A stretch of DNA of 64,000 bases. Origin: Nocardioides yefusunii (GTDB lineage: Bacteria > Actinomycetota > Actinomycetes > Propionibacteriales > Nocardioidaceae). Location: NCBI RefSeq assembly GCF_004014875.1, contig NZ_CP034929.1, positions 620,001 to 684,000 on the forward strand. The letters run 5' to 3'. Each line of letters starts with the position of its first letter. Position 1 is the first letter of the stretch. The notes beneath the pieces are model-generated. The model made no database searches and had not been told where the DNA came from. It worked only from the letters and a program-made list of their open reading frames with translations. The translations under genes were made by a program, and so were the position numbers. Below, in pieces: positions 1 through 64,000 of this stretch.

Positions 1-116
1 TGATCGTGTGGCGCAGCCACGGCCGCGCCGGCGCCACCCTGCGCAGCAGTTGGTGGGTGCGTGAGCGCGGCGAGTGGTTCCAGCGCTTCCACCACGCGTC
101 GGCCGAACGCGCCTGA
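1..116 (+). CDS. C-terminal fragment of an unknown protein, cut by the window edge
   Basis: An open frame runs from the left edge (first full codon at base 3) to a TGA at 114-116, giving about 37 residues ending in FHHASAERA. It is rich in Arg and Trp (SSWWVRERGEWFQRF). The strong GC bias at third positions matches the neighbouring genes, so it is probably the real end of a gene starting outside the window. The fragment is too short to assign a family. Confidence 0.45.
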   Translation, partial: IVWRSHGRAGATLRSSWWVRERGEWFQRFHHASAERA

Positions 117-174
117 CCCCACGACGCAGTAGGGTCAGGCGCGGGACGGGACCTGCACACCCTGGGGAGGGACC

Positions 175-585
175 ATGCGGACCAGAGCGATGGCGGCACT
201 GCTGAGCATCTCCGGCGGAGTCGCCTGGATCGTGCGGTGGCTCCTGCAGGACGCAGGCGCGGCACAGTCCCAGGACGAACTGCGCTCGATCGGTCTGGCG
301 CTGATCCTTGCCTCCTGGGTCTGTGTCGGCCTGGGCATGGTCAAGGCCACCGCCTGGTGGCTCGGCCTGGTGGTCGGCGCCGCGGCTCCGCTGCTGGTGT
401 GGACGGTCTACGAGACGGTGCACACGTGGGGTTCGTCGGGCTCGACACATCTCGTCCTCGGGGTGTTCGCGGTCGTCACCGGCTTCGTGCTCGCCACCGG
501 GGCACGGCGCGACCGATCGACGGCCGCGCAGGCGCCGGTGGGCCGGGTCCCCGAACCGCAGCGCGGTCGGCACAGCCGGGTCTGA
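175..585 (+). CDS. Small integral membrane protein of unknown function
   Basis: A 136-residue protein with about four hydrophobic segments: residues 5-22, 37-55, 60-78 and 90-110. The C-terminal 25 residues are polar and basic, as expected of a cytoplasmic tail. The ATG at 175 is preceded by a good ribosome-binding site (GGGGAGGG, about 3 nt spacing), and a TAGGGT hexamer at 132-137 could be its -10. I do not recognise the family and see no catalytic motif. It lies 100 bp upstream of mshA on the same strand, but nothing ties it to mycothiol synthesis. Confidence 0.7.
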
Positions 586-688
586 ACGGGCCCGCTCACC
601 CCCGGCAGTCGCGTTCGGGGACGGCTCGGGGAAGAATTGGCGGTCCGGGGGAGTTGGACCAGTCAGAAACCGGACGGAAGGACGTGGT

Positions 689-1966
689 GTGAAGCGCGTC
701 GCGATGATCAGCCTGCACACCTCGCCGCTCGACCAGCCCGGCACGGGGGACGCCGGCGGCATGAACGTCTACGTCCTCGAACTCTCCAAGCGGATGGCCG
801 AACGCGGCATCGCCGTCGACATCTTCACCCGCGCCACCGACTCCTCCCTGCGCCCCGAGGTCGAGGCGGCCCCGGGGGTGCTCGTGCGTCACGTCGACGC
901 CGGCCCCTACGAAGGACTCACCAAGTCCGAGCTCCCGGCCCAGCTCTGCACGTTCGCCCGTGAGGTCCTGCGCACCGAGGTGCTGCACGAGCCCGGGTGG
1001 TACGACGTCGTGCATTCCCACTACTGGCTGTCGGGGCAGGTCGGCGCCCTGGCCCGGGACCGCTGGAACGTGCCGCTGGTGCACTCCATGCACACGATGG
1101 CGAAGGTCAAGAACGCCGCACTCGCTGCCGGCGACAGCCCCGAACCGCTGGCTCGCGTGATCGGCGAGGAGCAGGTCGTGGACGCCTCCGACGTCCTCGT
1201 CGCCAACACCGACCTGGAGGCCGACCAGTTGGTCAGCCTCTACGGTGCCGACCCGGCCCGGGTCGCGGTCGTGCACCCCGGCGTCGACCTCTCCGTCTTC
1301 CGCAACCCCGACCGTGCCGCCGCGCGCGCCGAGTTCGGCATCGCTCCCGACGCCCTCGTCGTGCTGTTCGCCGGCCGGATCCAGCCGCTCAAGGCGCCCG
1401 ACGTGCTGCTCAAGGCAGTCGCGGTGATGCTCGACGAGGACCCGTCGCTGCGCAGCAACCTGGTCGTCCCGATCGTCGGTGGCCCGTCAGGGTCGGGCCT
1501 GGAGCACCCCGAGGCGCTGGCCGACCTCTCGCACACCCTCGGTCTCGACGACGTCGTGCGGTTCGTCCCGCCGGTGGGCCAGAGCCAGCTCGCGAAGTGG
1601 TTCGCTGCTGCGACCCTGGTCGCGGTGCCGTCGCACAACGAGTCGTTCGGTCTGGTCGCCGCCGAGGCGCAGGCCGCCGGCACTCCGGTGGTCGCGGCCG
1701 CCGTGGGCGGTCTCACCACGGTCGTCGCCGACGAGGTCTCCGGCCTCCTGGTCGGTGGCCACGACCCCCGCGACTGGGCCCACGCGTTGCGCCGCGTCCT
1801 CGTGGATCCCGCGCTCCGGATGCGTCTCGCCGCGGGCGCGACCGAGCGCGCCGAACGTTTTGCCTGGGAACGAGCCGCGGAGGAGACCCTCGCGGCGTAC
1901 ACGTTGGCGGAGCGGACGCTCGCGTCCGCGCAGGCCGCACCGATCGCAGCAGGGGGACGACGATGA
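689..1966 (+). CDS. mshA: D-inositol-3-phosphate glycosyltransferase MshA (mycothiol biosynthesis)
   Basis: MshA transfers GlcNAc from UDP-GlcNAc to 1-L-myo-inositol-1-phosphate, the first committed step of mycothiol synthesis in the cytoplasm. The 425-residue product begins almost at once with the family signature [20 protein letters not shown]. The GT4 EX7E region ([18 protein letters not shown]) lies near residues 315-335, and [11 protein letters not shown] and [11 protein letters not shown] are also typical. The frame is open further upstream, but GTG at 689 is chosen because GGAAGGA sits just before it and the MshA signature follows directly. Its last bases overlap the next gene (ATGA), so the two are translationally coupled. 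The mshA / YbjN-like order matches mycobacteria (Rv0486-Rv0487), which supports the assignment. Confidence 0.95.
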
Positions 1967-2517
1967 CCGACCAGACTCCGGGTTTCAGCGAGGGCGCTCC
2001 GCAGCTCTCCTACGACCTCGACGTGGCTCGCACCGTGATCGAGTGGCTGGAGACCAACGAGCTCCCGGCCGAGGAGACCGCCCCGGGCGTCTTCTCGTTC
2101 TCGCTGCCCGGGACCAACAAGCTCCAGACGCCGGTGCGCATCGACGTCGGTCCGCACGCCCTGGGTGTGCACGCCTTCGTGTGCCGCAACCCTGACGAGA
2201 ACCACCAGGTCGTCTACCGCTGGCTGCTGGAGAAGAACCTCCGCATGTACGCGGTCGCGTTCGCCGTGGACGCCGACGGTGACATCTACCTCGACGCCCG
2301 GCTCCCGCTGCACACCGTCACCCTCGACGAACTCGACCGCCTGATGGGGTCGGTGCTGACCTACGCCGACGAGTCGTTCAACCCGCTGCTGGAGATGGGT
2401 TTCGCGACCTCGATCCGCAAGGAGTGGGAGTGGCGCAAGCAGACCGGCCAACCCACGCACAACCTCGAGGCGTTCCGCGGCTGGCTCGAGTCCGGCGAGG
2501 AGCCCGCTCCGTCCTGA
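1963..2517 (+). CDS. YbjN-domain protein downstream of mshA
   Basis: A 184-residue soluble protein of the YbjN / type III secretion chaperone-like fold. The N-terminal half predicts a helix ([15 protein letters not shown]) followed by beta strands, and the C-terminal part is helical ([20 protein letters not shown]). The ATG overlaps the mshA stop (ATGA), implying co-translation. The family has no established catalytic role. Its constant position next to mshA in actinobacteria suggests a link to mycothiol or redox physiology, but that is inference. It converges on regX3 with a 24-bp gap in which I see no clear terminator. Confidence 0.85.
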
Positions 2518-2541
2518 GCGCGCGGAGCGGGCCCTCCGTCC

Positions 2542-3219
2542 TCAGAGGTCGAGCTTGTATCCGAGCCCCCGCACCGTCACCAGACGCTGCGGGAGGCTCG
2601 GGTCGGGCTCGATCTTGGCGCGCAGACGCTTGACGTGGACGTCGAGGGTCTTGGTGTCCCCGACGTAGTCGGAGCCCCACACCCGGTCGATCAACTGCCC
2701 GCGCGTGAGCACCCGGCCGGGGTTGCGCAGCAACATCTCCAACAGTTCGAACTCCTTGAGCGGCAGCTTCACTTCGACGCCGTCGAGGGTGACGACGTGC
2801 CGTTCGACGTCCATCCGCACCGGGCCGGCCTCGAGGACGTCGAGAGCCACCTCGCTCTCGCCGCCGCGACGCAGGACCGCGCGGATCCTCGCCACGAGCT
2901 CGCGCGGGGAGTAGGGCTTGGTGACGTAGTCGTCGGCGCCGAGCTCGAGGCCCACGACCTTGTCGACCTCGTCGTCCTTGGCCGAGACCATGATGACCGG
3001 GACCGAGGAGGTCTGTCGGATCTGTCGGCACACCTCGGTGCCCGGCAGACCGGGGAGCATCAGGTCGAGCAGGACGATGTCGGCGCCGTTCCGGTCGAAC
3101 TCGACGAGGGCGTCCGGCCCGGTCGCTGCCACGGCCACCTCGTACCCCTCCTTGCGGAGCATGTACGAGAGAGCGTCGGAGTAGCTCTCTTCGTCCTCGA
3201 CGACGAGCACGCGGGTCAT
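2542..3219 (-). CDS. regX3: Response regulator RegX3 (OmpR/PhoB family, phosphate control)
   Basis: A 225-residue winged-helix response regulator. The receiver domain occupies about residues 1-120, with the acidic pocket EDEE, phospho-acceptor Asp52 (LLDLMLPG), Thr/Ser near 80 and Lys102 in VSAKDDE. The DNA-binding domain (about 128-225) carries LPLKEFELLEMLLRNPGRV and ends GYKLDL. The ATG overlaps the end of senX3 by 4 bp, so the pair forms a coupled operon. The order with mshA and gpm nearby matches mycobacterial senX3-regX3, which answers phosphate starvation. A PHO-box-like repeat upstream of the operon at 4498-4515 fits autoregulation. Confidence 0.93.
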   Translation of the reverse strand: MTRVLVVEDEESYSDALSYMLRKEGYEVAVAATGPDALVEFDRNGADIVLLDLMLPGLPGTEVCRQIRQTSSVPVIMVSAKDDEVDKVVGLELGADDYVTKPYSPRELVARIRAVLRRGGESEVALDVLEAGPVRMDVERHVVTLDGVEVKLPLKEFELLEMLLRNPGRVLTRGQLIDRVWGSDYVGDTKTLDVHVKRLRAKIEPDPSLPQRLVTVRGLGYKLDL

Positions 3220-4436
3220 GGGGTGCCTTCCTGCTGGGCCGGGTGTGTGTCGGCCGGGTGGGTCTCGCTGGGGATGTCGGTGGGAATGTCGCTGGGAATG
3301 TCGCTGGGAATATCGGTGGGGGAGGTGCTGGGGAGGGTGAGGGTGAACGTCGAGCCCTGGCCCTCGACGGACCAGACCTTCACGTCACCACCGTGGGTGG
3401 CGGCGACGTGCTTCACGATCGAGAGTCCCAGACCGTTGCCGCCGGTGGACCGGTGCCGGGCCGGGTCGACGCGGTAGAAGCGTTCGAAGATCCGGTCGAT
3501 CTCGTCCGCCGGGATGCCGATGCCTTGGTCGACGACCGCGATCTCGACGGTCTGGCCCTGGCCGCGCGTCTGCACCACCACGGTGGAGTGCGGCTCGGAG
3601 TAGTGCACGGCGTTGGAGACCAGGTTGCTCACCGCGGCGCTGATCAGTTGCGGGTTGCCGCGCACGAAGAGGCCGGTGTCGCCCCGCACGACGACGGAGA
3701 TCTGCTTGGCGGTGGAAGCGAGGGCCGAGGTGTCGACCGCGATCCGCACCACCTCGTCGATCCCGACGACGTCCTGGGCTTCGGAAGGGTCGGTGTCCTG
3801 GAGCCGGGACAGTTCGATCACCTGGTGGACGAGGTCGGTGAGCCGGTCGGACTCCACCCGCAGACGGCCGGCGAAACGGCGCACCGCCTCGGGGTCGTCG
3901 CTGGCGTCCTCGATCGTCTCGGCGAGCAGCTTGATCGCCCCGACCGGAGTCTTGAGTTCGTGGCTGACGTTGGCGACGAAGTCACGGCGCACCGCCTCGA
4001 CGCGGCGTTCCCGGGTGCGGTCCTCCAACATCGCCAGCACCAGCTTGGAGCCCAGGGGAGCGACGCGGGCGTGCACGGTGAGGGGAGCGGAGAGGTCTCG
4101 TTCGAGCGTCATCTCCTGCTCCCGGATCTGGCCGTCACGCCGGACCTGTCGCACCAGTTCGGCCAGCTCGTCGATCGCGAGCGCACCACCGCGCACCAGG
4201 CCGAGCGAGTAGGCGGGGGCCGAAGCCTTGAGCACCACGTCGTCGGTGTCGACGACGACGGCGCTGCTGCGCAACGTCGCCAGCACGGTCGCGACGTCGG
4301 CCGGGACGGACGGTTCGGTCGGTGTGGGTTCAGCGGTGCGCTGGATGCGCTCGGAGTGGATGTAGGTCCAGACCCCGACCGCGCCGACGAAGACGCCCAC
4401 CAGGGCGGTGAGGGAGGCCTGCGTCGTCGGATCCAC
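3216..4436 (-). CDS. senX3: Sensor histidine kinase SenX3
   Basis: A 406-residue membrane sensor kinase. One N-terminal transmembrane segment (residues 10-27) is followed by a PAS-like region (45-135), a HisKA helix with phospho-acceptor His159 (FVANVSHELKTPVGA) and an HATPase domain with N box NLVSNAVHYS and G boxes DQGIGIP and GGNGLGLSIV. It partners RegX3 in phosphate sensing, probably with PhoU, which is transcribed divergently. GTG 4436 is chosen because TACGAT (4443-4448) lies 6 nt upstream, suggesting a leaderless message. An odd proline/aspartate tail repeats DIPS/DIPT four times near residues 380-400 and is encoded by a 12-bp tandem DNA repeat. Confidence 0.92.
   Translation of the reverse strand: MDPTTQASLTALVGVFVGAVGVWTYIHSERIQRTAEPTPTEPSVPADVATVLATLRSSAVVVDTDDVVLKASAPAYSLGLVRGGALAIDELAELVRQVRRDGQIREQEMTLERDLSAPLTVHARVAPLGSKLVLAMLEDRTRERRVEAVRRDFVANVSHELKTPVGAIKLLAETIEDASDDPEAVRRFAGRLRVESDRLTDLVHQVIELSRLQDTDPSEAQDVVGIDEVVRIAVDTSALASTAKQISVVVRGDTGLFVRGNPQLISAAVSNLVSNAVHYSEPHSTVVVQTRGQGQTVEIAVVDQGIGIPADEIDRIFERFYRVDPARHRSTGGNGLGLSIVKHVAATHGGDVKVWSVEGQGSTFTLTLPSTSPTDIPSDIPSDIPTDIPSETHPADTHPAQQEGTP
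3268..3320 (-). repeat. 12-bp tandem repeat encoding the SenX3 C-terminal tail
   Basis: About four imperfect copies of a 12-bp unit (GGGAATGTCGCT and variants) lie in the senX3 frame and encode TDIPSDIPSDIPTDIPS. Because the unit is a multiple of three, copy-number change would alter tail length without breaking the frame. Confidence 0.8.
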
Positions 4437-4497
4437 ACCCGGATCGTACGACTTGCCGGAGGCTGTTCCGGCCGCTCGAGACGGGCGTCGGCCCAGT

Positions 4498-4515
4498 GTT
4501 CATCCGGCGTTCACC
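4498..4515 (+). promoter_or_regulatory. PHO box between divergent senX3-regX3 and phoU
   Basis: Two direct repeats, GTTCATC and GTTCACC, are separated by CGGC, so the units are offset by exactly 11 bp. That is the actinobacterial PHO-box pattern bound by PhoP/RegX3-type regulators. The site sits about 62 bp before the senX3 start and 43 bp before the phoU start, and so can serve both directions. Confidence 0.8.
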
Positions 4516-4557
4516 TGAGGTAGGGGCGCGGTCATCCTGGTTCCCTACGGTGCAGGC

Positions 4558-5208
4558 ATGCGCGATGCCTTCACCGACCAACTCGACGCCGTCCATGCTG
4601 ACCTCGCCCGTATCTGCGAGGCCGTGCGAACTGCGGTGGAACGAGCCACCCACGCCCTCTTCACCGGCAATGCCGCCGTCGCGGAGCAGGTGATCTCCGA
4701 CGACGCCGAGATCGACCGGGCTCGCGAGCAGCTCGAGGAGCACGCCTTCGAGCTGTTGTCGCGCCAGGCGCCTGTGGCTGGTGACCTCCGCACGGTGGTC
4801 GCGTCGCTGCGGATGGTCGGCGAGCTGGAGCGGATGGGCGACCTCTCGGTCCACGTCGCCAAGATCGCCCGGATGCGGGTCCCGCAGGTGGCGGTGCCGG
4901 ACGACCTGGTGCCGATGATCGGTCGGATGGCCCAGCTGGCCGAGGAGATGGTGCAGCAGGCCGGAGAGATCATCCGCGACCGCGACGCCGCTCGGGCCGC
5001 AGACCTCGTTCCGGACGAGGAGGAGTTGGACCGGCTGCGCAGCGAACTGTTCCGCACCCTGCTGGCCGAGGACTGGCAGCACGGGGTGGAGACGGCCGTC
5101 GACATTGCCCTGCTGTGTCGTTACTACGAGCGGATCGGCGACCACGCGCTCTCGTTGGCGACCCGGATCGTGTTCGTGGTGACCGGCCAACCCTCTCGCG
5201 AGGACTGA
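4558..5208 (+). CDS. phoU: Phosphate transport system regulator PhoU
   Basis: A 216-residue PhoU protein of two three-helix bundles. PhoU negatively modulates the PstSCAB transporter and the phosphate sensor kinase in the cytoplasm. Family residues include ELERMGDLSVHVAKIA (about 100-115) and the second copy YYERIGDHALSLATR near the C-terminus, both carrying the E..R.GD metal-binding pattern. ATG 4558 is preceded at 6 nt by TACGGT, so the message may be leaderless. The gene is divergent from senX3-regX3 with a PHO box between them. No pst genes lie in the window. Confidence 0.93.
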   Translation: MRDAFTDQLDAVHADLARICEAVRTAVERATHALFTGNAAVAEQVISDDAEIDRAREQLEEHAFELLSRQAPVAGDLRTVVASLRMVGELERMGDLSVHVAKIARMRVPQVAVPDDLVPMIGRMAQLAEEMVQQAGEIIRDRDAARAADLVPDEEELDRLRSELFRTLLAEDWQHGVETAVDIALLCRYYERIGDHALSLATRIVFVVTGQPSRED

Positions 5209-5237
5209 CTGGTGCCCCAGGAGGGCCCACCGAACGC

Positions 5238-5273
5238 CGAGAGGGCCGGACGCATCAGCGTCCGGCCCTCTCG
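5238..5273. terminator. Bidirectional hairpin terminator between phoU and gpmA
   Basis: A perfect 16-bp inverted repeat (arms 5238-5253 and 5258-5273) closes an ATCA tetraloop between the convergent phoU and gpmA genes. It is GC-rich and has no long T tract, as is usual in actinobacteria. Confidence 0.85.
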
Positions 5274-5290
5274 GGTGTGGTCGTGCGGGG

Positions 5291-6034
5291 TCAGCGACCC
5301 TGGTTCGCCACGGCGGCGGCAGCAGCGGCTGCAGCCTCGGGGTCCAGGTACTCGCCACCGGCGACCAGCGGCTTGAGGTTCTCGTCCAGCGTGTAGACGA
5401 GCGGCATGCCGGTCGGGATGTTGAGACCCGCGATGTCCTCGTCGCTGATGCCGTCGAGGTGCTTGACGATGGCGCGCAGCGAGTTGCCGTGGGCGGCGAT
5501 GAGAACGGTCTTGCCGGCCTTCAGGTCGGGGACGATCTCGCCGTCGAAGTACGGCAGGAGACGTGCGATGACGTCCTTGAGGCACTCGGTGCGCGGCAGG
5601 TCGTCGCCGAGGTCTGCGTAGCGGGCGTCGCCCACCTGCGAGAACTCGTCGTCGTCGGCCAGCGCCGGCGGGGCGATGTCGAAGGAACGACGCCAGGTCA
5701 TGAACTGCTCCTCGCCGAACTCAGCGAGGGTCTGCTTCTTGTCCTTGCCCTGGAGCGCGCCGTAGTGACGCTCGTTCAGGCGCCAGTTGCGCTTGACCGG
5801 GATCCAGTGACGGTCGGCGGAGTCGAGAGCGAGCGCAGCGGTGTTGATCGCGCGACGCTGCAGCGAGGTGTGCACGACGTCGGGAAGGACGTCGGCGGCC
5901 TTGAGCAGCTCGCCGCCGCGGACGGCCTCGGCGCGTCCCTTGTCGGTGAGGTTGACGTCAACCCAGCCGGTGAAGAGGTTCTTGGCGTTCCACTCGCTCT
6001 CGCCGTGGCGGAGGAGGACGAGGGTGTACGTCAT
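5291..6034 (-). CDS. gpmA: 2,3-bisphosphoglycerate-dependent phosphoglycerate mutase
   Basis: Interconverts 3- and 2-phosphoglycerate in glycolysis and gluconeogenesis. The 247-residue length is typical of the cofactor-dependent family. The phospho-histidine motif [10 protein letters not shown] places catalytic His at residue 10, [11 protein letters not shown] supplies the second active-site segment, and AAHGNSLRA carries the later catalytic His. A low-complexity Ala/Glu run near the C-terminus precedes VANQGR. The ATG overlaps the stop of the upstream lipoprotein gene (ATGA), so both are probably co-translated. In mycobacteria gpm1 likewise lies beside senX3-regX3. Confidence 0.95.
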
Positions 6035-6726
6035 CAGTGGTGGCTCTCCTGCTTCAGGTCGTTGCCGGACGGGCAGGTCTTCGGGCCGGCGTTGACGCCG
6101 GGGGTCTCGGCGAAGTAGCCGCAGTTGCGCACGACGGGGAGGTTGATGTTGACGGCCTCGCCGTTGGAGAACTGCATGGTGACGCGGACGAACTTGCCTC
6201 CGACGACCTTGAGGTCGGCGTCGTAGCCGGAGGTTGCGAGCTCCTCGGCGTGCTCCTCGCCTGCTGCGTGGTCGTGACCCTCGTGGTCGTGACCCTCCTC
6301 AGCGGCGGGGGTGGCCTCGGTGGTCTTGGAGGGCTTGGCCTTGGGGGCGAAGCTCTCGAAGGACTGGCCCGGGTCGGTGACCTGGATGGACGGGAGCTCG
6401 GAGGCTGCGTCGGCGAGATTGACGGCCTTGCGCTTGCCGACGGGGATCGCCTCGAACGGAGCAACGTCGACCTCGTCGGAGGTGACACCGGTGAGGGAGA
6501 TCTCTTCGTCCTGGGAGCCGTTGTTCAGCGTGGCGACAACCACGCCACGACCGGCGATGTCGGTCACCACGTGACCGCTCAGGACGTCGACTTCCTGCGT
6601 ACGGTCCTCGGCACCCGTGGCGACCGGGTAGTCCCGGTCAGTGGGGGTGTCGAAACCACAGGAACTCAGCACGGAGGCGAGGACGATCGCGGACGACGCG
6701 AACGCGGTCTTGCGGCGGTGAGACAT
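6034..6726 (-). CDS. LpqE-like lipoprotein with a histidine-rich insert
   Basis: A roughly 230-residue secreted lipoprotein. The signal peptide ends in a lipobox (VLSSC, Cys near residue 22), so the mature protein should be lipid-anchored outside the membrane. The body is mostly beta. A spacer near residues 145-165 reads [17 protein letters not shown] and could bind metal; that is inference. ATG 6726 is preferred over 6732 because the GGGGG ribosome-binding site is 7 nt from it and only 1 nt from the other. Position next to carD matches mycobacterial lpqE (Rv3584). The stop overlaps gpmA. Confidence 0.72.
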
Positions 6727-6962
6727 CTGCATGCCCCCTAGGGTAGCCGGACCCGGCTCCCGGCGTCTTCCCGGGCCACGCTTCGGTGTGCAGGCTCTGC
6801 AGAGCAGTGCGGCACCGGCTCGCGGAGCACTGACGCACGTCGACCCGCGGTATGTCAAGGGTTCAGGCCCTCGATAAACGACGATTGACCTGCGAAAATA
6901 CTCCGAGGGGTACCCACTCTGAGTGTTCCGGGTGCCCCACGCGGATGAGGGGACAAGAGCAC

Positions 6963-7448
6963 ATGGCTTACGCAGTAGGGGAGACGGTCGTCTACCCCCA
7001 GCACGGAGCAGCAGTCATCGAGGACATCGAGACGCGGACGGTCAAGGGGGTGGCGCGGCAGTACCTCGTGATGAGGATCGTCGCCCAGCAGGACCTGCTC
7101 GTCAGGCTCCCGTCCGACAACTGCGACCTGGTCGGAGTGCGTGACGCCGTGGAGGGCGAAGACCTCGAGCGGGTGTTCAGCACCTTGCGCTCCGCCGAGA
7201 TCGACGAGCCGGCCAACTGGTCGCGTCGGTTCAAGGCCAACCAGGAGAAGCTCAAGAGCGGCGACGTGATCCGGGTCGCCGAGGTCGTGCGCGACCTGTG
7301 GCGCCGCGACCGCGACCGCGGTCTCTCCGCGGGCGAGAAGCGGATGCTGGCCAAGGCCCGGCAGGTGCTGGTCTCCGAGCTCGCGCTCGCCGAGCACACC
7401 AACGAGGACAAGGCCGAAGCACTGTTGGACGAGGTCCTCGCCTCCTGA
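6963..7448 (+). CDS. carD: RNA polymerase-binding transcription factor CarD
   Basis: CarD binds the RNA polymerase beta subunit and stabilises open complexes, notably at rRNA promoters. The 161-residue length matches mycobacterial CarD. The N-terminal Tudor-like RNAP-interaction domain (about 1-60) begins [17 protein letters not shown]. The C-terminal helical DNA-binding domain contains [15 protein letters not shown], with the Trp that wedges into the promoter upstream fork. ATG 6963 follows GAGGGG at a loose 12-nt spacing. A TTGACC at 6885-6890 may be the -35, but its -10 is not convincing. The lpqE / carD / ispD / ispF / cysS order is the mycobacterial one. Confidence 0.95.
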
Positions 7449-7470
7449 ACACACGTGTGACGCCGACGTC

Positions 7471-7494
7471 GGCCCCCGGGAAGACCCGGGGGCC
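7471..7494 (+). terminator. Hairpin terminator after carD
   Basis: A perfect 10-bp inverted repeat GGCCCCCGGG / CCCGGGGGCC closes an AAGA tetraloop 22 bp after the carD stop. Confidence 0.8.
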
Positions 7495-7534
7495 TCGTGC
7501 GTCCACGACACCAACGGCTAGCGTGGGAGACGTC

Positions 7535-8215
7535 ATGAGCGAGCACATCACCGACGACCCGTACGCCGACCTCCCCGACGTGGACGAGGACGGCAATCCT
7601 GTGGAGCCCGAGGAGGAGACCCTCTCGGTCTTCCTTGACCCGGACGCCCCCGACCCCGTCGGGATCCTGCTCGACGTCGACCGCGGCACCCTTCCCTACG
7701 CCCTGATCCACGGTGAGGCCCTCGTGACCGCCGCCGCCTGGGGCATGGGTGAAGCAGGCGTGCTGCCGGGCGACTCCGGCGTCCCGTGGGACGAGATCCG
7801 CGAGCACGTCGTCGAGACCGGCGCCACGCTGGTCCTCCACGACCCGCTCTGCCCGATGACGCCGGCCGCGTTCATCGCCGACTGCGTCGACCGAGCTCAC
7901 CGCCAGCGCGTCGTCGTGGTGGGCGTGCGTCCGGTCACCGACACCGTGAAGACCGTCACCGACGGCGTCCTCGGCGAGACCGTCGACCGTGAGGACCTGC
8001 GTCAGGTGGTCTCCCCGATCGCGCTGCCGTCCTCGGTCGTGGCCGCCATGCCGAACCTGCCCAGCACCCACTTCGACGTGCTGGTGCCGCTGCTGCGTGA
8101 GCACTTCCCGATCGCGCTCGTCGAGGCTCCCGCCGAGGCGCGCCGCATCGTCACCGCGGACGACGTCCGGGTGCTCGAGGAACTGACCCGTCGCGAGACC
8201 GGCCCGCTGGGCTGA
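7535..8215 (+). CDS. IspD-like protein lacking the nucleotide-binding N-terminus (probable pseudoenzyme)
   Basis: A 226-residue protein whose central and C-terminal parts resemble IspD. VLHDPLCPMTP sits where IspD has VHDGARPL, GVRPVTDTVKTVTDG resembles the DT-x-K segment, and EAPAEARRIVTADDVRVLEE parallels the C-terminal NLK-T-PEDV-LAE strand-helix. The first 40 residues are acidic and disordered-looking. The glycine-rich CTP-binding motif (LAAGxGxRxG) and the Lys that follows it are absent, so cytidylyltransferase activity is unlikely. It directly precedes, convergently, the complete ispD. GGGAGA provides a ribosome-binding site 5 nt before ATG 7535. A regulatory or structural role is inference. 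Confidence 0.65.
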   Translation: MSEHITDDPYADLPDVDEDGNPVEPEEETLSVFLDPDAPDPVGILLDVDRGTLPYALIHGEALVTAAAWGMGEAGVLPGDSGVPWDEIREHVVETGATLVLHDPLCPMTPAAFIADCVDRAHRQRVVVVGVRPVTDTVKTVTDGVLGETVDREDLRQVVSPIALPSSVVAAMPNLPSTHFDVLVPLLREHFPIALVEAPAEARRIVTADDVRVLEELTRRETGPLG

Positions 8216-8240
8216 TCGGCTGGGCTGATCAGCTCGTGAC

Positions 8241-8990
8241 TCAGCCGAGGCGCTCCAGCAGTGCCTCGGCCAGCGCGACGTCCTCGGGGAACGTGACCTT
8301 GAGGTTGCTCGTGCCCGACGGCACGGCCGCCAGCAGGACCTCGGGGGCGTACTTCTCCAACGTGCTCGCGGTGTCGGTGCCCTCGAAACCGTCGACGGCA
8401 GCCGCACGGTAGGCGTCCAGCAGCGCGGAGGCCCGGAACGCCTGCGGGGTCTGGACGCCGGCCAACTGCTGCGGGCCCTCGCCGCCGGAGAGCGTCACGA
8501 GCGAACGGGCCGGGACCACCGGCACCGCGCCACCGACCTCGGCGGCCGTGGCGACCACCGCGGCGTAGAGCCGCGGGGAGGCCAACGGGCGGGCACCGTC
8601 GTGGACCGCGACGACCTCGACCTCACCCGAGGTGATCTCGGCGGCGACGGCCTCGATGCCCGCTGCCTCGGAGGCGTGCCGGCTCGCTCCGCCCGTGACC
8701 AGACGCACCTCGGTGCGCTCGTCCAGGTACGGAGTGATCGCGCCGGCGACCATGCCCTCCTCGCCCGGACGAGCGACCACGACGAGGTGGCGCAGGCCGG
8801 GCGTCGCCAGTGCGTTGCGCACCGAGTGCACCAGCACCGGGCGGCCTGCGAGCGGGAGCAGGACCTTGTTGACCGGGAGACCGGCGACGGTCGCGCCGAC
8901 CCGGCTGCCCGCACCGGCAGCGAGGACGACCACCGCGCAGGGGGTCGGTCGGGCGTCGGTCGCGGGGGAGGCGTCGAGGGGGTTCGTCAC
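8241..8990 (-). CDS. ispD: 2-C-methyl-D-erythritol 4-phosphate cytidylyltransferase IspD
   Basis: Couples MEP to CTP in the non-mevalonate isoprenoid pathway. The 249-residue product has the CTP-binding motif VVVLAAGAGSRVG near residue 25, the Lys of NKVLLPLAGRPV, the MEP-site VHDGARPL, GVQTPQAF and the C-terminal SNLKVTFPEDVALAEALL. GTG 8990 is chosen because TACCCT (8998-9003) lies 7 nt upstream, the leaderless arrangement; no Shine-Dalgarno is visible. IspF lies 1.3 kb further on, the same strand, separated by nirD and a regulator read on the other strand. In mycobacteria ispD and ispF are adjacent. Confidence 0.93.
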   Translation of the reverse strand: MTNPLDASPATDARPTPCAVVVLAAGAGSRVGATVAGLPVNKVLLPLAGRPVLVHSVRNALATPGLRHLVVVARPGEEGMVAGAITPYLDERTEVRLVTGGASRHASEAAGIEAVAAEITSGEVEVVAVHDGARPLASPRLYAAVVATAAEVGGAVPVVPARSLVTLSGGEGPQQLAGVQTPQAFRASALLDAYRAAAVDGFEGTDTASTLEKYAPEVLLAAVPSGTSNLKVTFPEDVALAEALLERLG

Positions 8991-9180
8991 GGGGTTCAGG
9001 GTACCGACCCGTCGTCGTGCCCACCCACCTCGTGGGGCGTCCGCGCAGGCGCGAGGGGAGGCGCTCAGGCGAGCGTCCCTGGAGGTCTGCACGGAGCAAG
9101 CGTTTTCCTGCGCGAAACATGACGCAACGAACTCACAACATCCGACTCCTAACGTTCGAGGTCGAGAGGAAGGAGCCGCC

Positions 9181-9249
9181 GTGACGAATCGTGTCGCAGG
9201 TGCCCCAGTGGTACCCCGCAGCCCGACCTCCGAGGTGAGGAGCGCGTGA
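9181..9249 (+). CDS. 22-codon upstream ORF coupled to nirD
   Basis: A GTG at 9181 is preceded by a strong ribosome-binding site (GAGGAAGGAG, about 6 nt spacing) and opens a 22-residue frame (VTNRVAGAPVVPRSPTSEVR...). It ends in TGA overlapping the nirD ATG by one base (TGATG), a classic re-initiation junction. Either it is a leader peptide controlling nirD, or it is the remnant of a deleted upstream gene such as nirB. The sequence itself matches no family I know. Confidence 0.4.
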   Translation: MTNRVAGAPVVPRSPTSEVRSA

Positions 9250-9599
9250 TGGGACGTGACTTCCAGCCCGTGTGCCAGCTCGGCGACCTGGAGTTGGGAC
9301 GCGGTGTCGTGGCGCTGGTCCACGGCCAGGCCGTCGCCATCTTCCGGTTGCCCGACGACGTCGTCGTCGCGATCGGCAACCACGACCCGTTCTCCCGCGG
9401 GGCCGTCCTGGCCCGCGGCATGGTCGGGGTCCGTGACGACGTCCACTTCGTCGCCACAGCCACCCACCGTCACACCTTCGACCTGCACACCGGACGCTGC
9501 CTCGACGACCCGACGGTGACGGTGCCGTCGTTCCCCGCGAAGGTCGTGGACGGCACGGTCCTGGTGGGGCCGCGGACGGAGCGTCGTGCCAGCGCCTGA
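9249..9599 (+). CDS. nirD: NirD-like nitrite reductase small subunit (orphan)
   Basis: A 116-residue Rieske-fold protein of the NirD family, normally the small subunit of assimilatory NAD(P)H nitrite reductase. Family features are IGNHDPFSRGAVLARG and HRHTFDLHTGRCLDDP. As in many NirD proteins, the paired Cys-x-His ligands of true Rieske centres are missing, so it should not hold a [2Fe-2S] cluster. AGGAG at 9238-9242 serves ATG 9249. No large subunit (nirB) is in the window, which is unusual. Its last 14 bp overlap the next gene, a regulator of the nitrate/nitrite type, so function in nitrogen assimilation is likely. Confidence 0.8.
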   Translation: MGRDFQPVCQLGDLELGRGVVALVHGQAVAIFRLPDDVVVAIGNHDPFSRGAVLARGMVGVRDDVHFVATATHRHTFDLHTGRCLDDPTVTVPSFPAKVVDGTVLVGPRTERRASA

Positions 9600-10317
9600 A
9601 CCAGTGCCTGAGGGAGTGCTCGGCGCAGTACGCGTCGGCGTGACCGCCACCCGCAGCGCCAGCGAACAGGTCGGTCTGCTGCGCCGCCACGGGGCCTCCG
9701 TGGTGTGGTCGCCGGTCCTGGCTCCCGAACACACCTCGTGGGCGGCGGAGTCCGTCGAACTTCTCGACGCCGTGGCACACCGTCGCGTCGATGCCCTCAC
9801 CTTCACCTCGACCTCGGCCGTCCGCGCGCTGCTGCGCGGTGCCGAGCAGCACGGCATGACCGAACTGGTGCTGACCGCGATGAGGGAACACGTCGCCGTG
9901 GTCTGTTCCGGCGTTGACACCCAGGCCGCACTCGACGCCGTCGGGGTGCGGGCCGCTGCCACCGCAGGCGCTGGCGTCGAAGAGCTCGTCGCGCTGCTCG
10001 CCCGGGTGCTTCCGGCCGAGGGGGACGACGCCACGATTCGCCTCAACGACGGCCGGTTGCTCACCGTGGGGGGCAGCGGAGTGCTGGTCGACGACTGTCC
10101 GGTGCGGCTGACCCCGGCACCCGCCGCGGTGCTGCGGGTCCTGGCCCAGCGTCCCGGACACGTCGTGGGGCGTGCTGAACTGCTCGGCTCGTTGCCCTCG
10201 GGAACAGCCGGTTCCGAACACGCCGTGGAGACCGCCGTGGCGCGGTTGCGTCAGGCCGTGGGATCGGCGGCGGTGCAGACGTTGGTCAAGCGGGGGTACC
10301 GCCTGGCCGTGGGCTGA
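9586..10317 (+). CDS. HemD-like domain fused to a winged helix: NnaR-type nitrite/nitrate regulator
   Basis: A 243-residue protein. Residues 15-140 resemble uroporphyrinogen-III synthase (GVTATRSASEQVGLLRRHGA, TFTSTSAVRALL, VAVVCSGVDTQAAL). Residues 160-243 form an OmpR-type winged helix (LTPAPAAVLRVLAQRPGHVV, VETAVARLRQAVG, LVKRGYRLAVG). This fusion is the actinobacterial NnaR arrangement, known to co-activate nitrite assimilation genes with GlnR. The HemD part is shorter than the full two-lobed enzyme, so it is more likely a regulator than a heme-pathway synthase. GTG 9586 overlaps nirD by 14 bp, indicating co-expression. It ends one base before the convergent ispF stop. Confidence 0.78.
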   Translation: MPAPEPVPEGVLGAVRVGVTATRSASEQVGLLRRHGASVVWSPVLAPEHTSWAAESVELLDAVAHRRVDALTFTSTSAVRALLRGAEQHGMTELVLTAMREHVAVVCSGVDTQAALDAVGVRAAATAGAGVEELVALLARVLPAEGDDATIRLNDGRLLTVGGSGVLVDDCPVRLTPAPAAVLRVLAQRPGHVVGRAELLGSLPSGTAGSEHAVETAVARLRQAVGSAAVQTLVKRGYRLAVG

Positions 10318-10803
10318 TCAGCTCTCGACGGCCACGACCAGCGCGGTCGCGATCGCGGCCACACCCTCGCCGCGGCCGGTCAGGCCGAGGCCGTCGGTGG
10401 TGGTCGCGGAGACCGTCACCGGCGCACCGACGGCGGCGCTGAGCGCAGCGGCCGCCTCGGCACGGCGCGGACCCAGACGCGGACGGTTGCCGATCACCTG
10501 GACCGAGACGTTGCCGATCTCGAAGCCCGCGGCACGGACCCGTCGTGCGGTCTCGGCCAGCAGGGTCGCCCCGGCCGCCCCGGCCCACTCGGGCTCGGAG
10601 GTGCCGAAGTTGCTGCCGAGGTCACCGATGTCGGCAGCCGAGAGCAGGGCGTCGCAGGCGGCATGGGCCGCGACGTCGGCGTCGGAGTGTCCTTCGAGGC
10701 CCTGGGCCTCGTCGGGCCAGGCCAGTCCGGCGAGATGCATCGGGACCCCGTCGACGAGGCGGTGGACGTCGGTGCCGAGGCCGATACGCGGAAGTGCAGT
10801 CAC
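10318..10803 (-). CDS. ispF: 2-C-methyl-D-erythritol 2,4-cyclodiphosphate synthase IspF
   Basis: Cyclises CDP-ME 2-phosphate in the MEP pathway as a zinc-dependent trimer. The 161-residue protein has the metal-site segment GLGTDVHRL near residue 8, [17 protein letters not shown] (Asp/His metal ligands), DIGDLGSNF and the C-terminal [21 protein letters not shown] 10803 is chosen over a more upstream TTG because a CATCAT hexamer sits 6 nt before it and the protein then starts at the usual point. It is divergent from the membrane oxidoreductase-like gene with only 31 bp between starts. Confidence 0.92.
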
Positions 10804-10834
10804 GTCCTCATGATGCCTGAGCAAGAATCACCCT

Positions 10835-12451
10835 GTGCCCCCGACGTCCACGCCCCCCGAGGAAACCGCCGCAGCCCTGCTTCCCGACGCCCGCGGAGCG
10901 CTGTGGTGGGCCGTGGGCGGCGTCGTGTCGGGCGTCGTCGGTCTCTGCCTCGGGCAGGTGGTCTCCGAGATGGTGTCGGTGCGCGAGACCCCCATGACGT
11001 CGGTGGTCAGCGCGATCTCCAGCCTCACGCCCGGCGAGATGGCGCAGGCGACCGCCGAGTTCCTCTTCACCCTGCTGAAGCCGTTGCTGCTGGTGGTCCT
11101 GGCGCTGCTGATGGTCCTGATCTTCGCCGTCGCCGGTCTGCTGCGTCGCCACGCCTGGTGGGCCGCGCTGCCGGTGTGGTCGCTGCTGGGGGTGGGGTCG
11201 TTCTCCCTGGCCCTGCTGACGTCGGGGGCCGGGGTCGCTCAGGTGGTGCCGCCGGTGGCCAGCGTCGTGGCGTGGGTGTTCTCCCAGGAACTGCTGCGGC
11301 CCGCGCTGCGCAGGCTCGACGCCGCCCGGGACGCAGCCGACCGCGGTGAGACCGCTGGCTCGGGGACAGAACTGGTCGTGGCCCGTCGTGGCGTGATCGT
11401 CGGTCTGGGCGCAGGGGCGGTGGTCTCCGCTGCCAGCGGCGTCGGGATCTGGGCGCTCGAACGCAGCCGCAAGGCGTTGAGCGAGTCCCGCCGACTGCTG
11501 CGCATCCCCGGCGTCACGCGTCCGCTGGTCCCCGCCCGAGCAGGGGCCGGGGTGAGTGGCCTCGCCCCGTGGATGACGCCCAACGACGACTTCCCGCCGC
11601 GGAGCGGTTCACTGATCGCGCCCCGCACCGTCGAGGTGTCGCAGTGGCGTCTGGTGATCCACGGACTGGTCCGCAACCCCCTCGTACTCACCTACGACGA
11701 CCTGATCTCCCGCGGCATGACCGAGGAGTGGGTCACGCTCGTGCACCGCGACAACCCCGTCGGCGGCCGTCGTGCCGGCAACGCCTGGTGGAGCGGTGTG
11801 CTCGCCTCACAACTGTTGGAGGAGGCAGGAGTTCTCTCGGGAGCCGACCTCGTGGTCCAGAGCTCCGCTGACGGATGGCGTTGTGCGACGCCGTTGGCGG
11901 CGATGACCGACGAGCGCGGAGCGATGGTGGCGGTCGCGATGAACGGCGAGGCGCTGCCGATCGAACACGGCTTCCCGGCCCGCAGTGTGGTGCCGGGCTA
12001 CTACACCGACACCGTGGACTGCCCCGTCGTCGTGGACTGGGAGGTCACGTCGGCCCGCGCCGTGGAGAGCGACGACGAGGACGTCGAACGTCGGGTTCCG
12101 GTCCGGCTCGCCTCGGCGATCCAGGTTCCTGCCTCGGGCGAGCGCGTCCCGGCAGGTCGGATCGAGGTCGGCGGCGTGGCCTGGCAGCCGGTGGTCGGGG
12201 TCCAGGAGGTCGAGATCTCCGTGGACGGGTCCGCCTGGCGTCCTGCCGGACTGGCTGACCCCGGCCTCGACCGCGCCTGGGTGCAGTGGGGGATCGAGCT
12301 CGACCTCGAGCCCGGCGAACACCGGGTGCGGGTGCGTGCGACCAACCGTCGCGGGGAGCGCCAGAGCGCGGTCCGGCACGACGCCGTCCCGAGCGGCGCC
12401 ACTGGCTGGCACGAGGTGCGGTTCACGGTCCAGGAGCCCGACGACTCCTGA
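10835..12451 (+). CDS. Membrane-anchored sulfite-oxidase-fold protein lacking the molybdenum Cys ligand
   Basis: A 538-residue protein with about five N-terminal transmembrane segments (residues 20-210), a sulfite-oxidase molybdopterin domain (about 250-400) and a C-terminal dimerisation/immunoglobulin-like domain (about 425-535). The fold is clear from WRLVIHGLVRNPLVLTYDDL, NGEALPIEHGFPAR and the tail GATGWHEVRFTV. Active members read TLTCVSNEVGG around the Cys that binds molybdenum; here the aligned stretch is TLVHRDNPVGG, with His in place of Cys. The LYGYVSATKW segment is also replaced (YYTDTVDCPVV). It is probably not a functional molybdoenzyme. AAGAAT lies 6 nt before GTG 10835. Confidence 0.8.
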   Translation: MPPTSTPPEETAAALLPDARGALWWAVGGVVSGVVGLCLGQVVSEMVSVRETPMTSVVSAISSLTPGEMAQATAEFLFTLLKPLLLVVLALLMVLIFAVAGLLRRHAWWAALPVWSLLGVGSFSLALLTSGAGVAQVVPPVASVVAWVFSQELLRPALRRLDAARDAADRGETAGSGTELVVARRGVIVGLGAGAVVSAASGVGIWALERSRKALSESRRLLRIPGVTRPLVPARAGAGVSGLAPWMTPNDDFPPRSGSLIAPRTVEVSQWRLVIHGLVRNPLVLTYDDLISRGMTEEWVTLVHRDNPVGGRRAGNAWWSGVLASQLLEEAGVLSGADLVVQSSADGWRCATPLAAMTDERGAMVAVAMNGEALPIEHGFPARSVVPGYYTDTVDCPVVVDWEVTSARAVESDDEDVERRVPVRLASAIQVPASGERVPAGRIEVGGVAWQPVVGVQEVEISVDGSAWRPAGLADPGLDRAWVQWGIELDLEPGEHRVRVRATNRRGERQSAVRHDAVPSGATGWHEVRFTVQEPDDS

Positions 12452-12472
12452 CCCGCGACCCGAGCCGGCGGC

Positions 12473-13804
12473 TCAGTCCTCCATCACGTAGGTGAGGCCG
12501 CCCGAACGGGACAGCCACGCCTTCTCGAACTGGGCACGGTCGTAGCGACGACGCACCTGGTCGTTGGTCTTGGCGGCGGGGTCGTTGACGATCACGTCGC
12601 CGTCCGGGGTGAAGCCGATGAGCACCATCAGGTGGCCCGGGGTCGCGGAGATCGGTGCGCCGCTCAGCTGTCCCTTGCCGAACGCCACCGAGACGATCAG
12701 CGGAGTGCCGGCCGCCAGGTACTTCTCGGCCGACTTCAGGTGCGGCAGACGGTGCACCCGGGTCTTGCGCAGCAGCGTCCCGGCGTAGGCGGTGTTGAAG
12801 CCCCAGTTGCCGGTGCCGCGGTAGGCGTGGTCGTAGACGGCGCGGGCGGTGAAGTCCACGACGCCGTCGGTGTGTGCTCGACCGTTCAGCACGGGGGAGT
12901 AGGCGTGTGCCTCGGCGGGATTGGCTCCGTAGTACTCGAGCACCATCGCCACTGACGTCGCCGAGCACCAGGCTTCGCCGCCGTTGCCGTACTGGGGATA
13001 GTGGCCGGCATGGGTCATCTGCGACAGGCGCGGGACGTCGAGGACGATCCCGGCGCGGGCCACCTTCCCGGGCTTCGAGGTGGTGCGACGAGCGATGACC
13101 TCGCTGGCGCTGGCTCCCACACGGTGCAGCACCGGACGGTCAGTGGTGCCGGCACGACGCATCAGTTCGACCCGGACCTGCCACCCGGTGGCACCGGCGG
13201 CGCGGTCGTTGACGACGACGGTGTCGGTGGCGATCGAGGCGAGGTCGTCGCTCTGCCTGGTCCACGACTTGCGGGCGTAGGCCTGCGAGCCGTTGAGGAC
13301 GCCGTCGTTCTGCGAGGTCCAGCGGGCCAGGGTGTCCCAGGAACCAGTGGTGCCGTCGGCCTTCTTCACCCGGACCTGGATCTGGACGAGGCTGTGGCCC
13401 GGCGTGGTGGCCTGCCAGGACGGGAGCAGTTCGGTGAAGGTCTTGGTGTTCACCCACGGCGAGGTCCAGGTGCCGGTGCGGTAGCGGTTGCCGGCGATCG
13501 TGCGGATCTTCTTCGGCGACTTCAGCTTCACCGAACCGTTCGCGACGGTGGTGCCGGAGGTGGTGCCCTTGGCCAGTTGCGCGGTGCTGTCGAACGACTT
13601 GGTCGTGAGCACGGTCGCGGTGGGCAGGGTGCGGGACTTCGCCTTGGCCTTCGCTGCGTGGGCGCTCGGCGCCAGGCCGAGCATGCCGACGGTGGTGGCA
13701 GAGACCAGCGCGGTGGCCAGCGTCGTGGTCAGGGCGGTGACCAGCGGGGCGGTCGCACGGCGGGTCGCGGGGGCGGCGTTACGGCGGCGGGTGGTGGGGA
13801 ACAC
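12473..13804 (-). CDS. Secreted C39-like papain-fold peptidase
   Basis: A 443-residue exported protein. An N-terminal signal peptide ends near residue 50 ([14 protein letters not shown]). A beta-rich region (60-235) with repeated tryptophans may be a substrate- or wall-binding module. The C-terminal peptidase C39-like domain (about 250-443) has a plausible triad: Cys280 in [17 protein letters not shown], His391 in [10 protein letters not shown] and Asn/Asp near 407 in [12 protein letters not shown]. No ABC transporter or bacteriocin gene is nearby, so this is a stand-alone secreted protease or amidase. Substrate is unknown. GTG 13804 follows TAGCCT at 6 nt, a leaderless pattern. Confidence 0.82.
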
Positions 13805-13959
13805 GCGTCGAGGCTAGGCCACTGCCGTCACAGCAGTCACACGAACGCGGATCTGACTCAGGACTGTCACGCGTGGGCGGCAGCGCGGGGTGGTGGACGT
13901 CACCGATCCTCCGCGCGAGGATGCGTCGGGCGTCGCTCGCCACCCGTAGAATCGTGCCC

Positions 13960-15381
13960 GTGAGCCTGCGCCTGTACGACACCGCGACCCGTGAAGTCCG
14001 TGACTTCGTCCCCCTCGTCGAGGGCAAGGTCGGCCTCTACGTCTGCGGTCTGACGGTCCAGTCCGAGCCGCACGTGGGTCACGTCCGCTCGGGCGTGAAC
14101 TTCGACGTCCTGCAGCGGTGGCTGCGGGTGAGTGGCTACGAGGTCACGTTCATCCGCAACACCACCGACATCGACGACAAGATTCTCGCCAAGGCCGCCG
14201 AGCAGGGTCGCCCTTGGTACAACCTCGCCTACGACATGCACCGCGAGCTGACCAAGGCCTACGCCGCGCTCAACGTCGCACCGCCCACCTACGAGCCCGC
14301 GGCCACCGGCCACGTGCCCGAGATGGTCGAGATGATCGAGGCCCTGATCGAGCGCGGTCACGCCTACCCGGCCCCCGACGGCTCCGGTGACGTCTACTTC
14401 GACGTCCGGTCGTTCCCCGAGTACGGGCAGCTCACCCGTCAGGGCATCGACGACATGGAGCCCGCCGCCGACGCCGACCCGCGCGGCAAGCGCGACCCCC
14501 GCGACTTCGCCCTGTGGAAGTCGTGGAAGTCCGAGACCGAGCCGCGCACCGCGTCGTGGCCCTCCCCGTGGGGCCGTGGTCGACCGGGCTGGCACATCGA
14601 GTGCTCGGCGATGGCCGGCAAATACCTGGGCGAGTCCTTCGACATCCACGGCGGTGGCCTCGACCTCCGCTTCCCGCACCACGAGAACGAGCAGGCCCAG
14701 TCCCGCGCCGCGGGCCACGCCTTCGCCAACTTCTGGATGCACAACGCCTGGATCACCACCGCCGGCGAGAAGATGTCGAAGTCGCTCGGCAACTCCCTCA
14801 CCATTCCCGCCGTGCTCACCAAGTACCGCGGGATCGAGCTGCGCTGGTACCTGGTGCAGCACCACTACCGCAGCCACGTCGAGTTCTCCTTCGAGGCGCT
14901 CGACGAGGCCGCCACCGGCTTCCGTCGGATCGAGACCTTCCTGGGTCGCGCCGGCGTGAGCACCGTGGCCGGCACCGCGACCCTGGCCGATCTCCCCGAG
15001 GCGTTCGTCGCCGCGATGGACGACGACCTCGGCGCCGCTGGTGCTGTCGTGGTCCTCTTCGACCACGTCAAGAACGGCAACAAGGCCCTCACCGACGGTG
15101 ACGCCGCAGCGGTGGAGGCCGGTGCCCGCGCCGTCCTCGCCATGCTCGACGTCCTGGGTCTGCACCCGGCCGACCCGGCGTGGGGCCCGGCCGCCGACAG
15201 TGACACCGGCGCCCTCACCGACGCCGTCGACGCTCTGGTCCGGACCCTGCTCGAGCAGCGCACCGCCGCTCGCGCAGCCAAGGACTTCGCCGCCGCGGAC
15301 GCGATCCGCGACACCATCAAGGCAGCCGGGGTCGAGGTCACTGACACCCCCGACGGCCCGCGCTGGTCGCTCTCCGACTGA
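13960..15381 (+). CDS. cysS: Cysteinyl-tRNA synthetase
   Basis: A class I aminoacyl-tRNA synthetase of 473 residues. The HIGH-equivalent motif is PHVGH near residue 35, KMSKS lies near 270, and the zinc site is formed by [16 protein letters not shown] and [11 protein letters not shown]. The N-terminus [12 protein letters not shown] is typical of CysS rather than its paralogue MshC, which usually reads differently and is shorter. GTG 13960 is selected over the in-frame GTG at 13954 because TAGAAT (13947-13952) is exactly 7 nt upstream, so the message is probably leaderless. rlmB follows 81 bp downstream, as in mycobacteria. Confidence 0.95.
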
Positions 15382-15462
15382 CCGGCCCCCGAACACCCCC
15401 ACCCGCGCACTCGAGCGCACACCCACCGCGCACACCGAGCGCGCAGAAGAAAGCAGCAGAAC

Positions 15463-16416
15463 ATGGCAGGCAACTCCCAGCGCAAGGGTTCCATCCGCAA
15501 GGGCAAGAAGGGCGCGACCGTCGGCTCCGGCGGTCAGGTCCGTCGTGGCCTCGAGGGCCGTGGCCCGACGCCGAAGGCCTCCGAGCGTCCGTACCACAAG
15601 CAGTACAAGATCGCTCAGAAGGGCGAGCGCGTCGCTCAGGCCCGTCCCAAGCGCACCAAGACCTCTGACGCCGAGTGGATCGCAGGCCGCAACTCCTGCC
15701 TCGAGGCGCTGCGCGGCGGCGTCCCGATCACCCACATCTACGTCGCCGAGGGCGCCGAGCGCGACGGCCGTCTGCGTGAGATCTTCAAGCTTGCGGCCGA
15801 GGTCGGCCTGACGATGCTCGAGGCCACCCGCAGCGAGATGGACCGCATGACCGGTGGCGCCGTCCACCAGGGCATCGCGGCCCGCATCCCGGCCTACGAG
15901 TACGCGCACCCCGAGGACCTGCTGGTCCGCGCCGACGAGTTCTCCGAGCGCCCCCTGATCGTCGCCCTCGACCAGGTCACCGACCCCCGCAACCTGGGTG
16001 CCGTCATCCGTTCGGCGTCCGGTTTCGGTGCCCACGGTGTCCTGATCCCCGAGCGTCGTGCCGCTGGCATGACCGCCTCGGCCTGGAAGACCTCCGCCGG
16101 TGCCGCGGCCCGTACCCCCGTCGCGCAGACCGTCAACCTGGTCCGTGCGCTCAAGGACTACCAGGCTGCTGGCTGCATGGTCGTCGGCCTTGCCGCCGAC
16201 GGTGACGTCTCCCTGCCGGAGCTCGCTTCCAAGGACGGCCTGGGCGTCGGCCCGCTCGTCATCGTGGTCGGCTCCGAGGGCAAGGGCCTCTCGCGCCTCG
16301 TCACCGAGACCTGCGACCAGATCGTCTCCATCCCGATGGCGAACGACCTCGAGTCGCTCAACGCCGGTGTGGCCGCCTCGGTCACCCTGTACGCCGTCTC
16401 CCAGGCACGCGCCTGA
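15463..16416 (+). CDS. rlmB: 23S rRNA (guanosine-2'-O)-methyltransferase RlmB (SpoU/SPOUT family)
   Basis: A 317-residue trefoil-knot methyltransferase expected to methylate ribose 2'-OH in 23S rRNA using SAM. A 65-residue basic N-terminal extension (SQRKGSIRKGKKGATVGSGG) probably binds RNA. A substrate-binding L30-like domain (70-145) precedes the SPOUT motifs DQVTDPRNLGAVIRSA, VVGSEGKGLSRLV and SIPMANDLESLNAGVAAS. The purine-rich stretch before ATG 15463 (GAAGAAAGCAGCAGAAC) serves as ribosome-binding site. The gene follows cysS, as Rv3579c does in M. tuberculosis. Confidence 0.93.
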   Translation: MAGNSQRKGSIRKGKKGATVGSGGQVRRGLEGRGPTPKASERPYHKQYKIAQKGERVAQARPKRTKTSDAEWIAGRNSCLEALRGGVPITHIYVAEGAERDGRLREIFKLAAEVGLTMLEATRSEMDRMTGGAVHQGIAARIPAYEYAHPEDLLVRADEFSERPLIVALDQVTDPRNLGAVIRSASGFGAHGVLIPERRAAGMTASAWKTSAGAAARTPVAQTVNLVRALKDYQAAGCMVVGLAADGDVSLPELASKDGLGVGPLVIVVGSEGKGLSRLVTETCDQIVSIPMANDLESLNAGVAASVTLYAVSQARA

Positions 16417-16436
16417 TCCTCCCCGAGGAGAACACC

Positions 16437-18053
16437 GTGGACGAGGCCTCCGTGCCTGCTGTCGACCCCGCCGCTGCTGCCAGCGGTTCCGGAACGACGC
16501 AGGGACGGGGGCCTCGCCCCGTTCTCAGACGTCGACTCCTCGCTGCCCTCGTCCTGGGCGTGGTCTGGCTGGTGATCACCACCGCCGTCGCGTTCGCGTT
16601 CTTCCTCAGCTCCGAACGCACCACCGAACTGGTGGGTCACGACGCGGTCGTCGCGCCGCGCCTGGACTCCCACGCCGTGCTCGCGACCGGTCCGGTGCTG
16701 CCCGACGTCCGGATCGAGATCGACTCACCCGTCGGTGTCGAGATCACCCTGGGCAAGACCGACGCCGAGACCACCGAGGAACTGATCAGCCGCTACTCGC
16801 TGATCGTCTCCAACCCTGAGGCGCAGGCCGACAAGGTGGTCGACCTCGTCGTGGCGATGGGCGTCTCGGCGCTGGTGCGTGGCGCGGCGGCCGGTCTGGT
16901 GCCGGTGATCCTGTACCTGCTGGTCGGGCCGGGACGGCGTCGCGCGATGTGGGACGACCTGCGTCACTTCCGGTTCCGTCCGGTGCTCGCGGTCGCTCTG
17001 GTGCTGGCGGTGGGCGTCGCGATGTGGCAGCCGTGGTGGCGCGAGGAGGCCCCGATCGCCTCCCAGCGTGACTGGACGACCCTGGACGACTTCCTCGGTG
17101 ACGACTTCGACCTCGACCTGCCCGCCGACGCCGCAGCGGTCCAGATCCGAGCCAACGCCGCGACCGACGGCTCCAAGAAGCTGGTCGGCAGCGTCGTCGA
17201 CACCTGGTCGAAGTCGCAGACCTTCTACGACGACGCCGCAGCAGCTGCGGCCGAGCAGGACCTGCGTCAGCCCGGCACGGGGGAGACCGTCACGGTCTTC
17301 GTCACCGACCGTCACGACAACGTCGGCATGGACCGGGTCGCGAAGGCACTGGCCGACGCAGTCGGATCGACGACGGTCTTCGATGGCGGCGACGACACCT
17401 CCACCGGCAAGCCGTGGGAGGCGTTCAGCCTGGAGTCGTTGGACAAGGAGTTCAAGACGTTCGACCGCTGGGCCGTCACCGGCAACCACGACCACGGCAC
17501 GTTCGTGGGCGACAAGCTCGCCCGACTCGGCTGGAACGTCCTCGAGGGTGACGTCGTCGAAGGCCCCAACGGCGGGCGTCTGATGGGCTACCCCGACCCG
17601 CGTTCGTCCGGGCTGGGGTCGTGGCGTGACGACAAGGGCATCTCGTTCGCCGACGCCCAGCAGAAGGTCGCCGACGAGGTCTGCGCCCTCGACGAGGCCG
17701 GGGAACGGGTCAACACCCTGCTGGTCCACGACCCCAACCTGGCCAAGAAGGCGATCGCAGCTGGCTGCGCCGACCTCGTGATCGGCGGCCACCACCACGT
17801 CGACAAGGGCCCCACCCTCGTCGAGGGCGAGAACTCCAAGCGTGGCTACACGTTCACCAACGGCACCACCGGTGGTGCGGCCTACGCGATCGCGGTGGGG
17901 TCGAAGCCCAAGCGCGACGCCCAGATCTCACTGATCACCTACGGCGCCGACGGACGTCCTGTCGGGCTGCAGCTCGTCACGCTGCGCACCGACGGCAAGT
18001 ACGAGGTCGACCCGTTCGTCGCCTTCGACTTCGCCGACCCGAAGGACGCCTGA
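16437..18053 (+). CDS. Membrane-anchored metallophosphoesterase
   Basis: A 538-residue protein with two or three N-terminal transmembrane segments (about residues 35-60, 145-165 and 185-200) and an extracellular calcineurin-like phosphoesterase domain from about 285. Metal-binding signatures are TDRHDN (replacing the common D-x-H block), GNHDHGT and GGHHHVDKG. The substrate cannot be told from sequence. Related actinobacterial proteins are annotated only as metallophosphoesterases. GAGGAG lies 7 nt before GTG 16437. The gene starts 20 bp after rlmB and is probably co-transcribed. A 62-bp palindromic repeat begins 37 bp after its stop. Confidence 0.85.
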   Translation: MDEASVPAVDPAAAASGSGTTQGRGPRPVLRRRLLAALVLGVVWLVITTAVAFAFFLSSERTTELVGHDAVVAPRLDSHAVLATGPVLPDVRIEIDSPVGVEITLGKTDAETTEELISRYSLIVSNPEAQADKVVDLVVAMGVSALVRGAAAGLVPVILYLLVGPGRRRAMWDDLRHFRFRPVLAVALVLAVGVAMWQPWWREEAPIASQRDWTTLDDFLGDDFDLDLPADAAAVQIRANAATDGSKKLVGSVVDTWSKSQTFYDDAAAAAAEQDLRQPGTGETVTVFVTDRHDNVGMDRVAKALADAVGSTTVFDGGDDTSTGKPWEAFSLESLDKEFKTFDRWAVTGNHDHGTFVGDKLARLGWNVLEGDVVEGPNGGRLMGYPDPRSSGLGSWRDDKGISFADAQQKVADEVCALDEAGERVNTLLVHDPNLAKKAIAAGCADLVIGGHHHVDKGPTLVEGENSKRGYTFTNGTTGGAAYAIAVGSKPKRDAQISLITYGADGRPVGLQLVTLRTDGKYEVDPFVAFDFADPKDA

Positions 18054-18090
18054 GCCGCCCACGTTCCTGCGCCTCCGGGCGCGGGTCCCT

Positions 18091-18152
18091 GCGCAATTGT
18101 CGGATTGATGCCACTGCCACGGCGTGTCAGGGCATCAATCCGACAATTGCGC
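18091..18152. repeat. 62-bp palindromic element, copy 1
   Basis: Two perfect 22-bp inverted arms (18091-18112 and 18131-18152) flank an 18-bp centre. The arms carry CAATTGTCGGATTGATGCC. A second copy in the opposite orientation lies at 22438-22499 and matches at 52 of 62 positions, including the centre. This makes it a dispersed element, not just a local terminator, although it could also end transcription of the gene before it. Confidence 0.85.
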
Positions 18153-18188
18153 TTGTGCACCGCACAGGGCAGGGGTATTCAACTGCTC

Positions 18189-18749
18189 ATGAACCCGAGC
18201 GAACACGAACGCGACGAGCGCGATGCGCAGTTGATCCTTGCCTTGGTCGGACTCCTCAAAGACCGCACTGACCTCAACCTGACCAAGATCATCCGCGACG
18301 ACGTCGACTACGTCTGGGCCAAGCCCAGGGAGACCAAGCAGGGCCACCGCAAGCGTTCGGCAGGTTCCTGGTGGTCCGAGGAGGCATGGAAGCTCAAGGA
18401 TCAGAAGCGCTCCATTGGGTCAGACGGCTCAACCGTGGGTACGACGGGTGAGCACGTGATGCCCATGCGCGTCGTGTCCCAGCATCTGCTGGACCTCGCG
18501 CGGGCGGATCGGTTGGACGTCACCACGGTGCTTCGGCTATTGCGCCTGCCCATGGCTGTCGTCAGCGTTGACGAGGACGGCCTCCTGGACCGACAGAAGA
18601 TGCCGAACGGGTGGGTATTCGACGTCGATGCTCCGGACTTCGATGTCCGGATCTGGGACCGTTACACCGCGGCAGGGATCAAGGTGAGCGAACTCAGGCA
18701 ACTCGACGCACAGGGGAATCCCATCGGCCGCGCACCCCTCGGCTTCTAG
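18189..18749 (+). CDS. Hypothetical protein adjacent to the palindromic element
   Basis: A 186-residue soluble protein. The N-terminus is helical and charged (HERDERDAQLILALVGLLKD). The middle is basic and Trp-rich (YVWAKPRETKQGHRKRSAGSWW), and the C-terminal half has LDLARADRLDVTTVLRLLRLP and FDVRIWDRYTAAGIKVSELR. I recognise no family. Its third-position GC is visibly lower than that of neighbouring genes (codons such as CTT, CTA and TTG are used), which hints at recent acquisition. ATG 18189 has no good ribosome-binding site. It begins 37 bp after the repeat. Confidence 0.7.
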   Translation: MNPSEHERDERDAQLILALVGLLKDRTDLNLTKIIRDDVDYVWAKPRETKQGHRKRSAGSWWSEEAWKLKDQKRSIGSDGSTVGTTGEHVMPMRVVSQHLLDLARADRLDVTTVLRLLRLPMAVVSVDEDGLLDRQKMPNGWVFDVDAPDFDVRIWDRYTAAGIKVSELRQLDAQGNPIGRAPLGF

Positions 18750-18781
18750 TCGACCTGGCTGTGGGACGGCGAGGGCGGAGG

Positions 18782-19369
18782 TCAGACGAGGACGAACGAC
18801 CACTCCGGCCCGCCGTCCGCGGAGTACCCGGTGGCCAGGGAGTTCTCGTCGATGGTCACCGTGACCGTCCACGGCTCGAAGCCGTCCGGGCCCAGCGTGC
18901 GGGGGTCGGAACTGAAGGTCGCGGTGACGAGTTCGAAGAAGGCGAATCCCGTCGCAGGGAGCTCGTCGACCAAGAACGTGAACCTGCCGGTGGCGTTCGT
19001 CCGGTCGCCGTACAGGGACAAGCCGTCACCGAATCCCGGGCCCCCCGGCACGTCGTCGACCGGGGTCAGGGTGACGCTCACGCCGGCGGGCACCGGCAGG
19101 GTCAGGATGACGGTCATGGCAGTGCCGGTCGTGGCGGAGTCGTTCTGGATCTCGCCCCAGAAACTCGCCTCCGGGACGCCGTCACTGGGGAAGTACCACG
19201 AGCCGTGCCAGACGCCGAAGGAGACGGTGTTGCCGGAACTCGCGAAGGCCGGAGCGGCTGCAGCGACGCTGACCGCCGGCACCGCCCATGCGGCAGTGCG
19301 CACCGCGGTGCGGCGGTCGAGAAGGAGCGGACGGTCGGTGCGCGGGCGGGCGCTCTGCGGTGAGGTCAC
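18782..19369 (-). CDS. Tat-exported protein of unknown function (paralogue 1)
   Basis: A 195-residue exported protein. The twin-arginine signal reads DRRTAVRTAAWAVPAVS and ends at APAFAS near residue 45. The mature part is beta-rich and Gly/Thr/Phe-rich with TLTLPVPAGVSVTL-like strands, suggesting a surface or adhesin-like domain. The signal peptide closely resembles those of the exported proteins at 45.9 and 48.3 kb (RRA-x5-AAW-x-P-A), but this mature domain is shorter and lacks their ITDIDSN motif. GTG 19369 has TAGCCT 8 nt upstream. No Crp-type box is present here, unlike the other two. Confidence 0.72.
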   Translation of the reverse strand: MTSPQSARPRTDRPLLLDRRTAVRTAAWAVPAVSVAAAAPAFASSGNTVSFGVWHGSWYFPSDGVPEASFWGEIQNDSATTGTAMTVILTLPVPAGVSVTLTPVDDVPGGPGFGDGLSLYGDRTNATGRFTFLVDELPATGFAFFELVTATFSSDPRTLGPDGFEPWTVTVTIDENSLATGYSADGGPEWSFVLV

Positions 19370-19466
19370 GGAGCGGCAGGCTATCCCCGTACGGAGTCCA
19401 GAAACCGGGGGACCGGGGGTTTCTATGCCGGTGGTACGGACCTCGTGCCGAGCCCGGGTGGTCTGG

Positions 19467-20489
19467 TCAGAGGTCGTCGTCGACCGGCGCCGGGGTGAGC
19501 TTCGCCAGACGTGCCTGCAACGACGGGACGCGGTGCGCGTTCTCCTTGAGCCCGACGTACTGCTCGCCGAAGATCCCGAGCAGGGCGTCGTCGAGACGTC
19601 GTACTGCTCCGGTGGGGTGCCTGTAGCCCATGTGCGCGATCATCGCGTCGATGTCGACGCTGGTCAGCAGTGCCTCGAGTTCGGCCAGCGAGGTGATGCC
19701 GAGCTCCAGCAGCAGCCCGGAGATCCAGCCGTAGTGCTCCGACTTCGACCAGCCCGCGTCGGGGTACTGGGCGTCGAGGAACGCCGCGAGGTCGGCGGCG
19801 GCGATGCGCGGGTCCTGCGGGTCCTCACCGAGGTCGGGTCGTGGGGCGTCAGCCTGCAACTGGGCCTGGATCGAGGAGAACTCCCGGTCGGCCAGTTCCA
19901 GGAGACCGGCGGCCAGCGTGAAGCGTCGGTTGAGGTCAGGGGCCAGCGACTCCGGGATGGTGCCCTTGTAACGGATGTCGTGCTCGAACTCGGCCCACGA
20001 GTGCTGCAGGACAGTGCGGAGCTGAACGTTGGCGACCGCCCCGGCAATGTCCTCGAACCCCTCCGGGGCCTCGTCGGGCACCCGCACCAGCATGTGTCGC
20101 GAGGAGTAGCCGAAGTTGCCCAGCGCTGCGGTCTCCAGGCCCATGTCGCGGTCGTCGAGGACCTGGAACTCCTGCTCGAAGAGGGCAGCCACCGCGGTGA
20201 CGCCCTCCTGGACGTAGGTGATGACGCGGACGCCCACGGCGTCGGTGATCGCGGCGATCGGGTCGGCTGCCGGGTCGGCGGCCTGGATCCGCGCCGCCTT
20301 CGCTGCGAACGAGGCGACGGTCTTGGTGCGCGACGTCACCGTCAGGTAGTTGATGCCGGTGTCGTCGAGGAGCGAGGTGATGAGTTCCGCGCACCGCAGG
20401 GTCGGCTCGACCAGGGTCGGTCGCAACGCCGCGTACTCACGGACGGAGTCGCGAACGGGGCCTTCGTGCGTGGACGCGGAGTCGATCAT
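19467..20489 (-). CDS. RelA/SpoT-domain (p)ppGpp synthetase-like protein
   Basis: A 340-residue protein. Residues about 45-170 form a RelA/SpoT synthetase domain: SRTKTVASFAAKAAR, ITDAVGVRVITYV, GYSSRHMLVRVP and VQLRTVLQHSWAEFEHDIRYK, the last being the synthetase-specific E/Q-x-RT...W-x-E...HD pattern. There is no HD hydrolase domain, so it belongs with small alarmone synthetases, though its 150-residue C-terminal helical extension is longer than usual. That extension may be regulatory. It would raise (p)ppGpp in the cytoplasm. It lies 56 bp beyond mug on the same strand and inside the palindrome-bounded region. Confidence 0.82.
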   Translation of the reverse strand: MIDSASTHEGPVRDSVREYAALRPTLVEPTLRCAELITSLLDDTGINYLTVTSRTKTVASFAAKAARIQAADPAADPIAAITDAVGVRVITYVQEGVTAVAALFEQEFQVLDDRDMGLETAALGNFGYSSRHMLVRVPDEAPEGFEDIAGAVANVQLRTVLQHSWAEFEHDIRYKGTIPESLAPDLNRRFTLAAGLLELADREFSSIQAQLQADAPRPDLGEDPQDPRIAAADLAAFLDAQYPDAGWSKSEHYGWISGLLLELGITSLAELEALLTSVDIDAMIAHMGYRHPTGAVRRLDDALLGIFGEQYVGLKENAHRVPSLQARLAKLTPAPVDDDL

Positions 20490-20545
20490 GGGACCAGCCT
20501 GCACTACGGCACCCACAGGTTCACGCCACCACGGCGCAAGAGCGG

Positions 20546-21160
20546 TCAGATGACGCCGGCGGCCCGGGCCGGTCCGGCGTACGCCTGGGCCAGGGAATCG
20601 ACGGTCTCGCGGGCATTCAGCCCCGAGGGGTTGGGCACCACCCAGAGTTCGGCGCCCGACCACAGGTCGCTGGCCCCCGCGAGATCGGCACCACCGAACA
20701 GGTCCGGCTCAGGCAGCTCCTGACGTCCGGCGACGGCCTTCTTCTGTCCGAACGCCTGGCGGTACACCGTCAGGCCCGCGATCGCGACCACCCGCGGACG
20801 GACCCGGGCGACGGTCGCGAGCAACTGCTGGCCGCCCTCGGTGATCTCCTCGGCGCTCAGCTCGTCGGCCCGCGCAGTGGCTCGACGCACCACGTTGGTG
20901 AACCCGATGCCGCGCGCCTTCATGTAGTCGCGGTCGAAGGGCGTCATCCCGTCGACCGGATCGATGAGGTGCTCGGTGATCCCGGCCCGGTGTAGAGCCG
21001 GGTAGAACCGGTTGGTGGGGTGCGCGAAATGAGTCAGCGTCGCCGCGGTCCACAGGCCCGGGTTGATGCCCACGAAGAGCAGCTTCACGTCGTCGCCCAG
21101 CAGGTCCGGGACCTCGGCGTCGCGGTAGGTCTCGAGTTCGTCGCGGGTGAAGCGGGCCAT
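20546..21160 (-). CDS. mug: G/U mismatch-specific DNA glycosylase (Mug/TDG family)
   Basis: A 204-residue uracil-DNA glycosylase-superfamily enzyme that removes U or T mispaired with G. Motif A is VGINPGLWTA (residues 30-40), in which Asn is the catalytic residue of the Mug family, and motif B is VVPNPSGLNA near residue 178. TNRFYPALHRAGIT and FTNVVRRATARADELS are typical of the fold. TAACCT lies 6 nt before ATG 21160, so it may be leaderless. The start is only 59 bp from the divergent DNA methyltransferase, a suggestive pairing, since methylation-associated deamination creates the lesions Mug repairs. That link is inference, and it would need cytosine methylation. Confidence 0.88.
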   Translation of the reverse strand: MARFTRDELETYRDAEVPDLLGDDVKLLFVGINPGLWTAATLTHFAHPTNRFYPALHRAGITEHLIDPVDGMTPFDRDYMKARGIGFTNVVRRATARADELSAEEITEGGQQLLATVARVRPRVVAIAGLTVYRQAFGQKKAVAGRQELPEPDLFGGADLAGASDLWSGAELWVVPNPSGLNARETVDSLAQAYAGPARAAGVI

Positions 21161-21219
21161 GGGGTGAGGTTAGTCGGGGCGATCGTGCCGCCCCGCTTCC
21201 GGACGGTTAGATTCGCGAG

Positions 21220-22455
21220 ATGACCACCTGGAACACGTTCGTCGAGGGAGACAATCTCGACGTCCTGACGGCGATGCCGGAGGCCAGCGTCGATCTCGTG
21301 GTCACCGACCCCCCCTACAACACCGGCAACGACTTCGCCTACGTCGACACGTTCCGCGGCCGCGACGGTCGTCGGGCCGGACGGCACGAGGCATGGGTGG
21401 CGTTCATGCGTCCCCGGCTGGAGCAGATGCACCGCGTCCTGGCGCCCACCGGTGCGCTCGCGATCAGCATCGACGACAACGAACAGGCCCGGCTCCGGCT
21501 GCTCCTGGACGACGTCTTCGGTGAGGAGAACTTCCTCGCCCAGGTGGTCGTCAACCTCAACTCCAAGGGCCGCCAGCTCGGCTCGGGTTTCGCGACCAAC
21601 CACGAGTACCTGCTCGTCTACTCCCGTGACGCCAAGCAGTGCGTCCTGGACGCCCGCACCACCGACACCGTCGACCCGGCCGACTTCCCGCACGTCACCG
21701 ACGACGGTCGCGCGCACCGCTTCCTGCCGCTGCGCAACACGAACAAGAAGTTCAACCCGGTCTCCACGCCGACGTTGCACTACCCGTTGCACGGCGACCC
21801 CATCACCGGTCGCGTCGACGTCGAGCCGTTCGAGGGAAGCACCGCGTTCCTGCCGGTCTTCGGGGACGGTGCCGCAGCGGTGTGGCGCTGGTCGGTGAAG
21901 CTCGCCGCCGAACGTCCCCACGACCTGGTCTGTCGGGAGATCCGCGGCCTCAAGGGGCCGCGCGCCGACATCTTCCAGCGCGACTGGCTCGACGCTCCCG
22001 GCGGTCGCCGCAAGAAGCTCCGCACGATCTGGCACCACGAGGAGATCGGCTCCACCGACACCTCCGCCGCCGAGCTCAAGAAGCTCATCGGCAAGGTCTT
22101 CGAGTCGCCCAAGCCCACCGGTCTGGTGCGGCGGGTGCTGCGCACGATGCCCGACGACGCCCGCGTCCTGGACCCGTTCGCGGGCTCGGGGACCACCGGG
22201 CACGCGGTCGCGATGCTCAACGTCGAGGACGGCGGGACGCGCACCTGCGTCTCGATCAACGTCGCCGAACCCACGCGCGCCGGATCGGCTGCGGCTCTGG
22301 CGGGTCTGACGACGGTCGCCGACATCACCCGGGCCCGGCTGCGAGCGGTGGCCGAGGAGGTCGGGGGAGGGCTCGTCGAGCAGGTGTTCACCCGTCCCGA
22401 CGCTGACCTGTCCGACAACCTTCCTGCCGATCTGCCCGCGCAACTGTTGCCTTGA
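21220..22455 (+). CDS. Solitary type III Mod-like DNA methyltransferase (beta class)
   Basis: A 411-residue SAM-dependent amino-methyltransferase. Catalytic motif IV is DPPYNTGN near residue 30, and the SAM motif I FAGSGTTGHA comes later, near 325: the beta-class order used by N6-adenine or N4-cytosine methyltransferases, including type III Mod subunits. NTNKKFNPVSTPTLHYP and AELKKLIGKVFESPKPTGL are also Mod-like. No restriction gene is adjacent, so it looks like an orphan with a possible epigenetic role. TAGATT lies 6 nt before ATG 21220 (leaderless). The last codons (AQLLP) and stop are encoded inside the left arm of palindromic repeat copy 2. Confidence 0.88.
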   Translation: MTTWNTFVEGDNLDVLTAMPEASVDLVVTDPPYNTGNDFAYVDTFRGRDGRRAGRHEAWVAFMRPRLEQMHRVLAPTGALAISIDDNEQARLRLLLDDVFGEENFLAQVVVNLNSKGRQLGSGFATNHEYLLVYSRDAKQCVLDARTTDTVDPADFPHVTDDGRAHRFLPLRNTNKKFNPVSTPTLHYPLHGDPITGRVDVEPFEGSTAFLPVFGDGAAAVWRWSVKLAAERPHDLVCREIRGLKGPRADIFQRDWLDAPGGRRKKLRTIWHHEEIGSTDTSAAELKKLIGKVFESPKPTGLVRRVLRTMPDDARVLDPFAGSGTTGHAVAMLNVEDGGTRTCVSINVAEPTRAGSAAALAGLTTVADITRARLRAVAEEVGGGLVEQVFTRPDADLSDNLPADLPAQLLP

Positions 22456-22499
22456 TGCGGTGACACGCCGCCGGAGTGGCATCAATCCGACAATTGCGG
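22438..22499. repeat. 62-bp palindromic element, copy 2
   Basis: This copy is inverted relative to 18091-18152 and matches its reverse complement at 52 of 62 positions. The right half is intact for 24 bp (AGTGGCATCAATCCGACAAT and on). The left arm has diverged, so the hairpin is imperfect. The left arm overlaps the end of the methyltransferase gene, supplying its last codons and stop. Confidence 0.82.
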
Positions 22500-22524
22500 T
22501 GCGGTGCGGTGCGGCGTGGGGCGG

Positions 22525-23655
22525 TCAGCCCAGCGACTCGCGCAACTCCCTGACGACGGAGTCGACGACGGCCACCAGGCTTCCGTCGTTCTCCTCGGCG
22601 ACGCGACGCTGACGCTGGTAGGAGGCGCCGTGCTCGGCCATCCGCCACACGCCGTCGAGCTCCTCCTCACAGCCCAGCTGGGCCGCGATCGGCTCGAGAC
22701 GCTGGAGCTCCTCGGCGAGGTGTTCGGTGACGAGCTGCTCGCGGTTGTCGGCGTCGAGGATCACGATCGCGTCGAGGCCGTAGCGCGCAGCGCGCCACTT
22801 GTTCTCCTGGACGTGCCACGGCGGCAGGGTGGGGATCTTCTCCCCGGAAGCGATCCGGGTGTCGAGGTCGACGACGAGGCACTGGACGAACGCCGCCAGG
22901 GCGCTGATCTCGTCGAGGGTGGAGACCCCGTCGCAGACCCGGGTCTCGACGGTGCCCAGACGCGGGACGGGCCGGATGTCCCAGCGGATCTCGTTGAGCT
23001 CCTCGATCACGCCGGTGGTGATCTGGTCGCCGGAGAACCGCTCGAACTCTTCCCACTTCTCGAACTGGAACGGCAGACCCGCGGTGGGCAGCTGCTGGAA
23101 CATCTGCGCGCGGTTGGAGGCGTACCCGGTGTCCATGCCGTCCCACATCGGTGACGACGCCGAGAGAGCCAGCAGGTGCGGGTAGTGGTTGAGGAGGCCG
23201 CCGATCACCGGCAGGACGCGGTCGCGCTCGGGCAGACCGACGTGGACGTGGACGCCCCAGATCATCATCTGGCGGCCCCACCACTGGGTGCGGTCGATGA
23301 GTTCCTCGTAGCGCGCGCCGGGCGTCACCTGGGCCTCGGACCACTTCGCGAACGGGTGTGAGCCGGCACCGAACAGGTCGACGCCGAGCTGGTCGGCGGC
23401 CGGGACCACGACGTCGAGGACGTCCCGGAGTTGTTCGCGGGCCTGACCGACCGTGTGGCAGATGCCGGTGACGACCTCGACGGTGTTGCGCAGCAGTTCC
23501 TTGTGCAGCCGCTCGGGGCTGGCCATCTGCGGGGTCGCGGAGGCGAACAGGTCGTCGGCGGCGTTCACCAGGTCCCGGGTGGTCCGGTCGACGAGGGCGA
23601 GCTCCCACTCCACGCCCACGGTAGGGCTGGGGGAGGAGTGGAAGTCGATGCGCAT
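22525..23655 (-). CDS. Carboxylate-amine ligase, YbdK / GCS2 family
   Basis: A 376-residue ATP-grasp-like enzyme of the glutamate-cysteine ligase type 2 family. Motifs: TVGVEWELALVD at the N-terminus, HKELLRNTVEVVTGIC, WGVHVHVGLPERD, ETRVCDGVSTLDE and NKWRAARYGLDA. Members ligate an amino acid carboxylate to an amine; the natural substrate of the actinobacterial group is not settled. Because the organism makes mycothiol, a glutathione role is doubtful. ATG 23655 is preferred to the ATG at 23667 because TATGCT (23663-23668) sits 7 nt before it. It is divergent from the ThrE-type exporter, with a palindromic operator candidate between them. Confidence 0.85.
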   Translation of the reverse strand: MRIDFHSSPSPTVGVEWELALVDRTTRDLVNAADDLFASATPQMASPERLHKELLRNTVEVVTGICHTVGQAREQLRDVLDVVVPAADQLGVDLFGAGSHPFAKWSEAQVTPGARYEELIDRTQWWGRQMMIWGVHVHVGLPERDRVLPVIGGLLNHYPHLLALSASSPMWDGMDTGYASNRAQMFQQLPTAGLPFQFEKWEEFERFSGDQITTGVIEELNEIRWDIRPVPRLGTVETRVCDGVSTLDEISALAAFVQCLVVDLDTRIASGEKIPTLPPWHVQENKWRAARYGLDAIVILDADNREQLVTEHLAEELQRLEPIAAQLGCEEELDGVWRMAEHGASYQRQRRVAEENDGSLVAVVDSVVRELRESLG

Positions 23656-23739
23656 GGTCGGAAGCATAGGGGGCGGAACCCCGTCGTGAGGATGGCATGG
23701 ACGGGCTGTGGTGACACTCACCGGAAGTCGTTCACACGC

Positions 23740-23760
23740 GTTCACGTGCGGGACGTGAAC
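23740..23760. promoter_or_regulatory. Operator-like inverted repeat between ybdK and the ThrE-type exporter
   Basis: Perfect 8-bp arms GTTCACGT and ACGTGAAC are separated by GCGGG. The site lies 85 bp before the ybdK-like start and 65 bp before the exporter start, a typical position for a dimeric repressor. The cognate regulator is unknown and is not encoded next door. Confidence 0.5.
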
Positions 23761-23824
23761 CGTTCGTGGCGCTGCTGCGCCGCGTCGGTGCGGCGTGTCG
23801 GTGTGCCGTGGCAGTGTGGTGCTC

Positions 23825-25183
23825 GTGTCACAGTCCGAAGCCCACGACGTCAAGGAACTCAACCTCGCGATCGACCTGTGCCTGCGCATAGGCGAGATGT
23901 TGCTGGGCAACGGCGCGGGTGCCGCCGACGTGACCTCCACGATGCGGGCCGCGGCCCAGCACCTCGGGCTGCGCAACACCGACATCGACGTCACGTTCAC
24001 CCAGATCTCGATGAGTCACCAGTACGACCCGGCCGAACCGACCCTGGTGATGATCCGCGCGGTCCCCAACCGCGGTTACAACTACGAGGACCTCACCCAG
24101 GTCGACCACCTGGTCCGCGACCTCACCGCAGGTCGCATCGACCTCTACACGGCCCGCACCCGGATGGCGACGATCGTCTCCACGCCGCCGCGCTACCCGC
24201 GCTGGGTGGTGACGGTCTCCACCGGGCTGATGAGTGCCGCCGTCGGCCTGGCTCTCGGCGGTGGTCCCTACGTCGTGGTGATCGCGTTCCTTGCGGCCTG
24301 CTCCATCGACCGGGTGATGCTGTGGATGCACCGGCGTCGGCTGCCGATGTTCTACCAGCAGGTCGCGGGCGGTTTCGTGGCCAGCGTCTTCGCGGTGGGA
24401 GCCAGCCTCACCGACCTCGACGTCGACCTGTCGGTGGTGATCACGGCCAACATCATCATGCTGCTCGCCGGCATCGGTTTCATGGGAGCGCTGCAGGACG
24501 CGATCAGCGGGTTCCACCTCACCGGCACCGCCCGGATCACCGAGGCGATCATCGCCACGGTCGGGATCGTCGCCGGGGTCTCCGGCGGCATCACGTTCGG
24601 CAAGGCGTTGGGTGCCGACTGGTTCTACTACGTCCCGGGACGCACCGGCTTCGAGGAGATCGGGGTGCTGATGCTGGGCGCGGGGATCGCGGCGGCCGCG
24701 TTCGCGCTCTCGGCCTACGCTCCACGGCGCTCCCTGGCGCCGATCGCGGTGGTCGCCGCCGTCGCGTCGGGCGTGTGGCGGGCGATCAGCGAGGCCGGCG
24801 CAGACGGTGCCTGGGCGGCTGCGGTCGCGGCGTTCCTGGTGGGTCTGGTGGCCTACGAGGTCTCGCGACGTTGTGGCGTCCCGCCGCTGGTGATCGTGGT
24901 CCCCGCGATGGTGCCGTTGCTGCCCGGTCTCTCGATCTACCGCGGCCTCTCGCTGCTCACCCAGGGCGGATTCATGGTCTCCCAGGGTCTGCTCGCGATG
25001 GTGACCGCAGCCTCCGTCGCGCTCGCCTTGGCTGCCGGCGTCATCTTCGGTGAGTTCATCGCCCAGCCGGTCCAGCGGGAGTCGCGCCGGTTGGAGTCAC
25101 GCCTCGCCGGGCCGCGTCTGGTCGGAGTGTTCCGACCCAGGACGCGGGCCCGACGCCGTGAGCTCGCCGCGCAGGAGGACTGA
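23825..25183 (+). CDS. ThrE-type threonine/serine exporter
   Basis: A roughly 452-residue membrane protein. An N-terminal cytoplasmic ThrE domain (about residues 1-140: DVKELNLAIDLCLRIGEMLL, NGAGAADVTSTM) precedes about ten transmembrane helices. Repeated MLLAGIGFMGALQDAISG and MVPLLPGLSIYRGL segments are characteristic of the ThrE/YjjP-YjjB superfamily, which exports small amino acids by proton exchange. Several in-frame GTG codons exist (23795-23825). GTG 23825 is selected because CAGTGT lies 7 nt upstream in the leaderless arrangement, but this is uncertain. Confidence 0.88.
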   Translation: MSQSEAHDVKELNLAIDLCLRIGEMLLGNGAGAADVTSTMRAAAQHLGLRNTDIDVTFTQISMSHQYDPAEPTLVMIRAVPNRGYNYEDLTQVDHLVRDLTAGRIDLYTARTRMATIVSTPPRYPRWVVTVSTGLMSAAVGLALGGGPYVVVIAFLAACSIDRVMLWMHRRRLPMFYQQVAGGFVASVFAVGASLTDLDVDLSVVITANIIMLLAGIGFMGALQDAISGFHLTGTARITEAIIATVGIVAGVSGGITFGKALGADWFYYVPGRTGFEEIGVLMLGAGIAAAAFALSAYAPRRSLAPIAVVAAVASGVWRAISEAGADGAWAAAVAAFLVGLVAYEVSRRCGVPPLVIVVPAMVPLLPGLSIYRGLSLLTQGGFMVSQGLLAMVTAASVALALAAGVIFGEFIAQPVQRESRRLESRLAGPRLVGVFRPRTRARRRELAAQED

Positions 25184-25186
25184 GTC

Positions 25187-26212
25187 TCAGTCCTCGTCCG
25201 GCGTGGCCGGGGGAGTGCCGTTCGGGCCGCCTTGCGGGGGAGTGCCGTTCGGGCCGCCTTGCGGGGGAGTGCCGTTCGGGCCGCCTTGCGGCGGAGTGCC
25301 GCCGGGGCCACCCTGTGGAGGTGTGCCTCCGGGACCGCCCGACGGGGGCCTGCCGCCGGTCGGCTCGGTGCGGGTGTCCTCGCGGACCGCCAGCTGGACC
25401 GCGAATCCCCTCTCGACGTCACCGGTGACGCTGGCCAACTGCAGGACACCACCGTCGTCACCGAAGACGTTGTCGGAGTCGAGAGAGACCTCGGCGAACG
25501 TCTTCAACGACGCTTCGTAGCCGTCGGTGGCGTACACCTTGGCGCAGGCGTCCTGGGGCAGCGCGACCTGCGAGGTCGCGATCGCGTTGGTGGAGTCGTC
25601 GATGGCATCGGCGTCGGGATAGACCTCGAAGTGGATGTGTGGCCAACGCCCGGTGTAACAGGCCGGGAAGATCGAGGTGAACCGGACGATGCCGTCGTCG
25701 TCGGCGACCTGTACACCGCGCAGGTAGTTCTCCTTCTCGATCGCCGAGGAGTACATCGAGTAGTCGCCGTTGCGGTCGCAGTGCCACACGTAGACCGCGA
25801 CGCCGGCGAACGCCGAACCGCCGTTGGCCATGTCGGAGAGGTTGAGCTGCAACGTCATCGGGACGCCCTCGGCGACCCCGTCGGCGTCCCCGAAGGACGC
25901 GCGGATGTCGCTGCGGATGATTCCGGACTCCTCCAGGACGTCGGGGCCGTTGGAGCCGTCGCCGGGGTAGGGGCCGGCGGTCTCGTCAGGGAGCTCACCC
26001 TCGGCGGTGCTGCCGGAGTCGGCCCGGGTGGAGTCGGAGTCGTCGGAGCACCCGGCCAGACCGAGCCCGACGACGCCGATCCCGGCGGCGCGCAGCAGCG
26101 AACGGCGACCCATCAGGGTGCCGACGTCGAACGCGAGGCCCTGGTCCTCGACGTCCTCGTGGGCGCGGGGGAGCACGCGACCACGCCAGGTGCGGGGAGT
26201 GCGACGGTTCAT
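25187..26212 (-). CDS. Intradiol-dioxygenase-like secreted lipoprotein with a repetitive tail
   Basis: A 341-residue exported protein. A Tat-type signal (GRRSLLRAAGIGVVGLGLAGC) ends in a lipobox. The domain at about 90-260 follows intradiol ring-cleavage dioxygenases: ETAGPYP, SDIRASFG, VAVYVWHCDRNGDYSMYS, NYLRGVQVADDDG and FPACYTGRWPHIHFEV, with the Tyr and the two His iron ligands visible in the last segment. Such secreted members may act on aromatic substrates outside the cell; the substrate is unknown. The C-terminal 50 residues are GGPNGTPPQ repeats. AAAGGC serves ATG 26212. It converges on the exporter with 3 bp between stops. Confidence 0.82.
   Translation of the reverse strand: MNRRTPRTWRGRVLPRAHEDVEDQGLAFDVGTLMGRRSLLRAAGIGVVGLGLAGCSDDSDSTRADSGSTAEGELPDETAGPYPGDGSNGPDVLEESGIIRSDIRASFGDADGVAEGVPMTLQLNLSDMANGGSAFAGVAVYVWHCDRNGDYSMYSSAIEKENYLRGVQVADDDGIVRFTSIFPACYTGRWPHIHFEVYPDADAIDDSTNAIATSQVALPQDACAKVYATDGYEASLKTFAEVSLDSDNVFGDDGGVLQLASVTGDVERGFAVQLAVREDTRTEPTGGRPPSGGPGGTPPQGGPGGTPPQGGPNGTPPQGGPNGTPPQGGPNGTPPATPDED
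25209..25343 (-). repeat. 27-bp tandem repeat encoding GGPNGTPPQ units
   Basis: Five in-frame 27-bp units begin at 25209, 25236, 25263, 25290 and 25317. The first three are identical and the last two have diverged. Each encodes nine residues of a Gly/Pro-rich tail, and recent expansion is likely. Confidence 0.9.
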
Positions 26213-26314
26213 CGTGAGTGCCTTTCCGTCCGGCGCGGCGCCGGCTGTGGGCCCATGATGACTCCGCACCTGAGCCGTGCGCTGTGGCTCGTCTGTGTCG
26301 TTCCCGTGAAGGGC

Positions 26315-27139
26315 TCAGAAGCCGGTGCGGGCGCTCACTCGGGCCGCGACGTCCTGGTAGCGCGCGCCGGCCAGGGTGCTGAGCACGTGCACGACGTGCG
26401 CGTCCGGTCCGACCAGGATCCGTGGCCGGTGTTTGAGGACTCCGGCCACGATCGTCCGGGCGGCCTTCTCCGGGGTCGTCCGGGCCAGTCGGGTGTCGAA
26501 CTTCGCGGCGGTCTCGGCACCGTCGACACCGGTCGCGAACCGTCCGTTGCGAGCGATCCCGGTCCTGATCCCACCCGGGTGGACGACACTGACCTGCACC
26601 GGGTGTCGGGCCACCAGCATCTCCTCACGCAGCGCTTCGCTCGCCCCGCGGACCGCGTACTTGGAGGCGTTGTAGAGGCTCTGGCCTGGCATCGAGACCA
26701 GCCCGAACAACGACGAGACGTTGACGACGTGCCCGTCCCCGGACGCGATCAGGTGCGGCAGGAAGGCACGGGTGCCGTGGACGACGCCCCAGAAGTTGAT
26801 CGACATGATCCACTCCATGTCGGCGTCGTCGAGATCGGTGAGGTCACCGGTCAGGGAGACCCCGGCGTTGTTGACCACAGCGTTGACCCGGCCGAACTGC
26901 TCCACCACCTCGTCGGCCCAGGACCGCAGGGCCTGCGCGGAGGTGACGTCGAGGACGGTGGTCAGCGTGCCGCGGGCCCCGGCGGCGTGCGCCAGTTTCC
27001 GGGTGACCTCCAACCCGTCGGCGTCGACGTCGGCGAGCGCGACGTGCGCCCCGCGCCGCGACACCTCCACCGCGAGTGCTCGCCCGATGCCCGATGCTGC
27101 ACCGGTGATGGCCACGACCTTGTCGCTGAACGTCCGCAT
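26315..27139 (-). CDS. Short-chain dehydrogenase/reductase
   Basis: A 274-residue classical SDR. The cofactor motif TGAASGIG lies at residues 13-20, NNAG at about 92, the catalytic Ser in VNVSSLFGLV and the YxxxK pair in YNASKYAVRG. Asp after the second strand (ALADVDADGL) favours NAD(H). The C-terminal HRPRILVGPDAHVVH resembles SDRs annotated as acting on lipid or steroid-like substrates in actinobacteria, but the substrate is not determinable. TAGGTT (27147-27152) lies 7 nt before ATG 27139, indicating a leaderless message. The gene is divergent from the PPOx-family gene. Confidence 0.9.
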   Translation of the reverse strand: MRTFSDKVVAITGAASGIGRALAVEVSRRGAHVALADVDADGLEVTRKLAHAAGARGTLTTVLDVTSAQALRSWADEVVEQFGRVNAVVNNAGVSLTGDLTDLDDADMEWIMSINFWGVVHGTRAFLPHLIASGDGHVVNVSSLFGLVSMPGQSLYNASKYAVRGASEALREEMLVARHPVQVSVVHPGGIRTGIARNGRFATGVDGAETAAKFDTRLARTTPEKAARTIVAGVLKHRPRILVGPDAHVVHVLSTLAGARYQDVAARVSARTGF

Positions 27140-27200
27140 GGCAGGGAACCTAGCGGAGCCGGGAGGGGCGGGGACGAGCGCAGATGGGACAATCTGACCC

Positions 27201-27713
27201 ATGTTCGGCCTCGACCCCACGATGGTCCTGGGTGCCCGCGGTGCCCGTCACCCCCACACCGGCGCCCCCCTCGGTGACCTCTCCCGCGAGGACTGCCTCG
27301 AGCTGCTGCGCCAGCACGAGGTCGCCCGTGTCGCGTTCAGCGTCGTCACCGAGCGTGGTGCCTCGGCCCGGATCGTCCCGGTCAACTACGTGGTCCGCTC
27401 CGACACCGAGCACGGCGTCGACGTCGTGGAGTTCCGCACCACCTCTGCCTCCGAGATGGCCGTCAACGCACCCGGCACCGAGATCGCCCTCGAGATCGAC
27501 CACGTCGACCCCGCCACCCGTTCGGGCTGGAGCGTCGTCGTGGCCGGGGAGTGTCGTCGTGACCTCGACCGTTTCGGTGAGACCACGCGCCTCGGCGACA
27601 AGGCTGCACGGCCCTGGGCGGACGGTCGACGTCCGATGGTGCTGACGCTGCCCACCCGCCGGGTCACCGGCAAGGTGGTCGGCATGGGCGACTGGGACTC
27701 GCTGCACCTCTGA
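27201..27713 (+). CDS. Pyridoxamine-5'-phosphate-oxidase-like flavin-binding protein
   Basis: A 170-residue split-barrel protein of the PPOx superfamily: LSREDCLELLRQHEVARVAFSV at the start, RIVPVNYVVR, ALEIDHVDPATRSGWSVVVAGE and GRRPMVLTLPTRRVTGKVVG. These proteins bind FMN, F420 or heme-related cofactors, and the sequence does not decide which. GACAAT lies 7 nt before ATG 27201, consistent with leaderless transcription. It is followed after 37 bp by hrpA. Confidence 0.8.
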   Translation: MFGLDPTMVLGARGARHPHTGAPLGDLSREDCLELLRQHEVARVAFSVVTERGASARIVPVNYVVRSDTEHGVDVVEFRTTSASEMAVNAPGTEIALEIDHVDPATRSGWSVVVAGECRRDLDRFGETTRLGDKAARPWADGRRPMVLTLPTRRVTGKVVGMGDWDSLHL

Positions 27714-27750
27714 TCGCCTGAGTCGACCCCGTCGACGGGGCAGAGGCAGA

Positions 27751-30700
27751 ATGGACCGCATCATGTCGAGCGAACCCGTGCTGCCTGCGATCACCTATCC
27801 CGAGCAGCTGCCCGTCTCGCAGCGGCGTGACGACATCGCAGCTGCGATCCGCGACCACCAGGTCGTGATCGTCGCCGGCGAGACCGGTTCGGGCAAGACC
27901 ACCCAGCTGCCCAAGATCTGCCTCGAACTGGGCCGGGGAACGCCCGACGAGAACGGCCGGACCCGGCTCATCGGCCACACCCAGCCACGCCGGATCGCGG
28001 CCCGCTCGGTCGCCGAACGGATCAGCGAGGAGCTGGCCGCGGACGGCATCGGCACCGAGCTCGGCGACGTCGTCGGCTACCAGGTCCGGTTCACCGACCG
28101 CACCTCGCGCAGCAGCCGGATCAAGCTGATGACCGACGGCATCCTGCTCGCCGAACTCCAGCGCGACCGGATGCTCCACAAGTACGACACGATCATCATC
28201 GACGAGGCGCACGAGCGCAGCCTCAACATCGACTTCCTGCTCGGCTACCTCAAGCGACTCCTGCCGAAGCGTCCCGACCTCAAGATCATCGTCACCTCCG
28301 CGACCATCGACGTCGAGCGCTTCTCCCAGCACTTCGCCGATGCGAAGGGCACGCCCGCCCCCGTCATCGAGGTGTCGGGCCGCACCTTCCCGGTCGAGGT
28401 CCGCTACCGCCCGCTGATCCTCGTCGACGAGGACGGCGAGGACCGCACCGACGACGACGGCGAGGTCGTCCAGCGCGACCAGACCGAGGCGATCGTCGAG
28501 GCCGTCAAGGAGCTCTCGGTCGCAGGCCCCGGCGACGTGCTGGTCTTCCTGCCCGGTGAGCGCGAGATCCGCGACACCGCGGACGCGTTCGACGCCCTGA
28601 AGTCGGACAAGCTCGAGATCGTCCCGCTCTACTCGCGTCTCTCCGCGGCCGAGCAGCACCGGGTCTTCTCCTCGCACTCTCCGCTGGTGCGTCGCGTCGT
28701 GCTGGCCACGAACGTCGCCGAGACGTCGCTGACGGTGCCGGGCATCAAGTACGTCGTCGACACCGGTGTCGCCCGCATCTCCCGCTACTCCGCGCGCACC
28801 AAGGTGCAGCGTCTCCCGGTCGAGCCGATCAGCCAGGCAAGCGCCAACCAGCGCTCGGGACGTTGTGGTCGCGTCTCGGAGGGCATCGCGATCCGTCTGT
28901 ACTCGCAGGAAGACTTCGAGTCGCGTCCGGAGTTCACCGACCCCGAGATCCTGCGCACCAACCTGGCCAGCGTCATCCTGCAGATGACGTCGTTGGGTCT
29001 GGGTGACATCGCGCGGTTCCCGTTCGTGGAGGCCCCGGACAAGCGCAACGTGCAGTCGGGCGTCCAGCTTCTCGAGGAGCTCGGTGCACTGAGCTCGACC
29101 AAGCAGGAGACGAAGCAGGAGACCAGGAACGACGCCAAGGGCACGGGCCGTGGGGGAGTGCGTCTGACCCGCCTTGGTCAGCGTCTGGCCCGTCTCCCCA
29201 TCGACCCGCGTCTGGGCCGGATGATCCTGGAAGCAGAACGTCTCGGCGTCGTGCGTGAGGTCATCGTGATCGCTTCCGCGCTGTCGCTGCAGGACCCGCG
29301 TGAGCGTCCCGCCGACCAGCAGGCCCAGTCCGACCAGTTCCACGCCCGGTTCAAGGACAAGTCCTCGGACTTCCTCACCTGGCTCAACCTGTGGAACTAC
29401 CTCAAGGCGCAGCAGAAGGAGCTCTCCTCCTCGGCGTTCCGTCGCATGTGCAAGCGCGAGTTCCTCAACTACCTGCGTGTGCGCGAGTGGCAGGAGTTCG
29501 AGTCCCAGCTGCGTCAGGTCTGCAAGGAGATGAAGATCGACCTCGGGTCGGCGACCCCACAGGACGATCGACGTGCCGAGCAGGGCGGCAAGGGTGCGGT
29601 CGCCGAGGCGCTCGCCGCAGCCCAGGGCGGACGTGGCGGTGCCCAGAACGGTCGTGGCGGTCGCGGCAAGAAGCCCGAGAAGGAGATCCGCAACGCCCGA
29701 CGTGAGGGTCGCGCCGAGCGTCAGGAGGAGAAGTACGTCGTCTCCGACGCCCCGATCGCTGCCGAGGGCGGGGTCGTCTACGACGCCGACGGCATCCACC
29801 AGGCGTTGCTCTCGGGCCTGCTCAGCCACATCGGTGCGCTGGAGGAGCGCGAGAAGCCGCGTCCCGGGACGAAGCCGTCGGAACGACGCAGCATGCGCGA
29901 GTACCTCGGTGCCCGCGGTGCGAAGTTCGCGATCTTCCCCGGCTCCGGCCTCAAGGGCCAGAACCCCGCGTTCATGATGGCCGGCGAGCTCGTCGAGACC
30001 GGACGGCTCTGGGCCCGTCAGAACGCCGCGATCAAGCCCGAGTGGGCCGAACGTCTCGGTGACCACCTGGTGAAGCGTCAGCACTCCGAGCCGTCGTGGT
30101 CCAAGCGTCGTGCCTCGGTGGTCGCGAACGAGAAGGTGACGCTGTACGGCGTCCCGCTCGTCGCCGACCGTGCGGTCAACTACGGCCGGATCGACGCGCC
30201 GCTCTCGCGTGAGCTCTTCATCCGGCACGCGCTGGTGTACGGAGAATGGGCCGAGCTGGAGTCGGGACGGCACAAGTTCTGGACCCGCAACAACGAGCTG
30301 CTCGCCGAGGCCGAGGAACTGGAGCACCGGGCCCGACGACGCGACATCGTCGTCGACGAACACACCCTCTTCGACTTCTACGACGCCCGGATCCCCGCCG
30401 ACGTCGTCTCCGGCGCGCACTTCAACGCCTGGTGGAAGGACGAGCGTCGCAAGCACGCCGACCTGCTCACCTTCGACCTCGCGATGCTCACCCACGACAC
30501 CGCCGACGAGGTCGAGGCCGGGGACTTCCCGACGCAGTGGCACAGCGAGCACCTGACGTTCCCGATCGCGTACCACTTCGAGCCCGGCACGGCTGATGAC
30601 GGACTCACCATCCAGGTGCCGGTCGCGACCCTCAACCAGGTGGAGGCCGACGACTTCTCCTGGCTGGTCCCGGGCCTGCGCGAGGAACTGGTGGTCGAGC

Positions 30701-31872
30701 TCATCCGCAGCCTCCCCAAGAACCTGCGCGTCCACTTCGTCCCCGCCCCCAACACCGCGAAGAACTTCCTCGCCGCGGTCCCGGCGGGGGAGGAGCCCCT
30801 GCTCGACGCCCTGGAGCGGTACCTGCGTTCCAGCACCGGCGTCCACGTCCCACGTGAGTCGTGGGACCTCACCAAGCTGCCCAGTCACCTGACGCCGACG
30901 TTCTCCGTCGTCGCCGAGGACGGCAAGGAAGCCGCTCGCGGCAAGGACCTCGACGCCCTCAAGGCGCCGCTGCGTCCCAAGTTCGCGAAGGCGATGGCCG
31001 AAGTCGCCTCCGACACCGGCGTCACCGCGACGGGCCAGACGACGTGGACGTTCGGGGAGATCGAGAAGTCGTTCATCCAGAAGCGCGCCGGTCACGAGGT
31101 CCGCGGTCATCTCGCGCTGACCGACGAAGGCACGACGGTGGGTCTGGGCGTCTTCGGCTCCGAGGAGGAGGCCGCGGCCCGGCACCGTCTCGGTGTGCGC
31201 CGCCTGCTGCTGCTCAACCTGCCCGGCGCCGGGTGGCTGCTGGAGAACCTCTCCAACACCGAGAAGCTCGGGCTGGCCTCCACGCCGTACCCCAACGTCG
31301 CCGAACTGGTCGAGGACCTGCGCGCAGGCGTCGTCCTCGACTTCGTCGACCAGACCGGTGAGGTCCGCGACGGCGCTGCGTTCGACGCCCTGCTGACCCG
31401 CGCCAAGGCCGAGGTGGAGAACGGCCTGCGGGCCGCGATGGCCGACATGGTCAAGCTGCTGGGTGTGTGGCGCACGGTGGAGAAGGGCCTGAGCGGTCGC
31501 GCCGACCTGTACACGCTGCCGGCGCTCACCGACATGAAGGCCCAGCTCGCTCGCCTCGTCGGCCGCGGCTTCGCCGGGGAAGCGGGCGCACTGCGTCTGC
31601 GTCACTACCCGCGCTACCTCAACGCCATCGAGCATCGCCGCGAACGCCTGGCCGGACAGGTCAACCACGACCGGATGCTGATGGACACCATCGCCGACAT
31701 CCAGGATTCCTGGCTGCACCAGGTCGCTGCGCTGCCCGAGGGCCGCCCGCAGCACGCGTCCCTGCGCGAGGCCCGCTGGATGATCGAGGAGTACCGGGTC
31801 CAGCTCTGGGCCGTTCACCTCGGCACCGCCCAGAAGGTCTCCGACCAGCGGATCCGGAAGGTCTTGGGATGA
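27751..31872 (+). CDS. hrpA: ATP-dependent RNA helicase HrpA
   Basis: A very long DEAH-box helicase (1373 residues, family usual about 1300). Motif I GETGSGKTTQ lies at about residue 44, Ia TQPRRIAARSVA, II DEAHERSLN near 150, III SATID and VI QASANQRSGRCGR near 365. The HA2/OB regions follow, and then the HrpA-specific C-terminal half (DUF3418, TLFDFYDARIP, GWLLENLSN). A low-complexity Gly/Arg stretch near residues 620-650 (GGRGGAQNGRGGRGKKP) may add RNA affinity. The family acts in rRNA/mRNA metabolism and stalled-ribosome splitting in E. coli. The start could also be ATG 27763. The stop overlaps the next gene (ATGA). Confidence 0.95.
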   Translation: MDRIMSSEPVLPAITYPEQLPVSQRRDDIAAAIRDHQVVIVAGETGSGKTTQLPKICLELGRGTPDENGRTRLIGHTQPRRIAARSVAERISEELAADGIGTELGDVVGYQVRFTDRTSRSSRIKLMTDGILLAELQRDRMLHKYDTIIIDEAHERSLNIDFLLGYLKRLLPKRPDLKIIVTSATIDVERFSQHFADAKGTPAPVIEVSGRTFPVEVRYRPLILVDEDGEDRTDDDGEVVQRDQTEAIVEAVKELSVAGPGDVLVFLPGEREIRDTADAFDALKSDKLEIVPLYSRLSAAEQHRVFSSHSPLVRRVVLATNVAETSLTVPGIKYVVDTGVARISRYSARTKVQRLPVEPISQASANQRSGRCGRVSEGIAIRLYSQEDFESRPEFTDPEILRTNLASVILQMTSLGLGDIARFPFVEAPDKRNVQSGVQLLEELGALSSTKQETKQETRNDAKGTGRGGVRLTRLGQRLARLPIDPRLGRMILEAERLGVVREVIVIASALSLQDPRERPADQQAQSDQFHARFKDKSSDFLTWLNLWNYLKAQQKELSSSAFRRMCKREFLNYLRVREWQEFESQLRQVCKEMKIDLGSATPQDDRRAEQGGKGAVAEALAAAQGGRGGAQNGRGGRGKKPEKEIRNARREGRAERQEEKYVVSDAPIAAEGGVVYDADGIHQALLSGLLSHIGALEEREKPRPGTKPSERRSMREYLGARGAKFAIFPGSGLKGQNPAFMMAGELVETGRLWARQNAAIKPEWAERLGDHLVKRQHSEPSWSKRRASVVANEKVTLYGVPLVADRAVNYGRIDAPLSRELFIRHALVYGEWAELESGRHKFWTRNNELLAEAEELEHRARRRDIVVDEHTLFDFYDARIPADVVSGAHFNAWWKDERRKHADLLTFDLAMLTHDTADEVEAGDFPTQWHSEHLTFPIAYHFEPGTADDGLTIQVPVATLNQVEADDFSWLVPGLREELVVELIRSLPKNLRVHFVPAPNTAKNFLAAVPAGEEPLLDALERYLRSSTGVHVPRESWDLTKLPSHLTPTFSVVAEDGKEAARGKDLDALKAPLRPKFAKAMAEVASDTGVTATGQTTWTFGEIEKSFIQKRAGHEVRGHLALTDEGTTVGLGVFGSEEEAAARHRLGVRRLLLLNLPGAGWLLENLSNTEKLGLASTPYPNVAELVEDLRAGVVLDFVDQTGEVRDGAAFDALLTRAKAEVENGLRAAMADMVKLLGVWRTVEKGLSGRADLYTLPALTDMKAQLARLVGRGFAGEAGALRLRHYPRYLNAIEHRRERLAGQVNHDRMLMDTIADIQDSWLHQVAALPEGRPQHASLREARWMIEEYRVQLWAVHLGTAQKVSDQRIRKVLG

Positions 31873-32498
31873 CGCGTAGCGTGAACGGGATGGACATGCC
31901 CGCACGGTCCCGACGCCACCACCGCCCGATCATGCGGACCGAGGCGTTCTTCGACGAGCAGGAAGCCGGCAGCGACCCGGCGTCCGTCCGCGAGGCCGGC
32001 CAGGTCGCCGCGACCCTGCTGGTGCGCGGTGTGCGCCGTGAGGGTGACGAGGCGATGATCGACCGCGTCGTCCGGCTCGCCGACACCGAGGGCATCGAGA
32101 CTCTCGCCGACATCTGGGCCGGTGCGCCCCAGGACTCCCTCGCCGGCTCGTTGTGGCGGCTCTACCTGCTCACCACCTGGGTCAAGCGGAACCCGCACAG
32201 CGTCGCGGAGGAGTTCCGTGGCGGACTGGGGGTCGCTCAGGCAGCCGGGGTGGTCGCCGGGGTCGCGGATCCGCCGGGACCGCGTCAGGTGGTCGAGATG
32301 GTCGACGAGGTGCTGCGTGGCATCGCCACCGGCGACTACGTCGACGTCCTGGCCCGCGCTGCGGCCTTCTCGCACGTCGTCGCGACGGGCCGGGGACACC
32401 TGGGCCACGCCACCCACGACGAGACGTTGAAGATGCTCCGGCTCGCCGAGCAGTTCGAGCAGGCAGCGCGCCTGGAGTCCCGCGGCGCGCTGGTCTGA
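31869..32498 (+). CDS. Conserved-looking hypothetical protein after hrpA
   Basis: A soluble helical protein of 209 residues from ATG 31869, or 202 from ATG 31890. The N-terminus is basic (MPARSRRHHRPIMRTEAFFDEQE) and the rest looks like alpha-helical repeats (MIDRVVRLADTEGIETLADIW, LWRLYLLTTWVKRNP, RLAEQFEQAARLESRG). I do not recognise the family. ATG 31869 overlaps the hrpA stop, implying coupling. ATG 31890 has TAGCGT 7 nt upstream (31877-31882), implying an independent leaderless promoter. Both starts may be used. Confidence 0.72.
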   Translation: MTRSVNGMDMPARSRRHHRPIMRTEAFFDEQEAGSDPASVREAGQVAATLLVRGVRREGDEAMIDRVVRLADTEGIETLADIWAGAPQDSLAGSLWRLYLLTTWVKRNPHSVAEEFRGGLGVAQAAGVVAGVADPPGPRQVVEMVDEVLRGIATGDYVDVLARAAAFSHVVATGRGHLGHATHDETLKMLRLAEQFEQAARLESRGALV

Positions 32499-32560
32499 GC
32501 CGTGCTCCGAGGCGTGAGCGGGACGCGTCGAGCGACGCCGAACTGACGCTCACCTGCACC

Positions 32561-32590
32561 TTTGGCGGTGCTTTGTCAGCGACGTAGACT
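32561..32590 (+). promoter_or_regulatory. Promoter of the structured RNA
   Basis: A -35-like TTTGGC (32561-32566) and -10 TAGACT (32585-32590) are spaced 18 bp. Transcription should begin about 32597, exactly where the closing stem of the structured RNA starts. Confidence 0.6.
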
Positions 32591-32596
32591 TCCACC

Positions 32597-32762
32597 AGGT
32601 GCGCCGGGCTGCGGCAGCCCCGGGTCCCAAAATAAGCCGCTACGAGCGGCCACGCGCCGTGAGGCGCTCCCAGTCCGGTGCACCGCTCAACCCCGGCTCG
32701 ACGTTCCTCCCCGTCGGCCGGGAGGCACGTCACACCCCCATCGGGTGCGCGACGGGGGTGTG
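32597..32762 (+). ncRNA. Candidate structured non-coding RNA (about 165 nt), family not recognised
   Basis: The sequence folds by eye into a multibranch structure. P1 pairs 32598-32605 with 32677-32684 (8 bp, one G-U). Inside are P2 (32606-32611/32615-32620, 6 bp), P3 (32636-32641/32645-32650, 6 bp) and P4 (32654-32658/32663-32667 with GUGA loop). The unpaired linkers CGGGTCCCAAAATAA and TCCCAGTCC would be the conserved-core candidates. P5 (32692-32703/32712-32722, 11 bp with one bulge) has a UUCCUCCC loop. A 13-bp hairpin, one mismatch, at 32731-32762 looks like a terminator. No reading frame of note crosses it. It is not SRP RNA, tmRNA, RNase P RNA or any riboswitch class I know. Confidence 0.62.
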
Positions 32763-32825
32763 GTGAGGTCCCCCTCGCTAGAGTGGAATGGCCACATCCT
32801 CGTGCGGAGAGAAGATTCATCGCTC

Positions 32826-34268
32826 ATGACGCCCCCTCGCCACGTCCTCGCCCTGACCTCCGCACTCGTGCTGTCGCTGTCACTCGCGGCCTGCTCGTCC
32901 GACTCCGAACCGGAGGCGAAGCCGAAGCCGTCCGCCACCGCGACCTCCACGCCGAAGCCGATCGACGTCAGCATCGGCGTCTGGGGCACCGACGCCGAGA
33001 TCACCGCGTGGAAGGACGTCCTCGCCACCCGTGACGAGAAGAACCCCACGGTGAAGACCGAACTGGTGACGTGGAAGGACAGCGACGCCGCGCGTGCCCA
33101 GGTGGAGTCCGGCGACCTCCCCGACGTCTTCATGGTGACCCGCAACGACCTCGGCACCGTGCTGGAGAACCAGGCGGCCGTCCCCGCCAGCGAGCTGCTG
33201 GACGAGCGTGGCGTCGACTTCGGCGACCTCTTCTCCCGCGACGCCCTGATGGCGATGAGTGCGCAGGGTGAACTGCAGTGCATGCCGTGGTCGATCCAGA
33301 CCGACGTCCTCTACGTCAACACTGACCTCGTCGACTTCGACGCCATGCGCGAGCAGGGCCTCTCCGTCGCCGGCACCAAGGACGCCTGGGGCCTGGACAA
33401 CTTCGCTGCTGCGGCTGCGTTCGCCTCGCGTCCCGACACCCGCACCGCGGGCGTCCAGGTCGACGCGACCGTCGAGGCCCTCGCTCCGTTCCTGCTCTCG
33501 GGTGGCGCGAACATCTTCGACGACGACGCCAACCCCACCTCGCTCAACTTCTCCGACGACACCAGCCGTGAGGCGCTGCGTCAGACCCTCGCGATCCTGC
33601 GCGACGCGAGCCTGACCCCCACAGACAAGCAGTTGGCGAAGTACAGCCCGCTCGAGCTCTTCAAGCGCGGCAAGCTGGGTATGATCGCCGGCGACCGCAC
33701 CCTGGTGCCCGAGCTGCGCGAGGTCGAGGGCCTCAACTTCGACGTCAAGCCCTACCCGCGCCTCTCGCAGATCCGCACCAGTGGTGACGTGGTGGGTCTG
33801 TGCATCTCCGCGGAGTCGGAGTTCCCGGCGCTGGCCGCCAGCCTGATCGCCGACGTGGTCGCCGACGGCCCGACGGGCCAGATCGCCGAGGCCGGTGCGA
33901 TGACGCCCGCCAACCTCGCCGTCGCGGGCAGCCAGCGCTTCCTGCAGCGTGACCTGATGCCGTCGCGCTCGCGAGTCTTCACCTCGACCCTGCGCGGCAC
34001 CTGGTTCCGTCCCACCTCCGTCGACTGGGACGGCCTGGAGGCCGCCGTCGACCCGATCCTCGAGCGTCTCCTCAACGAGCCCGGCGAGATCGACCTGAAC
34101 GCCTACACCACCGAGATCGACGAGGCCTCGCGTGCCTTCTTCACCGCCGAGGCGGAGAAGAAGGCTGCCGAGGAGGCCGCTGAGCAGGCTGAGAAGGACG
34201 GTGCGACCACGTCGCCGTCCGTCAGCCCCTCGGCCACTCCGTCGGCCAGCACCGCACCGCAGAACTGA
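32826..34268 (+). CDS. Extracellular solute-binding lipoprotein (family 1), solitary
   Basis: A 480-residue lipoprotein. The signal peptide ends in lipobox LSLAAC (Cys at 23). The body is a cluster B-type binding protein, as in sugar ABC systems: IGVWGTDAEITAWKDVLATR, LPDVFMVTRNDLGTVL, QCMPWSIQTDVLYVNTDL and KRGKLGMIAGDRT. The last 40 residues are an Ala/Glu helix followed by a Ser/Pro/Thr tail, an unusual extension. No permease or ATPase gene is adjacent, so it must use transporter parts encoded elsewhere or have a non-transport role. TAGAGT at 32779-32784 is its likely -10. The structured RNA lies just upstream. Confidence 0.85.
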   Translation: MTPPRHVLALTSALVLSLSLAACSSDSEPEAKPKPSATATSTPKPIDVSIGVWGTDAEITAWKDVLATRDEKNPTVKTELVTWKDSDAARAQVESGDLPDVFMVTRNDLGTVLENQAAVPASELLDERGVDFGDLFSRDALMAMSAQGELQCMPWSIQTDVLYVNTDLVDFDAMREQGLSVAGTKDAWGLDNFAAAAAFASRPDTRTAGVQVDATVEALAPFLLSGGANIFDDDANPTSLNFSDDTSREALRQTLAILRDASLTPTDKQLAKYSPLELFKRGKLGMIAGDRTLVPELREVEGLNFDVKPYPRLSQIRTSGDVVGLCISAESEFPALAASLIADVVADGPTGQIAEAGAMTPANLAVAGSQRFLQRDLMPSRSRVFTSTLRGTWFRPTSVDWDGLEAAVDPILERLLNEPGEIDLNAYTTEIDEASRAFFTAEAEKKAAEEAAEQAEKDGATTSPSVSPSATPSASTAPQN

Positions 34269-34291
34269 TCCGAGGCTGGCCCCGGTACGCA

Positions 34292-34325
34292 GAAGGCCCC
34301 GACACCGCGAGGTATCGGGGCCTTC
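34292..34325. terminator. Bidirectional hairpin terminator
   Basis: 15-bp arms GAAGGCCCCGACACC (34292-34306) and 34311-34325, with one wobble, close a GCGA tetraloop between the convergent solute-binding protein and rnd genes. Confidence 0.85.
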
Positions 34326-34363
34326 GTGCTGTGCAGCTCGGTGTCGGGCCGTGAGGCGAGCGG

Positions 34364-35632
34364 TCAGCCCTTGTCCGCCTCGATCACGGCGAAGACGAGC
34401 GAGGAGATCACGAGGTCGATCTGCCACTCGCGGGCACCGTAGCCGCGCAACTGGTCGGAGAGCTCGGCGGTGAGAGCAGCCTCGTCGCGGGTGCGCGGCG
34501 GGGCCCACATCGCGCGGCGGACGAAGTCGGGGGTGATGAGGTTCTCCACCGGGACGGTGTTCTCCTCGGCGATCGCCAACGTGGCGTCGCGGGCCACCTT
34601 GTAGCGGCGGTCGGCGGCCGGGTCGCGGTCGATCCAGGTGCGCGGGTGCGGCGGGCCGTCGCCGCGCGGAGCACGGGCCGGGAGGTCGTTCTCCTCCATG
34701 GCGGCCACGGCCTGGATGGCGGCGAGCCACTTCGCGGCGTAACGCTCGGCGCCACGTCCGTGGAAGCCCTTGGTGCCGAGCAGCGCGGTACGCGAGAGCG
34801 GCATCGCGGTCGCGGCAGCGACGATCGCGGCGTCGGGCAGGATGCGTCCCGGGGCCACGTCGCGGGTCTGGGCGAGCTCGTCGCGGATCTCCCACAGTGC
34901 CTTGGCGGCGCCGAGGGCACGACGGCCACGCAGCTTGTGGACGCCCGAGGTGCGACGCCACGCCTCTTGGCGCACCGACTGCTTGAACGTGAGCAGGTGG
35001 GTGAACTCCTGACGAGCCCACTCGTCCTTGCCGGCCTTGACGAGTTCCGCGGCGAGGTGGTCGCGCAGGACGTCGAGGACCTCGACGTCGAGGGCGGCGT
35101 ACTCGAGCCACGACTCGGGCAGAGGACGGGTCGACCAGTCGGCCGCGGAGTGCTCCTTGCGCATCCGCAGGCCGCAGATCTCCTCCACCAGTGTGGCCAG
35201 GCCGACGCGGGGCATGCCGAGCAGACGTCCGGCGAGCTCGGTGTCGAAGAGGTGCTGGGGGAACAGGCCCACTTCGTTGAGGCAGGGCAGGTCCTGGGTC
35301 GCGGCGTGGAGGATCCACTCCTCGTCGCCGATCGCCTCGGCCAGCTGGGGAAGCTTCTGGCCGAACGCGACCGGGTCCACCAGGAAGGTGCCGGAGTCGC
35401 CGCGGCGGAGCTGGATCAGGTACGCACGCGCCGAGTAGCGGTAGCCGGAGGCGCGCTCGGCGTCGAGGGCCACGGGCCCGCTCGCGGCGGCGATGGCCTC
35501 ACAGGCCGCTTCGAGTGCGGCGGGAGTGTCGACCACACCGGGGATGCCCCCAGCGAGGGTGAGCAGCGGCAGTGGGGGAGTCTCCTCGCTGCCGGTCTGT
35601 GTGGTCTCGGTGTGCGCGCTGTCCTGCGTCAT
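34364..35632 (-). CDS. rnd: Ribonuclease D-like 3'-5' exonuclease
   Basis: A 422-residue DEDDy exonuclease. Exo I is VALDAERASGYRYSARAY (D and E metal ligands near residues 55-57), Exo II lies around HAATQDLPCLNEVG and Exo III is ALDVEVLDVL preceded by Tyr. The HRDC region begins near 215 (RGRRALGAAKALWEIRDELA), and a second helical domain ends the protein. It trims tRNA and other structured RNA 3' ends. Five bases separate it from the upstream DUF3000 gene on the same strand, so they form an operon, as Rv2680-Rv2681 do in M. tuberculosis. The hemE gene is adjacent there too. Confidence 0.9.
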   Translation of the reverse strand: MTQDSAHTETTQTGSEETPPLPLLTLAGGIPGVVDTPAALEAACEAIAAASGPVALDAERASGYRYSARAYLIQLRRGDSGTFLVDPVAFGQKLPQLAEAIGDEEWILHAATQDLPCLNEVGLFPQHLFDTELAGRLLGMPRVGLATLVEEICGLRMRKEHSAADWSTRPLPESWLEYAALDVEVLDVLRDHLAAELVKAGKDEWARQEFTHLLTFKQSVRQEAWRRTSGVHKLRGRRALGAAKALWEIRDELAQTRDVAPGRILPDAAIVAAATAMPLSRTALLGTKGFHGRGAERYAAKWLAAIQAVAAMEENDLPARAPRGDGPPHPRTWIDRDPAADRRYKVARDATLAIAEENTVPVENLITPDFVRRAMWAPPRTRDEAALTAELSDQLRGYGAREWQIDLVISSLVFAVIEADKG

Positions 35633-35637
35633 CGGGT

Positions 35638-36255
35638 TCAGTGGCCCCGCTGTCCTCGTCTGCTGGGGATCACTGCGATCCCGTCCTGTACCGGTGGCAG
35701 TCCCACCGCTGTACACAGCAGTTCACCCCATGCCTCCACGTGTGCGCGAACCGGGGTGCCGTGCTCGTCGCCCTGTGGCGTCCAGGAGGCACGGATCTCG
35801 ATCTGTGCGGTGGCTTCGTCGTCGGCCATCTCACCGAAGGTCTCGGTGGTCACCCGGGTGACGGTGCCCGAGGCGTTGCCCCAATCGGCGCCGTGCTCGG
35901 TGAGGGCCTCGGCGAGCCAGGACCATCCGACCTCGCCGAGCAGTGGGTCGATCGCCTGCTCGGGGTCGACCTGGGCGCGGGCGTAGGCGACGAACCGGAA
36001 GGTGCCCTGCCAGGCCTCGTTGCCGTGCGGGTCGTGCAGGAGGATCAGACGGCCGGTGCCGTGCTGGTCGTCGTCGACGTCGACGTCGGCGGAGATCGCG
36101 GCGGACCACGGGGCGATCCGCTGAGGTGCCGGCATGTCCTCGATCTGGACCTCGCTGCGGAAGTCTGCGGACCTCATCTCCTCGACGGCGGTCGCGAAGT
36201 GCGGCGGCGGTTCAACCGCTCCCGGACCGCGTCTGGTGTCGGAGTGTACGGACAT
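35638..36255 (-). CDS. DUF3000-family protein
   Basis: A 205-residue actinobacterial protein of unknown function: VEPPPHFATAVEEMRS at the N-terminus, IAPWSAAISADV, GRLILLHDPHGNEAWQGTFR and VGWSWLAEALTEHGA are recognisable family features. No catalytic motif is apparent. It is encoded directly upstream of rnd and divergently from hemE, a conserved arrangement. TACGGT (36262-36267) lies 6 nt before ATG 36255, a leaderless pattern. Confidence 0.85.
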   Translation of the reverse strand: MSVHSDTRRGPGAVEPPPHFATAVEEMRSADFRSEVQIEDMPAPQRIAPWSAAISADVDVDDDQHGTGRLILLHDPHGNEAWQGTFRFVAYARAQVDPEQAIDPLLGEVGWSWLAEALTEHGADWGNASGTVTRVTTETFGEMADDEATAQIEIRASWTPQGDEHGTPVRAHVEAWGELLCTAVGLPPVQDGIAVIPSRRGQRGH

Positions 36256-36324
36256 GCCCCAACCGTACGTGCGGGTGCGCTTCGGGCTGGTCCGCCACGC
36301 CGCTGACCTGCGATGATCTCCCGT

Positions 36325-37365
36325 GTGAGCCCTTCCCCCGCAGCCACTGACAGCACCTTCCTCCGCGCCGCCCGTGGGGAGGAGGTTGACCACACCCCGG
36401 TCTGGTACATGCGTCAGGCCGGTCGCTCCCTGCCCGAGTACCTCAAGGTGCGCGAGGGCATCGCGATGCTCGACTCCTGCATGGACCCCGAGCTGATCGT
36501 CGAGATCACCATGCAGCCGGTGCGTCGCTACGGCGTCGACGCCGCCATCTTCTTCTCCGACATCGTGCTGCCGGTCAAGGCCGTCGGCGTCGACCTCGAC
36601 ATCAAGCCCGGCATCGGCCCGGTCGTGGCCGAGCCGGTCCGCACCCTCGCCGACGTCCACAGGATCCCTGATCTGACGCCCGAGCACGTCACCTACATCA
36701 CCCAGGCCGTCCAGGGCCTCACCGCCGAGCTCGGCGCGACTCCGCTGATCGGTTTCGCCGGTGCTCCGTTCACGGTCGCCTCCTACCTCGTGGAGGGTGG
36801 CCCCTCCAAGGAGCACGCCAGGACGAAGGCGATGATGCACGCCGCTCCTGAGGTTTGGGACGCGCTGATGAAGAAGATCACCCAGATCTCCACCGCCTTC
36901 CTCAAGGTGCAGGTCGATGCGGGTGCCTCCGCGGTCCAGCTCTTCGACTCCTGGGCCGGTGCGCTCACTCCGCGCGACTACGCCGAGAAGGTCATGCCGT
37001 ACTCCTCGCAGGTCCTGGCCGAGGCTGGCACCTGGGGTGTGCCGCGCACCCACTTCGGTGTCGGCACCACCAACCTGCTGACCCTGATGGGAGAGGCCGG
37101 CGCGGACGTCGTCGGTGTCGACTGGCGCACCCCGCTCACGCGTGGCATCGAGCTGGTCGGCGACCGTGCGGTCCAGGGCAACCTCGACCCGACGCTGGTC
37201 TTCGCCCCCACCGAGGTGATGCTGGAGCGTGCCGCGGCGGTGATCGAGGAGGGCCGCGCGGCCAAGGGCCACATCTTCAACCTGGGCCACGGCGTCATTC
37301 CGTCGACGAACCCCGACCAGCTGAAGAAGCTCACCGAGTTCGTGCAGTCCTACCCGCTGCGCTGA
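36325..37365 (+). CDS. hemE: Uroporphyrinogen decarboxylase HemE
   Basis: Decarboxylates uroporphyrinogen III to coproporphyrinogen III. The 346-residue product carries the substrate loop PVWYMRQAGRSLPEYL (Arg37-type residues), IFFSDIVLP with the catalytic Asp, GFAGAPFTVASYLVEGG and FNLGHGVIPSTNPDQ. GTG 36325 is chosen over ATG 36313 because GATGAT (36312-36317) is 7 nt upstream and would contain the earlier ATG. It is the first of three heme genes in the window (hemY 43.6 kb, hemQ 46.9 kb), which belong to the coproporphyrin-dependent pathway. Confidence 0.95.
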   Translation: MSPSPAATDSTFLRAARGEEVDHTPVWYMRQAGRSLPEYLKVREGIAMLDSCMDPELIVEITMQPVRRYGVDAAIFFSDIVLPVKAVGVDLDIKPGIGPVVAEPVRTLADVHRIPDLTPEHVTYITQAVQGLTAELGATPLIGFAGAPFTVASYLVEGGPSKEHARTKAMMHAAPEVWDALMKKITQISTAFLKVQVDAGASAVQLFDSWAGALTPRDYAEKVMPYSSQVLAEAGTWGVPRTHFGVGTTNLLTLMGEAGADVVGVDWRTPLTRGIELVGDRAVQGNLDPTLVFAPTEVMLERAAAVIEEGRAAKGHIFNLGHGVIPSTNPDQLKKLTEFVQSYPLR

Positions 37366-37379
37366 TCCGTCCCCCGCCG

Positions 37380-37440
37380 CGAACCCCACCGGTTCGAGTC
37401 GTCGAAACCTTGGTTTCACGACTCAGAACGGTGGGGTTCG
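37380..37440. terminator. Long palindromic terminator between hemE and the LysR gene
   Basis: A nearly perfect inverted repeat of about 30-bp arms, with outer arms CGAACCCCACCG / CGGTGGGGTTCG and inner GAAACC-TT-GGTTTC, spans the gap between two convergent stops. Its AT-containing inner part and length are unusual compared with the other terminators here. Confidence 0.8.
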
Positions 37441-37445
37441 GTGCT

Positions 37446-38351
37446 TCAGGAGGCGCGTTGGTGCGCGCCTGCTGCGGCGACGAGGTGCTGGACGAGGCTG
37501 CGGACCTGACCGGTCGCCGGGCCGGGCCGGTGCTCGAGGACGAGGGTGATGCTGGTGCGGTCGTCGGCAACCGGACGGGTCACGATGACGCCGGCCCGGT
37601 GCAGCGGATCTCCTTCGACGGAGTAGTTCGGCAGCAGGGTCACGCCGAGGCCTTCGGCGACCATCATCTTGCCCAGTTCGGCCCCGTCGGTGGAGTGCAC
37701 CTGGGCGGGCGGTTCGGCACCGAAGAGGCGGTGTGCGAAGCGGTGCATCAGGTAGCCGGCGCGCATCAGCACGAACCGTTCCTGACGCAGTTCGTCGATG
37801 GTGACCTCGGTCCGCTCGGCCAACGGGTGATCGGAGCGCAGGACGACGACGGCTCGGCCGTGCAGCAGGTCGGTGGTGGAGAGTTCGCTGGTGCGGTCGT
37901 CGGTGTCGAGCAGGTTGACCAGACCGAGGTCGAGCGAGCCTTCCAGCAGCCCGGTGCGGATGTCGTCCTGCTGCATCGGCAGGATCTCGACCTGCGCGCC
38001 GGGATGCTGGGCGGTCCAGGCGTGCACGGCGGGAACGAGGACGGCGGACGTGCCAGCATTGACGGTCCCGACCCGGAGCACCCCGCTGGTGAGTTCTTGG
38101 TCGCTGGCCTCCTGACGCAGGCGTCGCACCGATTCGAGGACGTCGACCATGGCAGGCAGCAGGGCGCGTCCTTCGCGACTGATCCGGCTGCCGGAGCGGC
38201 GTCGGTCCAGGAGCGGGACGCCGAGCTCGCGTTCGAGCTTGGAGACGGCCTCGCTGAGGGCCGGCTGGGAGAGGTGCAGCCGTTCGCTGGCCTTGCGCAG
38301 TGAGCCGAACCGGGTCACTGCGACCACGTACTCCAGCTGTTCGATCCGCAC
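37446..38351 (-). CDS. LysR-family transcriptional regulator, probably of the sulfur module
   Basis: A 301-residue LysR regulator. The N-terminal helix-turn-helix (residues 1-60: RIEQLEYVVAVTRFGSLRKA, LSQPALSEAVSKLERELG) is followed by a co-inducer domain (about 90-295). It is divergent from the SfnG/SfnB-like/SsuD-like genes, the standard arrangement for a LysR activator, so it probably controls organosulfur use in the manner of CysB/Cbl. The effector is unknown. GGAGG lies 5 nt before GTG 38351. The intergenic region to sfnG is AT-rich and contains palindromic stretches suited to LysR binding. Confidence 0.88.
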   Translation of the reverse strand: MRIEQLEYVVAVTRFGSLRKASERLHLSQPALSEAVSKLERELGVPLLDRRRSGSRISREGRALLPAMVDVLESVRRLRQEASDQELTSGVLRVGTVNAGTSAVLVPAVHAWTAQHPGAQVEILPMQQDDIRTGLLEGSLDLGLVNLLDTDDRTSELSTTDLLHGRAVVVLRSDHPLAERTEVTIDELRQERFVLMRAGYLMHRFAHRLFGAEPPAQVHSTDGAELGKMMVAEGLGVTLLPNYSVEGDPLHRAGVIVTRPVADDRTSITLVLEHRPGPATGQVRSLVQHLVAAAGAHQRAS

Positions 38352-38457
38352 CGATGCCTCCGTGTGGGGGTAGGGACTTCAACGGGCTGCAAGGTTTTGC
38401 CTGTAGCCCTGTCGTGGCTTCCAGTCGTCGGGATCAAGCCTGCGTGTTGCACCGCTT

Positions 38458-38501
38458 AAAGTCTAGTGATTGAGTTGAATATATCGACTTCATGGCGCAT
38501 G
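38458..38501. promoter_or_regulatory. AT-rich control region before sfnG with a shared AAAGTCTA motif
   Basis: The 180-bp gap between the LysR gene and sfnG contains an AT island with AAAGTCTA (38458-38465) and TGAA-N9-TTCA, and AGTC...GACT arms. Related motifs occur before the SsuD-like gene (TAGACTTT at 41015-41022, reverse orientation) and the FMN reductase gene (AAACTCTA at 42315-42322). Confidence 0.45.
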
Positions 38502-38532
38502 CCGTGGGGAAAGCGTTGACGAGGGGCAAGAG

Positions 38533-39681
38533 ATGACCGAGATCGCAGGACGTCCGGACGACCGTGGGGGTGCCGTCCGGGAGCCGCTCAAGTTTGCCTA
38601 CTGGGTGCCCAACGTCAGTGGCGGACTCGTGGTCAGCAACGTCGAGCAGCGCACCGACTGGAGTTACGAGTACAACCTCGACCTCGCGCGCGCCGCCGAG
38701 GCTGCAGGCTTCGAGTACGCACTCACCCAGGTCCGTTACCTGGCCTCCTATGGGGCCGCGAACCAGCACGAGTCGACCTCGTTCTCGCTCGCGCTGCTCG
38801 CGGCCACCGAGAAGCTCAAGGTGATCGCCGCGGTCCACCCCGGCATGTGGCAGCCCGGTGTCCTGGCCAAGTTCCTCACCACCGCCGACCACATCTCCGG
38901 TGGCCGTGCGGCGGTCAACGTCGTCAGCGGGTGGCTCAAGAACGAGTTCGTCCAGCTCGGAGAGCCGTGGCTCGAGCACGGCGAGCGGTATCGCCGGGCC
39001 GAGGAGTTCATCCGCTACATGCGCGAGATCTGGACCTCTGATGCCGCGGAGTTCTCCGGCGACTTCTACCGGCTCCACGACTTCAACATGCAGCCCAAGC
39101 CGCTCGACCTGCCCGGTCGGCGTCATCCCGAGGTCTTCATGGGTGGCAATTCCACCGACGCGCGCGGCATGGGGGCGCGCGTCGCGGACTGGTACTTCAT
39201 GAACGGGGCCTCCTTCGACGCCGCGCAGGCCCAGATCGCCGACGTCTCCAAGCAGGCCGACGACAACGGCCGAACGGTCCGGTTCGGCCTGAACGGTTTC
39301 GTCATCGCCCGCGACACCGAGGCCGAGGCGCGTGCTCAGCTCGCCGACATCATCGAGAACGCCGACACCCCGGCCGTCGAGGGCTTCGCCGACGCTGTGA
39401 AGCAGGCCGGGGCGTCCACGTCTGACCAGAAGGGCATGTGGGCCGACGCCACCCTGACTGACCTGGTCCAGTACAACGAGGGCTTCCGCACCGGTCTGGT
39501 CGGCACGCCCGAGCAGATCGCGCACCGTCTGCTGGAGTACCGCCGTCGTGGCGTCGACCTGATGCTCTGTGGCTTCCTGCACTTCCGCGAGGAGGTCGAG
39601 TACTTCGGCCGCGAGGTGCTGCCGCTCTACCGCGAACTGGAGGCCGCCGAGGGAGTGCTGGCGTGGGGTGGGCAGGCATGA
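38533..39681 (+). CDS. sfnG: Dimethylsulfone monooxygenase SfnG (FMNH2-dependent)
   Basis: A 382-residue bacterial luciferase-like monooxygenase that oxidises dimethylsulfone, yielding methanesulfinate. The start FAYWVPNVSGGLVVS, then EQRTDWSYEYNLDLARAAE, QHESTSFSLALLAATEKLKV and LAKFLTTADHISGGRAAVNV, closely follows SfnG. Reduced FMN would come from the reductases at 42.4-43.5 kb. GAGGGG lies 6 nt before ATG 38533. The stop overlaps the next gene (ATGA). The gene is probably activated when sulfate is scarce through the divergent LysR protein. Confidence 0.88.
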   Translation: MTEIAGRPDDRGGAVREPLKFAYWVPNVSGGLVVSNVEQRTDWSYEYNLDLARAAEAAGFEYALTQVRYLASYGAANQHESTSFSLALLAATEKLKVIAAVHPGMWQPGVLAKFLTTADHISGGRAAVNVVSGWLKNEFVQLGEPWLEHGERYRRAEEFIRYMREIWTSDAAEFSGDFYRLHDFNMQPKPLDLPGRRHPEVFMGGNSTDARGMGARVADWYFMNGASFDAAQAQIADVSKQADDNGRTVRFGLNGFVIARDTEAEARAQLADIIENADTPAVEGFADAVKQAGASTSDQKGMWADATLTDLVQYNEGFRTGLVGTPEQIAHRLLEYRRRGVDLMLCGFLHFREEVEYFGREVLPLYRELEAAEGVLAWGGQA

Positions 39682-40877
39682 GTGCTCCCGTCCCTGTCCT
39701 CGACGCTGCGCGGGCACTGGCGGAGGCGACGCGTCTGGCGGCCGTCATCGCCGAGGGGGCCTCGCATCGCGACGTGCACCGTGAGCTCCCGCGGGCCGAG
39801 GTGCGCGCTCTGGCTGAGTCCGGACTGCTGGCCGTGACCGTCCCGGTCGACTTCGGTGGTGCAGGGCTCTCGGTGGAGACGCTCGCCGAGATCGTGCGCC
39901 GCATCTCTGCTGCCGACCCCAACCTGGGGCAGATCCCGCAGAGCCACTTCGCCTACGTCAACGCACTCACGCTGGCGGCCGACCCCGAGCAGCAGAAGTT
40001 CTTCTTCGATGCCGTCCTGCACGGCGCGGTCCTGGGCAACGCACAGTCCGAGATCGGCACCAAGCACGTGCGTGACATCCGCACCACGCTGACCGAGGCC
40101 GAGGACGGCACGGGGGAGTGGATCCTTGACGGCGTGAAGGGGTACGCCACCGGCGCCCTCTATGCCGACTGGATCCCGACGCTCGCGCACCTGGGGGTCG
40201 ACGGTCCGCTGCACGTGGCCTGGGTGCGCGCCACGGACCCGGGCGTCGAGATCGTCGACGACTGGGACGGTCTGGGGCAGCGCACGACGGCGTCGGGGAC
40301 CGTCCGGCTCACCGGCGTGCGCGTCCCGGCTGCACGGATCACCGGCTACCACGAGACGTTCGACGGACGTCCGCAGACGTACGGCTCCTTTGCCCAGACC
40401 CTGCATGCCGCGATCGACGCCGGCATTGCTCGCGCAGCGTTGGACGAGGCCGCGGACTTCGTCCGGACCAAGTCGCGTCCGCACCCCGACGCAGGGGTGG
40501 AGCGTCACGCCGAGGACCCGCTCGTCGTGCAGACCTTCGGTGAGCTCGAGCTCGCGGTCCGTGCGGCCGAGGCGCTGCTCGTGGTGGCAGCCCGTGCGGT
40601 CGACGCAGCCAACGCCGACCTCACTGTCGAGAGTGCCGGGGCGGCGAGCCTTGCGCTCGCGGCTGCCCGGGTGGCGACGTCCCGGGCAGCGGTCGAGACG
40701 TCCAACCGACTCTTCGAGGTCGCGGGCACGCGCTCGGCGCTGGCGAGCCTCAACCTCGACCGGCACTGGCGCAATGCCCGGACGCACACCCTGCACGATC
40801 CCGCTGCGTGGAAGGTCCAGCACCTGGGTCGATGGGCCGTGGGTGGCGTCCTGCCGCCCAGCAGCGGTCAGATCTGA
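39678..40877 (+). CDS. SfnB-like acyl-CoA-dehydrogenase-fold flavoprotein (sulfur acquisition)
   Basis: A 399-residue acyl-CoA dehydrogenase-fold protein of the SfnB/DszC group. N-terminal helical domain (VRALAESGLLAVTVPVDFGG), middle beta domain (GNAQSEIGTKHVRDI, DGVKGYATGALYADWI) and C-terminal four-helix domain ending RTHTLHDPAAWKVQHLG. The catalytic Glu of true acyl-CoA dehydrogenases is not evident; group members act as flavin monooxygenases on sulfur compounds. It is coupled to sfnG (ATGA), supporting a role in the same pathway. The exact reaction of SfnB is not established. Confidence 0.82.
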   Translation: MSAPVPVLDAARALAEATRLAAVIAEGASHRDVHRELPRAEVRALAESGLLAVTVPVDFGGAGLSVETLAEIVRRISAADPNLGQIPQSHFAYVNALTLAADPEQQKFFFDAVLHGAVLGNAQSEIGTKHVRDIRTTLTEAEDGTGEWILDGVKGYATGALYADWIPTLAHLGVDGPLHVAWVRATDPGVEIVDDWDGLGQRTTASGTVRLTGVRVPAARITGYHETFDGRPQTYGSFAQTLHAAIDAGIARAALDEAADFVRTKSRPHPDAGVERHAEDPLVVQTFGELELAVRAAEALLVVAARAVDAANADLTVESAGAASLALAAARVATSRAAVETSNRLFEVAGTRSALASLNLDRHWRNARTHTLHDPAAWKVQHLGRWAVGGVLPPSSGQI

Positions 40878-41014
40878 CGCCTGTTGAGCCTTTCTCCGTG
40901 CACGCGCGGACGCTCCCCGGCGCAGGTGCAAGGCAAAGCCTTCCACTCATGAGGGCGATTCTGAGCGGAGTGCGCGACAGGCGCTTCCAGCGGAGTTAAT
41001 CTTGACAAGTTCCA

Positions 41015-41022
41015 TAGACTTT
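41015..41022 (-). promoter_or_regulatory. AAAGTCTA motif before the SsuD-like gene
   Basis: TAGACTTT on the plus strand is the reverse complement of the AAAGTCTA octamer before sfnG. It lies in a 230-bp gap that otherwise contains TTGACA at 41002-41007 (possible -35) and an AT-rich island. No gene is apparent in 40878-41109. Confidence 0.4.
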
Positions 41023-41109
41023 GACCGGTTGGTTCCGGTTGTCCCGATGCATCGCTGTTCCGCGGACTGGTCCGCAGGGCCGGGCTGCAGCACTGTTCGA
41101 GGAGAGAAG

Positions 41110-42249
41110 ATGAGCGCGCTCAAGTTCCACTGGTTCCTGCCCACCAACGGTGGTGACAGCCGCGAGGTCGTCGGTGGCGGCCACGGCGTCAACACCACGG
41201 TCGCCCAGCGCCCGGCGACGGTTCCCTACCTCGGGCAGGTGGCGCGCTCGGCCGAGCAGCTCGGTTTCGAGGCTGCCCTGACGCCGACCGGTGCCTGGTG
41301 TGAGGACGCGTGGGTCACCACCGCGATGCTCAGCCAGGTCTCCGAGCGGCTCAAGTTCCTGGTGGCCTTCCGCCCCGGCCTCACTGCCCCCTACCTGGGT
41401 GCACAGATGGCCGGCACCTTCCAGAACCTCTCCGGTGGACGGCTGGCCGTCAACGTCGTCGTCGGTGGCGAGGACCACGAGCAGCGCATGTTCGGTGACT
41501 TCTCGTCCAAGGAGGAGCGCTACGAGTCCGCAGGCGAGTTCCTGCACATCGTGCGCCGCCTGTGGGCCGGCGAGACCGTGACCTTCTCCGGCAAGCATCA
41601 CTCGGTCGAGAACGCCACCCTCAACCAGATCCCGTCGCCTGCTCCCGAGGTCTACTTCGGTGGCTCCTCGCCGATCGCCGGTGAGATCGCAGCCAAGCAC
41701 TGCGACGTCTACCTCACCTGGGGCGAGCCACCGGCCGCGGTCAAGGAGAAGATCGACTGGATCAAGGGCCTGGCTGAGAAGGAGGGGCGCGAGCTCCGCT
41801 TCGGCATCCGCCTGCACTCGATCGCGCGTGACACCTCCGAGGAGGCGTGGGCCGTGGCCAACCGCCTGCTGGACGGCATCTCCGAGGAGCAGATCGCGAA
41901 GATCCAGGCGGGTCTGGCTCGCAGTGCGTCGGTGGGCCAGCGCCGCATGCTCGAGCTCAACAAGGGTTCCAAGGAGCACCTCGAGGTGCACCCCAACCTC
42001 TGGGCCGGTATCGGTCTGGTGCGCGGCGGCGCCGGCACCGCGATGGTCGGGTCGCACGCCGAGATCGCTGACCTCGTCGAGCAGTACGTCGAGGCCGGGT
42101 GCACCGAGTTCGTGATGTCGGGTTACCCGCACCTCGAAGAGGCGTACCACTTCGGCGAGGGCGTGCTGCCCGAGCTGGAGCGTCGCGGTCTGTGGAAGAA
42201 CCCGCTGGGTGAGTCCACCGTCCGTGCCTCGGTGCCGTTCGGCGCCTGA
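41110..42249 (+). CDS. ssuD: FMNH2-dependent alkanesulfonate/methanesulfonate monooxygenase (SsuD/MsuD family)
   Basis: A 379-residue luciferase-like monooxygenase that cleaves sulfonates to aldehyde and sulfite. Family signatures: FHWFLPTNGGDSR, SAEQLGFEAALTPTGAWCEDAW, AFRPGLTAPYLGAQMAGTF, NVVVGGEDHEQRMFGDF and FVMSGYPHLEEAYHFGEGVL. After SfnG, it would complete the route dimethylsulfone, methanesulfinate/methanesulfonate, sulfite. Substrate chain length cannot be judged, so MsuD is an alternative name. GAGGAGAG is adjacent to ATG 41110. Confidence 0.9.
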   Translation: MSALKFHWFLPTNGGDSREVVGGGHGVNTTVAQRPATVPYLGQVARSAEQLGFEAALTPTGAWCEDAWVTTAMLSQVSERLKFLVAFRPGLTAPYLGAQMAGTFQNLSGGRLAVNVVVGGEDHEQRMFGDFSSKEERYESAGEFLHIVRRLWAGETVTFSGKHHSVENATLNQIPSPAPEVYFGGSSPIAGEIAAKHCDVYLTWGEPPAAVKEKIDWIKGLAEKEGRELRFGIRLHSIARDTSEEAWAVANRLLDGISEEQIAKIQAGLARSASVGQRRMLELNKGSKEHLEVHPNLWAGIGLVRGGAGTAMVGSHAEIADLVEQYVEAGCTEFVMSGYPHLEEAYHFGEGVLPELERRGLWKNPLGESTVRASVPFGA

Positions 42250-42314
42250 GTTCGACCTTCGTCGGGATGGGTGCTCGGGCCGGGGCCCAGGTGCCCGTTC
42301 GCGACGTGATCACC

Positions 42315-42351
42315 AAACTCTAGTAATCCAATAGGGTATGTAAGGTATTGA
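42315..42351. promoter_or_regulatory. AT-rich control region before the flavin reductase pair
   Basis: AAACTCTAGTAAT (from 42315) aligns with AAAGTCTAGTGAT before sfnG; 17 of the 27 positions starting at the triple A match. TAGGGT and TATGTA hexamers nearby may serve as -10 elements. No gene is visible in 42250-42423. Confidence 0.4.
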
Positions 42352-42423
42352 TCGGTGGTACCCACCTGATCCGCACCTGTGACAGGTGTCGGTGAGAGAG
42401 TTGTCCCAGCGTCAGGAGTCATC

Positions 42424-43005
42424 GTGTCCACACCCAGAGTCGCCGTCGTCGTCGGCAACCCCAAGCCGCGCAGCCGCACCCTCGAGGCCGCGCAGCTCCT
42501 TGCCGACGCCATTCGCGCCGACCGGCGTGACGACGGCCCCGCGCTCGTCGTCGATCTCGCCGACTGGGGAGCGCGTCTCCACGACTGGAGTGACACCGGT
42601 GTGGCCGCACTGGTCGCCCAGGTCGCGGCTGCCGACCTCGTGGTCGTGGCCAGCCCCACCTACAACGCGTCGTACACCGGGCTGCTCAAGGTCTTCCTGG
42701 ACAGGTTCGCGGCCGGGAGCATCACCGGTGTCACGGTCCCGCTGATGCTCGGCGCCGGGGAGGCTCACGCCCTCGCTGCGCAGTACACCCTGGCGCCGCT
42801 GCTGGCCCAGATCAGTTCCACCGGTCCGGCCAAGGCTCTCTTCGTGCGCGACGCCCGGCACGACGACCCCGCCGCGCACGCCGACTGGCTCGCCGCCAAT
42901 GGTGCCGACGTCCGGGCCCGGATCGCCGCCCGCGTCGCTGCCCGCGCGACCACCACTGACACGTCCCATCCCACCCTCGAGAACCGCACGGAGATTCCCG
43001 CATGA
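42424..43005 (+). CDS. NAD(P)H-dependent FMN reductase (SsuE/MsuE-like)
   Basis: A 193-residue flavodoxin-fold reductase. The FMN phosphate loop is GNPKPRSRT near residue 11, and ASPTYNASYTGLLKVFLDRF is the classical NADPH-dependent FMN reductase segment. It should supply FMNH2 to SfnG and the SsuD-like enzyme. AGGAG lies 5 nt before GTG 42424. The last codon overlaps the next gene (ATGA), a second flavin reductase of an unrelated fold, so the module has two reductase types. Confidence 0.88.
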   Translation: MSTPRVAVVVGNPKPRSRTLEAAQLLADAIRADRRDDGPALVVDLADWGARLHDWSDTGVAALVAQVAAADLVVVASPTYNASYTGLLKVFLDRFAAGSITGVTVPLMLGAGEAHALAAQYTLAPLLAQISSTGPAKALFVRDARHDDPAAHADWLAANGADVRARIAARVAARATTTDTSHPTLENRTEIPA

Positions 43006-43553
43006 GCACCACTGCCACCCAGCTCGACCAGCGCCAGCTGCGCGACGTCTTCGGTCTCTACCCCTCCGGTGTCGTCGCCGTCGCCGGCAAGGTCGAGGGT
43101 CAGAAGGTCGGCATCGCAGCCAGCTCCTTCACCTCCGTCAGCATCGATCCGCCGCTGGTCTCCTTCTCCATCGCGAAGGTCTCCAACACCTGGCCGGCGC
43201 TGCGTCGTTCGGCAGGTCTGGGCATCAGCGTCCTGGCCGACCACCACGACGTCATCTGCCGTCAGCTCGCCGGCCCGGCCGACCGTCGCTTCGACGGCCT
43301 CCCGGTCGAGGTCGCCGAGGACGGCGCCGTCCTCCTCACGGAGGGCCTCGCCACGCTGCGCACCCGCATCCACTCCGAGATCGAGGCCGGCGACCACCTG
43401 ATCGTGCTGCTCGAGGTCGTCGAGGTCACCACCAACCCTGAGCGCGAGCCGCTGATCTTCCACCGCAGCGGCTTCAAGCGTCTGCACCGTGACGACCTCG
43501 ACCCGAGCGAGCTCGACGGCCGGATCAACGGAGCCCCGGTTCCGAAGTCCTGA
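43002..43553 (+). CDS. Flavin reductase-like split-barrel protein
   Basis: A 183-residue protein of the HpaC/DszD-type flavin reductase family: DVFGLYPSGVVAVAG, IAASSFTSVSIDPPLVSF, KVSNTWPALRRS, GISVLADHH and REPLIFHRSGFKRL. These bind FMN or FAD and use NAD(P)H to supply free reduced flavin. It overlaps the FMN reductase start-to-stop (ATGA) and ends the sulfur module. hemY begins 82 bp downstream with its own promoter. Confidence 0.88.
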   Translation: MSTTATQLDQRQLRDVFGLYPSGVVAVAGKVEGQKVGIAASSFTSVSIDPPLVSFSIAKVSNTWPALRRSAGLGISVLADHHDVICRQLAGPADRRFDGLPVEVAEDGAVLLTEGLATLRTRIHSEIEAGDHLIVLLEVVEVTTNPEREPLIFHRSGFKRLHRDDLDPSELDGRINGAPVPKS

Positions 43554-43635
43554 ACTCCTGCGCGCAAGGGGCTGACACTCCCTGCCTGTGGCACCTGACG
43601 ACGTCCGTCACCACTGATCTGAAAGATTGGCGGTC

Positions 43636-45000
43636 ATGGACGTCGTCGTCGTTGGAGCCGGTCTTGCCGGTCTCGTCTCTGCTCGCCTTCTCGCTGCGGA
43701 AGGGCACCAGGTCACGCTCCTGGAGGCAGGCGACCGTGCAGGCGGCAAGCTCTTCAGCACCGAGGTCGCCGGTGTCCGGGTCGACGTGGGGGCGGAGGCG
43801 ATGCTCAACCGTCGTCCCGAGGGCGTGGAACTCGCCCGTGCTCTCGGCCTGGAGGTCGAGCATCCGGCCCTGACCTCGTCACGGATCTGGACCCGCGGCG
43901 AACTGCGGCGGTTGCCGCGCTCGCTGATGGGCGTCCCGCTCGACGTCGACGACCTCGTCGACTCCGGCGTCGTCTCGCCCGAGACGGTGGCGACCGTGCG
44001 TGCCGAGCCCACGCTCGGCCCTGTCGTCCTCGAGGAGGGCCAGGACGTCTCGGTCGGCGACCTCGTGGCCGCGCGCTTCGGTGACGAAGTGGTCGACCGC
44101 CTCGTCGAACCGCTCCTGGGCGGCGTCTATGCCGGCAACTCCCGGTTGCTCTCGGCTCGGGCCGCGGTCCCGCAACTGGTGGCGTTCGCAGCTCGCGGCT
44201 CGCTGCTGAGGCAGGCTGCGGCGGTGCCCACCACCTACGACTCCCCGGTCTTCGCCGGGATCGCCGGCGGCATGGGACGCCTCGCTGAGGCGTTGCTCGC
44301 TGACGTCGTTGCCCGCGGCGTCGACGTCCGATTCGGGGCGGCCGCATCCTCGAGCGGTCGGGTCGAGGGCCGCTGGGTGGTCGACACGGAGGCGGGGGAG
44401 ACCTTCGTCGGCGACCGAGTGCTCCTGGCGGCGCCGGCGCCGGTCCAGGCTGAGCTGCTCGCCTCGGTCGCTCCCGACGCCGCGGCCGCACTCTCGGACA
44501 TCGAGTACGCGGCGATGGCGGTGATCACTCTGGCGGTGCCGCACGACCAGGCAGACGGCCTGCGCGCCATCGGGTCGTCGGGCTTCCTCGTGCCGCCGAT
44601 CGAGGGCAGGCGGATCAAGGCCTCGACGTTCTCGTTCGCGAAATGGGAGTGGGTGCGGTCGGCGGGCGAGGCTGCAGGGCTCACATTCCTGCGCACCTCG
44701 ATCGGACGTCACGGTGAGGTCGGCGTCCTCGATGCCGACGACGCGACGCTCGTGCAGTTCTCCCTCGACGACCTCGCCGACGCCACTGGCGTGCGGCTCG
44801 CTCCGGAGACGGTCCACGTCCAGCGCTGGGAGCAGGGCCTGCCCCAGTACGCGGTGGGTCACGTGGAGCGGGTCGCACGGATCAGGGCCGCCCTGCCGGT
44901 GGGTGTCCAGGTGGCCGGTGCGGCTTATGACGGGGTGGGGATTCCGGCCGTCGTGGCGTCGGCCGAACGGGCCGTCGTTGGGATGCTGCAGGAGCTCTGA
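43636..45000 (+). CDS. hemY: Coproporphyrinogen III oxidase / protoporphyrinogen oxidase HemY (CgoX)
   Basis: A 454-residue FAD enzyme. The dinucleotide motif VVVGAGLAGLVSARLLAAEG starts at residue 3, RAGGKLFST follows, and the C-terminal FAD segment reads AGAAYDGVGIPAVVASAERAV. In actinobacteria this protein oxidises coproporphyrinogen III to coproporphyrin III, upstream of CpfC and HemQ; hemQ in this window supports that pathway. ATG 43636 has AAGATT 7 nt upstream (leaderless). In mycobacteria hemY directly follows hemE; here 6.2 kb of sulfur genes intervene. Confidence 0.93.
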   Translation: MDVVVVGAGLAGLVSARLLAAEGHQVTLLEAGDRAGGKLFSTEVAGVRVDVGAEAMLNRRPEGVELARALGLEVEHPALTSSRIWTRGELRRLPRSLMGVPLDVDDLVDSGVVSPETVATVRAEPTLGPVVLEEGQDVSVGDLVAARFGDEVVDRLVEPLLGGVYAGNSRLLSARAAVPQLVAFAARGSLLRQAAAVPTTYDSPVFAGIAGGMGRLAEALLADVVARGVDVRFGAAASSSGRVEGRWVVDTEAGETFVGDRVLLAAPAPVQAELLASVAPDAAAALSDIEYAAMAVITLAVPHDQADGLRAIGSSGFLVPPIEGRRIKASTFSFAKWEWVRSAGEAAGLTFLRTSIGRHGEVGVLDADDATLVQFSLDDLADATGVRLAPETVHVQRWEQGLPQYAVGHVERVARIRAALPVGVQVAGAAYDGVGIPAVVASAERAVVGMLQEL

Positions 45001-45019
45001 GGCGCTGGTAGCCTCGCGG

Positions 45020-45140
45020 GACGAAAGGGAGTAGTCCCCAATCGCCGTGTCGACATACTGACGCCCTCGTGGTGTCCGGCACGGTGAGCCCGGCCCCGGG
45101 TGAAGACACGCGGCGGCAAGGCGGACGAGACTTTCGACCA
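45020..45140 (+). promoter_or_regulatory. yybP-ykoY manganese riboswitch
   Basis: The class core AAAGGGAGTAG lies at 45024-45034 and GACATACTGACGCC at 45052-45065. The closing stem pairs CGAAAG (45022-45027) with CTTTCG (45131-45136). TAGCCT at 45009-45014 would start transcription at the edge of the stem. Hairpins downstream (45140-45225, including a GGGGC/GCCCC stem beside the ribosome-binding site) form the likely expression platform. The downstream gene is a TMEM165/GDT1-family exporter, a known target of this Mn2+-activated riboswitch. Confidence 0.85.
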
Positions 45141-45233
45141 GTTGACCCACCCATTTGTCATGGGGTCGGTGTCCGGTCGAAGGCGCTTCCCCGAGGGGCT
45201 CCTGGGCCGGCGGGCCCCTGAGAGGAATCCTGC

Positions 45234-45839
45234 GTGTCCGCCTTCCTGCTCAGCACCCTCGTCGGTGCCGGCATCATCTTCGTCGCCGAACTCGGTGACA
45301 AGAGTCAGCTCATGGCGATGGCCTTCGCCACCCGCTACAAGATCCGCGACGTCATCATCGGTCTGACCGTGGCCACCGCCGTCGTGCACCTCGCCTCGGT
45401 CGGTATCGGCTACGTCATCGGCGACGCGTTCGCCTCCTACCAGTCCTGGATCGAACTGGTCGCCGGTGTGGCGTTCATCTTCTTCGCGCTCTGGACCCTG
45501 CGCGGCGACGAACTGACCGACGAGGAGCGCGACAAGGCTTTGAGCGCGAAGTCGTTCGCGCCGATGGTGGTCGTGGGTCTCTTCTTCTTCCTCGCCGAGC
45601 TCGGCGACAAGACGATGCTCGCCACCATCACCCTGGCTGCGCAGGATGAGTCGTTCGCACAGTCGGCGGGCACCTGGCTGGGGTCGACGGTCGGCATGGT
45701 CGCCGCCGATGCGCTGGCGATCGTGGTCGGTGCGGTCCTGGGCAAGAAGTTGCCCGAGAAGGCGGTGACGGTCTTCGCCACCACCCTCTTCGTGATCTTC
45801 GGTGTGGTCCTGATCGTGAGCGGCATCCGCGCCATGTGA
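45234..45839 (+). CDS. TMEM165/GDT1-family manganese exporter
   Basis: A 201-residue membrane protein with about six transmembrane helices in two homologous halves. Each half has the family signature: AELGDKSQLMAMAF near residue 18 and AELGDKTMLATITL near 122. The acidic residues of E-x-G-D-K are ion-binding. Members export Mn2+ (or exchange Ca2+/Mn2+ for protons). Control by the manganese riboswitch directly upstream strongly supports a manganese-efflux role. GAGAGGA serves GTG 45234. Confidence 0.92.
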   Translation: MSAFLLSTLVGAGIIFVAELGDKSQLMAMAFATRYKIRDVIIGLTVATAVVHLASVGIGYVIGDAFASYQSWIELVAGVAFIFFALWTLRGDELTDEERDKALSAKSFAPMVVVGLFFFLAELGDKTMLATITLAAQDESFAQSAGTWLGSTVGMVAADALAIVVGAVLGKKLPEKAVTVFATTLFVIFGVVLIVSGIRAM

Positions 45840-45853
45840 TCGGCCCCGTCAAT

Positions 45854-45898
45854 GCAGAAAGGTCCTCCGGTGCTCGGTGCACCTGAGGACCTTTCTGC
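45854..45898. terminator. Bidirectional hairpin terminator
   Basis: Perfect 14-bp arms (GCAGAAAGGTCCTC at 45854-45867, complement at 45885-45898) flank a 17-bp centre that can itself pair. It lies between the convergent exporter and Tat-protein genes. Confidence 0.85.
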
Positions 45899-45926
45899 GT
45901 CTCGGGGTCGTGTCGTCGCTGCTGGG

Positions 45927-46745
45927 TCAGCAGGCAGTGGTGGTCTCCTGCGTCTCGAAGTGCATGCCACCGATGTTGATGGAGTTCGTGCCGTCCTGGG
46001 AGGGGGCGTAGTTCTCGAACGTCATGGAGAAGTTCGAGACCTCGCCGGAGAACGACGCCTTGACGTTGCCGGTGGTGACGTCGTTGGCCGAGTTGCCGGT
46101 GCGGTTCAGCCACGGGTTGCTCGAAAGGCCTGCGCCGGAGACCTTGCTGTTCTTCGGCTGGGAGGGCGTGAACCGGCCTGCGGCGTCGGAGCCGTTGACG
46201 TGGGAGATGAAGACCCGGTCGCGCTGGTTGGGTGACCACCACTGGTTGGCGGAGTCGTCGTTGCTGTCGATGTCGGTGACGATGAAGGAGAGTCCCTGGA
46301 CCGGGCGGCTGAACACGAAGGTGACGCGCATGGTCGCGACCTGGGTGCCGCGCTTGGTCATGGCGAACTTGATCGCGTCGGTGATGCCGTAGGTGGCGTC
46401 GCTCTGCTTGAGGTCGACGAACGAGTAGTGCGCCGGGTCAGTGGCCGGCGTGGAGTCGACGAACTCGGTGCGGATGGTGACGGTGACCGGGTCGATGCCG
46501 GCGAGGGAGGGCCGCGACGAGATGGCGTACGTCGTGCTGCTGGTGGGCTTCGTGCGGTGCCACACCATGGTGTGTTCGATCCGGCACTCGGCGCTGGGCC
46601 GGGTGACTTCCGCGCCGGAAACAGGGGGGACGCTCGAGGCGTAGGCCGGCGCGGTGGAGGCGACGACGACTGCGGGGACGGTCCACGTCGCGGCCCGGAT
46701 GAGCGCGCGGCGTGAGTGGGGGGTGTGGGGGGTGTGGGGGGACAC
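45927..46745 (-). CDS. Tat-exported surface protein (paralogue 2)
   Basis: A 272-residue exported protein. After PHTPHTPH, encoded by a G-rich 9-bp repeat, the twin-arginine signal [19 protein letters not shown] ends at APAYAS. The mature domain is beta-rich with paired cysteines (AECRIEHTM near the start, TTAC at the end). It shares [10 protein letters not shown], a C-terminal INIGGMHFE strand and the closing Cys with the protein at 48.3 kb, so the two are paralogues. The domain may be a secreted beta-sandwich; function is unknown. AAAGGC serves GTG 46745. A GTGA-N6-TCAC box lies upstream. Confidence 0.78.
46711..46745 (-). repeat. G-rich 9-bp tandem repeat at the start of the Tat protein
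   Basis: About three copies of a GGGTGTGGG-type unit lie within the first codons and encode HTPHTPH. Slippage would change the length of the signal-peptide n-region in steps of three residues. Confidence 0.7.
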
Positions 46746-46817
46746 GAAACTGCCTTTACATTGAAGTACTTCTAGTATGTAAACGTCTCGCTTTGCCATT
46801 TATGACACGCTTCAATC

Positions 46818-46831
46818 GTGACGTCGATCAC
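46818..46831. promoter_or_regulatory. Crp/GlxR-type box between Tat paralogue 2 and hemQ
   Basis: GTGACGTCGATCAC matches the cAMP-receptor-protein half-sites GTGA-N6-TCAC exactly. It lies 73 bp upstream of the Tat-protein start and 72 bp upstream of hemQ, in a divergent gap. Confidence 0.6.
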
Positions 46832-46903
46832 GTCATTCGTCGGGTGTCCAGGGCGCCGGTCTGTCACGGCCGCGATGTGGCCGTCCTGCCTAGACTCGGA
46901 GGC

Positions 46904-47617
46904 ATGACCGATGCGCCCATCAAGTCCAACGCCGCTCGCATCAACGAGCTCAACGACACGATCCGCTACACGATGTGGTCGGTCTTCAAGCTGCGCGACG
47001 TCCTGGGTGACGCCGACCGCGCCGGCGAGGCCACGCAGGTCCAGGCCCTGTTCGACGCCCTCGATGCCGAGGGCGTGAAGGTCCGCGGCATCTACGACGT
47101 CTCCGGTCTCCGTGCTGACGCCGACGTCATGGTCTGGTGGCACGCCGAGGACTCCGTCCAGCTGCAGGTCGCCTACAACCGCTTCCGTCGCACCGCATTC
47201 GGCGCCCGGCTCGAGCCCGTGTGGTCGCAGATGGCGCTGCACCGCCCCGCCGAGTTCAATCGCAGCCACATCCCGGCGTTCCTCGCCGACGAGACCCCGC
47301 GCAAGCACATCTGCGTCTACCCGTTCGTCCGCTCCTACGAGTGGTACCTGCTCGAGGACTCCGAGCGTCGCCGCATGCTCGCCGAGCACGGTCAGATGGC
47401 CCGCGGCTACGCCGACGTCCGTGCCAACACCGTCGCCTCGTTCGCCCTGGGCGACTACGAGTGGATGCTGGCCTTCGAGGCCGACGAGCTGTACCGCATC
47501 GTCGACCTGATGCGTCACCTGCGCGCCTCGGACGCCCGCCGTCACGTCCGCGAGGAGGTGCCGTTCTACACCGGCGCCCGCTACGAGGTCGCCGAGCTGC
47601 TCGAGCTCCTTCCCTGA
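46904..47617 (+). CDS. hemQ: Coproheme decarboxylase HemQ (ChdC)
   Basis: Converts iron-coproporphyrin III to heme b, the last step of the coproporphyrin pathway. The 237-residue length and [49 protein letters not shown] (catalytic Tyr) and [21 protein letters not shown] are characteristic of the chlorite-dismutase-fold HemQ of actinobacteria. TAGACT (46891-46896) is 7 nt before ATG 46904, so the message is probably leaderless even though GGAGG is also present at 1 nt spacing, too close to work. It completes the hemE-hemY-hemQ set. Confidence 0.95.
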
Positions 47618-47644
47618 TCCGTTCCTGATCGGCAGTCTGGGGGA

Positions 47645-48073
47645 GTGACCCGCACCCGAGAGGTACTCCTCCCCGTCGGCCCCGAGCAGGCCTTCGACTA
47701 CTTCGCCGATCCCCGCAACCGTCCGCAGTGGCAGTCGTCGCTGCGGGCGGTCGTGTTCTCCGGCGACCCCGCCGACGGGTTCGGGCCGGGGACGTGCTGG
47801 GTCGACGTCACCCGGCCCGGTCTGCGTCCGTCGATGCAGACGACGCTCGCCGTGCCGGGGGAGCGCTGGGCCGAGACGGGCCGCTGGCGTGGTTTCGCGG
47901 CCGACCTCGTCCTGGCTTTCGCGCCGGTCCCGACCGGCTGCTCCGTCGCGGTGACGTTCCGGGTGCGGGCGCCGAGATGGTTGCCCGGCCTGGGGTCGCT
48001 GCTGACCCGTGCGGCAGTGCCGATGGTGGTGGCCGACGTGCGGCGGGCCGGAGAGATTCTGCGGAAGCGCTGA
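47645..48073 (+). CDS. SRPBCC-fold (START-like) ligand-binding protein
   Basis: A 142-residue polyketide-cyclase/START-like protein: TREVLLPVGPEQAFDYFADP, RNRPQWQSSLRAVVF and a C-terminal long helix (LLTRAAVPMVVADVRRAGEIL). Such proteins bind hydrophobic ligands; no specific function is assignable. CAGTCT (47633-47638) lies 6 nt before GTG 47645. It follows hemQ by 27 bp, so both transcripts may overlap. Confidence 0.8.
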   Translation: MTRTREVLLPVGPEQAFDYFADPRNRPQWQSSLRAVVFSGDPADGFGPGTCWVDVTRPGLRPSMQTTLAVPGERWAETGRWRGFAADLVLAFAPVPTGCSVAVTFRVRAPRWLPGLGSLLTRAAVPMVVADVRRAGEILRKR

Positions 48074-48247
48074 CGTCTTCGCTCGCCGCCCAGCGGCCGG
48101 AGTGCGGCTCCTGCATGGTGCGGGCATGGCTCTGAGGGTGAGGGTGGGGCACCTGGGCCTCACTGTCAGGGGTGACGTCGCTGCGGCTGAGGTGGCGGTG
48201 ACCTCGGCGATGCGTCCGTTGGCCTCTTGATGACGGGGTCGGACATT

Positions 48248-48281
48248 GGAGAGCGGCCACCCGGCGGGGTGGCCGCTCTCC
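48248..48281. terminator. Hairpin terminator
   Basis: Perfect 15-bp arms GGAGAGCGGCCACCC / GGGTGGCCGCTCTCC close a GGCG loop just before the stop of Tat paralogue 3. The 170 bp before it (48074-48247) hold no convincing gene. Confidence 0.85.
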
Positions 48282-48296
48282 GTGTGTGGCACTGGA

Positions 48297-49121
48297 TCAG
48301 CAGCCGCTGTACTGCGGGGCGTCGAAGCTGAGGTCGGCGATGTTGAGAGTGGTGGCCGAGGCGCTGGTGCCGGCGTTGCGATAGACGAACGTGATCTCCG
48401 AGATTGGCTCGGACGTGCGGAAGTTGATGCGGACGTTGGCGTCGGAGGAGCTGTCGCCGGCGTTGAGGGAGCCGCTGTTCGTCGCGGTCTGCCAGGGCTT
48501 GGCCGAGGTGCCCAACGACGTCGGGTCGATGAACGATCCGATCGAGGCGGCGATCGTGGAGAAGTCGACGGCGGCCTTGTTGACGCTGGTCAGCCAAACC
48601 TTGTCGTACTGGTTCGTCCCGTTGGAGTCGATGTCGGTGATGGTGAACTGGAGGTTGGTCACAGCCGGGCTGAAACCCACGGTGACGGTCATGCCGAGTT
48701 CATTGGGGGAAGATGCGCCAGAGGCGCGCTCCATGGCGAACTTCAGCATCTTGTCGCCGTTGTTCACGCGCAGGGCCGCCGGGGCTCCCGCGGTCTGGGC
48801 GAGGTTCCCGGACTCGGGGAACTTGAACAGGTGCTTGCTCTTCGTCGGCGCGCTGTTCGCCTCGAAGGTGGTCTTCACGCTCACGGTGACCGGCTCGGGG
48901 GCAACGGCGCCGCTGGCCAACGCGGATGAGGTGGAGGTGGAGACGGTGGCACCTGCGGTTGAGGTGAACGTGACTGGAGCGAAAGACGCCATGGTCACCT
49001 TCTGTGAGGTCCAGGTGCAGGTGCTCGAGGCGAAGGCCGGCGCCGTGGCAGCGAGGGAGATGGCAGGCGCGCTCCATGCTGCGGTCTGCAGCAGGGCGCG
49101 ACGGGATGTGGTGTGGGTCAT
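48297..49121 (-). CDS. Tat-exported surface protein (paralogue 3)
   Basis: A 274-residue exported protein. The signal is TSRRALLQTAAWSAPAISLA ending APAFASS. The mature part starts with a Cys (STCTWTSQ) and ends NIADLSFDAPQYSGC, suggesting a disulfide linking the two ends. QFTITDIDSNGTNQYDKVW parallels the motif of the 45.9-kb protein. The region between is Ser/Thr-rich and beta-predicted. Function is unknown; adhesin or S-layer-like roles are guesses. GGAG lies 7 nt before ATG 49121. A GTGA-N6-TCAC box lies 120 bp upstream. Confidence 0.78.
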   Translation of the reverse strand: MTHTTSRRALLQTAAWSAPAISLAATAPAFASSTCTWTSQKVTMASFAPVTFTSTAGATVSTSTSSALASGAVAPEPVTVSVKTTFEANSAPTKSKHLFKFPESGNLAQTAGAPAALRVNNGDKMLKFAMERASGASSPNELGMTVTVGFSPAVTNLQFTITDIDSNGTNQYDKVWLTSVNKAAVDFSTIAASIGSFIDPTSLGTSAKPWQTATNSGSLNAGDSSSDANVRINFRTSEPISEITFVYRNAGTSASATTLNIADLSFDAPQYSGC

Positions 49122-49240
49122 GGAGAAGCTCCGAGTGTCGGGGGGAAACACTGACCGCAGGCGGGGGGATACCTGCAGTATGCGGAGCCAGTATTGCGGG
49201 ATGTTGAACAATTCAGATTGCCGAGCCCCCGATTTCAAAC

Positions 49241-49254
49241 GTGATTCGCATCAC
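49241..49254. promoter_or_regulatory. Crp/GlxR-type box before Tat paralogue 3
   Basis: GTGATTCGCATCAC is a second exact GTGA-N6-TCAC palindrome, upstream of the second TDIDSN-type exported protein. The flanking 49122-49240 is relatively AT-rich promoter sequence without a gene. Confidence 0.6.
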
Positions 49255-49277
49255 GCAAGGGAAAAGTGCTCAGGAAT

Positions 49278-49315
49278 GCCGAAGGCCCGCCGTCGCAGGA
49301 CGGCGGGCCTTCGGC
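49278..49315. terminator. Hairpin terminator of msrB
   Basis: A perfect 17-bp inverted repeat (49278-49294 / 49299-49315) with GCAG loop lies 12 bp beyond the msrB stop. Confidence 0.88.
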
Positions 49316-49327
49316 GAAGTGGAGCGA

Positions 49328-49729
49328 TCAGTCGGTCTTCGGCTCCAGGCGGATGCTGAGGGAGTTGATGCAGTAACGGTCTCCGGTCGGAGTGCCGAAG
49401 CCGTCGGGGAAGATGTGTCCCAGGTGTGAGCCGCAGGCTGCGCACCGCGTCTCGACCCGCTTCATGCCGAAGGAGTTGTCCTCGATGAACTCGATCGCGT
49501 CCGGGATCGCGTCGTAGAAGGACGGCCAGCCGCATCCTGAGTGGAACTTCGTCTCCGAAGTGAACAGGTCGGTGCCGCAGGCGCGGCACGAGTAGACGCC
49601 GTGCGTCTCGGTGTCGGTGTACTCGCCCGTGAAGGCGCGTTCGGTGCCTGCCTGGCGCAGCACCTGGTACTCGTCGGGCGCCAGTTCGGCACGCCACTCC
49701 TCGTCGGTCTTCTCCACGCGGTAACCCAT
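49328..49729 (-). CDS. msrB: Peptide-methionine (R)-S-oxide reductase MsrB
   Basis: Reduces methionine-R-sulfoxide in proteins. A compact 133-residue MsrB with both zinc CxxC pairs (SCRACGTD and RCAACGSH), the FHSGCGWPSFY segment, GHIFPDG and the catalytic Cys in DRYCINSLSIRL. TACCGT (49737-49742) is 7 nt before ATG 49729 (leaderless). In mycobacteria msrB likewise lies a gene or two from hemQ, so this end of the heme neighbourhood is conserved. Confidence 0.95.
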   Translation of the reverse strand: MGYRVEKTDEEWRAELAPDEYQVLRQAGTERAFTGEYTDTETHGVYSCRACGTDLFTSETKFHSGCGWPSFYDAIPDAIEFIEDNSFGMKRVETRCAACGSHLGHIFPDGFGTPTGDRYCINSLSIRLEPKTD

Positions 49730-49809
49730 GCCCCCCACGGTAACCCTCGGGAGAAGGGTCGCCGTGGGGGCCGATGCTGGGGGTAGGGCGCTGGGGCAAG
49801 GCGCTGGGG

Positions 49810-51120
49810 TCAGTGTGCGTGGGCGTGCGGAGCGACTCCGTCGGTGACCACGAGTTCGGTGACGCCCGAGGGCAGCGGGAGGCGGCGCTCCACCGTGGCG
49901 GTCACGAGGTCGACGACGACGAGCTCGGACGCCGCGGCGTCGCTGACGTAGGCGAAGTCGCCGACCACCTCGAGGACGGGTCCGGGCTGCTGCCAGTCCT
50001 TGTTCTCGGTCCACGGGGTGATCGCCTCGATTGCGCCGGTCTGGCGTCCCGTGGCCGGGTCGATGACGCGGATCGAGCCGTCGTAGGTGAGGACCAGTGC
50101 TTCGCCGTCGGGGCCGCGGCCCAGGGAGCGGAACCAGTAGGAGTCGCCGGCGTCGTTGCCGAGGCTGACGGTCCGCAGGCTTGCGTCACGGGTGTCGACG
50201 ACCGCCACCTGGGTGGGGCGTTCGAGGTCGGCGTCCGGGTCGGTCTTGTAGTCGGTGAGGACGAAGGGTGACTCGGGGTGTCCGGCCAGGTTCCCGGTGC
50301 GGGCGTAGGTCTCGTCGATCTTCACCTTGTGGAACTCGCCGCCACGCAGCACGACCGGGCCGTCGGTGCAGCCGATCACGACGACGTCGCCGTCGCGGTC
50401 GTGGGCTGCTGCCGCTTCGCCGTGGACGTTGGGGCAGGCGTCGGTGCGGGCCAGCGTCTTGCCGTTGCGGGTGACGGCAACAGTGTGGCGTTCTTCGGCG
50501 GTTCCGACGGTGTGGAGCACGGCGTCGTCGTCGAGGATCATCGCGACACCGTGGTGCGCGGCGCCGGTGGCGAGTCGTTCCTTGGGGGCGTCGGGCGTGG
50601 TGAGGTCCTCGGTGCGCAGCACCTCGATCTCGCCGGTGCCGTCGGAGAAGAGGGCGGTCCAGCCCTCGTGCGGGACGGCGTGTCCGGCCGTGGGGGAGTC
50701 GTGGGTGACGGGGGAGAGCCCTGGAGTGTGCTCGTGGTGGTGGGCGTGGTCACCGTGCTGGGCGCTGACGATGCCGGTGTCGAAGACCCTGAACTTGTCG
50801 CCGTCCGCGACGACGACGTGGCGACCGTCGCCGGCCTCCGAGAGTCGGACGAAGCCGTCGGTGTGCGCCGTGGTGACCGTCTCACCGGTCTCGGTGTCGA
50901 GCAGCGTCAGCGTTCCGTCGTGGGCGACGAGGGCGCGCGGCGTGATCGCTGCGACCTCGCGGGCATCTCCGCCGACGACGACGGCAGGTTCGCCTCTGTC
51001 GGGGCTGTCGGTGGCACGCGGGGACGAGGTGTCGGTGCCGCAACCGGTGGCCACCAGGGCCAGGGGGACGAGGGCGGACAGGGTCAGGGTGCGAGTCCTG
51101 CGGGACATGGTTCGGGACAT
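49810..51120 (-). CDS. AztD-like zinc metallochaperone lipoprotein
   Basis: A 436-residue exported beta-propeller-like lipoprotein. The signal ends in lipobox LVATGC. A His-rich loop near residue 120 (HGDHAHHHEHTPG) and further His-rich segments (HDSPTAGHAVPHEGW, AAHHGV) resemble AztD, which hands zinc to the AztC binding protein of an ABC importer. The gene ends with APHAHAH. No aztABC genes are in the window. ATG 51120 is chosen over ATG 51132 because TATGGT (51128-51133) lies 7 nt before it. A Zur-type palindrome sits immediately upstream, which fits zinc repression. Confidence 0.82.
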   Translation of the reverse strand: MSRTMSRRTRTLTLSALVPLALVATGCGTDTSSPRATDSPDRGEPAVVVGGDAREVAAITPRALVAHDGTLTLLDTETGETVTTAHTDGFVRLSEAGDGRHVVVADGDKFRVFDTGIVSAQHGDHAHHHEHTPGLSPVTHDSPTAGHAVPHEGWTALFSDGTGEIEVLRTEDLTTPDAPKERLATGAAHHGVAMILDDDAVLHTVGTAEERHTVAVTRNGKTLARTDACPNVHGEAAAAHDRDGDVVVIGCTDGPVVLRGGEFHKVKIDETYARTGNLAGHPESPFVLTDYKTDPDADLERPTQVAVVDTRDASLRTVSLGNDAGDSYWFRSLGRGPDGEALVLTYDGSIRVIDPATGRQTGAIEAITPWTENKDWQQPGPVLEVVGDFAYVSDAAASELVVVDLVTATVERRLPLPSGVTELVVTDGVAPHAHAH

Positions 51121-51141
51121 GGGGAGCACCATACATGGGAA

Positions 51142-51156
51142 TGAGAATCATTCTCA
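51142..51156. promoter_or_regulatory. Zur-type zinc box
   Basis: TGAGAATCATTCTCA is a perfect 7-1-7 palindrome close to the bacterial Zur consensus TGAAAATNATTTTCA. It lies 9 bp upstream of the deduced -10 of the aztD-like gene, where a bound repressor would block polymerase, and 27 bp upstream of the -10 of the divergent polymerase-domain gene. Confidence 0.82.
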
Positions 51157-51192
51157 AGTGTGGGTGCTGGCGGGCGCCCCTAAGGTGGGTCC

Positions 51193-52260
51193 ATGGGGAA
51201 GAACGACGAGGCACACGTCCGGGTCGGCGACCGCGAGGTCCGCATCTCGTCGGCCAGCAGAGTTCTGTTCGAGGCCACCGAGCGCACTCCGGCGCTGACC
51301 AAGCTCGAGGTCGCCCAGTACTTCGCCGACGTGGGGGACCCTCTGTTCGCCGCGTTGCGGCATCGCCCCACAGCTCTGGAGCGCTGGCCTTCGGGGTGGC
51401 GCGACGGCATGCGTCTGGCGACCTCGGGCTCCACGAAGGACGCCGACGGCTTCTACCAGAAGCGACTCCCTCAGGGAGCCCCGGAATGGATCGAAACGGC
51501 CACGGTGCGGTTCCCCTCGGGGCGTCCGGCCGACGAACTCTGCCCCACTGAACCAGCCGCCGCAGTCTGGGCCGCGCAGATGGGAACCCTCACCTTCCAC
51601 CCCTGGCCGGTCCGTCGCGACGACGTCGAACACCCCGACGAACTCCGCATCGACCTCGACCCCCAGTCCGGCACCGACCTGCGCGACGCTGCTCGGGTCG
51701 CGCTCGTCGCCCGCGAACTCCTCGACGGTTTCGGGATGCAGGGGTACGTCAAGACCAGCGGCAACCGCGGCCTGCACCTCTTCGTCCGGATCCGGCCCGA
51801 GTGGGACTTCGTCGACGTGCGTCACGCCGCGATCGCGTTCGGACGTGCGCTGGAGGCCGCCGATGCCTGTGTCACCACCGCGTGGTGGAAGGAAGAGCGC
51901 GGTGAACGGATCTTCGTCGACTACAACCAGAACGCCCGCGACCGCACCATTGCCTCGGCCTGGTCGGTGCGCGCGCTGCCGGGCGCACCGGTCTCCACGC
52001 CGCTGGAGTGGTCGGAGGTCGCAGGCCTGCGCGACGCCGCGCAGTTCACGGTTCACAACGCCCGCGAACGCCTTGCGCACGGCGACCCGTGGAAGGGGAT
52101 CGACGACGTCGCCCACGACCTGACTCCGCTGTTGGAGGCCTGGGCGGAGCACCCGGTGGAGCTCAACTACCCGCCCGAGTACCCCAAGATGCCGGGGGAG
52201 CCGCCGCGGGTGCAGCCCTCGCGCAAGGTCGCGGAGCACTGGCCCGAAGAACGCTCGTAA
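51193..52260 (+). CDS. LigD-type DNA polymerase/primase domain protein, stand-alone
   Basis: A 355-residue archaeo-eukaryotic primase-polymerase of the LigD-PolDom group. Metal-binding residues are in RIDLDPQSGTD, with SGNRGLHLFVRI and RIFVDYNQNARDRTIAS as the nucleotide- and template-binding motifs. There is no ligase or phosphoesterase domain. Stand-alone PolDom proteins (PrimC in mycobacteria) act in gap filling with LigC, and a LigC-type ligase is encoded 3.2 kb away. TAAGGT lies 6 nt before ATG 51193 (leaderless). It is divergent from the aztD-like gene across the Zur box. Confidence 0.88.
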   Translation: MGKNDEAHVRVGDREVRISSASRVLFEATERTPALTKLEVAQYFADVGDPLFAALRHRPTALERWPSGWRDGMRLATSGSTKDADGFYQKRLPQGAPEWIETATVRFPSGRPADELCPTEPAAAVWAAQMGTLTFHPWPVRRDDVEHPDELRIDLDPQSGTDLRDAARVALVARELLDGFGMQGYVKTSGNRGLHLFVRIRPEWDFVDVRHAAIAFGRALEAADACVTTAWWKEERGERIFVDYNQNARDRTIASAWSVRALPGAPVSTPLEWSEVAGLRDAAQFTVHNARERLAHGDPWKGIDDVAHDLTPLLEAWAEHPVELNYPPEYPKMPGEPPRVQPSRKVAEHWPEERS

Positions 52261-52436
52261 GAGGTTCCACACGAGGGTTTGTGAGCATTGCCATGTCGCC
52301 ACACCGACCCCCGGAGTTGTTCCCGGATGAGGCGAGGGGCATCGTAGGTTGCTTGTGCGGGCGTGGCTGAGGCCACCGCACGAAGACCCACTGGCTAGAG
52401 TTCGGAGGGTCTGGACAGACGATCGAAGAGAACGAG

Positions 52437-52892
52437 GTGACACCGTTGGGTGACGTGATCGGTTACGTCCCGGGCGTCTACGACCTGTTCCACGTCGGGC
52501 ACCTCAACATGCTCCGTCAGGCCCACGCCCAGTGCGACGTGCTCGTCGCGGGTGTGGTGTCGGACGAGATGAGCCAGCTCGGCAAGAACGTGACCCCCAC
52601 CGTCCCGCTCGAGGAGCGGGTCGAGATCGTCGGCGCGATCGGCATCGTCGACCGCGTCTACGTCGAGAACAGCCTCGACAAGCGCGACGCCTGGCGCGAC
52701 GTGCAGTTCACGCACCTCTTCAAGGGCGACGACTGGAAGGGCACCGAGAAGGGTGCCCGACTGGAGGCCCAGATGGCTGAGTGCGGCGTCGAGGTCGTGT
52801 ACTTCCCCTACACCAAGCAGACGTCCAGCACCGCCCTGCGCCGCGCGCTGGGTGAGCCGGGCGCGACCCCCGTCCAGGAGCAGGCCTCGTGA
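52437..52892 (+). CDS. Cytidylyltransferase of the TagD/Pcyt-like family
   Basis: A 151-residue nucleotidyltransferase. GVYDLFHVGHLNML contains the HxGH active site, TSSTALRR is the ISTT/RTSG-type second motif and HLFKGDDWKGTEKG is typical of glycerol-3-phosphate, choline-phosphate or ethanolamine-phosphate cytidylyltransferases. It would activate a small alcohol phosphate as CDP-X for transfer to a cell-surface glycan by the next gene (LicD). GTG 52437 is used here, but TTG 52446 with GAGGTGA 5 nt upstream is also plausible. The final codons overlap the LicD gene (GTGA). TAGAGT at 52396-52401 is a likely -10. Confidence 0.85.
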   Translation: MTPLGDVIGYVPGVYDLFHVGHLNMLRQAHAQCDVLVAGVVSDEMSQLGKNVTPTVPLEERVEIVGAIGIVDRVYVENSLDKRDAWRDVQFTHLFKGDDWKGTEKGARLEAQMAECGVEVVYFPYTKQTSSTALRRALGEPGATPVQEQAS

Positions 52893-54517
52893 CCAACGAA
52901 GCATCCCCGAGCGCCGCGGCTCCGGCCGTCCGCAACCCCGGGACCGACATCACCGACGAGGGCGTCTTCGTCCCGGTCGGCACCGGTGTGCAGGTGCTCA
53001 ACCTCGAGGGCGAGTTCCTCTGGTCCCTCAACCCTGAGCGTGACGGGCACCCCCACGAGGACGGCGTCCTCGTGCCGTGGCCCAAGGTCCTGCGCCCGCA
53101 CCTCAACGGTTCGGCGCGCCTCTCCCTGACTGACGCCAACGGTGAGAACGCGATCTTCGACGACGTGGTCTCCCTGGGCAACGGTGAGGGCGAGTTCACC
53201 GTCGTCGACAAGTACGGCTTCCCTGTCTCGGTCGACAAGGTCGGTCACCTGCAGCGTTCGTTCGCCGCGACCAACCAGCAGATCAAGGACGAGATCCTCT
53301 CGGGCACCGTCAAGGTGCTCGACGAGCTCCGCGACATCTGTGGCGTCGACGCCTACCTCAACTACGGGGCCCTGCTCGGTGCCGTGCGCGACGGCACGAT
53401 GATCGCCCACGACTCCGACACCGACCTCTGCTACGTGTCGAAGTTCGACCAGCCGGCCGACATCATCCTGGAGTCCTTCCGCATGGAGCGCATCCTGCGC
53501 AACCGCGGTTGGAAGGTCCTGCGCATGTCGGCAGGCGACATCAAGCTCCTGCTGCCGCTGAGCGACGGACGTCAGTGCCACATCGACGTCTTCAGCGCGT
53601 TCTGGATCAACGGCGTCTTCTACCAGTTCGGCAACCGTTCGGGACACCTGAAGAAGGAGTCGCTGCTGCCCCTGGGCACCATCGAGCTCGACGGCTACAC
53701 GTTCCCTGCCCCGCGCGTGCCCGAGGACATGATGGCGTTCCTCTACGGCGAGAACTGGCGCATCCCGGACCCCTCGTTCGCCTACGCCGACCCCGAGCCC
53801 GGCAAGCGCCGACTCAACGGTTGGTTCCGCGGCTTCCGTTCCGTCATGGGCATCTGGGGCGAGTTTCACAACGGCATCGGCATCGGCACCGAGGCGCGCG
53901 TGCGCCCCGAGCAGAGCGCCTTCGCCGAGTGGGTCCTGGCCGAGCTGGCCGACGAGCCCGACGCCAAGATCGCCGACGTCTGCGCCGGCGCTGCCCGTGA
54001 CGCCGTCTGGTGGACCCAGCAGGGTCGCACCGTGCGTGCCTACGACTACTCGATGGCCGGACGCAAGGCGGCCGTCGCGCTGGCCAAGGAGGAGAACGTC
54101 GACCTCCACGTCGAGCAGCTGATCCTCGGCGAGATGCGCACCACCTTCAAGGTCGCCACCGAACTGGCCCGCGACCCGCACCACATGGCGTGCCGTCTGG
54201 GCGTCAACGCCCTGGAGGACCACGAGCGCCTCAACCTGTGGCGTCTGGCCCGGATGGCGCTGCGTGCCCACGGCGGTCAGCTGTTCCTCGAGTTCAGCGC
54301 CGAGACTCAGGACGGTCTGCGTCGTCCCTCGCCGGACCGCCTGATGCGCCGCATCAACCCCCAGATCATCCGCGACGAGATCGAGGCGGCCGGTGGCCGT
54401 GTCGAGTTCGAGGAGATCGTGGAGGGTATCGACATGATGGAGGAGCGCGACCCGGCCGTGTGCCGCATGCGTGTCACCTTCCCCGCACCGGGCCACCGCC
54501 CCATCGACGAGAAGTGA
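52889..54517 (+). CDS. LicD-family phosphotransferase fused to a methyltransferase-like domain
   Basis: A 542-residue, apparently cytoplasmic protein. Residues 20-115 are a beta-rich N-terminal region, and about 140-330 a LicD/fukutin nucleotidyltransferase-fold domain (NYGALLGAVRDGTMIAHDSD, with the D-x-D metal ligands following). About 355-540 is a Rossmann domain resembling SAM methyltransferases (IADVCAGAARDAVWW, VRAYDYSMAGRKAAV). LicD enzymes transfer phosphocholine or related groups from CDP-carriers to glycans. A fused methyltransferase could modify the same group, for instance by N-methylation of an ethanolamine headgroup; that is inference. It is coupled to the cytidylyltransferase gene. 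Confidence 0.8.
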   Translation: MTNEASPSAAAPAVRNPGTDITDEGVFVPVGTGVQVLNLEGEFLWSLNPERDGHPHEDGVLVPWPKVLRPHLNGSARLSLTDANGENAIFDDVVSLGNGEGEFTVVDKYGFPVSVDKVGHLQRSFAATNQQIKDEILSGTVKVLDELRDICGVDAYLNYGALLGAVRDGTMIAHDSDTDLCYVSKFDQPADIILESFRMERILRNRGWKVLRMSAGDIKLLLPLSDGRQCHIDVFSAFWINGVFYQFGNRSGHLKKESLLPLGTIELDGYTFPAPRVPEDMMAFLYGENWRIPDPSFAYADPEPGKRRLNGWFRGFRSVMGIWGEFHNGIGIGTEARVRPEQSAFAEWVLAELADEPDAKIADVCAGAARDAVWWTQQGRTVRAYDYSMAGRKAAVALAKEENVDLHVEQLILGEMRTTFKVATELARDPHHMACRLGVNALEDHERLNLWRLARMALRAHGGQLFLEFSAETQDGLRRPSPDRLMRRINPQIIRDEIEAAGGRVEFEEIVEGIDMMEERDPAVCRMRVTFPAPGHRPIDEK

Positions 54518-54530
54518 AGAGGAACCGTCC

Positions 54531-54773
54531 ATGAGCAACCCCCTTCGTGAGCGCGCTGCCCGCGTCAAGGCCAGCGCCCGCCGCCTCATCACCGAGCGCA
54601 ACGACCTGGAGAACCGCGTCCGCGTGCTCGAGGCCGAGGTGCAGGAGAACCGCGCCCTCAACCGTCGTATCGCCGAGCTGACCGACGTCGTCGGTGAGCT
54701 CCTCCTCCCGGTCGCCGACCAGGACGAGGCCAAGGTCGCCGAGGTCCTCGCGGCCTACCGCAAGTCCATCTGA
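54531..54773 (+). CDS. DUF6752-type short coiled-coil protein
   Basis: An 80-residue, highly charged helical protein. LENRVRVLEAEVQENRALNRRIAELT gives clear coiled-coil heptads, ending in a short hydrophobic segment (VVGELLLPVAD). GAAGAGGA provides a strong site before ATG 54531. It is 13 bp after the LicD gene and is the last gene of the operon. Proteins of this type recur beside glycan-modifying genes in Nocardioidaceae. The role is unknown, possibly a scaffold for the LicD enzyme. Confidence 0.78.
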   Translation: MSNPLRERAARVKASARRLITERNDLENRVRVLEAEVQENRALNRRIAELTDVVGELLLPVADQDEAKVAEVLAAYRKSI

Positions 54774-54793
54774 CGCAGCCCCACCGCGTCGCT

Positions 54794-54835
54794 CGTCGAG
54801 GCCCCGTCCAGCAGTTGCTGGACGGGGCCTCGACG
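54794..54835. terminator. 20-bp bidirectional terminator
   Basis: Perfect 20-bp arms at 54794-54813 and 54816-54835 (CGTCGAGGCCCCGTCCAGCA and complement) end the LicD operon and the convergent gene at 54867-55421. Confidence 0.9.
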
Positions 54836-54866
54836 CATGTGCGGGAGCCTGTGTGCGTCGGTCGGG

Positions 54867-55421
54867 TCAGTGGAGTTCGTGCTCGATCAGGTGCAGCACC
54901 GGCACGCCGAGCTTGCGGCGGGCCTGGGAGGCCCAGTCGACGTGGAAGAACTCCTGCACGACGTGCGGGCTGGTCAGCACGATCGCCTCACGGGCGTCAT
55001 CGGCCCGGGTCGCGGCGGCGAGGGCGTCGATCGCGGGCCCCTCGACCACGCGTCCGACGGCGCGGTACTGGCCGGACCCGAGCACGGACAGGCTCTCGCC
55101 GAGCTGACGTTCGGCCTCCTGCCGGAACTCGGCCCGCACAGCGTCGAGCTCGTCGTCGTCGAGCACCAACGGTGCGGCGAACATGTCACCCGCGGCCAAG
55201 GTGCCCATGGTGCTCTCCAGTCGCGCTGCGGCGTCCTGGGCCGGGATCAGGACGTGGTAGACGACCTGGTCGGCGATCTCGGAGTGCAGGCCCTGGATCT
55301 GGGCGGCGTCGGCGGAGGAGATCTCGTGCTCCACCAGCACCACCACCTCGTAGGTGCCGATCCCGTCGTTGATGTCGTCGGTCCCGCCCGTGGCGGGGTT
55401 CGGGTCGAGTTGCTCGGTCAT
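54867..55421 (-). CDS. Hypothetical soluble protein upstream of ligC
   Basis: A 184-residue acidic protein with alternating strands and helices. IGTYEVVVLVEHEISSADAA, DQVVYHVLIPAQDAAARLES, EFRQEAERQLGESLSVLGSGQY and AIVLTSPHVVQEFFHVDW together suggest a Rossmann-like fold resembling universal stress proteins, but no ATP-binding G-x2-G-x9-G motif is seen. GGAGGG lies 4 nt before ATG 55421. It is 34 bp downstream of ligC on the same strand, so co-transcription is likely. Function is unknown. Confidence 0.72.
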   Translation of the reverse strand: MTEQLDPNPATGGTDDINDGIGTYEVVVLVEHEISSADAAQIQGLHSEIADQVVYHVLIPAQDAAARLESTMGTLAAGDMFAAPLVLDDDELDAVRAEFRQEAERQLGESLSVLGSGQYRAVGRVVEGPAIDALAAATRADDAREAIVLTSPHVVQEFFHVDWASQARRKLGVPVLHLIEHELH

Positions 55422-55455
55422 GGGGCCCTCCGGGTGTGTCGGACTGGTCGCGGTT

Positions 55456-56586
55456 TCACTGGTCGGGGCGGGCGGAGAGGATCTCCGCGAGGTCGTAGGC
55501 CGCCACCTCGTCGAGTTGGTCGTAGGTGCAGGAGACGGGGTCGCGGTCGGGACGCCACCGCTTGAACTGGGCGGTGTGGCGGAACCTGGTGCCCTCCATG
55601 TGGTCGTAGCCGACCTCCAGGACCCTCTCGGGGCGCAGCGCGGTGAAGGAGAGGTCCTTGCCCGCGCTCCACCGACTCTGGGTGCCGGGCTTGCGGTCGG
55701 GGTTGGCGATCGCCCAGTCCGAGGCCGCCCACGGGTGCTCAGGGCTGTCGGTGACGAGGTCAGCGAGGTCGTCGACCAGTTCGGCGCGACGCTTCGCGGT
55801 GAACGACGCCGCCACCCCGACGTGCTGCAGGTGGCCGTCAGGGGAGTGCAGGCCCAGCAGCAGGCTCCCGACGAGCGGACGTTCGGGCGTGGAGTCCTTG
55901 TGGAGGCGGTACCCGCCCAGCACGACGTCGGCGGTGCGGGCGTGCTTGATCTTGAGCATCGTGCGTTGGTTGGGGGTGTAGGGAGCGTCGAGGGGCTTGG
56001 CGATCACGCCGTCGAGCCCGGCGCCCTCGAACGTCGTGAACCACTCGCCAGCCAGGGCCGTGTCGTCGGTGACGAGGGTGAGGTGGCAACGGGCGCCGAA
56101 GGTCTCTCCGTCCGCGTCACGGTCCACCAGGTGCGCCAACGCATCCTCGAGCAGGTCGCGGCGTTCGACGAAGGGGAGCGCGGTGACGGCGTCGTCACCC
56201 AGGGCTAGGACGTCGAAGGCGACGAACCCGGCCGGGGTCTCCTCGGCGAGGGTGAGCACTCGGGACTTGGCTGGGTGGATCCGTTCACTGAGGGCGTCGA
56301 AGTTGAGGCGGTGCACCCCGTCGGGCCCCGGCAGGGCCACGAACGCCTCCCCGTCGACGACGCAGCGCTCGGGCAGGTCGCGCAGGACTGCGGTGACGAG
56401 CTCGGGGAAGTACCGGGTGAGCGGCTTCCCGCCGCGGCTGTACAGCTCGACCTCGTCGCCGTCCCGGAAGACGAGGCAACGGAACCCGTCCCACTTGGGC
56501 TCGAACAGGAACCCGCCGCTGGTGGGCACCGACGACGTCGACTTCGCCAGCATCGGGCGCACCGGTGGCATGACGGGGAGGTCCAT
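55456..56586 (-). CDS. ligC: ATP-dependent DNA ligase, LigC type
   Basis: A 376-residue ATP ligase. Motif I is EPKWDGFR with the adenylated Lys near residue 31. RGGKPLTRYFPEL, VVDGEAFV (III), GFVAFDVLAL (IIIa), DGVIAKPLDAPY (IV) and MLKIKH (V) follow, and the OB domain ends with GTRFRHTAQFKRW. It lacks polymerase and nuclease domains, so it matches LigC, the partner of the stand-alone PolDom (51.2 kb) in short-gap or end repair. TAGCGT (56593-56598) is 6 nt before ATG 56586 (leaderless). Confidence 0.92.
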   Translation of the reverse strand: MDLPVMPPVRPMLAKSTSSVPTSGGFLFEPKWDGFRCLVFRDGDEVELYSRGGKPLTRYFPELVTAVLRDLPERCVVDGEAFVALPGPDGVHRLNFDALSERIHPAKSRVLTLAEETPAGFVAFDVLALGDDAVTALPFVERRDLLEDALAHLVDRDADGETFGARCHLTLVTDDTALAGEWFTTFEGAGLDGVIAKPLDAPYTPNQRTMLKIKHARTADVVLGGYRLHKDSTPERPLVGSLLLGLHSPDGHLQHVGVAASFTAKRRAELVDDLADLVTDSPEHPWAASDWAIANPDRKPGTQSRWSAGKDLSFTALRPERVLEVGYDHMEGTRFRHTAQFKRWRPDRDPVSCTYDQLDEVAAYDLAEILSARPDQ

Positions 56587-56664
56587 TCCTCGACGCTAGC
56601 GGTGCGGGGCGCGCCCCGCCACGGTTTGTGGGGCGGCCTTTGAGGAACGTCAGGCCGGCTCGAC

Positions 56665-56670
56665 TAGAGT
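56665..56670 (+). promoter_or_regulatory. -10 element of the tRNA-Gln promoter
   Basis: TAGAGT lies 26 bp upstream of the tRNA. TTGAGG at 56640-56645 is a possible -35 with a long, 19-bp spacer. Confidence 0.5.
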
Positions 56671-56695
56671 GCTCGACGCGGGGCCAGCCCCGCGT

Positions 56696-56774
56696 TCCCC
56701 GGTTGGTCTGCCGGCAGGGCCCGCCTGACTTTGAATCAGGACTAGCGACGTAGGTTCGACTCCTACCCGGGGAG
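56696..56774 (+). tRNA. tRNA-Gln (UUG)
   Basis: Acceptor arms TCCCCGG (56696-56702) and CCGGGGA (56767-56773) pair fully, with G as discriminator and no encoded CCA. The anticodon stem is CCTGA/TCAGG with loop CTTTGAA, giving anticodon TTG. The T arm is GTAGG-TTCGACT-CCTAC. The D arm GGTC/GGCC includes a G-U pair. At 79 nt it is longer than usual: the variable region (ACTAGCGAC) has 9 nt and two bases lie between D and anticodon stems. Confidence 0.88.
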
Positions 56775-56901
56775 CAAGGCATCCTTCGTGACGCCGCGTG
56801 AGGAGGCCGGTCAGGCCGACCCCGCGCGCATGGAGACACGCAGAAGGGGCGGCCCGAGGGCCGCCCCTTCGCAAAGAGATTCCGCTCAGAGCGAGTGACG
56901 C

Positions 56902-57579
56902 TCAGAGGCCGATCTCGTTCACCGCGTACGTCGCCTGCTCGACGGTGAACTGGCTGCCGTGCTCGGAGCTCAGCTGGTCGATCAGGCCCTGACGCGAGAA
57001 GGACGAGAACTCGAGGTAGTCCTCGGCGGACTTCACGGCCTGCTCCTTCCAGTCGACGTCGAGCTGGTTCACGGCGAACTCAGCGTCGGCGACCGGGAAG
57101 TCGGAGCCGTACTCGGAACTGAGCTGGTCGATCAGGCCCTGCTTGGAGAACGAGGAGAATTCCAGGTAGTCCTCGGCGGACCTGACAGCCTGTTCCTGCG
57201 ACTTGGTCATCGAGGGTTCGGCAGCTTCCTTGGCCTTCGCTTCCTCGGCCTTCTGCGCGGCTTCCTCCGCCTTGGCTGCCGCCTTATCGGCGGCTTCCTC
57301 TGCCTTCTTGGCAGCCTTGCTGACAGCGTCTCCTGCCTTCTCGGCAAGCTCGGAGCCAGCAGGGGCTTCTGCAGTCGTCCCCGGATCCTTCGTGGAACTC
57401 TGGGACGACGCGGCCGAGGTGTCGTCGGCCTTCTCGTCCTCGCCTGACGATCCCACCGCAGCCAGAACCACGACGACGCCGCCGGCGATCCACCAGCCCT
57501 TCTTCTTGTACCAGGGCTTCTTGGGCTCAGGGGCGGACATGGGGTACGGGGTGGGGTGAAGCGTGAACTGATCGGGCAT
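56902..57579 (-). CDS. Ltp-family membrane-anchored protein with two C-terminal repeats
   Basis: A 225-residue protein. A cytoplasmic proline-rich start (PDQFTLHPTPYPM) precedes one transmembrane helix (WWIAGGVVVVLAAVG, residues 29-45). A Ser/Thr linker and an Ala/Glu/Lys coiled coil (85-135) follow, then two 47-residue repeats (SAEDYLEFSSFSKQGLIDQL and SAEDYLEFSSFSRQGLIDQL), the Ltp/PF07553 module. That module is named after a phage superinfection-exclusion lipoprotein, but bacterial chromosomal copies are common. No lipobox Cys is present here. AAAGGA lies 5 nt before ATG 57579. Confidence 0.82.
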   Translation of the reverse strand: MPDQFTLHPTPYPMSAPEPKKPWYKKKGWWIAGGVVVVLAAVGSSGEDEKADDTSAASSQSSTKDPGTTAEAPAGSELAEKAGDAVSKAAKKAEEAADKAAAKAEEAAQKAEEAKAKEAAEPSMTKSQEQAVRSAEDYLEFSSFSKQGLIDQLSSEYGSDFPVADAEFAVNQLDVDWKEQAVKSAEDYLEFSSFSRQGLIDQLSSEHGSQFTVEQATYAVNEIGL

Positions 57580-57701
57580 GGGGTTCCTTTCGGCAGAACT
57601 CTGTCGACCGTAGGGAGGCCTGTTCCCGCTCGCGGGCTGTTGCAGCAATCGTGAGTCGGGAAACAGGCGAGAAGGGCCGGTGGCCCGCAGACGCAGGGGC
57701 G

Positions 57702-59321
57702 TCACTCGTGGCGGAAGGTCGCCACGAGTTCCTGCAACTGCGCCGACATCTCGGTCAGTTCGGCCACGGCGGTGTGGTTGCCGCGCAGGTGCTCGGCGGC
57801 ACCCGAGGCATCGCCTGCGACCTTGTCGACGAGGGAGGCGATCTCCTCGGCGCCGGAGGCGGCGTCGGTGACGTTGCGCGTCATCTCCCGGGTGGTGAGG
57901 GTCTGTTCCTCGACCGCGGCGGCGATGGCGATCTGGGAGTCGCTGATCCGGGCGATGACGACACCGATCTGTTCGATCGCGGTGGCAGCCCCGGTGGCGT
58001 CGGTCTGGATGGCGGTGACTCGGCGGGTGATCTCCTCGGTGGCGCGGGCGGTCTCCTGGGCGAGTTCCTTGACCTCACTGGCGACCACGGCGAAGCCCTT
58101 GCCCGCCTCACCGGCGCGAGCCGCTTCGATGGTGGCGTTGAGCGCGAGGAGGTTGGTCTGGGCGGCGATCGAGGAGATCACTGCCACGACCTCACCGATC
58201 TCCTGCGACGAGACGCCGAGTCGGTCGACGCTGACCGCGGTGGCCTCGGCGCCGCGGACGGCCTCGGCAGCGACGTCGGCGGCATCCTGGGCGCTGCGGG
58301 CGATCTCCTGGATCGAGGCGCCCATCTGTTCGGAACCGGCAGCCAGGGTCGCGACGTTGCGCGAGACCGCGACGGCGGCGGTGCTGGCACCCGTCGCGTC
58401 GTCCGCGGTCCCCGAGGCCGACGCTGCGACATTCGCGGTGGTGGCGGAGATGTGCGCTGCGTTCGCGGCGACGGTGTCGGCAGAGGTCGCCATCGTGGCC
58501 ACGATCCGGCGCAGCGAGGCCGTCGTCGTGTCGAACGAGGTGGCGAGGTGCCCGATCTCGTCGCGCTGGTGGACGTCGGGGGAGGCAGTGAGGTCGCCTT
58601 CGGCGAGCCGGTCGAGGGCGTCGACCACGCGACCGACCGGTCGCACGATCGAGCGGGCGGCCGCGACGCCCAGGGCAACGGAGAGTCCCACGACGACGCA
58701 GGCCAGAGCGACGATCATCCGGCGTGCCATGACAGCGCGGCTGTCGGCCTCCGCCGCGAGTGCGAGAGTGCGGACCTCGATCGAGGCCGCGAGCGTGGCG
58801 GTGTCGTCGAGCAGGGTCTCCCACAACTGGCCGATCTTGCCCTCGTTGAGGACGAGGAAGGCGTCGTGCATGTCCTCGGGGGACGTGGCCCGTGCGAGAT
58901 CAGCGGTCCACACGTCGGTGGCGTCGAAGAAGGAGGACCAGTCGGTGCGGATCCGGTCGAGGATCGTCCGCTCGGAGTCGACGAGTGCGCCTGCGTGGAA
59001 CGCGTCGAGCAGTGCGGTCGCCGCCTCGCGGGTCTCGACGAGTCCCGCGGCGTTGTCGGCGACCAGGGCGGCCTCGGGGGAGGTGGCACTGGCCTCGGCG
59101 TAGATGAACGCCTCCCAGCTGATCGCGTCGTTGGCCAGGTAGCGGAGCTCCTGGACCTCGTCGCGCGCAGTGGCCAGCCGCTCCTGGTCGGCGCGCACGG
59201 TCACCTGGTCGTGCACCGCGTAGACACCGGAGCCGGCCACGACGGCCAGCAGTACGGAGAGCAGTCCGAAGGCGAGGGCAAGGCGCCGCCCGATCGGCAG
59301 GTTGCGAAACAGGGTGCGCAC
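57702..59321 (-). CDS. Methyl-accepting chemotaxis protein
   Basis: A 539-residue chemoreceptor. TM1 (about 15-37, [20 protein letters not shown]) and TM2 (about 198-220) bracket a four-helix-bundle-like sensor domain with no recognisable ligand motif. A HAMP domain ([18 protein letters not shown]) follows, then a signalling coiled coil whose hairpin tip reads [20 protein letters not shown] followed by [18 protein letters not shown]. No che genes lie nearby. GTG 59321 is chosen for GAGGCC at 5-6 nt; GTG 59402 is an alternative that would add 27 residues. Upstream lies a 9-bp direct repeat, GTTTGAACG/GTTTGAATC. Confidence 0.88.
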
Positions 59322-59513
59322 GGGGGCCTCGCTGGTGTCGGTGCTGTGGGACGGAACCCTGAGATCGGCGTCACATCGTGCGACCTGAGTGATTGTTGAC
59401 ACAGTTTGAACGGTTTGAATCTCGGATCCGGAGAAACCCGTCCGTGTGACCTGTGCTTCCTGTTCGACCCGGCGGCGTCGGGGCGCCCCGGACGCAGGAC
59501 TACTGTTTCTCGC

Positions 59514-60953
59514 ATGGAGAACGTCACTGTCATCGTTCTGGCCGCTGGGGGCGGCACCCGGATGAAGTCGAAGACCATGAAGGTCCTTCACCCGGTCGCC
59601 GGTCGATCCATGATCGGTCACGTCCTCAAGGCCGTGCAGGCTGTCGAGCCGCAGAAGATCGTCGCCGTCGTCGGCCACCAGCGTGAGCAGGTCGGACCGC
59701 ACATCACCGCGATCGTCCCCGACGCGGTCCTCGCCGTGCAGGAGACCCAGGACGGCACCGGCCACGCCGTGCGCGTCGCGGTCGAGGCTGCGGGTACTGC
59801 CAGCGGCACGGTCCTGGTCTCCGCCGGTGACACCCCGATGTTGCGCGGTGAGAGCCTGCGCGAGTTCGTCGCCGACCACCAGGCCTCCGGCCGCGCCGTC
59901 TCGATCCTCTCGGGTCGCGTCGCCAAGCCGTTCGGCTACGGCCGCATCGTCCGTGACGAGGCCGGCGCCGTCGTCGCGATCGTCGAGGAGAAGGACGCGA
60001 CTGACGAGCAGCGCGCGATCGACGAGATCAACTCCGGCATCCTCGCCTTCGACGCCGAGTTCCTCCTCGGTGCACTGCCGCGCCTGAGCAACGACAACGC
60101 CAACGGCGAGTACTACCTCACCGACACCGTCAAGATCGCCCTCGCCGACGGCCTCGCGGTCGGCGCCCATCAGGTCGCCGACGTCGCGCAGACCGAAGGC
60201 GCCAACGACCGCGCCCAGCTCGCCGAACTCGGTCGCCAGATGAACGCCCGGATCGTGACGGCCTGGATGAAGGAGGGCGTCACGGTCATGGATCCGGCGA
60301 CCACCTGGATCGAGGACGACGTCGTGATCGAGCGCGACGTCACCATCCTGCCCGGCACCCAGCTCCTCGGCGCGACCGTGATTCGCGAGGACGCCGTCGT
60401 CGGCCCCGACACGACGCTCAAGGACACCGAGGTCGGCTCCGGAGCCCGCGTCGTGCGCACCCATGCCGAACTCGCTGTGATCGGCGACGGTGCGACCGTC
60501 GGCCCGTTCTCCTACCTGCGCCCCGGCACCCAGATCGGTGCGAGCGGCAAGGTCGGCGCGTTCGTCGAGACCAAGAACGCCGTTCTCGGTGAGGGCGCGA
60601 AGGTTCCGCACCTCTCCTACGTCGGCGACGCCACCATCGGTGAGCACACCAACATCGGTGCGGGCACGATCTTCGCCAACTACGACGGTGTCAACAAGCA
60701 CCACACCACCGTGGGTGCGCACGCCCGCACTGGTTCCAACAACACCTTCGTCGCGCCGGTCGCCATCGGTGACGGTGCTGCGACCGGCGGCGGCACCGTC
60801 GTGCGCGAGGACGTCCCTGCCGGTGCCCTCGTCGTCCCGGGCGCCAAGCAGCGCCTGATCGAGAACTGGGTCCTGGACAATCGCGCAGGCACCAAGCAGG
60901 CCGACGCCGCGCTGGCTGCGACCCACGCCGACGGGGCCCTCGAGCACAGCTGA
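59514..60953 (+). CDS. glmU: Bifunctional GlmU: N-acetylglucosamine-1-phosphate uridyltransferase / glucosamine-1-phosphate acetyltransferase
   Basis: Makes UDP-GlcNAc for peptidoglycan and also the donor used by MshA. The 479-residue product has the uridyltransferase motif [19 protein letters not shown] near residue 9 and SAGDTPML. From about 260 a left-handed beta-helix acetyltransferase domain contains [16 protein letters not shown]-type [20 protein letters not shown] and [19 protein letters not shown] (59501-59506) is 7 nt before ATG 59514, so it is likely leaderless. It precedes prs, as in many actinobacteria. Confidence 0.95.
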
Positions 60954-60976
60954 GACCCCTGCTGTTCCGCCCTCCG

Positions 60977-61010
60977 GAACGCCCCGCGGATGCTCGTCCG
61001 CGGGGCGTTC
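60977..61010 (+). terminator. Hairpin terminator after glmU
   Basis: Perfect 14-bp arms GAACGCCCCGCGGA / TCCGCGGGGCGTTC with a 6-nt loop lie 24 bp after the glmU stop. The following 182 bp contain only promoter-like sequence for prs. Confidence 0.85.
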
Positions 61011-61192
61011 TGCATCCATCTGGAAGTGTCGGCGGTCCATCGGCCGATCGACTCGGTGCGCACATCGTTCTCTGGTGTGAAGTGGACGACACCGTCGTCC
61101 GGCCGACGGGACCCGGCTTGGGAGCGAGAGGGGTGGTGGGTAACACTTGCAGACGCCTACTGCACCAGCGTGACCGGCTAGGAGAGCCCTAC

Positions 61193-62173
61193 GTGAGCGG
61201 AATGAAGCGGACCCCCGAGAAGAACCTGATGGTCTTCAGCGGACGGGCGCACCCTGAACTGGCCAACGAGATCGGGGAGCTGCTCGGCAGCGGCCTCGTT
61301 CCGCAGTCTGCCTATGCCTTCGCCAACGGCGAGCTGTACGTGCGCTTCGAGGAGTCCGTCCGCGGTTCCGACGCGTTCGTCATCCAGTCGCACACGGCTC
61401 CCATCAACGAGTGGCTGATGGAGCACCTCATCATGGTCGACGCGCTCAAGCGCGCCTCGGCCAAGCGCATCACCGTCGTGATGCCCTTCTACGGCTACAG
61501 CCGTCAGGACAAGAAGCACCGTGGACGCGAGCCGATCTCGGCCCGTCTGGTCGCCGACCTGTTCAAGACCGCTGGCGCTGACCGTCTCATCACCATCGAC
61601 CTGCACGCCGACCAGATCCAGGGCTTCTTCGACGGCCCGGTCGATCACCTGATGGCGATGCCGATCCTCACCGAGCACGTCAAGAACAAGTACGGCAACC
61701 AGCCGCTCGCCGTGGTCTCCCCGGACGCCGGTCGCATCAAGGTCGCAGAGCGCTGGTCGCACGCCCTCGGTGGCGCGCCGCTGGCCTTCATCCACAAGAC
61801 CCGTCGTACCGACGTCGCCAACGAGGTCGTCGCGAACCGCGTCGTCGGTGACGTCGCCGACCGCATCTGCGTCCTCACCGACGACATGATCGACACCGGT
61901 GGCACCATCGTGAAGGCCGCCGAGGCATGCATGGAGGCCGGCGCCAAGGGCGTCATCATCGCCGCCACCCACGCGATCCTCTCCGACCCCGCCGTCGAGC
62001 GTCTCCGCAACTCGCCGGCCGTCGAGGTCATCGTGACGAACACGCTGCCGATCCCCGAGGACAAGCTCTTCGACAAGCTGACGGTCCTCTCGGCCGCTCC
62101 GCTGCTGGCTCGTGCCATCCGCGAGGTCTTCGAGGACGGCTCCGTCACCTCGATGTTCGACGGTCACGCCTGA
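61193..62173 (+). CDS. prs: Ribose-phosphate pyrophosphokinase
   Basis: Makes PRPP from ribose-5-phosphate and ATP for nucleotide, His and Trp synthesis. The 326-residue product has [16 protein letters not shown], the catalytic flexible region [33 protein letters not shown] and the PRPP loop [22 protein letters not shown] lies 7-8 nt before GTG 61193; ATG 61202 is an alternative three codons later. glmU-prs-rplY-pth is a common actinobacterial order. Confidence 0.95.
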
Positions 62174-62205
62174 TCCACCGCGAGGGCGGCACCGCCGTCC
62201 CTGCA

Positions 62206-62245
62206 CGCGAGGCCCCCGGAACCCTTGGGTTCCGGGGGCCTCGCG
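62206..62245 (+). terminator. Strong hairpin terminator after prs
   Basis: 19-bp perfect arms (62206-62224 and 62227-62245) with a very tight loop lie 33 bp after the prs stop. Confidence 0.9.
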
Positions 62246-62322
62246 CGTTCGCGTGTGTTCTCGGGAACGGGTGCCCGGGAGGCGGGAGGGACACCAGCAC
62301 CGCCCCATCTCCCGGGACGTCT

Positions 62323-62436
62323 TCAGGCGGTCGGCAGCAGTGTTGTCACGTGCGCGGCCGCGGTGTCGAGCGCGGCCAGTGATGAGGGGTACTCCTCGTA
62401 CTGGTGACGGGCCAGGTCCGCCTGCTCGCGACAGCC
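62323..62436 (-). pseudogene. Possible remnant of a gene on the minus strand
   Basis: A minus-strand open frame of 37 codons ends at TGA 62323-62325 and reads like a genuine helical C-terminus (REQADLARHQYEEYPSSLAA and LDTAAAHVTTLLPTA). It has no start codon and is closed upstream by a stop at 62437-62439. It may be a decayed fragment. The rest of 62246-62566 shows nothing I can support. Confidence 0.25.
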
Positions 62437-62566
62437 TCAACCCTCCGTGACGGCGGAGCGTGCAGGGGCCGACAAACGGTTCAGGCCGAGCGACCCGCAA
62501 GACCATCGACACTGGGTACGACGCTGGCCTGATCGGCTCCGATTTCGCTGCGCGCCCCGGAGTGCG

Positions 62567-62724
62567 TACAGTCGGGAACTGCCTCGGCGAGGGAGCTTGA
62601 CTCCGCTATCGACGCGGCAGGAACGCTAGCCGTGCCTGACCGTGTCGTCAGCACGGCTTCTCCCATTTCTGAGGTCCACCAGACCCCGGTCGCACCCCGT
62701 GCGGCCCCTTCATGAGGAGAAATC
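62567..62724 (+). promoter_or_regulatory. Promoter and long leader of rplY
   Basis: TACAGT (62567-62572) is a good -10, with TTCGCT 17 bp upstream as weak -35. Transcription from about 62579 gives a leader of about 145 nt. It contains a hairpin (62628-62640/62647-62658, 12 bp with one bulged C), unusual in this window where leaders are mostly absent. Autoregulation by the ribosomal protein is possible but unproven. Confidence 0.5.
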
Positions 62725-63012
62725 ATGGCTGCTGTCATCGAGACCATCGTCGCCGAGGCCCGCACCGAGTTCGGCAAGGGCTTCGCCCGCCGCGTCCGCG
62801 CCGCTGGCCGCATCCCCGCCGTCTTCTACGCCGCCGGCGGCGAGGCCACCCACATCTCCCTCCCGCAGCACGCGACCACCATGTCGCTGCGCGCCGACAA
62901 GACCAAGCTCGAGGTCGAGATCGACGGCACCCTGAAGAACTTCTCCGTCAAGGAGATCCAGGTTGACCCGATCCGTCGCGTCATCGTGCACCTCGACCTC
63001 GTTGCTGCCTGA
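62725..63012 (+). CDS. rplY: 50S ribosomal protein L25 (short form)
   Basis: A 95-residue L25 domain that binds 5S r[40 protein letters not shown] and FSVKEIQVDPIRRVIVHLDL. It is the short form; the C-terminal Ctc/TL5 extension found in many actinobacteria, giving about 200 residues, is missing. There is a clean stop and no continuation in another frame. ATGAGGAGAAATC gives a strong ribosome-binding site before ATG 62725. Codon use is highly biased, as expected. Confidence 0.93.
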   Translation: MAAVIETIVAEARTEFGKGFARRVRAAGRIPAVFYAAGGEATHISLPQHATTMSLRADKTKLEVEIDGTLKNFSVKEIQVDPIRRVIVHLDLVAA

Positions 63013-63077
63013 TCACTTCCCTCTCTGAGGAAGTGACCGGTTCGCCAGGTCACCGAAGGCTCTGCCTTCACCGGTCG

Positions 63078-63110
63078 GAAGGCCCTGCATCCTCGTGGTG
63101 CAGGGCCTTC
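63078..63110 (+). terminator. Intrinsic terminator after rplY
   Basis: 12-bp arms GAAGGCCCTGCA / TGCAGGGCCTTC (63078-63089, 63099-63110) are followed by TGCGTTTT, the only hairpin in the window with an appreciable T tract. A smaller 8-bp hairpin lies at 63013-63036. Confidence 0.88.
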
Positions 63111-63187
63111 TGCGTTTTCCGGGGAGCCGCGCGCCGACCGTGCTCCCAGTTCGGCACCGACCGGGCAGGGACGCGATAATGGCGAGC

Positions 63188-63778
63188 ATGAGCTCTGAGG
63201 TGTGGTTGGTCGTCGGTCTCGGCAATCCCGGTCCCGAGTACGCGGGTCACCGTCACAACATCGGCTACATGGTCAACGACGAGCTGGCCTCCCGCATGGG
63301 GGGCAGTTTCAAGAGCCACAAGACCGGACGCGCCGACGTCGTCGAGGGCCGTCTGGGCATGCCCGGCAACCCCGGCCCGCGCGTCGTCCTGGTGCGCCCG
63401 CGCAGCTACATGAACACCATGGGCGGAGCGGTCCTGGCCGTCGCGAAGTTCTACGGTGTCGAGGCCGACCACGTGATCGCCGTGCACGACGAGCTCGACA
63501 TCGACTTCGGCACCCTGCGTCTCAAGAACGGTGGCGGCGACAACGGCCACAACGGCCTCAAGTCGATCCGCTCCTCGTTCGGGACCGGCGACTTCTTCCG
63601 GGTCCGGGCCGGCATCGGTCGTCCGCCGGGCCGTCAGGACGTCGCTGACTTCGTGCTCCAGAACTACTCCACGGTGGAGAAGAAGGAGCTTCCGATGCAG
63701 ATCGTCGACGCCGCGGACGCCATCGAATGCCTGATCACCGAGGGCCTGGAGAAGGCGCAGTCGCGCTTCAACTCCTGA
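63188..63778 (+). CDS. pth: Peptidyl-tRNA hydrolase
   Basis: Releases peptides from prematurely dissociated peptidyl-tRNA. The 196-residue protein has the signature VVGLGNPGPEYAGHRHNIGY with catalytic His near residue 24, RPRSYMNTMGGAV, VHDELDIDFG and NGGGDNGHNGLKSI. ATG 63188 is preferred to ATG 63179 because GATAAT (63175-63180) lies exactly 7 nt upstream and overlaps the earlier ATG. It follows rplY in the usual order. Confidence 0.95.
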   Translation: MSSEVWLVVGLGNPGPEYAGHRHNIGYMVNDELASRMGGSFKSHKTGRADVVEGRLGMPGNPGPRVVLVRPRSYMNTMGGAVLAVAKFYGVEADHVIAVHDELDIDFGTLRLKNGGGDNGHNGLKSIRSSFGTGDFFRVRAGIGRPPGRQDVADFVLQNYSTVEKKELPMQIVDAADAIECLITEGLEKAQSRFNS

Positions 63779-64000
63779 GTTACCCAAATGCGATGACGTA
63801 GCGGGACTCAGTCACCTCATATTGGGCATGAAGCCAGAATCCTTCGACTTCTAGGTTCTCCCTGAGACATTTCGGGGATCCTGGCACACCGTCCAGTACG
63901 GGCTCCCTGCGTCGTAGTCGGGGGGATCGATGAGCGTTCAGGAAGCTGCGTCACACGAGGCACTGGTTGCCACGGTCGGGACGTGCTGCACCTCTGCTCC
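63779..64000. other. Lower-GC right edge without a confident gene
   Basis: The last 222 bp are visibly poorer in GC than the rest. On the minus strand two overlapping frames read like protein, IDPPDYDAGSPYWTVCQ ending near 63864 and NLEVEGFWLHAQYEVTESRY ending at 63779-63781. A frameshift would join them. This may be the 3' end of a decayed or foreign gene that starts beyond the window. I cannot support a definite CDS. Confidence 0.3.

Follow-up and report, generated by a model that had tools for sequence, protein, structure and literature searches.

A conserved three-way-junction RNA of the Actinomycetes, probably a stand-alone small RNA that acts in trans

A structured RNA of Nocardioides yefusunii, encoded in front of a solute-binding lipoprotein gene, represents a new family within a known kind of RNA, the stand-alone bacterial small RNAs. 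In its fold, a closing helix of 14 bp (P1) encloses two hairpins (P2 and P3) and a near-invariant CCCCGGG linker, and we regard the RNA as the product of a small RNA gene acting in trans, a reading to which we assign a probability of about 0.8. It is probably a regulatory RNA that is shared by many members of the class Actinomycetes and has hardly been described. The analysis started from a stretch of 64,000 nucleotides (referred to here as the window), for which a preliminary description had proposed an independent structured RNA of unclassified kind. This proposal is supported, and the finding is larger than that description held, but the structure had to be corrected and a proposed switch was dropped.

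Results

The RNA core and its corrected fold

The conserved core is a three-way junction at positions 32598-32684 of the forward strand, on which all features of the window given below with coordinates are located. It is supported by its fold and by homologues, and it is matched at 32596-32685 with 107 bits by the covariance model R1, which was built from 46 family sequences. The genome of origin (3.32 Mb, one contig) contains a single copy. The segment 32597-32690 folds better than dinucleotide-shuffled sequences (z = −3.7, with none of 200 shuffles equally good), and the same applies to the longer segment 32597-32765 (z = −4.0). In helix P1, GGTGCGCCGGGCTG (32598-32611) pairs with CAGTCCGGTGCACC (32671-32684), and both strands show double changes in relatives. 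P1 encloses the near-invariant linker J12 (CCCCGGGTCCCA, 32618-32629), which is unpaired in the model and has invariant columns in alignments A1 and A3, the P2 hairpin GCCGC-TACGA-GCGGC with its UACGA loop (32636-32650), and the P3 hairpin GCGCC-GTGA-GGCGC with the GNRA loop GUGA (32654-32667), which is seen in alignments A1 and A4. The preliminary description had drawn an 8-bp closing stem (32598-32605/32677-32684) around three hairpins. The eight pairs are present, but the true helix has 14; likewise, the hairpins at 32636-32650 and 32654-32667 were retained, but the first one (32606-32611/32615-32620) was not, as double changes are missing from all its pairs in 46 sequences, 32 of which cannot form the pair at columns 17-23. 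Since the corrected P1 uses bases of this first hairpin, the latter would compete with the inner part of P1.

Covariation in homologues, on which the preliminary description had let its proposal depend, is present. Alignment A1 (46 family sequences) was made without reference to structure, and alignment A4 (82 class-wide sequences) was fitted to the covariance model, so that the pair counts of A4 are biased towards the model and those of A1 are free of this bias. Two antisense matches (L144 and L145) were excluded from A3 and A4. Double changes that keep the pair were observed in 11 of the 15 model pairs of P1 in A1, and in all 15 in the model-fitted A4. When counted by alignment cells, such double changes numbered 78 in A1 against 28 in shuffles, and 295 in A4 against 92; the excess is smaller when counted by pairs (11 against 8.0 in A1, and 18 of 25 against 14.6 in A4). 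In 35 of the 82 A4 sequences, the three outermost pairs of the model do not form. G-U pairs are found among the retained P1 pairs (15 of 46 sequences at columns 15-83 of A1), which points to RNA rather than DNA. The P2 and P3 stems hardly vary in A1, where the P2 stem is invariant, and P2 shows a C-G to U-A double change in 16 of the 82 sequences of A4. By comparison of homologues, the predicted fold is thereby shown to be selected at the RNA level.

A set of 273 RNAs was chosen by the P2/P3 pattern from the loci at hand; it is skewed towards Nocardioidaceae, and the P2/P3 conservation within it is partly an effect of this selection. Counts of promoters, 3' hairpins and folds refer to 270 of these RNAs, three having been dropped because of locus edges. 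CCCC plus GG(G/A) precedes P2 in 270 of the 273 RNAs, and single-sequence free-energy folding gives P2 together with a P1 of at least 8 pairs in 234 of 270. The P2 loop is almost always NNNGA, most commonly UACGA or UUCGA, which we take to be reminiscent of the T-loop of tRNA. From Nocardioides to Streptomyces, the CCCCGGG linker, the NNNGA loop of P2 and the GNRA loop of P3 are constant nearly letter for letter, and the bases of P1 vary with retention of the pairing. The length between CCCCGGG and P2 differs by single bases in A4.

Distribution of the family

Plain DNA searches identified homologues in nearly all genus genomes (96 of 98) and in most of those from the family (184 of 198, in 20 of 26 genera). 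Matches to R1 were obtained in 118 of the 147 order genomes (13 of 20 genera), in 168 of the 296 class genomes (60 of 114 genera), and in 17 of 246 genomes drawn from the phylum, all 17 of which belong to the same class. It should be noted that these draws share genomes, and that stricter filters apply to the larger ones. The family is patchy: at the strict filter, no R1 match was found in 128 of the 296 class genomes, and within the order draw none was found in any of the 8 listed genomes of one family (f4) or in 7 listed genomes of one genus (g30). A pattern scan with one genome per species returned at least 120 stretches, and every name among the matches listed was actinobacterial. The genera among these listed matches include Streptomyces, Kitasatospora, Mycobacterium, Nocardia, Gordonia, Rhodococcus, Arthrobacter, Microbacterium, Cellulomonas, Rothia, Kocuria, Brevibacterium and Geodermatophilus. 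The RNA was also observed on an IMG/VR contig (L180, 12476-12524), where it lies beside the conserved bacterial neighbour protein described below (cluster 0); this contig is therefore probably bacterial and not viral.

Neighbouring genes

Neighbouring genes were called with a simple codon-score gene caller. The order in the window is a DEAH-type (HrpA-like) helicase gene, a gene for a protein of about 200 amino acids, the RNA, and the lipoprotein gene. The gene directly upstream of the RNA (31869-32498) is a conserved neighbour: among the 273 RNAs, it is the nearest upstream gene on the same strand in 149 cases and a convergent next gene in 16. Its product of about 200 amino acids keeps its place by the RNA across many lineages, with the RNA on the 3' side of the gene in either orientation. 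No Pfam family is assigned to this protein in any shared way. A single NCBIfam match was at chance level, and the designation 'DNA-directed RNA polymerase subunit beta' in some UniRef entries is an annotation without visible basis. The predicted structure is all-helical (mean pLDDT 81), and a Foldseek search against the PDB gave nothing at E 0.001 (best E 1.3). Among the matches listed, the closest named relative of the protein is from Nocardioides daphniae.

The lipoprotein gene (32826-34268) follows the RNA in the window, as had been stated earlier, but it is not a constant neighbour in relatives. Pfam identified no family for the window's own lipoprotein, and SBP_bac_8/1 in a relative. In many relatives, a gene of the PemK/MazF family (Pfam PF02452 in one member) is located between the RNA and the lipoprotein gene, and a PemK-family gene on the same strand is the next gene for 60 of the 273 RNAs. 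Depending on the lineage, the next gene belongs to the PemK family, to a phosphate-transport pair, to malic enzyme or to the Nudix group. Its strand is the same as that of the RNA in 168 cases and opposite in 93 of the 261 called, 12 being uncalled. In Streptomyces, for example in S. pseudovenezuelae (L188), the RNA directly follows a HelD-like gene and precedes a malic enzyme gene; in L141, the malic enzyme gene is followed in turn by an HU-family gene. We use the term 'HelD-like' since the NCBIfam HelR/HelD matches, with E-values down to 1e-113, stay under the curated cut-offs. Because the next genes vary in identity and strand, there is no constant target in cis.

Promoters and 3' ends

A putative promoter (32561-32590) precedes the RNA of the window, with the −10-like sequence TAGACT (32585-32590) just before the stem and a weak −35-like sequence TTTGGC/TTGGCG (32561-32567). 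The preliminary description had placed a promoter here, and relatives have a promoter-like signal in the same position, which was found at a fixed distance upstream of 250 of 270 RNAs. Two types can be distinguished. The motif TANNNT within a 17-base box at the matching place is present in 208 of 270 RNAs, against 10.9 expected. A box of the sigma-R/SigH type (GGAAY-N15-19-GTT), sought in a 74-base segment whose 3' end is 36 bases ahead of P2, is present in 97 of 270, against 2.3 expected from shuffles. Both types were found in 55 of the 270 RNAs and neither in 20, and the window's own copy (L001) has no sigma-R-type box. The spacer of the 97 sigma-R-type boxes measures 18 bases in 70 and 19 bases in 19 of them (together 89 of 97). 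In excerpts of PMC9205884, and also of PMC2375139, the SigR consensus is given as GGAAT-N18-19-GTT; the spacers observed here fit this rule, and by sequence some of the copies qualify for the regulon.

At the 3' side, the HelD-linked copies, which are labelled 'Streptomyces-type' from their neighbour genes, are followed by a hairpin of at least 8 pairs in 30 of 32 cases (7.5 in shuffles) and by a T tail after the hairpin in 10 of 32 (0.8 in shuffles). For all RNAs together, a downstream hairpin with a T tail was counted in 24 of 270, against 3.0 expected. The 153 RNAs behind the conserved neighbour gene have 36 downstream hairpins against 29.6 in shuffles, and 2 T tails against 1.4; with hairpins this close to the shuffled frequency, read-through is possible there. 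In the window, folding predicts two further hairpins 3' of the core (32692-32765), the second of them terminator-like, which may end the transcript. Neither the first of these, with a CCUCC loop (32692-32722), nor the second (32728-32765) is conserved, although both had been counted as parts of the RNA: the segment 32686-32770 was matched in one of 40 genus genomes, namely its own, and no T run follows the terminator-like hairpin. Since the 3' hairpins are not conserved in the genus, the alternative-pairing switch that had been proposed from a repeat of GGTGCGC has no comparative support.

Second and tandem copies

Plain DNA searches showed a second, more diverged copy in 11 of 98 genus genomes, and two copies are present in 36 of the 38 listed genomes of one family (f3). 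In ten loci with second copies that were fetched, the junction, P2, P3 and linker are unchanged and P1 is different. The diverged second copies L073-L082, L165 and L167 mostly have sigma-R-type boxes, and their genomes also hold a copy with a housekeeping-type −10. Some genomes thus combine both sorts of promoter, as in G084 (L094 and L073), G284 (L164 and L165) and G310 (L166 and L167). One locus (L168) contains tandem copies at 2888-2976 and 3068-3160, each with a GGAAY-N18-GTT box of its own. Downstream of the RNA in 9 of the 10 fetched second copies (L073, L074 and L076-L082), a conserved stretch was observed that comprises CAGCCACCCGCCGGGTAAGCCCCGGTC and GGGTGGCTG with small differences. 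This stretch can form a hairpin and is perhaps the terminator of the second copies.

Comparison with known RNAs

In agreement with the preliminary description, which had taken an Rfam hit to a known family as refuting its proposal, Rfam 15 gave no family at threshold in the window (gathering thresholds, with 701 bases also scanned at E up to 10), in 19 loci (E up to 1) or in part of L141 (E up to 10). The sub-threshold matches that overlap the RNA are Erse in the window (9.9 of 138 bits), Thr_leader in L140 (29.5 of 55 bits) and MIR171_2 in L141 (16.6 of 65 bits). Erse, Thr_leader, the miRNA families, sR45, ASdes, P10, Plastid-ycf2, sul1, nhaA-I and eiav_FSE all stayed below the Rfam thresholds and were taken as chance matches.

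The Streptomyces copies bear on the RNA scr2952 of S. coelicolor, the primary description of which is said to be that of Vockenhuber et al. in 2011. SCO2951 is presumably the malic enzyme gene. The excerpted text of PMC8388888 presents scr2952 as a confirmed transcript and as an Rfam member. By the scr naming rule, as excerpted from PMC3765725, the number is that of the right flanking gene, and scr3559 is located between sco3558 and sco3559 in the excerpts of PMC9130861; scr2952 should accordingly sit between SCO2951 and SCO2952, the latter of which is HelD (744 amino acids) in the excerpts of PMC8655204. This is the same kind of intergenic place, between HelD and malic enzyme, as that of the Streptomyces copies, so that scr2952 is probably the same RNA, that is, the Streptomyces gene of this family, matched by position. 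Whereas the excerpt of PMC8388888 reports scr2952 in Rfam, the Streptomyces-type loci L140 and L141 show no Rfam 15 family at threshold. The excerpts of the PMC literature that concern scr2952 yielded no structure, promoter type, function or relatives outside Streptomyces. In the open-licence PMC literature, we found no description of the structured RNA beyond the name scr2952, and no earlier description of the fold, the class-wide family, the promoter switch or the second copy.

The RNA shares features with three known kinds of RNA. Small RNAs that depend on stress sigma factors have an alternative sigma factor box directly before the structured RNA. The sigma-R-type copies have such a box in common with them; unlike stress-sigma-dependent small RNAs in general, the promoter type here switches between lineages while the RNA core remains near-constant. 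The 6C RNA of actinobacteria, which we take to be RF01066, gave no match in cmscan. Its two hairpins carry runs of six or more C, whereas the present RNA lacks such hairpins, carries its C run in the junction linker, and has NNNGA and GNRA loops, unlike 6C. What the two have in common is that they are stand-alone actinobacterial small RNAs with exposed C runs, as far as 6C is covered by the excerpts of PMC8388888.

The core of about 87 nt also differs from Ms1/scr3559 in its places and in its fold. RNAs of the Ms1/6S kind are rod-like with a central bubble. By the account of PMC9130861, they measure about 160 nt or more and have a HAD hydrolase neighbour. This set of features was not found here. 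Like the present RNA, Ms1/scr3559 is a widespread actinobacterial RNA discovered by comparison, and in S. coelicolor scr3559 is about 230 nt long, lies at sco3558/sco3559 and adjoins a HAD hydrolase gene (excerpts of PMC9130861). The S. coelicolor cases of RNA-polymerase-binding Ms1/6S RNA in the excerpted PMC11077062 are scr3559 and scr0792, and scr2952 is absent from its main text.

Discussion

The preliminary description had considered both a riboswitch and a trans-acting small RNA. The next genes on the opposite strand, the tandem copies with their own boxes and the terminator-like hairpins of the HelD-linked copies favour the latter. Judging from the position of the promoter-like signal, the transcript would begin with P1 or a few bases from it and measure at least about 87 nt. 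Its target would be a partner common to the class, contacted in trans by way of the invariant linker and loops. Because P1 tolerates changes that preserve its pairing and the junction side is constant, this side offers a face suited to a constant partner, which could be a protein or RNP, or messages that pair with the C-rich linker. In the own genome, complements of the linker are not enriched (59 sites, compared to 101 for a reversed control), and of the 58 sites outside the RNA, 29 were inspected, and one of these was found no more than 40 bases upstream of a called start. This scarcity argues against one long, simple antisense seed; pairing of short seeds with G-rich ribosome-binding sites would be compatible with the result. 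As to expression, the promoter sequences would place about one third of the copies examined in the sigma-R/SigH regulon of thiol-oxidative and heat stress, and the remaining copies, including that of the window, would be transcribed by the housekeeping polymerase. The stress-type box suggests service in the response to thiol oxidation or heat, and the housekeeping-type promoter elsewhere suggests a standing need.

As a sub-case of this small RNA acting in trans, the RNA might not pair with messages but serve as scaffold or decoy for one conserved protein, with a logic like that of 6S or Ms1, a possibility to be taken seriously even though we hold it to be somewhat less probable than its opposite. 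The near letter-for-letter constancy of P2 and P3 includes their stems and goes beyond the needs of base pairing, the NNNGA and GNRA loops would resemble tertiary or protein contacts, and the lack of enrichment of linker complements in the own genome agrees with such a role, as do the neighbours, a HelD-like ATPase in Streptomyces and the conserved protein of about 200 amino acids elsewhere. However, these neighbours vary between lineages, the latter protein resembles no solved fold at E 0.001, and a free C-rich linker is equally typical of base-pairing RNAs. Rather more tentatively still, the RNA could be a core RNA of the Actinomycetes still lacking a name, part of an RNP, constitutive or induced by the thiol-stress sigma factor depending on the lineage, with a reach like that of 6C and Ms1 and with P2, P3 and the linker as contact face.

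That the RNA is instead a cis-acting leader of the downstream gene, either a riboswitch or a protein-binding leader, is unlikely. Junctions closed by a P1 helix are frequent in aptamers, the window's RNA is followed by the lipoprotein gene, and the PemK-family gene is the same-strand next gene of 60 of 273 RNAs. Nevertheless, the variation of the downstream genes in identity and strand makes a riboswitch improbable: the next gene depends on the lineage, and 93 of the 261 called next genes are oriented against the RNA. Moreover, terminator-like hairpins follow the RNA in the HelD-linked group, and the genus has no conserved expression platform, the 3' part being found in 1 of 40 genomes. It is very improbable that a DNA element, such as an inverted repeat or a recombination or binding site, accounts for the conservation; the stretch is palindromic and its antisense strand scores weakly with the covariance model in two loci, but G-U pairs are frequent among the retained pairs of P1 and promoter-like signals precede the sense strand of the RNA at a constant distance. 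A short conserved coding sequence, which the intergenic position and strong conservation might bring to mind, is hardly credible, since the linker between CCCCGGG and P2 varies by single bases and the changes in P1 are complementary pairs.

The small RNA acting in trans that we favour adds a family absent from Rfam 15 to the few RNAs known to run through much of the Actinomycetes, the class of the antibiotic producers and the mycobacteria. If scr2952 is the same gene, the family would give this Streptomyces RNA a frame of sequence and structure. With a fold backed by covariation, a thiol-stress promoter signature and relatives in tractable genera, its role is directly testable.
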